From positions 77,901,501 to 77,965,500 of the forward strand of contig CM027378.1 of NCBI GenBank assembly GCA_015680905.1: DNA of 64,000 bases. The letters run 5' to 3'. Shown here in pieces: positions 1 through 64,000 of the stretch (position 1 is its first letter; each line of letters begins with the position of its first letter). The notes under the pieces are model-generated. The model did no database searches and was not told the DNA's origin. It worked only from the letters and a program-made list of their open reading frames with translations. The position numbers were made by a program, and so were the translations under genes. Source of the stretch: Coptis chinensis. Taxonomy: Eukaryota > Streptophyta > Magnoliopsida > Ranunculales > Ranunculaceae.

Positions 1-834
1 TTCATACGCACGTAAGAGACGAGCTATGAGAGAAGGCTGGTGCTTGAATTGTCAAAAACCAACTTGCCCTGGTCTTCAACCTCATAATAATTATGTTTAT
101 AAAGTCTACATGTGTTATCCCTCAGTGCATTACTCTATGTCTAAGAGAGTAATCCAGCCATCTGGTTGGGATTAACTCAAGTTTTCAAAAACTTCCAAGT
201 CTTGGGGATCTTACTTAAAACGACCCACATTTTTAAAATTTCAGTCAAACTTATTTAAAACCTAAAAAAATTAATTAAAATTTTCTTTATGTTATCTGTA
301 CATATTTTCCTACAGTTTCTGTACAGTTCTTTCCATCATCTGTTTTTCATCTACCGTTGGATGAGTGTACCCTATACCGTTACGTTGCATTTTCAATGAT
401 GATTGTTTTGGTACCTCACGAGTCAAGATCGGACAAGTAACGAAGTGCAGATCGGCTCTTGAAGTTAGCAAGGCATTGATGACAAGATCGGAATTTCCTG
501 ATTTCATTTGGGCTTCGGCCAAAAAGACATTTTCTTTAAAGAGGCACATGCGAGGCATGTGCCATCAACCCTTTAAGCCCATGCACCTGCCCACCTTCCT
601 CTCTTCCTCCTCACGAATCCCCAACCCTAGCTGCCCCACTCGACTCGCGCTCGCCACTTCCTACCTCACAGTCGCAAGCTCACCCATACACACCACCACA
701 CAATTTTTTCACAACCTTCCCCATTTTTAATCCCCATTCCAACTCAAAACACCAATTTTTTAAATCCTTACTCAAAACACCAATTTCTATTCTCCCTCTC
801 TTACTCTTTCATTTTATAACTGCATGCTTAGGGG
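1..834. other. Spacer without a recognisable gene
   Basis: AT-rich DNA with a C/T-rich stretch around 590-720. The open frames here have no recognisable domain and low-complexity composition. A short perfect hairpin lies at 543-563: 9-bp arms GGCACATGC and GCATGTGCC around a 3-nt loop. Nothing else is supported. Confidence 0.5.
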
Positions 835-1770
835 GAGGATGACCGCATTACGGTTGTTAAGGATGGCCGCTCGCTAGAGCTCACCAAGGAGGTGGTGAGT
901 GGAGTTCTAGGGATTCCTCTGAAAGCTTATGTTCAGATGGAACAGTCCCCAGATGGAAAGACCATCAACGTGATGATGGTAGAGACGCTTCTCGAGGGTG
1001 AAAAACCCCAAGTCTCACTGCGCTTATCAGAGTTCGCTATGAAAGAATCAGCTAGCAGTATCTTAGTGGACAGCCTACAACCTACTAGACTTGACCAAGC
1101 ATTCAGATATAGGTAAGGCGATGCTTCATATTTTATGGATTCTTCAAGAGCAGAAGAACAGCTTCTGCATCGTCTCCTTTATCTTTGAGAAACTCTGCAA
1201 ACCGAAGAAGTCAACTGCCCCTCTGCTAGTGCTGGTCACCAAGATCATGCAGCACTAGTGGAGGTCAAGGACGCTACCACAGGTCCTATTTATGCCCACT
1301 GCATCCAGAAGTCATGACTTCCACCGAAGCCGTGAGCGAAAGCAAGCAAAGCCCGACTGAGAAGGTGGATTACTTCGCTGAAGATGCCACTCGACAGTTC
1401 ACTCAGCCCATGGACAGAATTCACTTTCTCTATGGAGGCCAGAGGATTTTGCACTCATATCTCCACCAGCTAAGGGAAACTCAAGGTAACATCATAGCGG
1501 AATAGCAGACTATCAGAGCGGAACAACATACCCTCAGAGAGGGGCAGCGGACCTTCCACCAGGAGCAGCGACGTTTTCAACACAGTGTTACTAGAACACT
1601 GCAAAGCATCAGAGACGCGCTCCCGCGTAGTGATAGACATGCCAGGCTTCGACGTCAGCAAGGAAAAGGATCTTCTAGATGTCGAGAGGAGTCATGCACG
1701 GATCCTAACTAGGATTTCTAGTGTCCGTATAGTTAGATTTATTTATTTTTTTGTTTCTTTTTCAAGTGTA
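835..1770 (+). pseudogene. Decayed coding remnant, probably of an LTR retroelement
   Basis: A plus-strand frame is open from about 835 to 1115 and encodes the segment with DGRSLELTKEVVSGVLGIPL. Related-looking but broken frames follow to about 1770. The basic/polar composition and the VLGIP-type motif resemble the plant retroelement protein found in Athila/Tat-type elements, where a short motif of this kind ends in a Gly-(Ile/Leu)-Pro. That assignment is an inference from composition and from the retroelement-like 3' end downstream at 3783. No start codon or intact frame is convincing. It could instead be an unrelated broken plant gene. Confidence 0.3.
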
Positions 1771-3782
1771 TGACGTAGTATAAGTTTAATTTTATGCTTA
1801 ATATTATCTGCTTGTTTTATTTTATTTTGTTTTTCTCTTGGAATTTGGTTTATGAATAGAAGGTTAGAAGGTAAAACACATCATGCCAAAATTTTCCATT
1901 TTTCTTTCATGCATGTTTTCAAAAATACAAAAACCTAAAAAGATTTTATAGTAGAATAAATATCCCTAGCTAGTATATAATAAACCATGTATTTCTTGTT
2001 CTATATCAAACAACCCACGCCCCAAACTTATTTGGGGGTGGCGTATTTTCATCATGAAGAACATAATACAGGGGTATCACCGTTTTTGCTCATGTTTCTA
2101 TGGTAATCTCTTTTCTTGTCTCTTCATGCTTTAATGACAACATAGTTCTATGTGGTATAGTAACATTTTGCAAAAACTAGGCATTTTCTATATAGTAGAT
2201 ATAATACTATATTTCTTCCTTTCTAAAAAAAAATTCGAAAAAAAGACCAAAAATATTTTTCCGTTTAGTATTAAAAAGTCTTGTTTCTTTTTTCTATGAT
2301 GAATAAAAAGTTTAGAAGTCTCATTATAGCAATAGAGTAATGACTTGTTCTTCATACTTAGACTAATATACGCACAATAGTTTCTGCATCTTTTCATGAA
2401 TGACATGCATTAGTATTTGTTTGTATATAGCAGTGAGTTTCTGAAACCAATGTTAGAACAATTAAGTTCCATATCCTGTGAGAATCTAGCCAAAAGCCTC
2501 ATCTTAATGATTATTGAGTGATGACACAAAGGATGTCCGGATAGAAAGACCACACGTCCACTTGCTTGATCACCATGCTATATCCTAATAGAGAATTTAG
2601 GCCATTTTTGGATCGATATAGCCAAATAAACGTTAAAAACCCAAAAAGATAGTTTTCCTCTAGTTACCCCTCTTGAGCCTTCACCCTTTCTAAAAGCCTT
2701 TTTATTCTTCATCAAAAATTCATAACCCATTACAACACACAATAAAAAAAAATTACCCAGCTGATGAGTTGAAAACTGGATAGATATCAGAAAAAGGGAA
2801 GAGAGGACCTTGTACAAAAATAGAACAGTTATTTGCTTCAAAAAGAAAAGAAAAGACAGACCTATCCAAAACCAAAACTCCAAAAAATTCAAAGGAGTCA
2901 AAAATCGAATCTCCCAAAAGTTCAAAATCAAAAGGAGACGGTATCAAAAACAGAAAGAAACAAAAGCAAAGTTAGAACTCCCAAAATTCAAAATCATATG
3001 GAGTCACAAAGCCAAAGGGCTAAAAGAGTGTATCACTTTTCGGAAGCAAAAGAATAAAGCAAGGTTCTTCTCTGGTTACAAGTATCTTGAAGACCCAGTT
3101 TCTTGACTTATCCGATTTTGTTTTTCCCTTCCTTTTTCTTTCTAAACCATCACCATTGCCCCGTAACTCCTAATAAAAGACCTCTAGCTTGATTAGGAAT
3201 ATGATGGTGTGATTGTAAGTGGCAAGCGTGATCAATCAACCCTGGTTTCTTTGGACATTATTTGAGTATGTAAAGAATATAAGTGCCCACTGCACTTGAG
3301 AGAATGAACCTTGAGTAAATATATCAGAGAGTTGTGATTGCAACACACCCCTGTGAGAACACACCTTAAGGAAGCTCTCCAAAAGCCTCAGAAACAACTC
3401 TGCTTTTGCATTTCATTGCTCATGTTTTGCGCATTTATCTTTAGATGATTAAATTACTGTATATATGTTATTCTAAGTTCAAAGGAGCTTGTCTTTATTC
3501 CCCGCTAATGAGATGTATGAACTTCTTTGAATAAATAAGGAAACAAGACCCTTTGTACTAAATAGAAGAAGTTTGTGAGTACCTTCACTGGAAAACTCTC
3601 ACGAGGCTTAAAGCTCGTCCACTAGGGGATTCCTAGTGGTTTAAGGCATTATTGCATATGGTCAATGCAATCGCACTCTGTGAAATGAAATTAGTATAAC
3701 TGATAATAAATCACTCATTTGTGATCTTAGTTTTTTTCTCTCATCCTTGCTTAAGGACAAGCAAGTTATTATTTGGGAGTGG
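1771..3782 (+). other. Non-coding 3' region of an old retroelement
   Basis: No convincing gene. Around 2011-2046 there is an imperfect hairpin built on CCAAA/TTTGG flanking CTTAT. Around 3750 the text GGACAAGCAAG leads to TTTGGGAGTGG just before 3783. This order (a 'ttaaggacaagcaa' motif, then a purine-rich tract, then the LTR) is typical of the 3' end of the internal region of plant Athila/Tat elements. ORFs at 2578-3106 are A/T-rich shadows without domain signal. Confidence 0.35.
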
Positions 3783-4550
3783 TGATCAGCTCCCAAATGT
3801 GCGTTTTATTACCAGTATATTGCTGCATTACAGTCCCTCTTACGTTTAACAAAAAGACAACTCATAGCTTTTATTGTCTTTTTCAGATTAAGGAGTATTT
3901 CAGACCACTTATCATAAAAGCTACGTCTTAGCACCAAAAGAAGCATTAATCACGCTTATTATAAAGACTAGTAGCTGCTATGGAAAAATGCTGAAAAAGT
4001 CAAAGTCAATGGTCAACGACAAAAGTCAAAGCCTTCAAATTAGAAGACCAAAGATGGAGGCCCTTATCTCAAAATATGATGACTTTATCCCTAAACCTAC
4101 CTTGGTCATGAATAAACCAAAAAGCAAAAGCAAAAGTGAAAGTGTGAGGTGTCTAGTTTGTAATGGAGAAGGGCAAATTTGTAAAAGACAAAAGTAGGGG
4201 TATATAAGCTAAAAGCAAAGGAGAGAGAAACCATCCATTGTCTTAGGATCCAAACTATTTGGTTTGTTTAATTTTTTTGTCTTGTTTTTCAATTCATGTT
4301 TTTAGTTTCTTGTTTTTTTATTTTATTTCTATCAATCTTGTTTACTTGTTCTTTGTTTTAATCTTCAATCTTGTTTATTTGCTTTTTGTTTTAATCTTCA
4401 ATCTTGTTTTCTTGCTTTTATTTCATTGTTTTAGTCAATCTTCCCATTCATGTTTCCAATTCATTTCAATACAACAATCAAAACTTTGAAGTTTTCATTA
4501 GCTTAAACCCATTCTAATCCTACAAGAGTCTACATTTCTTCTTTACATCT
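3783..4550 (+). repeat. Probable LTR or LTR fragment
   Basis: Starts with TGATCAGC directly after a purine-rich tract. A palindrome TTTGGGAG/CTCCCAAA (3773-3797) spans the border. A TATA-like TATATAAG lies near 4200, followed by a T-rich leader, as expected for the U3-R-U5 order. The 3' end and a second LTR were not found, so the right border near 4550 is only approximate. Could be a solo or truncated LTR. Confidence 0.4.
4013..4186 (+). repeat. 174-bp direct repeat, copy 1
   Basis: Matches 4797-4970 over its whole length with only a handful of substitutions and no length difference. The plus frame reads through both copies with the segment MEALISKYDDFIPKPTL and a CLVCNGEGQIC knuckle-like motif. 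This copy lies inside the LTR-like unit, upstream of its TATA-like box. Confidence 0.85.
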
Positions 4551-4796
4551 CCCTCACTCAAACTCTAAACAATTTATGATGAACCTCAACTTCTAAAACA
4601 AACTCTTTTGAAGTATACTCACTACAATCTAAAGCTTCAATTAACCACATAAAAATTCCTTGCCACTTCAAGCAAAGAAACTCTGATCTACCCTTAGACT
4701 TTAACCAATGTGAATATGTTATTAGCCAAACCATCATCATGAATCCTTTGAAACTGAATTCGTTATAAAAAAATAATTAATAACAAGAGTTAACAT

Positions 4797-4970
4797 TCAA
4801 CGACAAAAGTTAGAGCCTTCAAATTAGAAGACCAAAGATGGAGGCCCTTATCTCAAAATATGATGATTTTATCCCTAAACCTACCTTGGTCATGAATAAA
4901 CCAAAAAGCAAAAGCAAAAGTGAAAGCGTGAGGTGTCTAGTTTGTAATGGAGAAGGGCAAATTTGTAAAA
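4797..4970 (+). repeat. 174-bp direct repeat, copy 2
   Basis: Second copy of the block at 4013-4186, 784 bp downstream. It is flanked by unrelated sequence on its right, so only this portion was duplicated or retained. Silent-looking differences include GACTTT/GATTTT and AGTGTG/AGCGTG. It may be the start of a second, truncated LTR. Confidence 0.85.
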
Positions 4971-5950
4971 TCCAAAAATTCTGGTACGTAACACCATCTT
5001 CTTCAAACTTCTTATTTCAAAGATTTTCCTTTAACAAGAGTATATATAATATCAATTCCATTACCTAAGTCTTGAGTAACCCTACACCGAAAAAATTCCC
5101 AAATTGAGTAACAATAATAAGTGGTGGAAAGGAACGAAAAGGGAGAGCTTGGGGAATAGCGGTCATTCTCATTGAGAGATAGAACTTGAAGATTTTTTTA
5201 TCCATGGTGAGCTGTCTTCCTTATGTGTGAGTGTGAAGATGAGAGGCAGCACACCCTTGAACAAATTTTTTTAGAAGGTATGTTTTTACTAAAATACCCC
5301 TGGGAGTTGGGCGGTTGAATTTTTCACCAAAGTACAAGCGGGAAGAGACACACAAAAAACAATGGCCATTCAGTCCTTATACCACGGCCATAAGCAATCA
5401 TATTTCAACAAGTGTCATTAACCGTCATTTTTGGGTGTCGTAAATTAGCCAAATTGGTGTAGTGATGGTATAAACTATGGTATAAAAACTAAAAAGTGTG
5501 GTAAACGTACATAACCCTCTACCAAGAAATGGGCCTCAGCCCCCTGGTTCTATTATGGTTGTGTGTAAACACCCTCCCATCGGCTCATACTTCATAACCT
5601 CCCTGTTTTATAGTATCTCATCAAATAACGTCCCTGTTTTTTAAGTTGAGAGAAAATCACGTTCTGTTTTTTATTTTCTCAATTTTTTAGCTCTTTTTTA
5701 CCCTTTTAGATAAACAATCGCCATTTCAAAGAAAAAACAATGATTCAACTTCAATAACATGATTCAAACACTTATTCAACTTCAATAACACGATTCAACT
5801 TGGAAATTAAGGGAATAAGGTTCGATAATGAAGAAATAAGGCTCGACGATGAAGAAATCATGTTCAACAATGTAGAAATCATGTTCAAACGATGAAGAAA
5901 CATAATTTTATAATGAATAATCACTTATTCCCTCAATTGTTATTAATTAG
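4971..5950. other. Spacer without a recognisable gene
   Basis: AT-rich sequence. From about 5556 a stretch (AAACACCCTCCCATCGG) is loosely inverted relative to 6690-6790 (rc AAAACACCCTTC), which may mark the degenerate ends of an old 1.2-kb DNA element containing the repeat block at 5985-6440. No coding signal. Confidence 0.35.
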
Positions 5951-5984
5951 TCGTGTCTCTGGTCTTTGTTTTATTTATTCTTCT

Positions 5985-6440
5985 TCTTCTTCGATCTATT
6001 TTGAATATTTTCCATCACTATGTAAATTGTTTTTTGCATACAAATTTTAGTATGCAAATTTGCATAATGACGATGTTTCTTTGCAAATCCCATCACTATG
6101 TAAATAGTTTTTGCATAGAAATTTCACTATACAAATTTATTTTTACGTAATGATTTTTCTATGCGAATTTATTTTTACATAGTGATTTTCTATGAAAAAA
6201 TATTTTTACATATTGATTTTTCATTCTATTTTTCTTCTTCATCTATTATGAACAAATTGGCTCCCGTCACTATGTAAAATTGTTTTTGCATACAAATTTG
6301 AGTATGCAAATTCATTTTTACATAGTGATTTTTCCATGCAAAATTGCAAATCCAATCACTATGTAATTTTGTTTTTGCATAGAAATTCTACTATGCAAAT
6401 TTATTTTTACATATTGTTTTTCTATTAAAATTTGTTTTAC
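5985..6440. repeat. Palindromic tandem repeat block
   Basis: Several copies of a module built on ATCACTATGTAAA, TTTTTGCATA, AAATTT, TATGCAAA and TTTTTACATAGTGAT. The second half of each module is the reverse complement of the first, so each unit can fold. Two larger copies are visible, about 6010-6230 and 6260-6440, separated by a short linker near 6235-6260. ORFs called inside are products of the repeat. Confidence 0.7.
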
Positions 6441-6902
6441 AAAGTGTTTTTTTGAAAGTTTATTTTATCTTTTTGGATATATTAATTTTTGCATTTCAAA
6501 ATCACGACTTGAACAAGTTTTTTCAAATGATATCATCTTCAAATGGTTTTCGATCCCGAAATTGTCTAGTAAAAAACCGGATCTACAACCTTAATGAGAC
6601 AGCTACCACTTTCGTAATTTATTTTTGTCATGAAATGAATGATGTTAATATTTTTACATTTGTGTTATTTTGAAAAGAGAGGAAAGAAGAAGACAGTATG
6701 AGGGTATTTTTGTCTTTATAATTTTTTTTTCCTGAAAATAGGAGGGTTTCATGGTTTGGTTCGTTTTGAAGGGTGTTTTATGGAACCGTTTACCAGGTAG
6801 GGAGATTTATCTTAAAACCTACTGAACCTGCTCGTATATATCTTGTCAAAATTTCAGCTATAATAATTGCCACATTGGTAATGATAAAGATAATTATAAA
6901 AT

Positions 6903-7047
6903 GGGTTAGTTAGTATTAACAACCCCCCCCCGATGAGTCAATTAGGATTCCTTACTAGATGGGAGGGGGGGGAGACTCTAATTTCCCTATCTAGAGTTGG
7001 GGGATCTTAATTAGCTCATCTAGTAGGGGGGTAATACTAGTTAACCC
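6903..7047. mobile_element. 145-bp MITE with 9-bp target duplication
   Basis: Terminal inverted repeats of about 45-48 bp start GGGTTAGTTAGTATTA on the left and GGGTTAACTAGTATTA on the complementary right end. Both continue through a C-run, GATGAG and AATTA. Perfect 9-bp direct repeats TTATAAAAT flank it at 6894-6902 and 7048-7056. Nine-base target duplications with long inverted repeats are the signature of Mutator-type MITEs; the family name is inferred from that alone. Confidence 0.85.
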
Positions 7048-7056
7048 TTATAAAAT

Positions 7057-7413
7057 TCCACTTATCCAGGAAAAAATAAACAAACAAACAGAGATTTGTA
7101 GAGTCGTAGAGACTTAATTTGCGAATTGTCAATCGTTATGTTTTGTTTGATTCGTAAGCTAAGAACATCCCAAGCGAACATGATTTAATCTTCAACAATT
7201 ATTGACTAACTAAGTACACCCCATTAAGATTGAACAAAAGGGTGCAGTCTTATACTTGGGTTGGCGAAGATAGGAAAAACTTCTACAACTTTACATGGGT
7301 ATTTATCAAATAGGTTCATCTGAATTACTTTTGGTCTTAATCTAAATAGATTCTCAATGGTCCACTTAACACTTGGACTTCACACTAAGCAACTTTGGAT
7401 CTTAATATACCAA
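7057..7413. other. Spacer without a recognisable gene
   Basis: Unique-looking AT-rich DNA between the MITE and a possible Helitron terminus at 7414. No coding or repeat signal seen. Confidence 0.4.
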
Positions 7414-7445
7414 CTAGCTAATCTTCCCGTCCTGTGGCCGGGCTT
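7414..7445 (-). mobile_element. Possible Helitron 3' terminus (minus strand)
   Basis: Read on the minus strand there is a CCCG...CGGG stem (7426-7442), a short spacer, and CTAG at 7414-7417 followed by T. A GC hairpin about 10 nt before a terminal CTAG with T after it is the canonical Helitron 3' end. The stem is only 4 bp and the matching 5' end was not identified, so this is tentative. Confidence 0.35.
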
Positions 7446-8344
7446 ACTACTATAGAGATTATCATTATTATTTTAACTGATACTCATTCATTCAGTCATT
7501 CTTAGAAGTTAGAACATACCAGGTTAGCAAATACATATTTGGGATATGTTTATTTATTGGGCTTAAAAGTTTGTGTTAAAGAATGATATCATATTATTTT
7601 TTGTCTTAAAAGTTAGCGTTCACAAAGTTTTTGTGCGCGTTAATCAATTTTGGTGAAAAGAACAAAGAATTGCATTTCAGTATTTCACTTAAATGTTTTT
7701 CTGTGATGCATGATCTCTATTGTTCAAATTATATAAACCATTTCATTCACCCCTTTTCATATCCAAAAATCCAGGTTCCACATAGCGATCAAGAGGTGCT
7801 TATTTTGATTGTTTCCTCTTAACAGGTTGCTATACGGAGTTGTTAAAATTACAGTATTAAAATGTCTCATGTCTGGATTGTTTGTACTCCGAAAAGCCCA
7901 CCTGCCAATAGTGGAATTTACATGCAACAATGAACATCCAATCCAAAGAGTGGACTTCACTTTACTATAATTCAGGGGCCGATTCTTAAATGGCTTCTCT
8001 ACAATCAAATACTTATTTATTATTATTTAGAAATCATCAGAAAAATTGTTTAGACTATTTCACTATAATTCAACAATTACAGCAAACCTGGCCAGCTCTT
8101 AAATATAACCATCAGAAAAATTTGTTACAATTTTTACAGAGTAATAAGATAACATTATGGTAATAAACTTAACCAATATAGGAACTGTCAACATACCCAC
8201 TTAGAAGTTCAGTGTAACTGGGAACAAAATATAATCCTTTCACATAGATAAATTAACAGCTAATGATACCAAAAAAGGTTTAAGTAAATGAACCTACAGA
8301 TTAGTAAAGTAACCTCCCATAATATATTACCCAATAAAGTGATC
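7446..8344. other. Spacer without a recognisable gene
   Basis: AT-rich. The minus-strand frame at 7757-8008 has no recognisable domain. It lies downstream of the CAMTA-like fragment and might be decayed gene sequence, but nothing supports that directly. Confidence 0.35.
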
Positions 8345-8565
8345 GATGTCCTTTCGTGTCCATCTCTGAAACTGGGAGTTACACCTGCAGCAATTATTTG
8401 ACCCATACCCATTCAAATCCAAGAGTTGCCGCCAAATGGATAAGTCCTTGGCCTTCATCCTTCAGAATACATGGTCCTTCAACAATGAATCATACAACTT
8501 CATGGACAATGAATGCAAGCCATTCATATATACAACTTGTCCTTCAGCAACTTCTTGATCAGTGA
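8345..8565 (-). pseudogene. CAMTA-like ankyrin-region fragment
   Basis: Read on the minus strand across frameshifts, this stretch gives KLLKDKLY, then GPCILKDEGQGLIHLAAT with LGFEW, then IAAGVTPSFRD. The order and the GQG-(I/V)HLAA-LG-(F/Y)-(E/D)-W and AAGV...FRD motifs are those at the start of the ankyrin repeats in calmodulin-binding transcription activators (CAMTA). At least two frame changes and a stop interrupt it, and no other CAMTA domains (CG-1, TIG, IQ) are visible nearby. It is therefore a fragment of a gene copy, not a working gene. The identification rests on motif recall. Confidence 0.6.
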
Positions 8566-9895
8566 AGAATCAACATGAATCAAAGATGATTCTCTCTACA
8601 AATTACAATTTCAGATAAACACAAACAAAATGATAATAAGTCGAAAGGAATGTCAGACTCACCTTATACTTAATTCATAGGTATGTTGTATCATGTTCAC
8701 CACATTGGTCCAATTAAGTAACATGAACCATCAGCATCATCTGTTTATTGCATCTCTGTCTTTCTTTAATACCACATTACCACCAACGCAAAGATTATTA
8801 CCATGCCCAGCCATTGCAACAAAATTTTCTTGTTTCTGTAACTTGAGCAAAAACTTGAACAAATTTCTAAAGGCGCAAAAAATAAAAAGGAAGAAATTCA
8901 TTAGTCATTGAGCATGGTCAAGAGAGAAGCGGGACCTTTAAGGTTTGTTTCTATAAAAGAGAGAGAGTTCAAAGTTCTTGCAATTAGAACCTGACTGGAG
9001 TTTTTGACATAACTAAAGCAACTCTGAGGCCATAAAAGTTCATAACAAACTAAATATATTACCACAATCCAAATGGATCTAGCTGACATGCTTCGTTCCA
9101 AATTGTCATGAACTTCTACATGGCATAATCAGTAAATATATATAACATGTTCATAAGAATTACACGGCAACAACCTTTGCATCACCTGATTACCCTATAA
9201 GTGTTGAAGCATATGCAATCATATAAGAATCCTAAAAGATTAATAACAACTACTGAATAGTCTCGAAATATATCCAATTTCCTATCATTTGACCATGCAA
9301 AAAATATAATTTGTTTTGAAGGGGGGAGGGGAGGGGGTATTGTTTCAAATTTTCATCATTACGAAGAAATGTTGCAGTTTCCAACTAACACTGAATAGTC
9401 TGACGAATAGGACACTAATTATAGAAAATTATCACTGCAATCTGAGATGCATAACAAGCAAACACTCCCACCAAAAAATGCAAGCTTTAGATTCTCAATA
9501 TATATGATATCATTGAATCAAATGTTGTATACAAATTACTCAGTTCACACATGCAATTAAATCTTACAAAAACTACAAGATTTCAGAGTTGTGTAATTGT
9601 ATTTAATGAATCAATTAAATTCACAAATCTTCATGTGTAGATATGATATAAAAAGCCTAAATTGCATCAATAACTCAAAAGTTCATTAGCAAATCAAAAC
9701 TAACGTGTCATGTAGCCTAGAATTAGAGATATTAAAGAAATAGAACGGTACCAATATCACCACCGCTTAAAAAGGTTTATGGATGTTTCTTTTCAATCAA
9801 CAAAAAAGTAGCAGAAAATCGGAAGATTGTCAAATTAAGCAACTAGAGATGTAAACTGAACATCCAATCGAAACCAATAAAAAACACTAATCAAA
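8566..9895. other. Spacer without a recognisable gene
   Basis: AT-rich DNA with short open frames of no recognisable content on either strand. A G-rich run GGGGGGAGGGGAGGGGG lies near 9320. It sits between the CAMTA-like fragment and the kinase pseudogene and may hold further unrecognised decay products. Confidence 0.35.
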
Positions 9896-10484
9896 ATTAA
9901 CCTTAACCGCCGTAGACATCAATGGCCTCCTTGTCTGATCAACATCTACGCATAACTAGTAGATTCTCTTCGAGCTTCTTTTTGTAAAAGGCTTGGAAGA
10001 TGAACTCTGACTTGGGTCTGGTGTAGTCTAAGATTTTTCTTCCACTAACAACTTCCATCAAGGCAAACTTAAAGCTATAGACGACAGTTTTGACTGTAAT
10101 GAGTAAGTGCTGCCACTCTAGGGCTAGGTGGAGGTTATCACGTGGCTCTGGTCTCTATCAATCAACTTGGATAACCTAAAATCAGAAAGCTTGCCATGAA
10201 ATTCACTGTCAATAAGTATGTTGTAGGGGCTTTATATCCAATAAACAATTCTGTGTCTACACTCTATAGTCTCTACACTCCTCATGGCTCTTGCATATAA
10301 ACCAATCCTTTTACAATGTCTTGTATCTCGTACTCCAACTGAGAACAGGATCTCAATTCCTGTTGAGTATGAGGCCCGCTGTCATACACCATTATTAGAT
10401 AAATTAGGGTGTATGAAAGCCGATGATGTGACATTTCAGAGCAAAAACCAATCAGCCTTACCAAATTGATATGGTGCATCTTGC
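9896..10484 (-). pseudogene. Receptor-like kinase pseudogene, C-terminal kinase part
   Basis: Minus strand, several frames. From the insertion point it reads MHHINLVRLIGFCSE (alphaC/beta4 region), then DIVKGLVYM. It continues with a decayed catalytic loop containing DIKP, then NILIDSEFHGKLSDF (the DFG position reads DFR), KLIDRDQSHVIT, and YSFKFALMEVVSGRK near 10035. These are subdomains VI-IX of plant receptor-like Ser/Thr kinases of the G-type lectin/LRK10-like kind. Frameshifts and stops, the DFG to DFR change and missing segments show it is dead. The N-terminal part of the kinase domain lies at 21194-21520, beyond the 10.7-kb insertion. Confidence 0.85.
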
Positions 10485-10489
10485 CTATT
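10485..10489. repeat. Target-site duplication CTATT (left)
   Basis: CTATT occurs immediately outside both ends of the 10490-21188 insertion (right copy 21189-21193). Removing the insertion and one copy gives a continuous kinase frame reading VEIIGKMHHINL, which confirms the borders. Confidence 0.93.
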
Positions 10490-10610
10490 TGTCACACCCC
10501 AAATTTTCAAAAAATTTAAAATAGAGAATTATCTAAGATATAATTATCTCAATCGTCACCCTATTCAATCATCTGAAAACCCAGGATGAAACGAAACCCT
10601 AATAACATAT
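10490..10610 (+). repeat. 121-bp terminal inverted repeat, left
   Basis: Reverse complement of 21068-21188 with about four mismatches near the outer tip and none over the inner ~85 bp. This is far longer than the few-base inverted tips usual for LTRs. Confidence 0.9.
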
Positions 10611-12810
10611 ATCCAATGACTTCACATCATTCAAAACAGTTGCAGGACTATATAATACTACCAATCAATCAATAAACACATGGTTTACTCACTACCGTAT
10701 ACAAGTACTCCTGAACACAACAATACCTATATATCAAAGCTAAATTTTTTGTGCCAGTAACTCAATATACCAAAAGTCTCTGATTAAACAAATAATTTCG
10801 ATCTCAAAGCTCTATATCATTATAGAGAATTAAATACGCAACTAATCTAAACCATAGTAATAAATCAATTATATGAAAATAAGGTTTGGACTACTCACCC
10901 AAAATTAAATTTGCAAAAGAATATCCATATATGCTTCCTTTTCTTCAATCCCTTTTCTTCTTCTTCCCCTTTTTTTTTTCTTTCAATCAAAAATATTCTT
11001 TTTAATGGAGGCTAGGGTTTTGTTTTTGAATAATGAGATTTTTACAGAGGAAATTCGCAGGTATTGTTTATTCAATGTTTTAAGTCTGTTTAAGTTAACA
11101 TATGGGCCTCAAATGTGTCTAAAAACACCTAAGGTCCATACATATATCAATGGGTACATTTTAACAATGTTTTCAAGCCCAAAAATGATTCTAAAATACC
11201 CACACAAGTTCTAACAAACAATTCAAGTAAAAACAATTTTTAAAAAACAACAACAAACAAACAAATTATATAACAAGCTAGACTTCATAATATAATAATT
11301 ATTTTCAATTCAAATAATGTAAATTGTGTTGTTTAAAAATTAGGATTGTTATAATATACACACCTTAAAGGAATCTCGTCCTGAGATTCTAGGAAAAAGT
11401 AGATTAACCAAACAAACATATGTCAAACAATCATTTTTCTAAGTTAACTGGTCATATCTCAACGACTGAACTTTATGTGAATCTAAAACATGCCAGCAAG
11501 ATTAATTACACTTTATTTACAACTTGCACCATAAAGTCATGATAAACAAATATCATAAATGAGATATAAGTGTATACTCAAGTATACACACCTTAAAAGG
11601 AATACACGTATACAATATCATATATTCTTACATGTAGAAATATATAAACACAACTCACATTATGAGAAACACCACTTTTTACAAAAAGTATGAGACCAAA
11701 GTCCAAAACAAAACAAACATGAACCAACAAGGAAGCTCAACACCACAAAGAAGCACTCCTACTACCCATTACCACAATCCGAGGATCACCTAGACCTTCT
11801 CATTCTAGGCTAACCTAAGCTCCGATACCAAACCGTCTGGAATTCGAAGGCCTGTAGAATTAATTATGACGTCTGGAAGTTTGACTGGCAGAAAACAGTG
11901 CGTCAGAAATCAGTTTCTGTGCAATGTGTTCTAATCTAGTTTTTGTATACTTAGAATGAGATTGAGTATTTTTGTAAAATATAAAAAAGTAAGTTCTGTG
12001 TGTTAGCTTTTCAACAAAAAAAGCCTCGATGTATTTGGATACCTGTGGAAAGAGTTGTTCCATTCGGAAGATAGTCCGTCAGAAATCCAATTTACTGAAA
12101 TTAGGATTTTTACCGTTTTCAACCTAAGTTTTCTTTTAGATGGGCTGAGGTTGGGACTTCGAGTTATACATGAAAAAGTATGTCTACATACCCTAGTTTC
12201 TAAGTAATTAAGTTACATGTCATTTGGATGAATGTAGGAAAACTATAGCATTGACAAGTTAGCTAGAAAACCTACCGTGTTATCCTTTATGTGTATGAAC
12301 CTATTTTGGAAAATATGTCTAGTAATGAACTAAGAGTCTCTTAAACTCTTCTTGGGTGTTTTATATAGTGTTTGTAGCAAACTTTAGACTGTAGTTTTAT
12401 TTGGAACCGACATGGTTCATAAGATTATTTTTTTTAGAATCAAAATTAGAGAAATATCCATTTGTGAGTTTTTGGATTTAAAGGTTCATAGTGTATCTCT
12501 AGGTATAAAACTTTACGTATATGATAGTGGGAGTATTTGAAACTTATTGTATGTGATTCTATATAGTATAAATTGTTGTTTTCCTTAAAGATACATACAA
12601 GAATGTTAATATTGGCTTTAAGTATGAGCGAGTTGTTGGACATGATTGGTGATATATTATGATATGATGCATATAATTTCTTACGAAGGAATATGAATAT
12701 AGTTAGCGTGATATGCTGGATATAGTGGTGTGATATGAATATTAGTTAATATTGGTGATATATTATGATATGATGGATATAGTGGTGTAATATAAATGTT
12801 AGTTAATATT
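10611..12810 (-). other. Non-coding body of the outer element (left part)
   Basis: No gene. It contains a perfect 7-bp stem GAATCTC/GAGATTC around GTCCT (11371-11389), followed on the minus strand by CCTTTAAGG. It also contains the minus-strand primer-binding-like site TGGTATCGGAGC at 11817-11830. From about 12648 a roughly 55-bp tandem repeat starting GGTGATATATTATGATATGA runs up to the nested insertion and resumes at 20277-20340. These features fit LTR-retroelement ends rather than protein-coding DNA. Confidence 0.55.
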
Positions 12811-12819
12811 GGTGATATA

Positions 12820-13169
12820 GAGTGAATTAGATTTCCACCCCCAGCAACTTTGCCAATTAAATTTCCACCCCCAGTTCTTTCAATATTAGACTTCCACCCC
12901 TAACTTCACACCAAAATACATTCCATCTGTTTGCTGCATGTGCAAGTACACATCTACCCCTCACCAGGTAAAATGACAAATAAACCCTTTGACTCCCCCA
13001 AGACCAAAACTCATCCAATTACCACGTGGCATCATCACACCCATCTAATCCAATGAACCTAAATTTTTTCCCTAAATGACGTCTACTACCCCTGCCCACC
13101 TAAAATTCCCAACATAACCTCACTCAAGTTTTCTCAATGTCCACGTGTCATCATCCTAACCAAATCTAT
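12820..13169 (+). repeat. MULE terminal inverted repeat, left (350 bp)
   Basis: Reverse complement of 19927-20276 with few differences. It contains three spaced copies of TTTCCACCCC or TTCCACCCC in the first 85 bp, and CACGTG cores further in. Homology stops at AACCAAATCTAT. Confidence 0.92.
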
Positions 13170-13231
13170 TACCACCATGTGGCATCATCCTAACTAACTT
13201 GATCAGTCCTCACGTGGCAGAAATAGCCGTT

Positions 13232-13297
13232 TGGTTCTAAACCACCTTTAAGTGAACGTGACCATTGTTCACTTAGAACAATGGTTCTGAACCACCT
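13232..13297 (+). promoter_or_regulatory. Repeat/hairpin cluster upstream of the zinc-finger gene
   Basis: Two copies of TGGTTCTRAACCACCT (13232-13247 and 13282-13297) flank a hairpin with arms AAGTGAAC (13250-13257) and GTTCACTT (13267-13274). The cluster lies between the left inverted repeat and the ATG at 13349. A regulatory role is inferred only from position and symmetry. Confidence 0.4.
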
Positions 13298-13348
13298 AAA
13301 CTCCTTGCTCAAAGGGAAGAAGAACTGGAAGAAAGAAAAACTGAAAAA

Positions 13349-13873
13349 ATGGGAGGTGGTGGAGAATCAGTCGCGTCAAAAGCAACGTTGGAGAAGGTAT
13401 TTCCACTTTGTACCTATTACTTCTTGTTACTTAGAGTACTTTGTTACTTATTAGTTCTTGTTACTTAAATTTTGTTAAGAGTACTCTTTTGTTAATTTTA
13501 GGATCGTGGTTGCTTCTCATGTGGAAAGCTTGATCATTGGATTCAGAATTGTCCCTGGAACGGCTCTCCTTGCAAGAGATGAGATGTTGGTCGTGTTGTG
13601 AGAACTTCACAACAACCTCATTCATTTGTTGAAAAATTTTTGAGTTGCCCAAACCCAAAGTGCCGAGGCTTTCAATGGATGAAGGATGCTCTGAAGGAGT
13701 CAATCGAGCAACAAACTCAGCAACAACCTAGTAAGTTGTTATTTGTAGATGGGGGGAGCTCTTCTGTAGGGAGTTCTAATGGGAAGTGGAGAGTTTCAAT
13801 TGAAATAGAAATGGATAATTTGTGTGATGGGTTCGAGGCAAATGTGACTGTGAAAGGGAAAGAGAAGGGTTAA
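13349..13873 (+). pseudogene. CCHC plus GRF-type zinc-finger protein of the MULE
   Basis: ATG at 13349; exon 1 13349-13396, intron 13397-13501 (GT...AG, 105 bp), exon 2 13502-13873. The junction is in frame. It encodes about 139 codons. A CCHC knuckle CFSCGKLDHWIQNCPW sits near residues 20-35. A GRF-like finger follows: C near 40, an expected Cys replaced by a stop, then VVRTSQQPHSFVEKFLSCPN and CRGFQW. The C-terminal third is polar. A single in-frame TGA at 13580-13582 occupies the position where GRF fingers carry a Cys, so one base change from TGC/TGT seems to have disabled it. It is transcribed inward from the left end, opposite to the transposase. The role is unknown; GRF and CCHC fingers bind nucleic acid. 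Confidence 0.7.
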
Positions 13874-14592
13874 GTTTGTAGTTTGTTGAGTACTCTAGTT
13901 TGTTAGAGTACTCTTAGTTTTATCAGTATTGTTGCTTTGTTTTGGATGTTTCGTTGTAATCTTGTAAGAGTCATCTTGTAATCCTGCCAAGTTTAAGGTT
14001 TTAGTTTTAGAGTTAGTTTTAAATGTTGAAGTGTAGTTTTAGTTTGGTAATGAAGTACTCATGAAGTTTTAGTTTGTTAATGAAGTTTGGTAATTAAGTT
14101 TTGGAGTTTTGAGTACTCTGAAGTTTTACTCAAGTTTTAGTTATGTTGTAAATGTTCATTCAATTTCAATCAAGAGTACTCTTCAATCAATCAGTCTTCT
14201 CAAATATGTTGAACTGTATGCAAAACAGTATTGCAGAGGAGAGTATGTTTGTCAGTCTTCAATCAATTAGTGTATGTTTGAAAACAGAGGAAAGTAGTAA
14301 CAAAAAGAGTAAAACAGTATTGCAGAGAAAAGAGACTCGAGAAAAAACCAGAGAAAACTAGCACTGACTCTAAACATTGAAACTAGAGTACTCTTGACTC
14401 TTGAAACTAACATAGCAACACTAAACATTGAAAATAATAGGACAAAACATTGGAACTACCATAGGAGAGTACTCACCATAGGACACTAGACACTGACTTG
14501 AACTCCTAACTTGACTCTAAACATAGATCTTCAAACATAGAATGCTTGAACTTCAACCATAGAGCACACCATGAAACAGGACAAACTTGAGA
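13874..14592. other. Region between the convergent MULE genes
   Basis: AT-rich, with many repeats of GAGTACTC and AGTTTTAGTTTG. No coding frame is convincing. It probably holds the 3' ends of the two convergent transcripts. GAGTACTC is a perfect palindrome seen repeatedly from about 13480 to 14475. Confidence 0.5.
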
Positions 14593-15090
14593 TTACTTCT
14601 TCTTGTAGCTGGACTTCTTCTTGCTCATGCAGACTCCAGCTGCTTCTAGTGCCAAGACAATTTCTTTAGCTTGATGTGCAGGTGATTGTAATGGACCAAG
14701 TGATTGTGATGGTCCTGGACCACCTGCTCTTGATGATCGCCTGAGAAGAAGAGGATGTGCTTTTGTTGGTGGTGGTTCTGGTTGTGGTGGTTCTGGTTGT
14801 GATGCAAATTTCAACTCAAAACCCTTGGCTGGTGATGGAGGAGCAAACCCTGGTTTTGGAGCAAAGCCAGGTAGAGGATATGATCCTAATTCATCTTCAC
14901 ATCGACCAAAATAAGAGTCCAACTGTAAATAGCACATGCAATTGCAGTGCTTACAGACTTTGAGACTTAACCTACCATCGTTCTCCATCATCTCCAAGAA
15001 CACCCTCTGATCTTTCTTGTCTTTGAGCAATGACTTGATTTGCTCAAAAGATTGTTCAATTTGTTTGCTATCTAACTCAAATTTATTCAT
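14593..15090 (-). CDS. 165-aa Cys/Pro-containing protein of the MULE, function unknown
   Basis: An uninterrupted frame from ATG at 15090. Residues 1-40 are charged and helix-prone (MNKFELDSKQIEQSFEQIKS). Then comes a compact CKHCNCMCYLQLD...C cluster (about 46-64) that could bind metal. A Pro/Gly-rich middle repeats PGFAPKPGFAPP and QPEPPQPEPP, and a Lys-rich tail ends SKKKSSYKKK, possibly nuclear-targeting. A TATA-like TATAAAG on the minus strand at 15199-15205 lies about 110 bp upstream of the ATG. It sits downstream of the transposase in the same direction, inside the MULE. I do not recognise the family. The clean frame, in contrast to the decayed transposase, suggests a real or recently active gene. 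Confidence 0.55.
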   Translation of the reverse strand: MNKFELDSKQIEQSFEQIKSLLKDKKDQRVFLEMMENDGRLSLKVCKHCNCMCYLQLDSYFGRCEDELGSYPLPGFAPKPGFAPPSPAKGFELKFASQPEPPQPEPPPTKAHPLLLRRSSRAGGPGPSQSLGPLQSPAHQAKEIVLALEAAGVCMSKKKSSYKKK

Positions 15091-15198
15091 TGTTCATGCT
15101 TTCACCATTGTTTGTTGAGTTTGTTTTGTTTGCATTTTTTGTGTGAGAAGATGAGAGATGTGATTGGTGATGTGAGTTGTGCTTGGGGGTGGTTATGC

Positions 15199-15205
15199 CT
15201 TTATA
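15199..15205 (-). promoter_or_regulatory. TATA-like box for the 165-aa ORF
   Basis: TATAAAG on the minus strand, 109 bp upstream of the ATG at 15090. Plausible spacing for a plant core promoter; not otherwise supported. Confidence 0.4.
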
Positions 15206-15810
15206 GAACAGAGATGAACAATGTTTATTCACGAGGCATTGACTAGCCAGCCTAGAAAACAGATGTAAAATTATCACAATAACTCATCATAATATTTCTA
15301 TTTCTATAAAGTACTCATTTCTATATGAGTCTCTTCCTATATAAGCAAACACAATATCACAACTTTCTTTCTTAATATGCTAACTTGCTAACTTAAGAGT
15401 ATAAATCCATAACTGCCAATTTTAAAAGAGTTTTAAAACCCAAGATACGTCATTAATCCATCAGTCTGTAACCAAAATGAGCTATACATTGACACATACC
15501 AAAATGAGTTTTAAAACCCAAGATACACCATGTTTCTGTCCAAAATGAGTAAAAAACAACCAAAACAAATGCAAACATACTAACTTACAAAAGTATCATT
15601 CATCCAACTATACATTGACTGCATTGTTCCAAAAGTATCCCAAAAGTAACTCCAAAAGTAACAAGTCTAAACTGACCACCTTGAACTTTGGTCTAGGTTG
15701 TACAGGCTTCACAGATAGCTTCTCCACTGGCTTGACAGGTGGTGCCTTGAAAGGATCCCTAACACTAGCAGCTACTCACAACTGTTGGTGCCTTGAAAGG
15801 AGCCTTAACA

Positions 15811-18800
15811 CTAGCAATATTCGTTTTCTTTATGATCAGCATGTAAAACACTTGCACTCTTCTTTTTCTTCTTTTTCCCCTCTCCTTGCTTCATGATCAA
15901 GTCACCCATAGCAGCATGTAAAACACTTACACTATTCCTTTGCCCCTCTCCTTGATTCATGATCAAGTCACCCATAGTATGTATGTGCTCTGGTGCTTTG
16001 AAAAAGGTATGTCCATTGCTTTGGCTCTTCCTTGGGTATTCATGTCTTGGTGGTGCCACTCTAACTGGTGCATTGCTTGGTGGTTCTGCTATGGGGTCAC
16101 TTGCAGGAGCATCACTTGCAGGAGCATCACTGCCATTTCTTAATGCCTTGTATTTTGCCTTTTTAATACCACTCTGAGTCTTCCGCACAATTTTTCTACA
16201 AAACAAGACAAAAACAATTTAGATTTGGTATCATTTTAGTAACAATGACTAACCTAGTACAATCACAACTTACTTTTCCCTGTCCATGACAGTGGACTCT
16301 CCTGTCATAGTTCTAGACCTTGTCTAAGGTTTAGGTTTCAGTCTTGATGCTGTTTTCTTTGCATTGCTTCCATTGCTTGATACTTCTGATGCAGCAGGAC
16401 CCTTACATGACCTTGCATTATGCCCTTCTCCTTTACATTTGCTGCAAGTCATTTTCCTCTTTTTATAGACATGCCCATTTTCATTTTCATCCTTAGCCCT
16501 CATTCTTTCCTTTCTAGGCCTTCCAATACCCCTCACCAAAGGAGGTGGTTTCACATGTTTGGTTGGATCCTAAGAAAATAGAACACTTTACAAATTTGTT
16601 TAAAGAACATAAATTTGTTTGAAGAACATTAAACTTGGCAAATATATAAAACTCATATATAAATAAATACTTACAGGTTTAGGCCAATCTTTGACATCTT
16701 CCATGGGTTTGACATTACTTGTGTAAGCTAGCTTGTACTCTGAGACCCAAAAGTAAGAGCTGCAATACTCAACCCACTCAACTCTCCTTGGTAAGAGCAC
16801 TCTCACCGCATGAACACACACAATCCCAGTCATCTGCCATGCCCTACATTCACAAGTGTGGTCCACAATATTGACAGCCCACCTATCACCATGATAATTT
16901 TTCACCACAAAAAGATGATCATCTGAACCTTCAACTGTGTAGTGGGGACATACTTTAATCATCTTGGATATATGTTTATTCACTCTAGGGACCAATCCAT
17001 TTTGATCCCATTCTTTACAAGCCTGTTTTCTCTTGTACCTCAAACTCATCAACAAAATGTGATATTTGTCAAGTAAACGGGTAATTGGAAGGTCTCTCAG
17101 TTCCAAGATTCAACTATTGAAAGACTGAGAAATTACTACTTACTTGTTCAGCTTTAAGTTCCTCAGCAAAATGAGACATATCCCATGTTTCATATTCCTC
17201 CTTTTGCAACCACTTATGTGCTTCAATGTTTTCTTTTTTTTTTCACTTCCATCCACCTCTCAAAGTCTTCCTTTTTATATGCCTTTGAGGCAGCCCATAC
17301 AAGTTGTTCCATATACTCACCCTTGAACAACTTTTTGAAGTTCTTATACATGTGTTTGAAACAAAACCTGTGTTGTGCTCTAGGAAATATGCACTTAACA
17401 GCTTGACTCAAACCCTTTTGCCTCTCAGAAATAAAGGTAACAGGCCAAGGGTGAAGTTCTAGCTTCTCAGCCATGATACTCAAAAACTCACTCCATGATC
17501 AAGCTACACTCGGATCTGCAAATGTATATAGCCAATAGAAATAAACCATTATTTCCATCTAAAGCAACCATGATAAGCACTGCCTCCATATTTCCCTTTA
17601 AAGGAAACAACCATCCAACCCCACTAATGGCCTACAACCAACCTGAAAACCCCTGAATACAAGCATCAAATGAAATACACACTCCTTCAAACTGAAGTGT
17701 GTCAACATCTCTTGAGTATTTTGCAATAGTTGATAGAACATTACTCTCATGAACCTACAAGCAAGCAACAAACATGCAATTATTCAAGATAATCAATTTG
17801 ATGGTTGAAATCACAAAGTGTAAACATTTATAAAGTGTATACCATGTTACATAGCACTGGGATCATGTTGTAGCTTTCCTCATAATCACCATAAATCTGT
17901 TGTAGAGACTTGAATCTTGCATTCCAAGCTGTCCAATAAGTTATATTGACATGAAAAACCCTCATGACTTCTTCTTTTATGAAAACAGGAGTCATGGTTT
18001 TGAAATGAACCTTGGACAAAACAATAGAAGAGTTACTACATTAGTACAATGTAAAAAGACAAATATGAGATAATTAAACTCCACACACTTATAATTAACT
18101 AACCTTCATTTGATCTTGAATTTTTCTGACTACCCAATTTGCATTGGCCATTCTGTTCAACATATCACAATCAGCCTGACAAGTATGTATTGGCTTCAGT
18201 GTATTCAGTCTCATTGTGAATCCATCTTCATCTCTCCTGAAATAAGCTACCCATGGACATTGTACCTTCTTTCTGTCTTCCCCTAAACAAACCACTCTAA
18301 TTCTTAATGGGTCATTCTTGATTAAGTCACCAGCAAACTTATTTCCTATATAAAAATCTTTTATATCATCTCTCAAAACATCAATGTTAGGCCACTCCAT
18401 TCCTACCTCCCAAATTAATGGTTTGTTCACAGACTGCTCACTTCCCTCATCTATATCAATAATCTTCCGAGTCCACCCTCAAGAATGAAGTCAACAAAGT
18501 CTACTTTGTTTGCAATGACATGGTCCTCCTCATCCTCAGAAGAATGTGTACCCTTATACCCCTCATCATCCTCAATCTCATCTATGGGTCTTGGTGGTGG
18601 TGGTGGTGGAGGTGAAAAAGGTGTTGGTGTATGTGAAATGGGTGTTGTGGAATCTGAAATAAAGGATGGACCTTAAATGTGTGGAGTAGATGCATTGGTT
18701 GTATGTGGTGGTGGAGGTAATATATCAGCTTGTGGAGCTAATATATCAATTTGTGGACCTGAACTTAGAGGTGCTATTGGTGGTAAATCCTCATTCCAGT

Positions 18801-19342
18801 CATCCTCTCCATCAGAATCATCTAATGTACCAATACACTTCTTTGAGTAAAAATCATCATTATCTTTAATGCTAGATCGACTTATTCTTAGTGATACTTC
18901 TTCTCCTTGTACTCATTTTCTTTACATTTTTGGTAGGCTTCCTACACTTTGGAGTTGTAACTTGTGGAGTTGGCACAATCATAGTTTCAACTAGCTCTAT
19001 AAGTTCTCCTTCAAGTTCAACAAATACATGACTCCACCCCCTTATATCTTCCTCCATTTTAGCCCACATTTGCATCAAATCATTGTCATTCTTAACATAC
19101 ACCTTCTCACCATTCAAAGTGTACAATATTTCAAATCCTACACTAATATCAAACAAATAGTTCTCCTTTATATCATCTACTAAATCCATAAAATTTATCT
19201 TATCCCCGTCCACATTCCTCATTTTCTCCATAACACCACCTCGATAATTATCTTAGGAATATAGTGAACCATCAGGTGCCTCTTGAAATGTCCCATGATA
19301 ATGAAGGATCAAGTTTCTTTTAGCCAAACAGTCCCTTTCCAT
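15811..19342 (-). pseudogene. MURA-type MULE transposase, decayed multi-exon gene
   Basis: Read in pieces on the minus strand. The N-terminal block (19342-18872) has LILHYHGTFQEAPDGSLYS and a PB1-like part. An acidic/Pro linker follows, then the MuDR DNA-binding-like block (18430-18103; CPWVAYFRRDEDGF...CQADCD). A pre-catalytic block is at 18012-17843. The transposase core runs 17757-17223 (ALDGNNGLF, EKLELHPWPVTFISERQKGL, AQHRFCFKHM). A SWIM finger CECRAWQMTGIVCVHA lies near 16845. A CCHC knuckle CSKCKGEGHNARSC (near 16430) is on exon 16274-16569, and a C-terminal exon is at 15811-16195. Clean splice sites bound the last exons. A TAA after LYS, stops in the core (17640, 17490) and TAG at 16324 break it. 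A segment before ELRDLPITRLLD appears lost. Confidence 0.9.
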
Positions 19343-19926
19343 CTGATTATTATAACAACCAAACAAACAAAATATTTAGCTTACAATACAAGCATGAATC
19401 AAACATATTTATAAAACAAAACATTCCACCATTATACACATTTTCAACTATACAAACAATAACTCATGTTACAATGACAAAAACTTAAATAGATTGTACT
19501 CAAACATAGGTTTTTAACAATAACATTATCATGAAAGTTAAACATTGGACTAAAAGTTTTACATTTCTCACTTGACACACTTTAAACCACCTAAAAACAT
19601 GTTAAAACTGATTAAAGGTGCGAAATTTAAGCAACTTACCTTGAAGTTTTTGTAAGATCACGTGTAAGTAAACCAGCTACCACCTACTTACTTGCTTCAA
19701 ACACTTGCTTTGAGTTCTTGTTCATATGGATTTGTCTAGTAAACTAGATAAAGTTGGGTTTGTCAAGATGGAGCTTTACATCATGTTGGAGTTCACAATG
19801 AAGAAGATAACTTAGGATGATTCAACGATTTTTTTCTCTAGCTTAGCTTAGCTAAGAAGAGTAACATGTGCCACTGAAAATGTTCTCTGATGAGACGTGT
19901 TGTGCATGTTTTGTTCTCCACCATTG

Positions 19927-20276
19927 ATAGATTTGGTTAGGATGATGACACGTGGCCATTAAGAAAACTTGAGTGAGGTTATTTTGGGAATTTTAGGTGG
20001 GCAGGGGTAGTGGACGTCATTTAGGGAAAAAATTTAGGTTCATTGGATTAGATGGGTGTGATGATGCCACATGGCAATTGGATGAGTTTTGGTCTTGGGG
20101 GAGTCAAAGGGTTTATTTGTCATTTTACCTGGTGAGGGGTAGATGTGTACTTGCACATGCAGCAAACAGACGAAATGTATTTTGGTGTGAAGTTAGGGGT
20201 GGAAGTCTAATATTGAAAGAACTAGGGGTGGAAATCTAATTGGCAAAGTTGCTGGGGGTGGAAATCTAATTACCTC
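19927..20276 (-). repeat. MULE terminal inverted repeat, right (350 bp)
   Basis: Reverse complement of 12820-13169; ends ...TAATTACCTC at 20276, followed by the 9-bp duplication GGTGATATA at 20277-20285. The transposase reads inward from this end, so this repeat should hold its promoter. Confidence 0.92.
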
Positions 20277-20285
20277 GGTGATATA

Positions 20286-21067
20286 TTATAATATAATGGA
20301 TATGATGGTGTGACATGAATGTTAATATTGGCGATATATTATGTCAGATTATATATACCCATGATGGTTGCAGTGAGAGTGAAATAGATGTATATTATAA
20401 ATGATTACGTTTGGAAAACCTAACTTTGTTTTGCAGGAGGGTAGGACTTATTAACTTTTTATGTAGAGACGTTGTCCTACCCCTAAGAAGACGTGTTGGC
20501 TAAAAGGTAAGGTGTATCAAACTCATATTTAATTAGGTTATCATATGTGCATTTACTAAGTGGAATGTAAGTGGTATTTATGCTGTGAGTTATTTTGGAA
20601 AGTGGAAATGATGAGTACTGTTATATGAGATTCTTAGAATTGTATATTGGGGGTTAAAATCTTACTTGGGAAGAAACTGTATGCCGTTTTGAGAATACGG
20701 AACTAAATTATCTTCCAAGTTGAAATGATTGTAAAAGTATATTCCTTTATTTGAAATATTGAACATATTGTTTTTTATATTCTTAGTCTTACTTATACCA
20801 ACAAATTCAATTTGTTGACCCATGTTTGCTTTGTTTTGTAATATGGGTGTGTTCTTGGAAACATAGATGGTGGAGTGCAGTGGATGAGGACACCTGATTT
20901 GGATTTGTTTTTGGAGTGTTCTGGTTTAAGTTTTTCTGAAGTGTACGGTTTTGTTTTGAGACAGATGTAATAAAGTTGGTTAGTTTCTTTGTAGTTTAGT
21001 AATGTGATTGAAAGATTGTCCCTATTGGTTTTAAATTTGATCTCATATTTTAATTTCGTGGTTGATA
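20286..21067 (-). other. Non-coding body of the outer element (right part)
   Basis: Continues the ~55-bp GGTGATATATTA repeat for one more unit (to about 20385), then unique AT-rich sequence up to the right 121-bp inverted repeat. No gene. The ORF at 20793-21092 runs into the terminal repeat and has no domain. Confidence 0.5.
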
Positions 21068-21188
21068 ATATGTTATTAGGGTTTCGTTTCATCCTGGGTT
21101 TTCAGATGATTGAATAGGGTGACGATTGAGATAATTATATCTTAGATAATTCCCTATTTTAAATTTTCTTGAAATTTGGGGTGTGACA
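21068..21188 (-). repeat. 121-bp terminal inverted repeat, right
   Basis: Partner of 10490-10610. It ends GGGGTGTGACA at 21188, followed by the target copy CTATT (21189-21193). Confidence 0.9.
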
Positions 21189-21193
21189 CTATT

Positions 21194-21520
21194 ATTTCTA
21201 CTTCTGCTATGAATACCTTCATTCCTTTGCCCAATATTAGGTAACCGCTTTACTGCGACCAATGTGCACCAATGTGCCATCACTGAGTGCACGTTTAAAA
21301 ACATCTCCAAATCCTCCATCTCCTAGCCTTCAGAAAATTTCCCAGTTGCAACACGCCAACACACAATTCATGGTATGACAAACTGACAGGCATATTTGAA
21401 ATTCACTCATACAGACCGGTCCTCTGGAATAAGTTACTGCTCTTCTTCCACAGAACAACAAAACAGATTGTTAGAAGAGTGATTACCATAATCGAGACCT
21501 CCGAAACAAATTGTGTTGAC
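21194..21520 (-). pseudogene. Receptor-like kinase pseudogene, membrane and N-lobe part
   Basis: On the minus strand, starting near 21510, VITLLTICFVVLWKK is a hydrophobic membrane-span-like stretch with a basic stop. After a decayed juxtamembrane part come ATGKFSE, LGDGGFGDVFKRALSDGT (glycine-rich loop), and in another frame a GQ..E.F.AEVE-like stretch. This leads directly into the target-site copy and, across the insertion, into the segment at 9896-10484. Frame changes are present before the insertion site too. The insertion may have hit an already decaying gene, or decay followed; the sequence does not say which. Confidence 0.8.
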
Positions 21521-22770
21521 TATGAAGATGATATAATCTGGATCTTGATATAAGAAGATGAATTAGATGTAATATCAAGTGTTAGGTTCCAAATGATTGA
21601 TAGAACATAAGAAGGCATGTAGCACTGACCTTCTAATAGATTGTCATAGAAGTGGAAAAAAGCAGGAGCACACGACGTCGTATGAAAGCAGGGTTGTTTG
21701 CAATCATCTTCATTAGTTAGGAGTAGTCATAATGATCATAGGAAGAGAGATGCCTTGGAGTACATGCAATATTAGGAAACTGGTTATAGATTACCAAGAA
21801 ATAATCGACCCATCACTCCATCAAGTCCTTCCGGACACTCTGAACCTCATATATATGTCCCACATTTGCGATAACAGAACATAGACCGGTCTCCACCTGT
21901 TTTCTCAGTTCCAACGTATAGTACACCCGAAGTTGAGGATGAGATATGGTATTGGTATGACACCATTTAGTCCGAGGTAAAAGAACATGATATTTTCCTG
22001 ATTGAAGCTTATATATTCGAACAATTTGAAATAGAACTTCGCCTACTTTATCTGCTTACAAACTTGGAAAATTAGAAGTGAAACGATAAATAGCTTAGAG
22101 ATAGAAAATCATACATTTCTTCTTCTTCTTCTTCTAAAAATTAACTCGCTTTTATCATGGCTACGAAAAGTCTTCGTCAACAATCCATGCCGAAGTTGAA
22201 TGAGATTTGACTCTTTCCTATCTCTTTTCTAATTTGAGAATAAGTATACAAAATGGTGATATTGGAAGTCTATGATTAGATGATATGGAAGATTTGTTTT
22301 AGAAATAGAGTTGGGTTTTTGTTTATTTTGGATTCTTAATTACTTAATTACCCCCAGCGTAGAGTTCAAAAAGTGGCGTGTATTTAGTTTTTTTTTTACA
22401 AAACACTTGAAAAGACCAAAAAAGACTTGTATGAAATTATGAAATAGACCCATTTCAGGGGTATTTCAGTAAGAAAGAAAGTAAATATTCTAAAAACAGG
22501 GGCTTTTTTAAAAAATTTGCTGACGTGGCTCACTAAGAGCATCCTGGGAGAATGGATGTTAATGTAGGTAGGATGAACTCAAGCTCCCTAGGCGCCCCTG
22601 GCAAAGATAATTAATAAATAAATAAATAAAAATTAGACAAAACGTAATCTAGTGGATAGTCTATTAGTGTACCTAGCAGTGCTACTGCTGTAGTCTCCTT
22701 TTTTTTTCCGTAGTACTGTACTACTGTAGTGTAGTCTAACCATACAATAAGGATAGAACTAAAACGCATC
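21521..22770. other. Spacer, possibly decayed 5' part of the receptor kinase
   Basis: No recognisable extracellular domain. AT-rich, with a (TCT)n run at 22113-22132. Nothing else is supported. Confidence 0.35.
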
Positions 22771-22886
22771 GCCCAGCACAAAAAAAACATCCAAAGTTAA
22801 ACTCTCTCTCTATCTCCTCTCTCATATTTTCTCTCTCTACACCTGCCAATCACAGCAGACTTTGGGATGGTTTTTTTGTGCTGGGC
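22771..22886. mobile_element. 116-bp fold-back element
   Basis: Arms of 26-28 bp, GCCCAGCACAAAAAAAACAT... on the left and its complement ending TTTTTTTGTGCTGGGC on the right, enclose a CT-rich loop. CAT lies on both sides (one base off on the left), which is too short to prove a target duplication. Likely a small MITE; family not determined. Confidence 0.6.
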
Positions 22887-23374
22887 CATGTGGTGTAGTC
22901 GCCCACTCGCCCCCATAAAACGATAATGGCTACCAATCAACCATTTGGCACCTATCTCTACTTCTTAATTGTGCTACCTCTTTTTCTTTTTTGGTAATAC
23001 TGTATTCTCAGTTTCTCACTTCTACTTCATAGGTTGCATACAATAATTCCCTCGAATATTACATTTTTTTTTATCGTGATTGGTTGTTTAACTTTTTTAC
23101 TTTCTCTTGGAAACAAATGATCATTTCTAACAGATCGAATACTCTCTAATCAACAACTTTTATCATATAATAAATAATTAAACTGGATTAACAAAAATGG
23201 ATAGTATCAAACTTTGAAATTCAAAACAAATTGCATGTAATTAAATAATTTAATCCTATGGCAATCATTTGGTTTAGTTCATTATTTTGTAGGTACACTT
23301 TTTCATCAAAAAAAAAAAAAAAAAAAAAAAAAGCAAAATCTCACCACCCACACTCTCTCTCTCCCTCTATGAGA
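22887..23374. other. Spacer with a long A run
   Basis: AT-rich, with an A run of about 23 at 23310-23332 followed by a (CT)n stretch. No gene seen. Confidence 0.45.
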
Positions 23375-23484
23375 TCCTTAGATATATATTATAGCTATAC
23401 CCTCTTGGCTCTATTTTTTTAGCCTTCACAGAGTCTCCAATATTTGCTAAACACTAGGGATAATTCCAAAAAAAATATGAGACT

Positions 23485-25330
23485 TTTAAAGATTGGATGC
23501 ACATGCAAGCATTAAACTAATAAACTAATCTTAAAAATTAATTAATGGGCAATCAAAATATTGATACAACTGCATTAAACTAACCTCAAAAAATAATTAA
23601 CGGAAAATCAAAACTTGAATGCAAATACATCAAACTAACACCAACAAATAATTGTCGAGAAATCAGAAACTAGGTGCAAATGCATTGAACTAACCCTCAG
23701 AGATTAAATTACCAGAAAATCGAAAACTAGATGCAACTGTATTGAACTAACCTAAAAAAAAATAACTAAATTGCAAAAAGTAATATTTTCAACCAAAAAC
23801 GATTTTTCTAAAATCCTTACGCCACAAGAATAGTTTCCACACTAATCTCAGGTGAAGTTTAACATAACAAAGTTTCTTTATAGAAAATGATAATGAAACT
23901 ACAAAAGAACAAATGAAAAAATGAATTGAGTTGCTTGAACATTTACTTTATGCATTTGTTAACCACACATGTGACTGAGAAAAAAGGAAAAAAAAAAGTA
24001 AACTAATCATAAAATAAGTAATAGTGTACACAAAAAACAAATAAAATTGTATTGTATGCACTATATATATGGGCCTAATAAATAACGTTGAATCAATTTG
24101 AAGTGCAAAATTTAGTCATAGTTAAGGATTTCAAAAACCATAGGCCACAATAATAACGACATATTCTAATTAAATTTATGAATTTTATAATTTCCAATTT
24201 TAGCAGAATAACGAGATTCAATTAAAACGGACGTTGGCTTAAATAAATTATATAACTATTGATTTAGTTAAAGTAGACGTTGGGCTTAAATAAATTATAT
24301 ACCAAACCAAACCAAAACAAATTACATATGGAAAATTAAATTATACAAAAAATAACATCACAAAATATATAATAGCAACTGGAAAAAAAAAAAAAAAAAA
24401 AAAAAAAAACCCCAATAATAACAAATATTTTCAAATATATATAATGCTACATGAAACTAACGTCAAAGAACAATTAACGAGAAATAGAAAACTATATGCA
24501 AATACATCGAACTAACCTCAAATAATATTTAACAGAAAATCGGAAATTGGATGCACATGCAAGTATTAAACTAATCTTAAAAATTAATTAATAGACAATC
24601 AGAATATTGATACAACTGCATTAAACTAACCTCAAATAATAATTAACAGGGAATCAAAACTTGAATGCAAATACATCAAACTAACACCAACAAATAATTT
24701 TCGGGAAATTGGAAACTGGATGCAAATGCATTGAACTAACCCTCAGAGATTAAATTACCAGGAAATCGAAAACTGGATGCAACTGTATTCAACTAACCTA
24801 AAAAAAATAACTATAAATTGGAAACAGGATGCAAATGCGTGAAACTAATCTTTACAAATAATTAACGAGAAATCGGAAACCGGATGCAACTACATTGAAC
24901 TAATTTCAAAACATAAATTTGATGCAAATGCATTAAACTAACCTCAAAAAATAATTAACGGAAAATCGAAAATTGGATGCAAATTCATTGAACTAACCTC
25001 AAACAATAATCAATGGGAAATCAGAAACTAGATGCAAATACAACCTCATCGAATAATAAACGAGAAATCGGAAACTGGCCGGATGCAAATGTATTAAACT
25101 AATCTCAAAAAATGATTAACGGGAAATCGAAAACTGGATGCAAATACATTATTGAATTGAGCTCGAAGAATAATTATCAGGAAATTGGAAATTGGATGCA
25201 AATGTATTAAACTACAGCAAAGAATAATTAACAAGAAATCAGAAACTGGATCCAACATTGAACTAACCTCAAAAAATAAATAACAGAAAATCATAAACTG
25301 GATGCAAATGCATTGAACTAACCTCAAAAT
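23485..25330 (+). repeat. 55-bp tandem repeat, block 1
   Basis: Unit of about 55 bp: GGATGCAAATGCATTGAACT, then AACCTCAAAGAATAATTAAC, then GGGAAATCGGAAACT. Roughly thirty degenerate copies, with an A run of ~26 at 24383-24409 and a non-repeat stretch around 23770-24440. Each unit has a short palindromic core ATGCAAATGCAT. Confidence 0.85.
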
Positions 25331-25690
25331 ATAGTTGTGTTATATGTTGTGAGAATGTCTTAATAAGTATAGTTTTGCATTTAAAACGGTGTTTATCTTA
25401 TCTTTTTTCATATAATTAGGAACACCTTGCTATTCAAGTAGCTTTAATATGAACTTCATCTTATTAGACAATTTCACAAAACTTCAATCAAACTTCTATT
25501 ATTAAACAACAAATGAAGTTGAAGGGTTTTATCAATGGTGAGTTATTTTTTTTTAGAGAGTACGTGAGGTTTTCATGTTATAAGAAATTTGGATGAGTGA
25601 GCAATATAATATATGTATATAATAGTCATGCATATATAGTTGCATATATTTTACAGAATAATTAATATGACAGGACCCGTTCATAGATAA
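25322..25690 (+). repeat. Internal copy of the Helitron 3' region
   Basis: Aligns along its length with 27343-27700 (shared AAGTATAGTTTTGCATTT, TTCAAGTAGCTTT / TTTAAGTAGCTTT, CAATCAAACTT, TATTATTAAACA). It reaches GACAGGACCCGTTC, the first arm of the terminal hairpin, and then diverges. The second arm and the CTAG end are missing. Confidence 0.8.
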
Positions 25691-25859
25691 TCTCTGAAGA
25701 TCCCACATAGTGAGTCAGGTATATAATTTAAAGAATAATTAACAGAAAATCGGGAACTGGATAATCTTTGATGATCCAATATAGTAAATCAAGCATAATT
25801 TATTTTTATGTCATGTTTGCAAGGACACTACAGATGGATAAGTAGAAAGTTTGTATTAC

Positions 25860-27345
25860 ACACCACATTGGATAATTAAAAAGAAATCAAAAACTGGATT
25901 CAAATATATTGAACTGAGCTCAAAGAGTAATTAACGGAAAATCGAAAACTTTATGCAAATGCAATAAACTAAACTCAAAAAGTAATTAACTAGAAATTAG
26001 AAACTGGATGCAACTGTATTAAACTAACGTCAGAGAATAACTAATGGGAAATTAGAAATTGGATGCAAATCCTTGAAAAATATTTAACGGTAAATCGGAA
26101 ACGGTATGCAAAAATGCATCAAACAAACCTCAAATAATAATTAACGATGAATCAGAAACTGGATGCAAATGCATTAAACTAACCTCAAAATATAATTAAC
26201 AGGAAATCAAAAACCAAATGCAACTACATTGAATAACCTCATAGAATAATTGACGGGAAATCAGAAACTACATGCAAATGCATTAAAATAACCTTAAAGA
26301 ATAGTTAATGGGAAATAAGAAACCGAATGAAATTGCATCGAACTAATTAAAACCTCAAAGCATAAATAATCATAAATCATAAACTAGATGCAGATGTATT
26401 GAACTAACCTCAAAGAGTTATTAATGAAAAATCGAAAACTTGATGCAAATGTAATGAACTAATCTAAAGACTAATTAACGAATATAGAAACATAAAAAAA
26501 TAGATGCAAATGCACTGAACTAACCTCAGTGAATAATTAACGGGAAATCATAAATTAGATGCAACTGCATTGAACAAGCCTCAAAAAATAATTAACGGTA
26601 AATCGAAAACTTGCTGCAAATGCATTAAACTAACCTAAAAAAATAATTAATGGAAAATCAGAAATTGGATGCAACTACATTGAACTAACCTCAAAGAATA
26701 ATTAACAGAAAATCGAAAACTGGATGTAACTGCATTAAACTAAAATCATATATTAACTAACATACCGGGAAATCAGAAATTAGATGCAATATCCTTGATG
26801 AATATTTAACGAAAAATCAAAAACTAGATGCAAATGCATTGAAATAACCTTAAAGAATAGTTAACTAGAAATCAGAAACCGAATGTAACTACATCGAACT
26901 GCCCTCAAAGCATAAATATTCGGAAATTGATTGGAAGCCAGATGCAAACTAACTTCGAAAAATAATTAACGGAAAATCAGAAACTGGATGCAGATGTATT
27001 AAACTAACCTCAAAGAGTAATTAATGTAAAATTGGAACCTTGATGCAAATGCAATTAACTAATCTTAAAGAGTAATTAACGAAATATTGAAAACTAGATG
27101 GAACTGCACTGAATTAACTTTAATGAATAACTAACGGGAAATCGTAAACTTGGTGCAACTGCACTAAACTAACCTCAAATAATAATTAACGGGAAATCAA
27201 AATCTTGATACAACTACATTGAATTAACCTCAAAGAATAATTAATGGAAAATCGGAAACTAGATCCAACTACATACATTGAACTAGCCTCAAAGAATAAT
27301 TAACGTAAAATTAGGAACTTGATGCAAATGCATTAAACTAACCTT
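25860..27345 (+). repeat. 55-bp tandem repeat, block 2
   Basis: Same unit as block 1, about 26 degenerate copies, following a 170-bp transition (25691-25860) with isolated repeat pieces. Units vary by small indels, and no unit is interrupted by unique spacers, which excludes a CRISPR. Confidence 0.85.
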
Positions 27346-27689
27346 GAAACATAGTTGTATTATATATAGGGGGAATATAATATCTCGACAAGTATAGTTT
27401 TGCATTTTAAGTAGTGCTTATTATAATTACTTTATTATAATTGGGAATGCCTTACTATTTAAGTAGCTTTCAATATCATCTTCACATTGAGCATTAAGAT
27501 TCTCACAAAATTTCAATCAAACTTTTATTATTAAACATAACAACAAAAATAAATCGATGAGTTTTACCAAGATTTGGTGCTTTCTTTTGATAGAAAGTGG
27601 TGCAAGAAATTTAAACAAGTGATTAATATAATTTCCATATCTCATAGCTATGAATAGTTGCTACTATTTTTTAAAATAATTTAATATAA

Positions 27690-27723
27690 CGACACCCGTT
27701 TGTAGGACGGGTTCGAAAGCTAG
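27690..27723 (+). other. Helitron 3' terminal hairpin and CTAG
   Basis: ACCCGT-TTGTAGG-ACGGGT, then TCGAAAG and CTAG with T following. This is the replication terminator signal expected for Helitrons. Confidence 0.75.
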
Positions 27724-28585
27724 TGTTTAATAATAGGAGAATTAACCAAATGGGTTTTAGTGGCAGACCGCCCACTGAAGTTGAACCACTCTTTTTTTTG
27801 GGTCAAATTCCCAGTATTTAATCTATGCACTTGAATATCATCCCATATGTCATCTACGGAAACTTTGATACATTTCAATTCCAATCTTTTCAATTTGCTA
27901 AAGAGTAGTACCTTTGAATCTACTTTAGGAAAAAGAAGATCTAGGCAAAGTATATAATTTACCATAGAGTCATTGACAAGACCCCAACAAATTTAAATGC
28001 ATAGAAAGGTAAATGATCTGAGATCCCACGTACTCTAGGCTACGCGTAGCCTGAAGGATTGACAAGATTAAAAGTTGAAAGCTTTGGAGTTGGATATGTG
28101 GATTGTGGATGATTATCGAAAAAAAAAATAAATAAAAGAAATAAGGATATGTGGATTGTGGACTAGCCTAACTGTGCGAGACTGCTATCTAATATGGGGT
28201 CTACGAAAACGTGGTGAACAGGTTATTTCGCCAAAATTAGAAACATGTTAGCAGGTATGAGGTTTTTCTTTGCTAAATATAACAAGCCAATAGGTAGGAG
28301 TGTAGGACCCATAATTGTTTTGTTTGTTTGAGCCCACATATGGTTTTTGTGTGGTGTGGGCCTTAAAATTTGATCACTTCCCAGTTTTGTCCGCCCAGAT
28401 GGTGACAAACAATAGATATTCAAGAACGTGGTTAATATGGTAATTTGCTCCTTTTGTGCGTGTACTGTATATTTCCTTTCCTTCTGTTTATCTGGTGTGA
28501 AAAATTTCAACCTTATCAACACCAATATTTATCCCAAAAAATTCCCATTTTATAATGGATGTATGCTGGGCCGGATAAGGGGGCT
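27724..28585. other. Spacer without a confirmed gene
   Basis: The minus frame 27720-27965 contains LLFSKLKRLELKCIKVSVDD, faintly like a leucine-rich repeat of F-box/FBD proteins, but it is short and alone. No other coding signal. Confidence 0.35.
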
Positions 28586-28594
28586 GGGACCACT

Positions 28595-29114
28595 GAGTGA
28601 TTTTTTTGCTCCCAGCGTTGGTTCCTCAGAGCGCTTCGAGGGAATTATCTGTCACACGTTTCATTTTTTCCATAAAAAAATGGTAGTTACATCTCGCACA
28701 AAATTCTCAAAATTCCCAATTTTACTAGTTTGTCCCTCATAAGTCATAACTAATAATTAAAAAGGAAATAAAAAGGAAAACAAAACAAAACAAAAAATAG
28801 GAATCAAAATATGAAAAATACGATGGATGCATTAAGAACAAACTAACAAGAAGATGATATTATTATTATTAACACGTTTTTGCAAGAAGAAGATGAAAAA
28901 GAAATACACAGTTTGTTGGTTTATTCCACTTTACATTTTATTTATTTCTTTTTTTTATTTCCTTTCTATGAGGGACAAACCAATAAAATTGGAAATTTTG
29001 AGAATTTTGTGCAGGTTGTAACTTCCCTTTTTTTGTGGAAAAGATGAGACGTGTATGACTCAAAATTTCCTTGGAGCGCTTGGAGGAACCAACGCTGGGA
29101 GCAAAAAATCACTC
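28595..29114. mobile_element. 520-bp fold-back MITE with long inverted repeats
   Basis: Ends start GAGTGATTTTTTTGCTCCC and are inverted over about 185 bp each (28595-28780 and 28930-29114). Flanks GGGACCACT (28586-28594) and GCGACTACT (29115-29123) match at 7 of 9 positions, consistent with an aged 9-bp duplication. Long inverted repeats plus 9-bp duplication suggest a Mutator-type MITE. The ORFs inside are not genes. Confidence 0.75.
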
Positions 29115-29128
29115 GCGACTACTAATTA

Positions 29129-29160
29129 CTAGCCATTAGGCCCGGCCTATGGCCAGACTT
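29129..29160 (-). mobile_element. Possible Helitron 3' terminus (minus strand)
   Basis: On the minus strand CTGGCC-ATA-GGCCGGGC forms a stem, followed by CTAATGG and CTAG (29129-29132) with T after it. The fold is good, but the other end was not located. Confidence 0.4.
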
Positions 29161-31673
29161 GCTACATAGATAGCTAATGACTCAAAAGCCTAAAGTCCAC
29201 TTAAATAAATAATATATGTATATTGATAGTTTATGATTTATTGCATACTTTGTTTGAAGGGTTTATGTTTTTATATTTTTTTTTAAGAGATTGCAAGCTC
29301 TCAAACCTTGATCTAGTAAGTGTAATGCATACATTTTTTCTGGCTGATGCATCAGCAGTAGCGAAAGACAAATCGGTGTCAATTTCAAATCTAGATGAAT
29401 ATCATGATATAGGTGACAATGAATGTTTGTTTGTACAACATATTGCACCATTTGCAATATTGAAGTATTGAGACAAATAATAGTTATCACAACAAAAATG
29501 TAATTTCTTTAGATTCCCAAGTCAATTTGATCATTCAATTTACTTGCTTTGGAGATTGACATTTGCTCCATCAATTCCTTGTGCTTAGGACTACTTCAGG
29601 AAACTGTTATACATGACAACTGAATTATATAGTCTTTCAAAGTAGATGACATGCATGATAATTCCGGCTTGATACATGGTCATCCTGCATTCTTAGGACA
29701 CCAAAGTAGTTTAGATCAAATTGATAACTCGTAATTCTAGTGCCCCATTGTAAATCCAACCATTCATTCAATTGACATGTTTAATCTAAATCCTTCCTTT
29801 TACTATGATAGTTACAGTAGATATATGAAAGTAAGGACACATTCTAGTAAAGCCATAATAGTTTGGCTTGACGGTTTCTCAAATGTTCAGTCATAGTAAT
29901 CATCGTATATTCTAGATAAAACTTTTGGTGTCGATTCTGTCCAGATTGTTGGATCCTTTGTGTTTTTTGGAGTCCATATTCTCTAAGATATTAAAATGTA
30001 GTACTCCGACCTGCGATTACGTCAAATTAATTGGTTATATGATATTTTCTCCATGGTTAGTTAGAGGGCCATTATTTGATTAGACATGAGTTGAAGAGAT
30101 TATGGTTTCAACTGTTGCTTACCTACTATTCAAACTTTGTGTTTGTGGATTAAATTCTATTCTCATGGATGACGAATTAACATGTTCCATTATTTGTGAT
30201 GTTACCATCTGAACCATATGAAAACTAAAATGTTTTTTGTCTGTTTATGTTGTAACAATGAATTACTGAAAATCGGAAGTTCAGATACACTCCATGTTTA
30301 TCCTTATTCCTCTAACATCACATTATTCATTTGTTTGTAAGCCCTATTCTTTGCAATGTAGTTGAAACAATAAGAGTTCTGAATGCAAGAAAAGAACTTA
30401 GAAGTAGTGGTTACAAAAGATCTTAATTAATATGTTATGAAAGGTAAGTCTTCCATCACAACTTTTTATTTGCTCATTTTCATCAGTATTCCATCTTCTT
30501 CTCCAAATTATTCATCTAAACTCTTCTTTTCTTCTTTTTTTTTCTAAACGATCTCTCTGGACTTTATTTTCCACTTCATCTGTCAATCCTTTGTAGCCTT
30601 CATAATAAATATTATTCTTGTGTATCCTGTAGTAACAGAGTATGTTTTGCTCAATTATAATCCACGGATCACTTAATTTTTGAGTAATCATCATTCAATT
30701 GCAGTTGAAACTATTTTCGTCAACATCTATGCTATCCATGTGGTTTACCTGCATTATTTTATAGAATTTTAGTCACAATTAATATAAAATTTGATTCATA
30801 TATAACATAAAATATGAATATGATACTGAACTATTTTTTTTCTTATTATTCGAATTAGGTTTTTAACCGTATTAGGTTGTAAAACATGTACTATTATTTC
30901 TATTACTAAGACCAAATACAACGAATAAATACCATGGTAGATTATGAAATTACCTCGTAAATGATTTTATCTCTTATTAATAATCTGCAAAAGAAAATAA
31001 AAATTGTGTAAGTTTTAAAACAATATTCACTACGATACTTATGATAAGCTAGTATAAAAATTGTCAGTATAAAAAGTTTTTTTTTACCTTTTGCTACTGA
31101 ATTGTGGTATACGGGAAGTTGTGTTGTTAAATTTATAAGGATCTATTGTGATATGGTTTTAGAAGTTTAGTTAAACTCATCTTTTATGAAAACTCTAATT
31201 CAGTCATGATGTTTATTTCCAAATTTGGATTGTCTTTCTAAAGCAGAATATGTGCGTCAACATAAGTAGGAGTCCATTTGATATGTGGGCTTTTATTGAA
31301 GTGACTTTCTAACTCTGTTCAAATTTATTGCGCTATACATTCTAACATTTTCAACAACGGTAAAAATTGAAAAAAAATCACAAATGCAAAGAACCCTTTC
31401 ACTCAACCAAAGAAATTCACCAGAGCAGTAAAAAAAAACACAACACAGCCAAAGAAAAGAAAATCTTTACAAATTTATTGGGTATCAAAAGGAAACACAC
31501 CACACAACATATACACTTCCTGTTGTAGTATCAAAAAAACTGTATTTTATCAAGAAAGCTTCTCTGTGTTGATGAACTTGGCTTGAGATTTTACATTCTT
31601 CTAGTTGGCTCATTTCTTATTTGCTGCAGTCATGGACCCTTTGCTGAACTTGCTAAACATTACTCCACTTGTC
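29161..31673. other. Spacer without a recognisable gene
   Basis: 2.5 kb of AT-rich DNA. Frames at 29223-29490 and 30512-30694 lack domain signal. A/T runs are common. Nothing is supported. Confidence 0.4.
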
Positions 31674-31953
31674 TCATTTCTGATTTGCTCCAGTAATAGG
31701 GTAAGAACTAATCCTGGATAATGTGCCTTGTACTAATTTCATAATAGGATGGATTCTCTCACTGGTGCAAGACTTCAGCTGTAATAAGGTTTTCCAACAA
31801 TCTCCTTCCCCCTTGCCGTAGAGCCTAGCCTTAAGGTTGTGCCCTGAGCTTGAGGTGTCACACATGGCGATACTTCTAGGTGCGACATTCCGACTTGCTC
31901 CTACATTAACACATAGACGATTAACAATAAGAAACCACAATACTGTGAGCAAC
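31674..31953 (-). pseudogene. EC1/prolamin-like fragment
   Basis: The minus frame contains LKARLYGKGEGDCWKTLLQL then KSCTSE, preceded by a hydrophobic stretch LLTVLWFLIV. The pattern ARL...(D/E)CW..L..L..CT.E is that of egg cell-secreted (EC1, prolamin-like domain) small proteins. Expected downstream parts (FFLNGE, CC.AI) are not in frame: the frame continues with unrelated residues to TGA at 31674. There is no in-frame ATG before a stop upstream, and the frame opens at TTG. It is therefore a fragment or a frameshifted copy. Assignment rests on one conserved block. Confidence 0.45.
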
Positions 31954-33269
31954 CAGTGGCTAGCCTATCAGCTAGTTAGGTTCGAGAATTATTTAACAAA
32001 GTAAATCAAAGTTAGCTATTTAGTCACTCGACTCAGATATTCTTGTGCTCTCTCCTCTCTATCACACATTCACAATTACAATTCAGTTTGTGACAAATAC
32101 GACAAAATCACAAAGTCATGCAATGTTATCCAATCCAAGTTTAGAATTAAGCAGTAAAACAAATAGCAAATTCATACATATGGACATCTAAAGTATGCGT
32201 GTACTCACAATTTTAAGCTGTGGAGAAGTAGTAATCCTTGGTTTGACATCAAATTCTTCAGTCCCCATCACCACTACATCCAAATTCTTCCCTTCCACTC
32301 ATTTTTCTTCTTGTTGTGGTACTTTGATGCACTGTTTTTCTGCCATGATAGAAAAAAAACTCCTTTCGGGTATGTTTTATTGTTTTAAAGTCCGAAACGA
32401 TATTATGTGAAAGTAGTAAAGGTATCGGGGATAGGTATGTAGTAGTAGGTTGGGAAAGTGATCATCCTTGCTTCCGAAAGAAGAAAGATGATATTCTTTA
32501 CAAAAGATGGAAAACACTTGTTATATGATTGAGGATAAGTAAAGTATGGACGCAAACCTTTTTGCGTCCTTAAAGTACTGACATTTCCACATTCTTATTT
32601 AGTTGGTTTCCTTAATGGTTATTTTCTCGCTTTAGTTTTGTTACCAATTATATGATTTTCCTTTCAAATGCTTCCTATTTTATATATAAGATGTACGAAT
32701 ACCCAGGAACTATGACCTTGAAATTTACATTAAGTGGGAGTGTACCATTTAGGCGTACATACCTTGTTGTGCGATGCAAAGTTGGAGAGTGAACCCTGAT
32801 TAAAAATTTGTAGTAGCTGTTAATTTGAGGCCAAGTGAGCGGCAAACTATATGGGGATAGTTTCGATCTGCAATCTCCATCCCCTAGATGTCTTTCAAGG
32901 GAAGAACAATTATGTTTTTTGACGCTTGAATCATTGCCTCAACCTTCCAGTTTTGTTTCTCGTGTATCAACTCCCAAGTTTTAATTAAGGTATATAGTAG
33001 CAAGAATTTAGGTAATTTTTCTGAGGACTCAAACAACATTTTTCTATTGATGTCAGTATGGCTGTTAAAGTCAAGTAATTATGTATTCACACTATATGGT
33101 TGCGTACAATTTTTTATTTGATTGGATCGAGAAGTTTTCTGGCTATTTGGGTTCTTGGGTAAGCTTCCTGATTCCATGAACGGATTTAGGCACCTGTCCC
33201 TAGAATGCTGTCAACTCTTGTGTTGAGCTAAGCCCATATTTGATGCATTAGAGAGGGTAGCCTATGGGT
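31954..33269. other. Spacer without a recognisable gene
   Basis: AT-rich. The plus frame 32195-32410 has no domain. The sequence just before the LINE shows no recognisable 5' portion of ORF2, consistent with 5' truncation on insertion. Confidence 0.4.
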
Positions 33270-35838
33270 CTGGTGATGAAGACATTTTGTTTTTTTTTTT
33301 ACTTTTGGTTCCTCTTAGCTATAATGTGGGGCTAGCTTGTGAAGTTTTTCATAATATGAAAAATATGAAATCTAAGAACGAGGGCTGGATTGCCCTTAAG
33401 CTGGATATGGCTAAAGCTTATGATAGGGTGGAATGGGTCTTTCTAGATAGCATCTTTGAAAAGTTGGGGTTCAATCAGAAGTGGAGACACATGATTCAGC
33501 AATGTGTCTCTACTGTGTCCTTTCAAGTAATGTTAAATGGGTCTCCTCTAGAAAAGTTTGTCCCTGAAAGAGGAGTGAGGCAAGGGGATCCCCTATCCCC
33601 CTACTTGTTCATTCTTGTCTCTAAGGCACTATCTAGGATGGTCACAAAAGCTGAATAGGAAGAGGAGTTGCATGGCATAAATATCAAAAGGCAATCCCCC
33701 TGCTCTAACACACTTGCTTTATGCGGATTATCTCATTCTTTTCACAAAAGCAAATGTGGTGGAGTCAGGGAACCTTAAAAGAATTCTGGATGGTTATTGT
33801 GAGGCTTCTGCCCAAAAGATAAACTTTGAAAAATCTAGTGTGCTCTTTAGTAGAAATGTGTCTTATAGACAAAAATTCAGACTTAAAAGATTCTGAAAAG
33901 TTAGGAATTTTGCTCCTAAAGAAAAATATCTTGGTGTTCCCATCATGTTATCAAGGAAAAAGTCTGAGGACTTTGATTACTTGGTGGACAAGATTCATAA
34001 CAAAATTAAAAGATGGAGAGCTAAGGTTCTGTCCCAAGATGGCAGGACAACTCTCATCCAAGTTGTGATTCAGTCTACCCCCCTATATGCTATGTTAACT
34101 TATGTGCTCCATGTCTCAACTTGCACTAAGATTGATAAGACATGTAGGGACTTCTAGTGGGCAGGCAAGGAACAAACTAAAAGTGTCAACACCATAGGGT
34201 GGGAGCAAATATGCCAACCTAAAGATATTGGAGGGTTGGGTCTAAAGAAAGCTAGAGATATGAATGTAGCCATGTTGGCTAAACTACCATGGAAAGCTGC
34301 TACGGATACTCAGTCTCTCTGGACTAGAACTCTGTTTAGCATCTATGGTAAACATTGGATAGGGGATGTTAAAAAACCCCCAGACAAAGCTTCTTACTTT
34401 TGGAAAGGCATCCATAAGACTTTTAATGACATAAGTGGGGGTTTGATCTGGGCTATAGGCAATGAGAATTCTATCTCAGCCCTAAAAGACCCATGGCTGA
34501 AATGTAATGGAAAACCTATAACTCTGGAGGAGTTGGGGGTGGGTGCTTGCACCTACCTTGGAAAAATATGTGGTCTCTGACTTGTTTATGCCAAATAAGA
34601 GTGGGTGAGATGAGGCTAAACTTAGCCTTCATCTCAACCCCTTTATTAGCAGCAAGGTTCTAGAAGTCAAAGTCAGACCTGAGGTGAATACTACTGACAA
34701 AATGAAATGGGAGAAAGACAAGTATGGAAAAATTATTGTTAAATTAGCTTATAACTTTCTTAAGCCAAAGGAGGAGGTGGGCCAAAGCTCTAGCTGTAAC
34801 CCCCTCACCCTCAAGCATATCTGGAAGGCTCCTATCCCAGCATACATACAAATGTTTCTCTGGAAACTATACATGCAGATATTACCTATGGGAGATGTCC
34901 TAGCAGAAAGAAGATTAAAAGGGGACTTCTCCTGTCTTTTCTATCCCAAGGAGCTGGAGTCAGTAGAACACTTGTTCTTTACCTGTGAATGGGTAAGGAC
35001 AGTGTGGTTTAGGTCTCATGTTGGCATGAGAATGCACAAGGAACAACATATCTCCTTGAGAGAAAGAATTGATCTGATCTTGGCATGGTGCTGCAGTTCT
35101 GACACAGAGCTTAGGCTGCCTGGTACCCACATTGTTGTCTTGATTCAGCAGATTTGGCAAGCTAGGAATTACCTTAAATTTGAAAATAGGAAAGCTAATC
35201 GTGAAAAGCTGATAAGGGGAAGCATAATTCTGGCAGAGAAATGCTATCTGGCATTTAGAGAAGATTATCTCAACTCAAAACCTGTTTTAGATATAGTAGA
35301 GAATAATTTTGAGAATGTTTTTCCTCTTATGCCAAATGATAGTATAATCATTAGATTTGATGCTTCCTTTTACAGGCAGTATGGATGGGATGGAGCTGGA
35401 GCTATTGCTGCAGACAGTGAGGGAGTCATAGTAGGAGCAGCTGTTCGAAGGTTTAAAGCTTTGGAAGTGGCAGAAATTGAGTTGGGAGCAGCTGAAGTCG
35501 CAATGCTGCTTGCAAAGCATCTTGGAAGACAACATTTTGTGTTAGAAGGGGATAATCTTGAAGTGATTAGAGCCTTACAGGGTAGCTCTTGTAGATGGAA
35601 TTGGGAAGGGGTTAAGAATCATATTATATCCTTAGGGTCAGGTCTTAGGTCTTTTGCTTTTAGATGGATCAGTAGGGGCTTTAATGGGGATGCAGACTCG
35701 CTAGCTACTTGGTCATATCAACAGTTAGGAAGGTCTGATCTTCCAAGGTGTATGTTAGTCTCAAACTGCTATCCAATGTCTGTGTGATATTTGCAATATA
35801 TATATGGTAGTATGATTTGTAAAAAAAAAAAAAAAAAA
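33270..35838 (+). mobile_element. 5'-truncated LINE retrotransposon
   Basis: An L1-type plant LINE. The left end falls inside the reverse transcriptase domain near 33270, next to a T run. The right end is a poly(A) tract of about 18 A at 35821-35838. ORF1, the endonuclease and the N-terminal reverse transcriptase are absent. A clear target duplication was not found; a shared CATTAG on both sides is too short. Confidence 0.88.
33287..35787 (+). pseudogene. LINE ORF2 remnant: reverse transcriptase, zf-RVT, RNase H
   Basis: 33287-33658 holds reverse transcriptase motifs LKLDMAKAYDRVEW (first catalytic Asp) and RGVRQGDPLSPYLFIL. The catalytic loop near 33717 reads YADY where family members have YADD. 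Frameshifts and stops follow through 33700-34580. The longest frame, 34684-35787 (367 codons), contains a zf-RVT region (HIWKAPIPAYIQMFLWKL...CEW.RTVWF) and a C-terminal RNase H domain (IIRFDASF, EIELGAAEVAMLLAKHL, LEGDNLEVIRAL, DADSLA). An RNase H at the end of ORF2 is known in some plant L1 lineages. Not functional. Confidence 0.9.
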
Positions 35839-36400
35839 GTTCATTAGCGCATAAGGAGAAGGTTCGTTAATGTGAGTAAAGAATTCTGGCATAGAAACTT
35901 TGACAGAGTAACTCATGATGTGAATAAGACAAACTCGCTCCTGAGGCCTATCCTTGTATTTACTTTGATGTTGTAAAGCTTGATTGGTTAAAAAAATATT
36001 TTTCTTTTACACGTTCAATGTTGTTGTTTTTGTGGTTTGTGTGGAAGTTAGTGAGATTATACTTAGATACGCATGTTGTCTTCTTTATGCTTCACTGAAG
36101 TATGTTGTGGCAATAACTAATAAATATTACGCAAAAGCAAAGATGATCTGAATATTTTGATGAATTCTGACCAATTGTAAAGTATCGGTTTGTATTATGA
36201 CTGAAGAAAGATGCCACCCACTACGTGTTTGTCACTCCGGAAAAGGAAGAATTGCATTATTAATAGTAACAGCAATAACATTATTTTAATTCGATATGCC
36301 CAGATGAATAACTTAGGTTCTTAACAACAGGTATTCCGTTGAAGTATGAATAGGACATCAATCAGCTTTTACTCATACAATACTTCCTTGTTATCATATT
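35839..36400. other. Spacer between LINE and RTF1-like fragment
   Basis: AT-rich with no coding signal. It may be the 3' flank of the minus-strand RTF1-like sequence. Confidence 0.4.
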
Positions 36401-37213
36401 TCACATAAGACCTCTGCGTCGCTTGTTGTCACTAACCGTCAGTGTGAGCGCGTGCCTCTTACCATCATTCTCTGGGACTTTGCGCCCAATGGTGGCCTCT
36501 ATCCTTTGCTTTCTTCCCATATATCCTTTGCGGAATCCCTAAGAATCGCTTCAAAATTATCCAAATGAGATTTCAAGCGGTGAAACTGCGCAAGGAGTTT
36601 GACCACGGTTCCTTGATCAACGGGAGCATTTGTATCTACCAATTTTCTTGCATTGGCTATCGCTTCCAAAGCTGCCGCTTGTCCGTACTCAAATTAGCCA
36701 CTCCAAAGACCCTGCTACTAATGATCCACTACCTACACCTAATCCTCGATTCAAAGAAGAACGTCCTCATTTGCGTAAGCTGCGGCCTCATCTCCTCCTG
36801 CGGTGTTTGATACATAATAGTTTCTTGACCTCGTCCATCCCCTAGAGAATGGATCATATCCTTCTTCACCCTCTCTCAAGCCCGTGTTAATTGCCTTCTT
36901 TTCAAATGCCATTTTGAAGTTCTCCGCCCTCTTTTTCTTGTTCATTTCCACCAACCTCACAGCCTTGGTGTCCAATCCCTTTTTCTGCTTAGAAATTGCC
37001 TCCAGTTCCTTCAGCCTGGCCTGGATCCTCTCCACTTCCGCCTTATTCCGCTTGCTCTCTGCCACCTCCATTTCTCTCATCAAGCGTTCTTTTTCAGCTG
37101 CAATGTTCAATGGCCTCAACGACGCTGATTTCTTCTCCTGCAACATTATTTTCACAGTTTCCGATGAGTAAACATAACTGATTGCCTTCTGTATTGTCCA
37201 CAGGAGTAAAATT
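36401..37213 (-). pseudogene. RTF1/VIP5-like (PAF1 complex subunit) C-terminal fragment
   Basis: Minus strand. The intact-looking stretch (about 37180-36755) has SYVYSSETVKIMLQEKKSAS, a charged coiled coil (EKERLMREMEVAESKRNKAE), KAVRLVEMNKKKRAENFKMA and YDPFSRGWTRSRNYY. After a stop, decayed continuation in other frames gives KLVDTNAPVDQG and then IEATIGRKVPENDGKRHALT with SDNKRRRGL ending at 36401. This is the order of the region after the Plus-3 domain in plant RTF1 (VIP5), a PAF1 complex component acting in transcription elongation. Stops and frame changes, plus the absence of the Plus-3 domain upstream, mark it as a fragment. No introns are evident within it. Confidence 0.75.
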
Positions 37214-38756
37214 TTATACCAACAGACAACCACATCCATTAACTCTGCAAGATATTCCATTCAATGTAGTCGTTCTCATCCACCCTATCAATAGTTGCAC
37301 TTCTTCAAACTGCCAAAAACACACTAAGGCAAAGTATATCCTCTTCCCAACCTTAAATATTCTACCTCTCCATGCTAATGCATGTGTGCCTTTAATTGTA
37401 TTTCCCATAACCCCATGACATACTATCAAACTGTTAATGAACACCTAGCATAGTAGTTGACTCAACAGGTTACCTAAGATATTTACACATAATTTATGGC
37501 TTCAAACTTCAAAAACCATTACGGTCAGCGGCTTTTAAATGACAATCTGGGACTTTATGGTCTGTGTATTGGATTAGTTTCATGGTCACCAAGGAATATC
37601 TATAAAATAGTTGTCAAATAAAAAATTAAAATAAAAGGCAAAGTAATTAAGGTGGAAGCAGAGATTCTATTTCTTCAACGTGAATGTTATGTCTAGACTG
37701 GCTTTGGCCAAAAACTAAAAGAAGAAAATAATTCAACTTAATATGACACATAACCTTAGACATAAGTCAAACAGAAATAAATCCAAATTTAGATTTATAT
37801 ATACCTCATGAGCAGACTACCATGGTTGATGGATCATATTTGAGTTATGCAACATTTGAAACAACAAAAGTCTTAATTGATTTCTGCATGCTAGACCTGC
37901 AAAGTTCATTCAAACCATTTTCTGATATTCTATGATTTTCTTGGAATGCTACACTTTTTCGATGATGATGTAATGTTTAAATTACTGCTTTAAATTTCAT
38001 CTTAAACAAAAGCAGAGAAACTTTGTAAATTTTGCAAAGTATGTGCTTACATAATCCTGTTCCAAAGAATATATAGGTCAAAGTTGTGAATAATGCTTGC
38101 ATAGTGCAGACACATTGATGCAACATCAAATACAATGCAACAACTATCTCCTGGTTGAAGAATGGTCTATAAATTACCATGGCGCACATGGAATCCCATT
38201 GCCTTTAATATAACTTGAAGAATAGTACCTTTACAGATCCCCATCTTCAGATTCTCAATACTCCAAAGACATACCCTTAATTAACCTATAATGATACTCT
38301 TAGTGAACATTCTCATCCCTTACGACATACAATCCCAAATGACAATCAAAAAACCACCATGCAATTACATTAATATGATTATATAATGCAATTAAAAATT
38401 ATCAATGCAACACTTCAAACATTTAACAATTTACATCAAAGCAAAACCTAAATCCTTTATTCTATTGAACTCCTAGTCAATAAGTCAAGGAATAAAGATC
38501 CCTAGAAGGAAGCATTCTCTTGACAAAGAACATCTAACTCTTAAAAGTCATGCTAAACACCTAGTTTTGTCTCCAATGAAAAGTCATACTGAACACCTAG
38601 TTTCTTTTCCAATGAACTATTTTTTGTGTAAAATTCCAACTACCTGGATGCAGTGAATGTACTACTATATGAATGTAATACCATATTGGTTGTAGCAAAG
38701 TGTAAATTACTTCTGTGATATAGGCTACGTGCTATAATTGTTTGTAACCCACTATT

Positions 38757-38812
<56 letters not shown>

Positions 38813-39310
38813 TCATCAAATGACTTGCATCAAGATATATTTGTGCTCCCAAATGTGCCCCCACCAAATAGAATCAATCTCAAACAAACAAAAACAATGG
38901 AAACCCAAATTCACATAAAAAGAATCATTTAATTTCAATTTAATCAATAAGATCATCTCCACACCTTCATATTCAGAACCCATCATTAATTTCAGAAATT
39001 AAACAAACCCCAATAAATCACAAATCTAGGAGATGAAAAAAAAAGAATTTGGGTTTGGTTTTGGTTTTGGTTATCATCAGAATGTTCAGATAAAAACACC
39101 AAAAAAGGCAGAGATACAAATAAAGAGAGGAAAATCTAATACCTTCCTCCCCAAAGTCCCAAACTCTCTCTCTATCTCTACCAAACTGCAATGCTTTGCT
39201 TTTTCAATAGTGTAACGTCTTCAGACGAATGGTCTTTTTCTTCACACCAAACCTTATAACCAAAAAGAAAAACAAACAGTGAGGAGTTGTTTGTCGCCTT
39301 TGTTTAAGGA
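37214..39310. other. Spacer; possible further decayed gene parts; A50 tract
   Basis: The minus frame 37214-37444 continues upstream of the RTF1-like fragment but is not recognisable. A homopolymer of 50 A lies at 38760-38809 and could be the tail of a retroposed sequence in plus orientation; no SINE promoter boxes or target duplication were identified. Confidence 0.4.
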
Positions 39311-39313
39311 GTT

Positions 39314-39603
39314 GATGGCTTCTGCTATTAATGGACCTGGGAATTTTATAGGGTTTGGAGGAATGGGGGTTGAATCCGTTTGCGATGAATTTTGGTGGCG
39401 GGGGTGATTCTTCATCGATGTTGGGTTTTTTGAGTGGTGGAGAGAAGGAGGTGATGGATGAGAAATGGAGGAAGCAACAGATTTTAGAGTTGGAGGTTTA
39501 TTTGAAGTGGGTGGAATTGGTTCACTTTTCAGGTTTATGTTTGTTTAAGAATGGAGATAAGAGAAAGAGAAAGGTTTTTTGTTTTTTTTTTACGAACTAT
39601 TGA
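39314..39603 (+). other. Frame-broken ORF with Gly-rich start, unrecognised
   Basis: ATG at 39314 gives MASAINGPGNFIGFGG. After a one-base frame change, the frame from 39355 continues LNPFAMNFGGGGDSSSMLGF and then KEVMDEKWRKQQILELEVYL. The two frames read as one protein-like sequence, so this may be a broken first exon of some plant gene. No family is recognised. A leader with CT repeats lies just upstream (39160-39180). Confidence 0.25.
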
Positions 39604-42600
39604 AAAGGGCGTGGATTTGCTTTTTTTTTTTTATGCGGACGGTGACGTGTCTCTATTAGAATAAAAAAGGGGTTGACGTGTTTTACTAAGAGCATTCTCA
39701 ACCATTGAGTATTCATGGTCTTTGATTACTACAACTTTTGGTGGATAAATAGTACATTAGTATTACTACTACTTTCATATTTTTGGGAAAGTTAGGATGG
39801 GCAGCTAGATCCATCCGCCCTGCCCCTTGTTCTAAGGCACAACCTTACAATTGTTAAGAGTAACATTTAATTTTCTTTTCTTTATGGTTATATGGTGGAT
39901 CGAGACTAATCATTTATTTTTATTTTTACCAAAAATAGACTAATTATTTATTTATTTATTTTTTCAATGTTAAAATAATTTTAATGGGACACATCTTTGA
40001 TGTCATGTGAGAATTAATTCAGATTATGATAATGCCTTCACCACTACCCTACTATGCAATGCTAAAACTTATACTACCGTGCTACAATGCTACTACTATC
40101 ACACATGATTTTATTTTTTTCTTTTATTGAAACATTAAACAATTGGATTTATTTTGTGCGAAAGTGCAGCATTTTTTATAATAATAAAATTTACTGTAAT
40201 CTTAGAACACAGAGAAAGAAGTTGATCCAGCTAACCCAAGTCACAAACTCACGTCTACTTCATGTAAAAAACAGGATATCCCCTAGATCCCGACCCCCAA
40301 AAGTACAACATAATCAACTAAGAGCACGTCCAATATGATGTTATATGGGGTTGCTAAATGCCATATAGGACTCCAAACACCAAAATATCAGGCTGTTAGA
40401 AAAGTTTTAAATTTGGCTGGTGTGATAAACCAAGTTAAATTTGTGGTCTTGTCTTGTAGTTGCTATAATTATGTTCCAAGAGATGGACGACAAAATTTAT
40501 GCTATTTGTACGCTAAATTTCAACAAACGACACATTTTCTGCTCTCTATGCTTTAACTTTCAATTTAAAGTTTAGAAAATATTAGACGGATGACACACTT
40601 TTTGTCAAATTTGACACTTCAACTTTAAAATCTCGATTGGAATTGTTTTTCAGTTTTCACATGACAAATTTGACTTGGCTGACTAAAGTTGCTAAAAAAA
40701 ACTTTAGATGGCCCGTTTTAGCAATTCCCATTGAACTTGCTATAGCACCAAAGTGACCCAGCTACCAAAATAGACAATACTACATATAATTTTTATTTTC
40801 CCTAGCTATCATCTAGCCATCTAGGCACCTTCTTTATAATGGCAACACTTGGATTGGAGTTGGATTGTGGTGACCATTCACAAGAAAAATATAGATATTA
40901 TGCATTTAGTTGGCATCCATCAAGACTTTGTACTATTTTTTCACGGAATGGTATAAATTCAATAGGATAAAAGGAAAGGAAGGTAATCACTTCTGCTACA
41001 TTCATAGCATTTTTAACGGGAAATTAAATAATTAATGACACTATACTCAGTACGTACTTGTTTGTAAGGAAGGAGCTTGTATGACAATTAACTCCTCTGA
41101 TGAGACAATGTTCGAGCCAACTACCATTCTTAAAGTTCAACTCATACAGCGCAAAAGTTCAACAACATTTTATAACAACCGTCAGTTTCTACAGATAAGG
41201 TTGGTTAAAAGCATTGTGACGGGCAATATTACTTGATCAGGATCGCAAGAGTGGACTTCTTCCGAACAAACACTTGAATACTTGATGGATCAATTTTTAA
41301 ATGATTTGTTTGCATTGGGTTTTCAAACATTGATACAGATGTGGATCTTAGTACCTCAATTTTGTGTCTCTTCACGCTCAAAATGTAGCCGGACTTGAAA
41401 GAATTGGAACACTTGTTTTAAGCTGTACCTTTTAAGGTTCCATTTGAGTATTTAACTGTGCACATATGTATGATGCAATCCAAGATTCCTAGTACAGACT
41501 ACATACAATACGAAAATGGATTTTGCCGGTTTTTGGCTTAACTCTTGTTTCTTCCAATTAAGAACCGAATAAAACTTAGAGATTTCTAAAACTTAATAGG
41601 GATCAACCAATCTATCTTCCAGTTAAAATAAGTTTCGATTTTTTTGTCTTCACTATTACCTACTTGTGAATCCCTTTGGTTGAAGTTAAATCTTGATGAC
41701 CTTGCAATTTCAACTTCTGTCAATATAATGCTCACTCAACAATAGCTTTTATTGCTTCTTGTTGTACCTTTCAAATCCTTTTAGATATCTTGTAATTTTG
41801 TTGCTGGAAGCTGGCCAAATAGGACCAAATGCTCTAGTACAAGCTGAAATGTCAAAAGTTTTTTACTAACAAGGTAATCCAAAAAAAAAACAAGGTAATC
41901 CAAGATTCCAAACCACCCTCATGACAGCTTTGAAATCTCAGTAGAAGAACCTATTTTTGTGTGTACGAAATATACGGTCGGATACTATATAGAAATGAAA
42001 TCCTTTCAGACGAGGACCGAACGATCTGAACTTTTCTTTTTGAAAGACATGAAAGTGATCTATCACCGTGCTCCTTGATTATTGATGAAATAAAGTTCTA
42101 CGGTTCTGATTTAATTAATTGCTGTCCCAACACATTTAGACTTCTAGTGTGTACAATGTGCAACACATTTCAAAACATAGCCAAAGCAGGATGTGTCCAA
42201 TACTCCAATGTCCAGTCTACTGTGTTTTAGGACTTCAGGCTAATTTTGCAGAACTTTGCAAATGCAACTTTACGCTATTCATCGCTCCAAGACGTACGTC
42301 AATAACTTCAAAAGTTGCGTTAATCGTATAGCTCAATACATCACCAGTGGAACTCTTAAACCAATCTCATAGCCAACACCGTGTTATTTTTTTAATTTTT
42401 TTTTTCCATTAATCAAATTAATCGTTTACATATCTCCCTTGATCCCAAATTCCCAATTGTCAAATTGACAGGATTTTTTTTTGAATCCCTAGTCAAATTG
42501 AATTGAAAATGCCACAAATTCGAGAGAGTTAATCTCAAGAATCTGTATCTAAGGCTCTAAGTTGGCAGAGAAACTAAAATACAAATTTATTTCACAAATT

Positions 42601-42649
42601 TTGAAGAAGTAAACGAAGAAGAAAAAGGTCAAAACAAAATAACAAAAAA
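39604..42649. other. Spacer with a possible degenerate MITE
   Basis: Mostly AT-rich DNA without genes. The stretch 40322-40746 begins GAGCACGTCCAATATGATG and ends with its loose complement (CCCATTGAACTTGCT), with TTGCTAAA/TTTAGCAA further in. This suggests an old MITE of the kind commonly starting 'gagcatctccaa'. A duplicated ACAAGGTAATCCA(A) occurs near 41868-41900. Confidence 0.35.
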
Positions 42650-43923
42650 CTAACGACCGTCATCTAGTGGTCTAACAGTGTTGTTGTTTTTGCATGGACT
42701 TGGCGGCAGACTACTTTTCCCAGATGCTAGAAGTCGTTGCACAAACTTCTCGATTCTCTCTCCGTTACCCTCCGTCAATAACCGTTTCCCGCCAAACGGC
42801 AACGATTCCACTCCTCTTTCTTTCAACACTTGTTCCACCGACGCTTCCACGTTTTTCTTTACAAAACCGTTCGCCTGTTTCCCATTAATTACATCATTAA
42901 CCAATGAAATTAATAATTAAAGAATGGTCATTATTATTATTGAAGGAAATAATTTATTACCTGAATTCTAACGTAGTCCGTACGATTCCAAGAAAACGCA
43001 TTTCCAAGCATTTGATCAACAGTTTCAGAAACACCATCGAGAGCAATATTAACAACAGATGGCGTAGAACAATCGCCATTACGCGACAGTTTCATAGGAG
43101 AAGAACAAGTCAACGATCCGTTACCAAGTGAAAGAACAAGCAAATCTTCAACACCGTTAACTGACGGAAAATCACGTTTATTATGCAAAACATGAGTGAC
43201 AGCAGCAGCCGTTGGATTATTCATGACTAATCCACCATCAATTGCTAAACAACTAGTTTTCCCATCACTTGAACTTAACTCAAACGGCTTAAAAAGACTC
43301 GGTGTCGCTGACGTGGCACGGCAAACTCTCCATAACTCGAAATCATAACTCAGTGACTCAGTAGCGTCAGCTCTTGAGAATACAAACGGAGCAGAACTGT
43401 TCAGATCGTAACATGGAACAAGCAATGGCTTACAAGTGTCTTTTAGTGTTAAAATCTTGCCATCTTCTCTAGTAAATGCTTCTTTTAACACTTTCTCAAT
43501 GCTTTTGTTGGAAAATCTTTTACGTCGATGAACAATACCACTGCAAACTGGATAGAACATTTCTGACTGTTTACGCGTCAAGAAGTTCACTGCTTCTTTA
43601 GCTGTAAACAATGGACGTCCATTTCCATCATCAGCAGTTAGCATTACGGCATAAAGCGCCCCAATGCCGGTACCAGTGAAAATATCGAAGAAATCAGCGA
43701 TTCTTGAGTTGGAATCGCTAGTTTTGAGTTGGATCTGATCTTCAAGATGGATTAAAGCAGATCCTGAAATGTAACCTTTAGTTCCACCACCATCTATACT
43801 AAGAATACGTACTTTCTTACCTTGGTCACAATGTGAGAGCCATTTTTGCTCAAGTGTTGAGAAAATCTCTAACGTAAGCTTACTTAGTTCCATTTCTGTT
43901 GTAACTGTTTCCATGATGAACAA
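42650..43923 (-). CDS. Patatin-like phospholipase, type III (pPLA-III)
   Basis: Two exons on the minus strand: 42961-43923 and 42650-42874, with an 86-bp GT-AG intron (42875-42960) joining RIQ to ANG in frame; 395 residues. The patatin domain starts with the oxyanion motif DGGGTKG (residues 44-50). The usual lipase GXSXG is GTGIG (84-88) and the Asp motif is DGG (229-231). A Gly at the Ser position is characteristic of plant pPLA-III proteins, which are reported lipid acyl hydrolases despite it. No signal peptide, so likely cytosolic or membrane-associated. The C-terminus is Lys/Ser-rich and ends RPLDDGR. ATG at 43914 is an alternative start three codons in. It stands alone, with no coding neighbour within 5 kb. 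Confidence 0.92.
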
Positions 43924-44157
43924 GTACTTGAAGAGTAGTTGAAGGTGAAGTGAAGTAGTAACGCTGGATGTGTGTATAAGATCCGTGAAAGTGTTAAAGA
44001 TGATCTCACGCTTTGTTAGTGAGAAGCATTAATGGTGGGAAATATCGAAAAATGTTTCTCTAGCTTTCTTTGTGTTTACAGTTGTTATGGCGAATGGAGA
44101 GTTAAGTGAGTTGAGGGAGTAAAAAAAGCCCAAACAAGTGTGAGAGAGAGAAGGGTT

Positions 44158-44192
44158 GGGTTAGGGTTAAGGTTAAGGTTTAGGTTAAGGGG
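44158..44192 (-). promoter_or_regulatory. Telo-box-like repeats upstream of the phospholipase
   Basis: GGTTAGGG, GGTTAAGG and GGTTTAGG repeats on the plus strand, i.e. AAACCTTAACC/CCCTAACCC-type text in gene orientation. Telo-boxes (AAACCCTAA) near start sites are known in plant promoters. Here the repeats lie about 235-270 bp before the ATG, just downstream of a TATA-like box. Confidence 0.5.
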
Positions 44193-44198
44193 GCTGTT

Positions 44199-44206
44199 AT
44201 TTTATA
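44199..44206 (-). promoter_or_regulatory. TATA-like box of the phospholipase gene
   Basis: TATAAAAT on the minus strand, 276 bp upstream of the ATG at 43923. It would place transcription start inside or next to the telo-box-like repeats. Confidence 0.45.
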
Positions 44207-45147
44207 CAAAAAGATTCTGATTCTTTTTTTCTCTGTTTCCTATCGCTTTCTTTTTATCTCTGTTAGTTTTCTTATTTTAATGGAGTTTAATTACTTTTTA
44301 CAGTTTTGATGCAGTAGAGAATAGGAGGCACGTGTAAGGCTCTTTGCCAGTTTGCCGTCGTGCGCACGTGTATCTCTCAGAGGTTTGATTGGTTTAAGAG
44401 TTTTTGCTAAGAGTTCGGCTTTTTAGTCGGCTTGATGCGCGGAGTGGTTTTCTCTTGGGCCGTCATTGGACCAATAAGAAGTTCACCAGAAACAAAGTCT
44501 AACCCCGGCCCATGAGATGGGATGGTTGATTTTTCTGAAGCCCCATGTTAAGTGTGTGGGATTCCCTCCATTTATTGGGTGTGTGTTTTTTAATCTTTGC
44601 GCCAAATCCATTATGGAACCGATAGAAGAAGAAAAAAACATGGAAGTCGCATTTTTTGAGCAAGATGTCTGGAACCAAAGATGAAGACCATGAGTTAATA
44701 CTCATCAAATTCTTTTCTTTACAGTAATCTATGGAATTTTGTATGGTATGTTGCGCGTAGTCTGTTAATTCCCAAAGCAAAGTAAATGAAATCTGCCTAT
44801 TAAGTACATATAGACCGAGTCTTAGACATTGACTGGGTGCTAGACATATTTTGGTTATTTTCAAGAGATGACCAGACAGAACTCTAGTTTTCATGAGCCA
44901 AGGATTTAGTGAAACGTATTTTAGAGGAACACAACCAATTTTTTAAAGAAGTATCGGTCCCCTCCTTGATATCGAGTACCATATGGAAACATGTCTTTTG
45001 GCTTGTGAAATCTGCCTATGAACATCAGGACGGTGACATAGGATTCTTCCTTTGTAGAAGAACAAGTTATTCCCATAACTCATGTCCCCTTCTATGTTCT
45101 TTCTTAGAATGGTTCACTCCATGAAATTTACCAGCAAGCTTGATTGG
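44207..45147. other. Upstream region of the phospholipase, no gene
   Basis: Contains CACGTG-like cores (GGCACGTGT 44327-44335, GCGCACGTGT 44361-44370) that resemble G-boxes. The minus frame 44499-44894 (131 codons) shows no domain and is not supported as a gene. Confidence 0.4.
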
Positions 45148-45150
45148 TTA

Positions 45151-45614
45151 GGGCATCTCCAATGGGGGGTGTAAACTGTATAGAGTGGAAATTTTACACT
45201 CTAAATATCAAAAAACTCTCTCCAATGGGGGTGCTATACCGTAGGTAATAGTGTATTAGCTAATAGAGAGGGTGGGAATTCCCTCGCCATTAGTTAATAA
45301 AAATCGGGCGACACTTTCGAACCGACGTCCCGAGTGAAATAATTTTTCGGACGCCACTTGGAGTAACGCCTCTTTCTAATTCTAAAGTAATTTTTTTAAC
45401 CGGACGCCACCCAAGTGACGAATTAAAGGGGCGCCACTTGGAGTGACGTCCGAGTTTAAAATATATATATTTTTTACACTCTTCCATTGGAGAGTATAGA
45501 GTGTGGATATTTATAAGCTACACAATACTATACAATTAGAGGTGTAAAATCCTAATGGCACTTACGTGGAGCCTAGGTGGAGGTGTAATTTTACACCCCC
45601 CATTGGAGATGCCC
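45151..45614. mobile_element. 464-bp PIF/Harbinger-type (Tourist-like) MITE
   Basis: Perfect 25-bp outer inverted repeats start GGGCATCTCCAATGGGGGGT. TTA duplications lie at 45148-45150 and 45615-45617. Three-base TTA duplications and GGG/GGC tips are typical of PIF/Harbinger. Internal CTCTCCAATGG motifs repeat inward, and a GC-rich centre carries several GGCGCCACTT/GGACGCCAC-like copies. Confidence 0.85.
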
Positions 45615-45617
45615 TTA

Positions 45618-45889
45618 TAAAATTTACTGGTACAGATTAGGTCCAATTTGGCAACACTCAAATGAAAAGTACTTCACTCATTGATTTGTGCTTGTTCCAT
45701 TCCGACTATTTTCTTGTTTTGAACATGAGGCATGTCTACGGTTGTTTGTTAGAACTTCGTAGAAAATTTTATGTGTCCTGATATCCCTTTTCTCTTTTTT
45801 TTCCACTGTAATTCTGCAACTAGACAAAGCAAAGAAATCAAAGAAAAAGAAAAAGGTCCTCAAGATTTTAACAATCTAGACAGGGTCTA
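45618..45889. other. Short spacer between MITE and copia element
   Basis: AT-rich; nothing recognisable. Confidence 0.5.
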
Positions 45890-45894
45890 TGAAG

Positions 45895-46589
45895 TGTTGG
45901 AAATGTGAATGAATTTGTGTCCTCATGGGTTTGAACCCATGACCTTTTGTATCTACTACACTCTAATGTGGGGGGCTTTAGTCCCACATTGGTTACTAAA
46001 CTTAAGACTCTTAAGTTTATATTGGTTGTGTCCTTATGGAGGGATAGTGTAGAGATATAAGGAGGTGCTCGCTACACACAAGGCCTCCTTTGGTTTGGGG
46101 GCTCTCGGAGGTGGGAGCTCCGAAAAACCTTAGTGCACGCCGCCGCCTGGGGGTGCAAATCCACCCAATCGGGCTTCGCGTGGGTGCGAAGTAATCGGGC
46201 TTGTTTTTTGCGTTTTGGTATTCTTTCCAAAACTGAAATCAGAATAGATCTTTCCTTGATTCGAGTCAAACAATAAAGGCAATAGCTTTGAGGTTGCGCG
46301 TTTTTCAGATCTATAAAACTAAGGTCTCCCTGCTTTTAGAAAATACAAAAACACAACATTATTTTCCTCCTCGATTAAAAACGGTCCGAGTATCTTTGAG
46401 AGTTCCCGCAGAGGGGTCATTGGTGGTGACACGCCATCCATCATTTGTATCCTCGGAGACGACGCGGAGGCCGGCAAAGAACCATACCGGCGGGCGTTTT
46501 TCGTCTTAAGGAAATTGTGCCGAGCACAATCCTCAGTGATAAGTTTTACTTCCTTTCTTATTACTGTTTTTCGATACTAGATTTATACG
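45895..46589 (+). repeat. Copia 5' LTR
   Basis: About 695 bp. Differs from the right LTR by many small indels and substitutions, clustered in 46100-46500. The last base is G instead of A. Confidence 0.88.
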
Positions 46590-46670
46590 ATCTTAAGACG
46601 AAAAAACGATTGTCTAATAACGATCTGTTATTATCTAGTATTGTGCTCGTTGTTGTTAATACTGCTAAGA

Positions 46671-49600
46671 TGGAAAAACCTAGTGGTAAGTCTGTCAAAC
46701 CTGAGATTTTTGATGGCAGAAATTTTAAGCTACCGCGATGAAAATGCGGTTTTATCTTACTACTCGAAATTGGTTGAATGGATTTCGATTGAGAAACCCA
46801 TTTACAATGAAAATGAAGATGAACCCAGTGTCGCTCGGGTGGTGTGGATGATGGGAAAAGAAAGACTATTTATGTAGAAATTATATACTTGATTGTCTTT
46901 CCCTTGATTTGTATGATGTTTATCTTTGGTAATGATCGCTACTCTTGAATTGTGGAGTTTACTTGATAAGAAGTATGCTATCAAGATGCGGTTTCTAAGA
47001 AGTTTCTTGTAGGAAAGTTTCGAATTCAAGATGGAAGATGGGAAATCTGTTGTTTCTCAAGTGGAGGAGCTGCAAATAATTATTCATGAGATTTTGCGGA
47101 AGGTTATAAAATCTGCAAAGGCTTCCGGTGTTGCTTCCAAAGATTGAGAAACTCCCTTCCTCGTGGAAGGAGTACAAAAAAATTCTCAAACATAAGAAGA
47201 AAGAGATGACACTAGAAGATCGATCGTCAACCTTCGGATCGAGGAGGATAACAGAAGGCTGAAATCAATGTGGAGACTTGAGGAAATGAAGGCTAAAGGC
47301 TAACTCGTGGAAGGTAACGCTAGTTCTTCTAAGTCTAAATCAACTAAATTCCCCGTCAAAAAGAAACCATATCGCGAACAAGAATAAAATAGTCCCACCT
47401 CACTTTAAAAAGAAACCTTACAATCCTGAAATTCATTGCTATGTGTGTGGATCTCGAGGTCATATAGCCCCGGATCAGAAATTCAAAAAGGTCCGAATGA
47501 TGGGAAGAAAGACAAGGCACAAGCAAATGTAGTTCGGGATGGTAACTTTTCTCATTGGTTACCGAGGTTAACTTGGTGAGTAACATGATCGACCGGTGGG
47601 TAGACACTCGGGGCACCAAACACATCCGTGGGCACTAAAAGTGCATTTATAGTCCTTCACTCCTCCGGGAGAAGGAGAAAGTCCGCTCATGGGTAACTCA
47701 TCCGCTTCTAGAGTTGAAGGAAAAGGGACTTAATTTGAAGTTCACTTAAAATGTTCTTAATTTGAAGGATGTTCTTTATGTTCCCCGATATTAGGAAAAA
47801 TCTGGTTTCGGTTCCCTTTTAAGTAAGAAGGGGTTCAAACTTGTCTTTGAGTCGGACAAATTTGTTCTCACTAAAGGGGGAGCCTTTTGTGGGTAAAGGT
47901 TATTTAGATGAAGGCTTGTTTAAGCTCAATGTAACCGATTCTCGATTTAAATAAAGCATCTACTTCTTCTTATATGGTTGAGTCATTTGATGATGGTGGC
48001 ATAGTAGACTTGGACACGTTAATAATGTTTCAATTAAAAACCGATGCATCTAGGTAACATATCCAAGAATACTATTTCTGAAAATAAGAGATGTGAAGTA
48101 TGTGTAGAATCTAAATATGCTAGGAAACCTTTCAAAAAGGTAGAAAGAAACACTGAGTTGTTGGCATTGATTCACACTGACCTATGTGATCTTAAAGGTT
48201 ACATGACTAGAGGAGGTAATAAATATTTTGTTACATTCATTGATGATGCTTCACGTTTCATCATGTTTATCTTCTTAAGAGTAAGGATGATAGCTTAGCT
48301 AAATTTATTTCCTTTAAAACTGAAGTTGAGAACCAGTTAGACAAGAAAATAAAAATAGTTAGGTCTGATAGAGGAGGTGAATATTCTGGTCCTTTCAATA
48401 AATTTTGTGAAAATAATGGTATTGTACATGAGACCATCGCCCTTTATGCTCCCCAATCGAATGGGATAGCGAGAGAGAAAAATAGGACTCTCAAAGATAT
48501 GATCAATTCAATGATCAATAGCTCTGGGGCTTCTATGAACCTATGGGGGGAGGCTTTGCTAACGGCCCGTTATATTCTGAATAAGATACCTTTTAAAGAC
48601 ACAGATAAAACTCCATATGAGATGTGGAAAAATAGGACACCGACTTATAGATTCTTTAAAGTGTGGGGGTGTTTGGCTAAGGTATCTATACCAACACCCA
48701 AGAGGACTAAACTTGGCCCTAAAAACCGTAGATTGTGTCTTTATTGGGTATGCATGAAATAGCAAAGGCTCTGAGTGTTTTAGTCTTCAAATCTAAAAAT
48801 AAATTTGTTGATGATAATACCATTATTGAGTCTAGGGATGCTGTCTTTTTTGAGGATAAATTCCCATTTATTGAGAGATCGGGAGGGACTCCGAGTTCTT
48901 CTACACTTGCTCCTAGAGTTCGAGAAGATTCTTCTGATGAAGATGAAATTGAACTCAGGAGGAGCAAGAGACCTAGGACTAACACCTCTTTTGGACCTGA
49001 TTTCCTTACTTTCTTAGTAGAGGAGGATCCTCAGACCTATTCAGAGGCCATGTCATCTTCCTCGATGCGATTTTTTTTTGAGAGAGGCCATTCTAAGTGA
49101 ATATGAGTCCATTATAACCAATAACACTTGGGAGCCGGTTGAGTTGCCCCAGTTGTAAAACTATTGGGAATAAATGGTTATTTAGAAAGAAACTTAAAGC
49201 GGATGGATCCATTGATAAATATAAAGCGAGATTAGTAGCAAAAGGCTATAAACAGAGAGAAAGGGTTTGATTTCTTTGATACCTACTCTCCTGTGACAAG
49301 GATTACATCTATCGAATGTTAATAGCCTTTGCTTCTATTTCAGAATCTCGTAATTCACCAAATGGACGTTAAAACGGCATTTCTAAATGGGGAATTACAA
49401 GAGGAGATATATATGGATCAGCCAGAAGGGTTTGTCTTAGAAGGCCTTGAAAGAAAAGTTTGTAGGCTAAAGAAATCTCTTTACGGTCTCAAACAAGCTC
49501 CTAAACAGTGGCATGAGAAATTTGATAGTGTGCTAATCTCTAATGGTTTTAATATTAATGAGGCAGATAAATGTATTTATTGCAAATTTGAGGAACAATC

Positions 49601-50545
49601 TGGTGTAATTATCTGTTTATATGTGGATGACATGTTGATCATTGGAACCAGTTTAGAGACCGTCAATAAGACTAAATCTTTTTTGAGTAAGCATTTTAAC
49701 ATGAAAGATTTGGGTATCGCTGATGTCATTCTTGGCATTAAGATAGTGTATAATTCTGATGGAATTACTTTGTCTCAATCTCATTATGTAGAGAAAATGC
49801 TTAAAAGATTTAATCAATTTGATCGTGTACCGCCCGAACAACACCATATGATCCTAGTATACATTTGACAAAAAAATACCGGATTAGGTGTATCTCCTTT
49901 AGAGAGTTTTCTAGGGTTATAGGTAGTCTCATGTATCTTATGAACTGCACTAGACCCGACATAGCTTACCGTAAGCAAACTTAGTAGATACACCATAAAT
50001 CCCAAAGAATGAGCATTGGGATGCTCTTATCGGTATTGAGATATTTGAAATATACTTCAAATTATGGTGTTCATTATGGCGATATCCAACGTGCTTGAGG
50101 GGTACAGTGATGCCAATTGGATTGCTTGATTCTCGTGAATCTAAATCCACTAGTGGTTATGTGTTCACTATGGCGGGGGTGCTTATGTGTCTTGGAAATC
50201 ATCTAAGCAAACTTGCATTGCCCGTTCCACTATGGAATCTCGAGTTTATAGCTTTAGACAAAGCTAGTGAGGAAGCAGAGTGGATCGAATTTTTGATGGA
50301 TATCCCGCTTTGGCCTAAACCCGCTCCACCGTCTCTATTCACCGTGATAGCCAAGCCGCTATCTTGAGGGCCAAAAATACTTCCTATAATGGGAAATCTC
50401 GACATATTCGTCGAAGACATAACACCGTCGCGACGACAGCTTGTTAAGAGATGGGATCATAGCTATTGACTTTGTGAGGTCAAAAGAAAATTTAGTCGAT
50501 CCTTTAACTAAAGGCCTAGCTAGAGAGTGGTTTTAGTACATCGAG
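46671..50545 (+). pseudogene. Copia gag-pol polyprotein remnant
   Basis: Gag starts at ATG 46671 (MEKPSGKSVKPEIFDGRNFK). A zinc knuckle CYVCGSRGH lies near 47440 and a protease-like WVDTRGTKH near 47600. The integrase spans 48030-48770 (CEVCVESKYARKPF, HTDLCDLKG, FIDDASRF, NGIA). The reverse transcriptase at 49190-49870 carries MDVKTAFLNGELQEEIYMDQ, KSLYGLKQAPKQW and YVDDML; this stretch is intact over 179 codons. RNase H is at 50100-50545. At least ten frame changes or stops separate the parts, so no protein is made. Confidence 0.9.
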
Positions 50546-51175
50546 GGGATGGGGCTAAAGTCTATTAAAGACTAATTGCCTATTTAATTAAATCACCGAT
50601 AACCGACACCCAACCTTCGCGGAATGGAGATCCCGTGATCAAGGTTCAATGGGGAAACAAGTTATCTCAAGGCGGATTTGTGGGGGGTACTACACCTAGA
50701 GTGAAAACTCGTACCCATCCCTATGATGTGTAGTAGTACCTTCAGATCATTTAAAGGATGAGTGAATACTCTTAATGCTTTCTATAGCCGGTTTTTCCAA
50801 TTGGGGTGTAAAGATACAATTACACTCGATAGAGGCACCTATATGAGTGAGGAAGTAAAAGCCGCCTCTATGAGAACTTATAGGCTTGTTCTCTAGAGCA
50901 CTCATGAAACCCAGGAAGCTCATGGCTATCTGAAAGCACAACCGAGGGAACTCTATGATGATTTTTGAAGTTATGTGTGTTACCTGTTGACTAGGCTTAC
51001 ATATAGGTTGAACAGTTCAAGACTAAGGTCACTGGTCAACTAGTAATCCCGACAGACAAACACCAAGCGAAGGTTCAAGTCGTATGACACCTTGACCCAT
51101 TCATAACTTCTTCATACTCCGCACATTCTTGTTTTGTTTTTTTCTTTTCTTCGCTTTCTTAATAATTCCATTCAT

Positions 51176-51183
51176 GTGGGGAT
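51176..51183 (+). other. Copia polypurine tract
   Basis: GTGGGGAT immediately precedes the right LTR, the expected primer site for plus-strand synthesis. Confidence 0.7.
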
Positions 51184-51891
51184 TGTTGGAAATGTGAATG
51201 AATTTGTGTCCTCATGGGTTTGAACCCATGACCTTTTGTATCTACTACACTCTAATGTGGGGGCTTTAGTCCCATTATTGGTTACTAAACTTAAGACTCT
51301 TAAGTTTATATTGGTTGTGTCCTTATGGAGGGATAGTGTAGAGAGATATAAGGAGGTGCTCGCGCGCACACAAGGCCTCCTTGGTTTGGGGGCTCTCGGG
51401 AGGTGGGAGCTCCAGAAAACCTTAGTGCTGCGGTGCCCCCACACACGCCGCTAGGGGTGCAAATCCACCCAATTGGGCTTCGCGTGGGTGCGAGTACTGG
51501 GCTTGTTTTTGCGTTTTTGGTATTCTTTCCAAAACTGAAACTGTAACAGTCTTTCCTTGATTCGAGTCAAACAATAAAGGCAATAGCCTGAGGTTGCGTT
51601 TTTTCAGATCTATAAAACTAAGGTCTCTCCTGTTTTAGAAAATACAAAAACACAACATTATTTTCCTCTGATTAAAAACTGGTCTGGAGTATGCTGAGAG
51701 TTCCTGCAGAGCTGGTCATTGGCTGGTGACACGCTCATCCACTGTTGTATCCTGGGAGACGTACGCTTGAGGCCGGCAAAGAACCATACCGGGCGGGCGT
51801 TTTTGCCTTAAGGAAATTGTGCCGAGCACAATCCTCAGTGATAAGTTTTACTTCCTTTCTTATTACTGTTTTTCGATACTAGATTTATACA
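51184..51891 (+). repeat. Copia 3' LTR
   Basis: 708 bp; begins TGTTGGAAAT, ends TTTATACA, followed by TGAAG. Confidence 0.92.
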
Positions 51892-51896
51892 TGAAG

Positions 51897-52972
51897 TGCT
51901 ACGAAATTTCACATTGCCAATGTCTTCCAAGAATATTTTTGTTGTCATTGGACATGGATTGGGCAGTAAGAATCCAGTTGCCCATAAGAAGACCTATCCG
52001 CGCCAGGTGCAAACGAACCTACGATGACTCCGTTATCCAAGCCCAACTTCCCGAATTTGGGTTTGAATTTGGGCGTTGGGCTTGGATGTTGGTTAGCGTA
52101 TACTTGTTGCAAGTTTGGACCTTTGATGCTGTTGCAATAAGTTTTTTTTTGGGTAAAAGTAGTTGATGCTTGATTTGGATGAACATTCACTCCAACGATT
52201 TAAGGAATCAAGTAATAAGGGATTGTGCTTTGGGGGGGGGGGGATCTCCACTCCCCATCCAACAGTGTAGTGGGATCTAACGGTTTCGGGAGCAATTTGC
52301 GTTTACAAATTCGATGGTTCACATGATTATGCAAATACCAAGTACGTATTGCATTTTGCTACATCTTCATCCATGTGAGAGCCTAGATCAATATTCATTG
52401 CTGAGAGTTGTTCAGGCATCCTGCTAAAATTAGCAAAGTCTAAAGGGATAATAGAGATGAATAGTGGAACTGATCCAGATTCAAGAATGGCCATCAAGAA
52501 ATCCATTACAATAATTCTAGGGCAACATTATTTTTGGCATGGTTTAGTGATACAGATGATGTGGCAAACTATTTCTAATTCTTTAATTTCTTTTCTGTGA
52601 CAAAAAAAATTAAAAAACCAAAAATAGCCCCCAATCCCTTCCTTTGTACTTTATCCCAATTCTCCTTCTCTCTTCCATTAGTGAAAAGTGAACAAGACTA
52701 ATTTTGGGTTTTTTTAAAAGAAAATAGAGGAGGGTGTTTTTATGTTCTAATTGGAGACAAAATCTCTTTACAAATGCAAAATTTGTGAAAATCTTTTTTC
52801 ATTAATAAATTTTTTAAATCATTTTTTCCAGCAAATCATTTTTTTTTCTTTGTTCTATTATTTATTATTTTATTAAAGTGGAGTTGTTGACCCTATTAAC
52901 CAAATTATGTGGGATTGTATATTTCTTTCTCTTATCTGTATGTGGACCGGTATATATATATATATATATATA
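51897..52972. other. Spacer without a recognisable gene
   Basis: The open frames at 51945-52190 on both strands continue past the LTR border and have no domain. A run of 11 G lies near 52233. A (TA)n microsatellite begins at about 52950. Confidence 0.4.
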
Positions 52973-53810
52973 CTAGCTTGTATGCCCGTGTATACGTACT
53001 GGCTCTTTTGAAAATATTTAGATTTTCTTTAGAAAATTGGGACTTCGGTTTTAGTCGCTAACCCGTTTTAATTTTCCAACAAATTGTTTTAATTAAGTTT
53101 TAAAAAACCGTTTTTTCAATTGGGAGAGAGATCTTTGTTTTAATAAAAAAATAATTCACATTTTAATTAGATATGCTAGATTTTCCCTTTTCAATGGTGG
53201 AGGAATTCCCATTTTAATAGGAGAATGATTCCCGGTTTAATTAGAAGTGCTAGAATTTGTTTAATAGAAAAGGAATTCTCGTTATAATAGGAGAATAATT
53301 CCCGTTATAAAAAAAGATTATCGTTTTTCAAATAGGAGAGAAATTCTCGTTTTAATAGGAGATGGCGTGGAATTTTAATAGAGCTCGAAAAATACCCCTT
53401 GTGGAATCTTTTGAAAACATTTATATTTTTTTAAAAAAATTGGGACTACCGTTTTAGTCGCTAACTATTTTTAATTTTATAACAAATTGTTTTAAATTAA
53501 GTTTTAAAACCCTGTTTTTCAATTGGGAGAGAGATTATGTTTTAATAGGAGAATGATTCCCGCTTTTAATTAGATACGCTTAGATTTTAAACTTAATTTT
53601 CAATAGGAGAGGAATTCTCATTTTAATAGGAGAAGGATTCCCCGCTTTAATTAAAAGTGTTAGAATTTGTTTTAATATGAGAAGAATTCTCATTATAATA
53701 GAAGAGAAATTCCCGTTTTTCAAATAGGAGAGAAATTCTCGTTTTAATAGGAGATGACGTGGAATTTTAATAGAGCTCGAAAAATACCCCTTGCGGGAGC
53801 TTTAATATTA

Positions 53811-53813
<3 letters not shown>
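52973..53813 (-). mobile_element. 841-bp non-autonomous Helitron in a (TA)n microsatellite
   Basis: On the minus strand it starts A|TCTTAATATTAAAGC (53813) and ends ...CACGGGCATACAAGCTAG|T (52973). Both ends fit the Helitron rule (TC...CTAG between A and T), and both sit directly in (TA)n repeats. A GC-rich stem-like stretch lies about 10 nt before CTAG. No coding sequence. Confidence 0.8.
53005..53795. repeat. Internal tandem duplication of the Helitron body
   Basis: Two copies of about 390 bp, 53005-53395 and 53405-53795. Each starts near CTTTTGAAAA and carries TTTTAGTCGCTAAC, AACAAATTGTTTTAA and CAATTGGGAGAGAGAT. They end GGAATTTTAATAGAGCTCGA and AAAATACCCCTTG. Confidence 0.85.

Positions 53814-53848
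<35 letters not shown>
53814..53848. repeat. (TA)n microsatellite
   Basis: About 17 TA units; the left part of the same microsatellite is at 52950-52972, split by the Helitron. Confidence 0.9.
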
Positions 53849-53852
<4 letters not shown>

Positions 53853-54417
53853 AAATAGAAGAAAATCGGTCACAATCTAAAATTTATAATTTGAAATGTG
53901 GGATGTTGGTAAATGACTAAATGGGTGCAGAGGAGGGTTCTCAATTTTCCATAATTGGAAATAAAAAGGGTAGTAGAGTAATTTTGTTTTCTTTGTTTGA
54001 GTAGTGTATTTGAGAGAGTCAGTCACTAAACCGGGCCAAAATGCCTCTGTAGAATTCTGTAGAATCGCTGAGGGAAAAATTTACCAAATCTTTTCAAAAG
54101 CTGTATGTGTCTAATATGTTTCCTCATAATAGATATCATCGCATCACAAGATATGGTTAGAGAATCTTACAGTTTTATATCTGGCATCAGAACACAACGA
54201 AAATAGCAAAACTTTCAAGTAATTATTAGACATAGTTTTGCCAGCCAGTTCAAAAATCAGAAAATCCTTGGTAGTCTACATATCAATTCGAGAAATAAAA
54301 CCATAATAGAATAACAACAATGAAATGATCATCTTACTCACTAGAAACTCAAAATCCAAACTATTAGACAATTACCACTTGACACTCAATAAATAAAGTA
54401 GAAATTCCTAACTGACC
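53849..54417. other. 3' flank of the phytocyanin gene
   Basis: AT-rich, no gene. It should contain the polyadenylation region of the minus-strand gene; no single signal stands out. Confidence 0.4.
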
Positions 54418-55849
54418 CTAATGGGCTATAGCCAACACGGCCAAACCAAAAGCTGCCCCAAGAACACCCTTGGAAGAAACAGAAGCACCACTTTTCTTGG
54501 GAGGAGAAGAAGGTAAAGGTGCAGGGGAGGGTGATGGTGCGTCAGAACCAGAATGATGATGATGAGAAGCTGGTGCAGCAGCTGGTCTAGGTGACGATGT
54601 AGGCGATGGTGCCTTGGAAGAGTTGACAACTCTAATATCAACCTTCTGGCCACCTTCACAGTGACCTGGATAACCACAGAGGTAGTAGAAGTGGCCATAC
54701 CTGCTGATGGTGATTGAGTCATTGCCCGATTTGTACGTCTTAAGTGCCGCCTTCGTGTTGCATGTATCGTAGTCGTTATGACTCATCTCCAACACGTCAT
54801 GGAACTGATTATTGTACTCGAAAACTGTAACAAAATTAAAGACGACCGGTGAAATTTAGTTAGACCAAAAAGAGTAAGTCCTTGCCCTAATTAATATTCA
54901 CTATTGACCCGTAAGGATCTAAACCAATTTTGAGTTTTCATTGGAAATCATCTCAATCAAATTAGGTGGCCAGGAAATCCATATATACAGCTATTACATT
55001 ATATACAGTTATACACAGAATAATTCAAAATATAGACAGTATATTTTGTCTACTTGATTGCCTATTATATTTAGATTGCCTTTTTTCATAATTTTGCATG
55101 TTTATAATGTGAGCAGTATTCACACAAATAGTCTCTATCAATCCATTTATATTTCTATTAAATTTTTAGATATGTTGCTACATCAGTAGAAAAGTATCAA
55201 AATAATTTGAGCAGATAAGACTTCAATCTTTTTGGGATCCCTCAAATCCTAATTAAGACACTACTATTAGTGCCGTTTTAGAAGGAAATATACTTTCAAG
55301 GAAAAGTAAAATTCAAAAGATTTTTGGTGGAAGAAAAACTTATTATTATTATTTTCTTGAACGTTTTATTTGATCACACAGAAAATTTATTTATCATAGA
55401 AAGTACTGTTTGGTGCTTTGCAAATTAGTTTTCACTTTTCACAGGGATTTTGGCATAGCATATCAATCTGTCTACGTAAAATCGTTTATTTAAAAAAAAT
55501 CATTATTGTCAATATTTGATTCAAACAGGATTATTCCAGAAAAAGTCCTATCAATACGCACACAAAAACAAAGAGATAAAACTAAATAGACTGATCTAAA
55601 CTTCTAAAGGACTTTTTACGAATATTTTATTAGTGGAATTATCATACATATTAATCATTAGATATGAGAAGAAAACTAACCAATAACATCTCCAATCTTA
55701 AACGTCTTCTCAGCAGCCCACTTCTTATAATCAACAGTACCCTGGGTACTCCAACCAGAAGCATCTCCAACTTTGTAAACAGTAGCCATGGACACATGCA
55801 CCGATGCCATAACCAAGAACAACACCATAATATTCTTAACACAATCCAT
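54418..55849 (-). CDS. GPI-anchored phytocyanin (stellacyanin/uclacyanin-like)
   Basis: Two exons on the minus strand: 55681-55849 and 54418-54824, with an 856-bp GT-AG intron in phase 1; 191 residues. A signal peptide covers residues 1-22 (MDCVKNIMVLFLVMASVHVS...). The plastocyanin-like domain runs from about 23 to 125 with copper ligands His65, Cys106 (YLCGYPGHC) and His111. Gln116 is in the axial position, as in stellacyanins, where uclacyanins have Met. Cys78 and Cys112 probably form the disulfide. A Pro/Ser/Ala-rich arabinogalactan-type segment (126-168) follows, then a hydrophobic tail (about 176-191) as a GPI signal. Expected at the outer face of the plasma membrane or the wall, in electron transfer or wall functions. 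Intron position after the first quarter is usual for the family. Confidence 0.93.
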
Positions 55850-55948
55850 GACTGAAAAGTGAACGCTAATAGAAGAAGAGCAAGAGACAAGCGGAAGGAA
55901 GAGATTCGATAAAAAAAAAGTGAACGTAGTAGTCTTCTGAAACGTCCT

Positions 55949-55956
55949 TATTTATA
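55949..55956 (-). promoter_or_regulatory. TATA box of the phytocyanin gene
   Basis: TATAAATA on the minus strand, 100 bp upstream of the ATG at 55849, a standard plant core promoter distance. Confidence 0.65.
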
Positions 55957-56597
55957 ACCTGTGTAATACCAAGTTTTCATTTTCTAATTAGTATTAAATT
56001 TGGTTTCTAAATTTGAATTTCACAAAAGTGGGTGATAGTGTGATACACCACTTCTTTTGAACCCAATTTAGTAACCAAATAAATGTAGTTTCCTAATCTA
56101 ATCTCTTTTTTATTTACAACTTTTGGAATTCCTAATTATAGAGTCAGTCGGTCTGTCTTCCTAATTCTAAAGAAGGGAGGAAATTGGGCCTTCTGGGTTC
56201 GCCACAGGGGTTCTCTCGGGCTTTGTGGCGTTCACGCTTCATTGGGCTCGCTTTCTTTTGGGCTTTGGGTTAACTGTGCAATCATTTTTTTTTCCCGGCT
56301 AATCGTTAACTGTGCAACCACAGATCCACATTAAAGTGAAATCTGGAATTTCCTTTTTTATCCTAGGGATAGGCACATTTTGAAGTCATTTTGAAAGGGA
56401 AATTATGTGATGAATAATGAATAATGAAGCTAATATTGCCGAATCACTGCCTATATATTCTGCTATGGTGCTATTACTTGATTGTGTATCGAACTCAATA
56501 CACGAGCTTTTTCTCGTTTTCCTCTTTAGACGCTTTGGACAATGTTTTTAGTTTTTCGTTTTAGACAATGTGGATGTGGACATGGCATCATGCATGT
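55957..56597. other. Spacer upstream of the phytocyanin gene
   Basis: No gene. A GGGCCT/GGGCTT-rich stretch at 56185-56270 contains several TGGGCT/TTGGGC elements of the kind found in plant promoters (site II-like); they may belong to the phytocyanin promoter or to nothing. Confidence 0.4.
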
Positions 56598-57163
56598 TGT
56601 GAGGGTGTAATATTCTCATTCAGAAATATCAAGTATGTGCTCAATACAGTGGAAATACCACACCGACTTCTGACCTAGTTCTTCGACCTACTTTCAGAAC
56701 GACCTACATCATTAGCTCACGTCCACGAGCTACAAAATCGCTCTAGAATAGATCGACTTGCACATCACCACGCAGATCGTTTTATATCATGACTCAGCCT
56801 ATCTTCTAGAAGCAATCATTACCAAAACAGCACTTACACAATCCATTACCGCAATTTACTAACCACCGTAACTAATCTCTATCATTATAGAATTCCTACC
56901 AATACCAACACCATTCCCATACTCCTTCTCAATCTTGACCATACATTTGTATTTGACAGTACACGTGTTAGATAGAGATCCACACTCTCCAGCTATAAAT
57001 ACTTTTCATATGAACTACGCCAGACCTGATTCTTCTTTCCCCCCTAGAATTGAGAGATAGATACGTAGGCAGTTCGCTCATCAACAAACTCGGTCTTTCC
57101 AATATCCAATCCTCTTCTCCTCCCAATTTTGTATGTAAAAGAAGACTAAAACGCTCCTTTACA
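56598..57163 (+). repeat. 5' LTR of the Tat element
   Basis: Starts TGTGAGGGTGTAATATTC and ends CTCCTTTACA. A TATA box CTATAAATAC is at 56991-57000. The borders rest on TG/CA ends and on the primer-site-like TTGGTGCTGTCTATGG that follows. Confidence 0.6.
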
Positions 57164-57180
57164 TTGGTGCTGTCTATGGT
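57164..57180 (+). other. Primer-binding-site region of the Tat element
   Basis: TTGGTGCTGTCTATGG directly after the LTR. Tat elements commonly have a TGGTGCCGTCTATGG-like sequence here. Confidence 0.55.
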
Positions 57181-57248
57181 CTCGATTTCTTGAGAAACCA
57201 CTTCACAAATCCTAAAACCAAAAAAAAAAATCCTCAAGCCCACGAAGC

Positions 57249-58616
57249 ATGGCAAGCCTCGAAGCTCAAATCCAGAGTTTGATAGGTCAATTATGTACAA
57301 TGAACGAGCAAATCACCCTGCTAAGGCAGGAGAATGTCACGCTACGCGCGCAAGTGGACACACAGAATCCACCTGGTGCCTTAGCAGAGGATGACATCAA
57401 CGAGGTTAATCATTGAACTGTCACAAAGGATCAACCAAAGTGCAGTCAAGAAAGACGCCAGTCAAATTGTTCAAAAGATGCTAAAGACATACCGCGCGTC
57501 CTCGTTCGCTGCTGAAGTACTTAACAAAGCTTCTCCTCCATATTTCATCCAGCCACGTTTTCCAATGTATGATGGTAGCACGTGCCCTGATCAGCACGTA
57601 GCTCGCTACATTCAAAGCCTTGCACTCTATAGTGCACCGGAGTTCGATCACCTTCATTGTTGTTTGTTTTCTGCCAGTCTCAAAGATGGCGCGCTAGATT
57701 GGTTCTTTTCACTCGAGCCAGACTCGATAAAGAACTTCGAGCAACTTACCGATCTGTTTGCTAGTCAGTACGTCCACAATAGACTTAAAAAAGCCGATCT
57801 TGACTCGCTCTTCCAGCTCTCATTTGGCGGGGATGAAACCATTCGCCAATTCGTAGGTCGGTTCAAGGCCGAATTGTTATGCATGGAGAGTGGTCTCAAA
57901 GAATCTTTTGCCACACTGCCATTCTCTAATGCCTATCGAGTGCGCAACACAGAGCTCTCCAGGTCGCTGATGAAAGAACGTCTAAAAACGCTGTCTGAGC
58001 TATATGCTCGAGTAGACAAGTACATTAAGTTGCAAGAAGGCCTGAAACGTCAAGGCCTAACAGAACAACAGGAAGTGGCAGCGATCTCTGACAACGCCCT
58101 ACCTACAAAGCGGCCTAGACCGCAGGAACAGAAGTCTGGGAATAGAACGAACAACAATCGCAAGTTCGTTGTTCTTACACTATCTCCCAGTTACATATTG
58201 GACAAGATAAAGCGAGCTGCGTATTACCGACCTGACGTGCGGCAACCAGCAGATTAACCTGACAAGCCTTACTACGCTTTCCACCGAGCAAAATATCACG
58301 AGACCGATGCGTGCTGGGGGATAAAGCATTACCTCCAAGACCTCATTGAATCTGGACATACCAAACAGTACACCAAAATCGATGATGGTGACCTGCGCCA
58401 TAAACTCATGGCTCACAGGGTGCGCAATAGATCTCCACCTCGCCATGATCGCCACAATGTCCAAGCTCGCTCCCGTAGCAGAGGACATCCCAGAGACCGT
58501 TCCTGCCATGAGCGCCATCAGCACTCGTCAGATCGAGATAATGACAGAACCATTCATATGATCACTTTTCTAGACGATTCAGTTACATCTACCAGAGAAA
58601 AAGAAGGCGCGTAGGC
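57249..58616 (+). pseudogene. Tat gag remnant
   Basis: ATG at 57249 opens a coiled-coil N-terminus (MASLEAQIQSLIGQL) that hits a stop after 55 codons. The next frame (57391-58257, 288 codons) holds the retrotransposon gag domain: FPMYDGSTCPDQHVARYIQ, LKDGALDWFFSLEPDSI, FASQYVHNR, and a region with EKERLK-type helices. A His/Arg-rich tail (58346-58616) ends the gag part in another frame. It forms the capsid in active relatives. At least two frame breaks. Confidence 0.85.
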
Positions 58617-58659
58617 GCCCTTCAAGAAATTTACCACTTTTCTTCTCAGGCCGCACCTG

Positions 58660-61600
58660 CCCCACGAAGTTCAAGTCGCAGCTCAGGGGATATAACTTTC
58701 ACGGAAGCCGACCTTAACAAGGTTTGCTTCCCTCACAACGATACACTAGTAGTCCATGTCAAAATCAGTGACTGGACAGTCAAGCGTATTCTGATAGATC
58801 CTGGTAGTTCATGTGACATTTTGTTCTACCATACTATTCACGAAATGAACTTGCCCAAGTCGGTCTTCATAGACCCAATCGCTCCTCTTTACGGGTTCAA
58901 CAGCTCCAGAGCCGACCTAATTTGTGACATCATACTCCCAGTCTCTGTGGGCTTTAGAGAGGATAAAGTCAGCTTCAATACGCGTTTCAGCGTTCTAGAC
59001 ATCAAATCGTCCTACAACGCCATCCTAAGACAACGTTGGATTCACCAAATGCAAGCTATACCATCCACACTGCATAAAGTATTTCGCTTTTCCGACCCCA
59101 GGGGCATGATGGAGCTTCGAAGCAATCAGCTCGAGGCTTATCATTGTAACCAGATTCTATCAACGAACAAGACCGCCGACCCACCTATCAGTATTAGGAA
59201 CAAGCCCACCAGCTACACAATGGCTAGAGACCTAGTCGCTAAGGTCAAGGCCAAAGCACCAAAGCAGAACGCTGGGGGCTCTAGCAAAAAAGTCTATTCG
59301 TCTGTCAGGACCCCAGAGGTTACTTTAGCAGTTGTTACTCCACCAGTCAGGACTCCAAAGGTCGCTTCAGTAGTTGTTACTCCACCAGTCAGGACCTTAG
59401 AGGTCGCGTCAGCATTAGTTACTCCTCTAGTCAGGACCCCAAAGGTCGCTCCATCATGTGTTACTCAACCGACACAGATTCCCGAGATCACTCCAGCCCC
59501 TATTGTCATGACCACAAAGGTCACATTAGCCCCTGTTGTCGTAACCATAGAGGTCGCTCAAGGCCCTCCTGCTACTCCTCAGATCGACAAAGTACCATCA
59601 GAGATTAATCCCCCTGAAGAGGCATCATCGCCAAAAGCAGCAGTTCAACCTGCAGAAAAGGAGCGAGTGAACTTAGGAACAGAAGATAATCCGAAGTTCG
59701 TCTATGTAGGGGCTAACCTTGACCCTACACTCAAGGCCCAGCTTGTAAACTTTTTAGCAATGAATAAAGATATTTTCGCTTGGTCGTATATCAATGTACC
59801 GGGTATAGATCCTAATGTTGCATGTCATAGACTAAATGTAAACCCTAATGCTAGGCCAGTTCGACAGTGACCTCGAAGATTATCCCTGAGATTTCAAAAA
59901 ATAATCAATAATGAGGTCGACAAACTTAAGCAAGTCGGTTTCATCAGGAAGGTCGATTATCCAGACTGGATCACTAACATAGTAGCAATTCCAAAGAAGA
60001 ATGGCATAGTTCGCTGCGTGGACTTCACCAACGTTAATCAAGAAACACCTAAAGATAGCTTTCCTATGCCTAGAATCGATCGACTTGTGGACCAGACCTG
60101 TGGCCACGAACTATTGTCATTTATGGATGCATACAGTAGGTACAACGAGATACCACTATCTGAAGAAGATCAAGAGAAAACGTCATTCATCACCGAACAG
60201 GGAATCTATTGCTACAACGTCCTCCCGTTCGGCCTCAAGAACACTGGAGCGACTTATCAACGACTCGTCACTGACATGTTCCAAGACATGTTAGGTGACA
60301 CCATGGAAGTCTATATCGATGACATGGTCGTCAAGAGCAAGAAAGCAGGTGACCACCTCACTCACCTAGAGCAGGCATTCTCCAGATTATGACAAACTCG
60401 GATGAAGCTGAATCCAGAAAAGTGTCTTTTTGGAGCGTCCTCCGGAAAGTTTCTGGGGTACGAAATATCACAGCGCGGGATCGAGGCTAACCCACACCAA
60501 ATCTGAGCGTTCTTGGACATGCCCGATCCACAGATAAAGAAGCAAATACATAAGCTATCAAGAATGGTTGCAGCACTCAACCGATTCATATCAAGGGCGT
60601 CAGACAAGTGTCGACCGTTCCTGCAACTTTTTAAAAAAGGTGAGCAGTTCTCGTAGAACGACTAGTGCCACCAAGCGTTCTCCACTCTCAAAGAATATCT
60701 GACAACACCTCCCATCCTAGCAAAGCCAACAGATGGGGAAACGCTGGGGCTTTATCTAGCAATATCAGACTTTGCTATCAGTTCGGTTCTCTTCAAAGAA
60801 GACAATAACTCAGAGAAACCGATCTACTTTACAAGTAAGACGCAAACTCAAGCAGAAAAGAACTACTCTTACATTGAAAGAGTAGTACTCGCATTGTTAT
60901 ATTCTGCAAGGAAGTTCAGGCCTTACTTTCAAGCACATCCAATCAAGCTAAGGTACTCACCGACCTCCCACTGAAGAAAATCCTTCTCAAGGAGAATAAG
61001 ACAACTCGCATGGCAGTATGGCCAGAATAACTCGGGAAACATCACGACAAGTTCGTCCCACGCACCTCTCAGAAAGGACAGGTCCTTGTAGATTTTCTAG
61101 CAGATTTTCCTGTCGACGACCTAAATTGGGAACCAGAAACAGATATCCCGTCTACCAAGAAGCAAGACAAGGCCATCTGGTCTCTCTTTGTGGATGGTTC
61201 TAGCAACCCTGGAGGAAGTGGAATTGGAGTCGTCTTAGTGTCCCCAGATGGAGCTATGATGGAGAAATCAGTTCGCATCGATTTCGCAACCTCCAACAAC
61301 GAGGCGGAGTACAAGGCATTAATTATGGGGCTTAGAATGGCGCTACAGCTTGGTGTGCAAGAACTTTAAGTCTTTAGTGACTCGCAATTGGTTGTTTGCC
61401 AGATTGCTAAAAAGTACACTACCCATGAAGGTAACCTTTATAAATACCTTCAAGTTGTTTATTAATTACTTCCTTCTTTCAAGAAAGCCACAATACACTA
61501 TTTTTTGAATGATGAAAATCGTCACGCGGACAGTTTAGCTTACCTGGCTACTCAAATACTGAACTACGCCCCTAGGCAGTTACTCATTGAAGTAATTGAC

Positions 61601-62880
61601 CGACCTGCTTATTAAGCTAAACACGTCCTAGAAATTAGCGACCTGTGCCCACTCTCTGAGGATCAGATGAGTCAAACATGGATGCAGCCCATCATAGAGT
61701 ACATCCAACACAGTACACTCCCAGAAGAGCGTGCCAAAGCCAGACAAATTCCATATCAGGCACATAGTTACTACTTGGTCAATATCAAATTATTCGGCAA
61801 ATCTACTGGCGGACCTCACTTGAGGTGCATAAGTCCAAAACAAGGTCAGTTGATTTTTGCTGAAATTCATGAGGGCGAATGCGGGAATCATGCTGGAGGT
61901 CGCTCTTTGGCCCACAAAGCGATCTCCCAGGGATACTTTTAGCCTCGAATGAAGGTCGATGCCAAAAAGTATGTCCTCAAGTGCATAAAATGCCAGACCT
62001 TTGGCCACAATATCATCCAGCTAGCTCGCGAGTTAATTAACATTGCCAGCCCTTGGCCATTTCACATGTAGGGCTTGGACATCATGGGACCGTTCATCCC
62101 ACAAAAGAGTACTGGTTTTCGGTTCGTCTTAGTTGCAACTGATTACTTCACCAAGTGGGTCGAAGCAATTCTTTTAGCACATGTCAAGGAATCACAAGTC
62201 AGAAACTTCATCTGGACTCACATCATCACCATATTTGATTTGCCACACACACTGGTGATGGACAATGGATCCCAATTCAAGGGGAAAATAGTCAAGGAGT
62301 TTCTGGCCAAGTGGAAAATCAGTACGCTCAAAGTAATAGCCAAGCCGAAGCTAGTAACAAAACAATCTTGGAGAATTTGAAGAAAATGATTGAAAAGAAC
62401 AAGAGCCAATGTCCAAATCAGTTAGAGAACATTTTGTGGGCTCACCGCACTACAACTCGCTCTAGCACAGGCGAGTCGCCATTCTCCTTATGCTATGGCA
62501 CGTAGGTCATTATTCCCACCGGAACCGATCCAACTACACTACGACTTCGGTCGAAACTTCGTTGAGTCTGGACACAATGACTTCGTCCTAGCTCGAGAGG
62601 TTGACTTATTGGAAGAACGCCGTGACCTGGTAGCCATCAGAGTGGCATCTTACCATCAGACATTAAAGAAGTCCTACAACAAGCGAGTCAATCCTTGATC
62701 TTTTCAACCTGGTGATCTAGTTCTGAAAAAGACTTAAGATGACTCCAAGCTAGAACCAACATGGGAGGGACCATACATACATAGTGGAACGAGTCTTTGG
62801 CAATGGAGCGTACTGGATCAAGACTCAGGAGGGGAAACCATTGCCACGCCCTTGGAACACTTATTTGTTAAAGAGATTTT
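58660..62880 (+). pseudogene. Tat pol remnant (PR-RT-RH-aRH-INT)
   Basis: Protease LIDPGSSCDILFY is near 58790. The longest frame is 58821-59870, ending in the reverse transcriptase N-terminus. Reverse transcriptase blocks lie at 59880-60400 (FMDAYSRYNEIPL, LPFGLKNTGATYQRL, YIDDMVVKS). The first RNase H is at 60690-60950 and the second RNase H at 61180-61570 (FVDGSSNPGGSGIG, NNEAEYKALIMGL, DSQLVV, HADSLA). Integrase covers 61860-62700 (HH-CC with [27 protein letters not shown]). Stops at several sites (after VRQ 59870, 60390, 61370, 61940, 62070 and others) abolish a single polyprotein. Confidence 0.9.
59304..59475 (+). repeat. 42-bp coding tandem repeat in the Tat pol frame
   Basis: Four copies of a 14-codon unit VRTPEVTLAVVTPP (variants VRTPKVASVVVTPP, VRTLEVASALVTPL, VRTPKVAPSCVTQP) lie between protease and reverse transcriptase, followed by more degenerate Pro/Val/Thr text to about 59560. 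All keep the frame. Confidence 0.85.
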
Positions 62881-63039
62881 ATCAATAAAAATGCATTGTT
62901 GTACATTCCATGTTTTTATTTACTGCAAATTTAGGTGTAGTTTACTTATGTTTACAATTACAACTTACTCCGCTAAAATACATCAACAAAACATGGCACT
63001 CACACTGCAAGCACCACCAGTATATGCAAACTTTCAGCA
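62881..63039 (+). other. Post-pol spacer of the Tat element
   Basis: Short unique stretch between the end of pol and the tandem array; no gene. Confidence 0.5.
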
Positions 63040-64000
63040 CTCTCATGAGTTTCAACACTCTCAGTGAGCAATATGCTTTCATAAGCTAACCCGCTCTCTG
63101 CGAGCAGCATGCTCTCTTGAGCTTACATGCTCCATAGCCTTTCCAATTCTCACTACTTGAGGACCTATAATTCTAAGATCAACTCAATGAGAATGCTCTC
63201 AGTGACCAATACGCTTTCATAAGCTAACACACTCTCCGCGAGCAGCACGCTCTCTTGAGCTTACAAGCTCCATAGCCTCTCTAATTCTCACTAGTTGAGG
63301 ACCTATAATTCTAGGATTAACTCAGTGAGAACGCTCTCAGTGAGCAATACACTTTTATAAGCTAACACGTTCTTCGCGAGCAGCACGCTCTCTTGAGCTT
63401 ACAGGCTCCATATCCTCTCCAATTCTCACTAGTTGAGGACCTATAATTCTAGGATCAACTCAGTGAGAATGCTTTCAGTGAGCAATACGCTTTCATAAGC
63501 TAACACGCTCTCCGCGAGCAGCACGCTCTCTTGAGCTTATAGGCTCCAGAGCCTCTCCAACTCTCACTAGTCAAGGACCTATAATTCTAGGATCAACTCA
63601 GTGAGAACGCTCTCAGTGAACAATACAATTTCATAAGCTAACACGTTCTCCGCGAGCAGCACGCTCTCTTGAGCTTACATGCTCCACAGCCTCTCTAATT
63701 CTCACTAGTTGAGGACCTATAATTCTAGGATCAACTAAGTGAGAACGCTCTCAGTGAGCAATACGCTTTCATAAGCTAACATGCTCTCCGTGAGTAGCAC
63801 GCTCTCTTGAGCTTATAAGCTCCAGAGCCTCTCCAATCCTCATTAGTTCATTACCTATAATTTTAGGATCAGCTCAGTGAGCACGTTCTCAGCGAACCCT
63901 ACGCTATATTAGGCTAGCACACTCACTCGAGCTACCAGGCTTCACAGCCTATACAGTTCTTACAAGTGGACAACCCACAAATGAGAACGTTATCTACGAG
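63040..64000 (+). repeat. 138-bp tandem repeat in the 3' untranslated region
   Basis: The word CAATACGCTTTCATAAGCTA or a variant recurs with its C at 63069, 63207, 63345, 63483, 63621 and 63759 and a weaker match at 63897, i.e. exactly every 138 bp. About 6.9 copies are visible and the array continues past the window. Each unit contains two to three variants of CTCTC(A/T)GTGAGC/CTCCGCGAGCA and GAGCTTA(C/T)A(A/G)GCTC, so it has inner symmetry. Confidence 0.93.

What the first reader, a model, noticed from the sequence alone, without database searches (positions are those of the whole stretch)
10485..21193. Retroelement-like insertion with 121-bp inverted ends, proven by the restored kinase frame
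The ends (TG...CA) and the 5-bp duplication CTATT say LTR retroelement, as do the minus-strand TGGTATCGGAGC site and the GAATCTC/GAGATTC palindrome. Yet the two tips are 121-bp near-perfect inverted repeats, which LTR elements do not have. Removing the element and one CTATT gives VEIIGKMHHINL in the receptor kinase, so the borders are exact. Either an LTR with unusually long internal symmetry, a rearranged non-autonomous retroelement, or a DNA transposon type with 5-bp duplications not usually named in plants.
Basis: partly seen in the sequence, partly recalled or inferred. Interest (0 to 1): 0.7.

Follow-up and report, generated by a model that had tools for sequence, protein, structure and literature searches.

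The report
Head-to-head LTR retrotransposon with matching ends
A plant jumping element that normally carries two end repeats pointing the same way is here fused to part of a relative pointing the other way, so both outer tips are the same end of the repeat; this explains its mirror-image tips without needing a new kind of transposon.

Summary
Observation confirmed: arms 10490-10610/21068-21188 (117 of 121 identical), CTATT on both sides, local kinase reading restored. It is not a TIR transposon. The 121 bp is the 3' (U5) end of the LTR of a high-copy retroelement family. All 20 other PBS-side matches scored read PBS-spacer|TGTCACACCCC, i.e. a 5' LTR. Eight of 20 fetched tip loci are single LTR units with perfect 5-bp duplications; L033 has three direct LTRs inside GTCCC. 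In the window a complete 864-bp LTR and 480-bp internal region (minus strand) meet, at the LTR/PBS border, the last ~1.9 kb of a longer LTR of the same family (plus strand); both outer ends are U5 ends. A 7.5-kb Mutator-like element lies inside. 1 of 58 matches, the window itself, spans the junction. Most likely a chimeric cDNA with two U5 ends (failed second strand transfer or end joining) integrated once; the cDNA-stage origin is inferred. Two other loci, L048 and L036, also carry an inverted U5 beside the PBS; L048 is an internal inversion with ordinary outer ends, L036 is unresolved. New variant of known template-switching chimeras.

The parts
10485..10489 (.). left copy of the 5-bp target-site duplication CTATT
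10490..11353 (-). complete short LTR, 864 bp, minus orientation: starts TATAACAATCC at 11353, ends GGGGTGTGACA at 10490
   Evidence: L012 and L022, two LTR units with their own 5-bp duplications, start exactly at 11353 (position 488 of the 1,351-base query)
10490..10610 (-). left 121-bp arm = 3' (U5) end of that LTR
11354..11833 (-). internal region, 480 bp, no coding content seen; contains a GGACGAGATTCC-type stretch next to the LTR start (11371-11389) that resembles a polypurine-tract region (recalled likeness)
   Evidence: copies in L029-L034
11819..11833 (-). primer-binding-site-like TGGTATCGGAGC with the GTT spacer; exact inner border of the lost 5' LTR
   Evidence: 20 of 20 other places read spacer then TGTCACACCCC-like
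11834..11842 (+). junction; CGTCTGGAA, a 9-mer repeated at 11870-11878, possibly copied filler (alternative: mutated U5 end TGTC followed by TGGA)
11843..12819 (+). inner piece of a long LTR of the same family, plus orientation, its 5' part missing
12820..20276 (-). nested Mutator-like element with MuDR-like and SWIM transposase fragments on the minus strand; not part of the retroelement
   Evidence: 9-bp duplication GGTGATATA
20286..21188 (+). remainder of that long LTR to its U5 end GGGGTGTGACA
21068..21188 (+). right 121-bp arm = U5 end of the long LTR
21189..21193 (.). right copy of the target-site duplication CTATT

Best explanation
The insertion is a rearranged, non-coding copy of a plant LTR retrotransposon family. 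SHOWN: the 121-bp arm is the U5 end of the family's LTR; the left third is a complete LTR plus internal region up to and including the PBS and its spacer; where every other PBS-side copy examined has a 5' LTR, this copy has the last ~1.9 kb of a long LTR of the same family in the opposite orientation; so both outer ends are U5 ends, inside one 5-bp duplication. The arms are 121 bp because the left LTR is a short form that keeps only the last 121 bp in common with the long one. INFERRED: two related RNAs were reverse transcribed together. Minus-strand cDNA of the short element ran to the PBS end, failed the second strand transfer, and its 3' end was extended on, or end-joined to, minus-strand cDNA of a long LTR whose 5' end is the U5 terminus. 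The product had a U5 end on each side; integrase cut it after CA at both ends and inserted it once, giving CTATT and TG..CA instead of the family's TA..CA. Later a Mutator-like element inserted.
For: LTR unit: 8 of 20 fetched tip loci have TATAACA..GTGTGACA with perfect, different 5-bp duplications, 2 more with one mismatch, 10 unresolved. PBS side: 20 of 20 other places read spacer|TGTCACACCCC-like. Direct LTRs: L033, three LTRs and two internal regions inside GTCCC, 4 of 9 tips are followed by a PBS. Junction: left-type matches stop at 11832-11838, right-type start at 11842 or later, 1 of 58 spans it. The break falls on the internal/LTR border, a natural stop in reverse transcription (recalled biology). 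Border 9-mer repeated 36 nt downstream; 0.6% of positions in 10490-12700 have such a repeat within 60 nt. Identical outer 5-mers and precise tips at both ends. Arms carry different alleles at four sites, so two parent LTRs.
Against: The cDNA step is not observed. If CGTC is a mutated TGTC, the break lies 4 nt inside U5 and the filler argument weakens. The 10 resolved or nearly resolved long/short tip units are solo; no complete two-LTR element with the right-hand tip type was found (nearest L032, 12 differences in 121). The arms are identical over positions 37-121 while 0 of 190 pairs among the 20 loci are, which could mean later conversion between the arms. L048 shows that plain internal inversions also occur in this family. 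The 9-mer repeat was noticed after the fact. Two searches aimed at further cases did not complete.
Confidence: 0.7

Rival explanations
1. Two insertions and a deletion. An ordinary minus-oriented element inserted at CTATT; a long LTR element then inserted in plus orientation into the same 5 bp at its right edge; a deletion from the PBS border into the middle of the second LTR removed everything between.
For: Gives the same end structure and flanks. Nested copies are common here: L012 lies in a copia-type gene region, and deletions between short repeats occur in this family.
Against: Needs a second insertion into exactly the same five bases and a deletion edge exactly at the LTR/internal border. 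No trace of a third CTATT at the junction.
Confidence: 0.14
2. Post-insertion inversion of the 5' LTR side, followed by loss of the first part of the inverted LTR.
For: L048: a 6,008-bp insertion with CATCC on both sides whose interior is inverted, with an inverted U5 next to the PBS. L036 also has an inverted U5 beside the PBS.
Against: In L048 one outer end is still the ordinary LTR start TATAACA; in the window neither is. The inversion would have to break exactly at the element's outermost base beside CTATT.
Confidence: 0.1
3. A DNA transposon family, or a self-propagating retroelement type, with 121-bp terminal inverted repeats and 5-bp duplications.
For: The window copy alone has that form.
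Against: The arm occurs once in each of 20 fetched 10-kb stretches; resolved units have unlike ends; 13 of 15 close tip pairs among the 100 listed tips are direct; tips are followed by a PBS in 4 of 9 places.
Confidence: 0.03
4. Assembly error joining two unrelated copies.
For: High-copy repeat; no reads could be examined.
Against: Matching CTATT on both sides, local reading of the kinase restored, a clean nested element with its own 9-bp duplication.
Confidence: 0.03

Closest known systems
Template-switching complexes of LTR retrotransposons (Sabot and Schulman 2007, PMC1950507; whole main text read)
   Same: Chimeric insertion of two related elements inside one 5-bp duplication, ascribed to template switching in reverse transcription and ordinary integration. 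L033 and probably L051-L053 here look like that paper's direct three-LTR form.
   Different: Those have three LTRs in the same direction and similar outer LTRs. Here the halves are head to head, the outer ends are both U5 ends and the 5' LTR is missing.
Non-autonomous plant LTR retroelements without coding region (TRIM, LARD; names recalled, one search was a listing only)
   Same: LTRs, PBS, 5-bp duplications, short internal region without coding content.
   Different: LTRs of about 0.5 to 4.7 kb with an internal region of only about 0.5 kb fit neither size class as I recall them.
LTR retroelements with non-TG..CA ends (PMC5659011, start of abstract seen)
   Same: Family LTR has TA..CA ends.
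   Different: The window copy shows TG..CA because both outer ends are U5 ends.
DIRS elements (recalled; PMC3266345 seen only as a listing)
   Same: Retroelement with inverted terminal repeats.
   Different: DIRS elements, as recalled, use a tyrosine recombinase and leave no duplication; here there is a 5-bp duplication.

Membership tests
LTR retrotransposon | direct LTRs at both ends in the family | tested here: met
   L033; L049/L050, L051-L053, L054/L055
LTR retrotransposon | direct LTRs at both ends in this copy | tested here: not met
   no direct pair in the window; the LTR pieces are inverted
LTR retrotransposon | PBS directly inside the 5' LTR | tested here: met
   20 of 20 other places; in the window the PBS is present, the 5' LTR beside it is replaced
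LTR retrotransposon | 5-bp target-site duplication | tested here: met
   window CTATT; 8 of 20 loci perfect, 2 with one mismatch, 10 unresolved
LTR retrotransposon | polypurine tract before the 3' LTR | tested here: inconclusive
   CTTTAAGGTGTGTAT before the LTR start is only partly purine
LTR retrotransposon | gag-pol coding region | tested here: not met
   480-bp internal region; no frame of 110 codons or more there; the copy is non-autonomous
Ty3/gypsy (chromovirus) lineage | reverse transcriptase phylogeny | not testable with these tools
   no coding partner was identified; the GGACGAGATTCC likeness is recalled only
TIR DNA transposon with 5-bp duplications | inverted tips in other copies | tested here: not met
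   121-bp arm once per stretch in 20 of 20 fetched stretches. The 17-nt motif in inverted sense: two weak matches (3 mismatches) in L014, and one (1 mismatch) beyond the tip in L016
DIRS retroelement | no target-site duplication | tested here: not met
   CTATT duplication
Template-switching complex (PMC1950507) | single duplication around two fused elements | tested here: met
   CTATT outside, junction at 11834-11842
Template-switching complex (PMC1950507) | same orientation with a shared internal LTR and highly similar outer LTRs | tested here: not met
   inverted; only 121 bp shared
Mutator-like element (nested, 12820-20276) | long terminal inverted repeats, 9-bp duplication, MuDR-type transposase | tested here: met
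   SWIM E 2.3e-8; MuDR DNA-binding E 7.5e-5 but 22.7 bits against a cut-off of 25

The most novel reading that the evidence does not exclude
This locus records one integration of a cDNA with two U5 ends: an integrase of a plant retroelement accepted U5 + U5 instead of U3 + U5 and still made a proper 5-bp duplication. Failed second strand transfers at the PBS may make such head-to-head copies repeatedly in this family (L036, unresolved, may be another), creating loci with inverted LTR ends that could be transcribed into hairpins and so feed silencing of the whole family.
Probability: 0.45. Interest if true: 0.55.

Novelty: new variant of a known kind. Interest (0 to 1): 0.4.

Why it matters
Such copies look like inverted-repeat transposons to a reader or an annotation program, but are failed products of reverse transcription that were still integrated. 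They give a way to read from genome sequence where strand transfer fails and which LTR end pairs an integrase accepts, and inverted LTR ends are a proposed source of silencing RNA (for Arabidopsis EVD, PMC11624286, passages seen, where the authors had not tested it).

Tried and rejected
A TIR DNA transposon was rejected on the copies examined. A symmetric LTR was rejected: ends differ, TATAACA against TGTCACA. An independent solo insertion of the left LTR was rejected by reading: the five bases inside it are not CTATT. Splicing as the origin of the short LTR was rejected by reading: the cut is at arm position 121/122 beside an AAACCCTA(A)TAACAT-like repeat, not at the GGTGAGT site. L048 first looked like a second U5/U5 insertion; its other end with CATCC proved to be an ordinary LTR start, so it is an internal inversion. 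L036 could not be resolved: no matching GTAAC end in 13.5 kb. L058 is two LTR ends facing each other, not this structure. Comparing ORFs of the 20 stretches gave mainly copia-type and host-like frames and no coding partner. Paper searches (listings, at most 40 rows each) showed no described U5/U5 head-to-head plant insertion; the library is open-access PMC only, so absence from print is not claimed.

In one search only the first 100 of 1,224 tips were listed. One search returned nothing because of a wrong blastn option of mine and was rerun.
Full report
What is there. The insertion 10490-21188 is flanked by CTATT and tipped by 121-bp inverted arms, 117 of 121 identical. The local kinase reading is restored across the joined flanks, although that gene shows other stops and frame changes nearby. 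Inside lies a Mutator-like element, 12820-20276, with inverted repeats of about 350 bp, the 9-bp duplication GGTGATATA and transposase fragments (SWIM 33.8 bits above cut-off; MuDR DNA-binding 22.7 bits, just below its cut-off of 25). Without it the outer element is 3,233 bp: 864 LTR, 480 internal, 9 junction, 1,880 second LTR piece.

Other copies. The window lies in a 936-Mb assembly (116 contigs; organism not named). In each of the 20 the arm occurs once by blastn and faces unlike flanks. Eight of the 20 start TATAACA and end GTGTGACA inside a perfect 5-bp duplication, each different (L009 ATCTA, L012 ATTTG, L015 GAGTC, L017 GGAAT, L020 TGTTC, L022 CGTTA, L023 CTTGC, L027 ACAAT; spans 506 to 7,142 bp); two more match with one mismatch (L016, L028); ten are unresolved. 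No strict PBS motif lies in these units (a decayed PBS is not excluded), so they look like solo LTRs.

Which end is the arm. L012 and L022 start exactly at window 11353 in the minus sense, so 10490-11353 is a complete LTR of 864 bp whose 3' end is the left arm. A query across the junction (11700-11960) gave 58 matches, 40 of 1,576 candidates scored: the window itself; 20 left-type matches that stop at 11832-11838; 37 right-type matches that start at 11842 or later. All 20 left-type places were fetched. Each reads the PBS, a 3-nt spacer and a TGTCACACCCC-like U5 end, within 3 substitutions; in one of the 20, L036, that U5 end turns back on itself after about 37 bases. L033 shows the family's ordinary logic, three LTRs in the same direction and two internal regions between GTCCC duplications, units 90-91% alike. 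On contig C1, tips of L049, L052, L053 and L054 are followed by a PBS and those of L050, L051, L055, L056 and L057 are not. Among the 100 listed exact tips, 13 of 15 pairs within 15 kb are direct, one faces inward (L058), one outward (L048).

The right part of the window aligns in plus orientation with the last ~1.9 kb of long LTRs. So the window copy reads, on the minus strand: inverted end piece of a long LTR, PBS, internal region, complete short LTR. Both outer ends are U5 ends. That is why it shows TG..CA while the family has TA..CA, and why the arms are inverted. The arms stop at 121 bp because in the short LTR the U5 end is followed directly by the U3-side part: in L030 and L031 that U3-side part continues instead into other LTR sequence, and an AAACCCTA(A)TAACAT-like word stands at both edges, which suggests a deletion between short repeats. 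L009 and L014 share the short arrangement.

How it arose. The break is at the border between internal region and 5' LTR. The spacer AAC is complete, then comes CGTCTGGAA, then long-LTR sequence. CGTCTGGAA recurs 36 nt further on; such a nearby repeat occurs at 0.6% of positions in 10490-12700 and 1.8% of the window, but I noticed it after the fact, and CGTC could also be a mutated TGTC. From established knowledge of reverse transcription (recalled), minus-strand cDNA pauses at the PBS before the second transfer, and tRNA-primed minus strands start at the U5 terminus. Extending the paused strand on, or joining it to, another minus-strand cDNA yields a linear DNA with a U5 end on each side. The alternatives, a second insertion into the same five bases plus deletion or an inversion breaking at the outermost base, need extra coincidences. 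I give about 0.95 to 'rearranged LTR retroelement, not a TIR transposon' and 0.7 to the cDNA-stage account.

Results against or beside this reading. L048 has an inverted U5 end beside the PBS, but its insertion (6,008 bp, CATCC on both sides) keeps an ordinary LTR start at the other end, so it is an internal inversion. L036 has a 72-bp U5 palindrome beside the PBS and GTAAC outside; its far end was not found in 13.5 kb. The arms are identical over positions 37-121, which no pair among the 20 loci is (0 of 190), so conversion between them is possible; at positions 18, 19, 21 and 36 they differ, which suggests two parents. No full two-LTR element with the right-hand tip type was resolved.

Comparison. 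Chimeric insertions inside one duplication are known as template-switching complexes (PMC1950507, whole main text read), but in direct orientation. The head-to-head U5/U5 form is a variant that my seven paper searches did not turn up; that is not proof of absence from print.

Noticed in passing
window 12820-20276: Nested Mutator-like element with ~350-bp inverted repeats and a 9-bp duplication GGTGATATA; transposase broken into pieces on the minus strand.
   Followed up: partly
L033 848-4074 (C1:73968000-73973500, reversed): LTR-internal-LTR-internal-LTR arrangement inside GTCCC duplications, like published template-switching complexes.
   Followed up: partly
L051-L053 (C1:40007070-40018040): Three tips spaced 5,333 and 5,340 bp on one strand, two followed by a PBS and one by other sequence: probably another three-LTR complex.
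   Followed up: partly
L059 + L048 (C1:16372700-16381400): 6,008-bp insertion with CATCC on both sides whose interior is inverted, with a 71-bp palindrome of U5 ends beside the PBS.
   Followed up: yes
L036/L060/L061 (C9:77343100-77356600): 72-bp palindrome of U5 ends between the PBS and the flank GTAAC; far end of the element not found.
   Followed up: partly
L010 1353-3057 and L020 2218-3170: Tandem units ending AAATTYGGGCTGTGACA, 75-77% alike in the tip: a diverged sister LTR type.
   Followed up: no
window 23492-27356 and 63054-63924: Large arrays of diverged tandem repeats by self-comparison, not studied.
   Followed up: no
window 12709-12819 and 20277-20343: Short repeats with a period of about 57 bp inside the long-LTR part, around the nested element's target site.
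   Followed up: no
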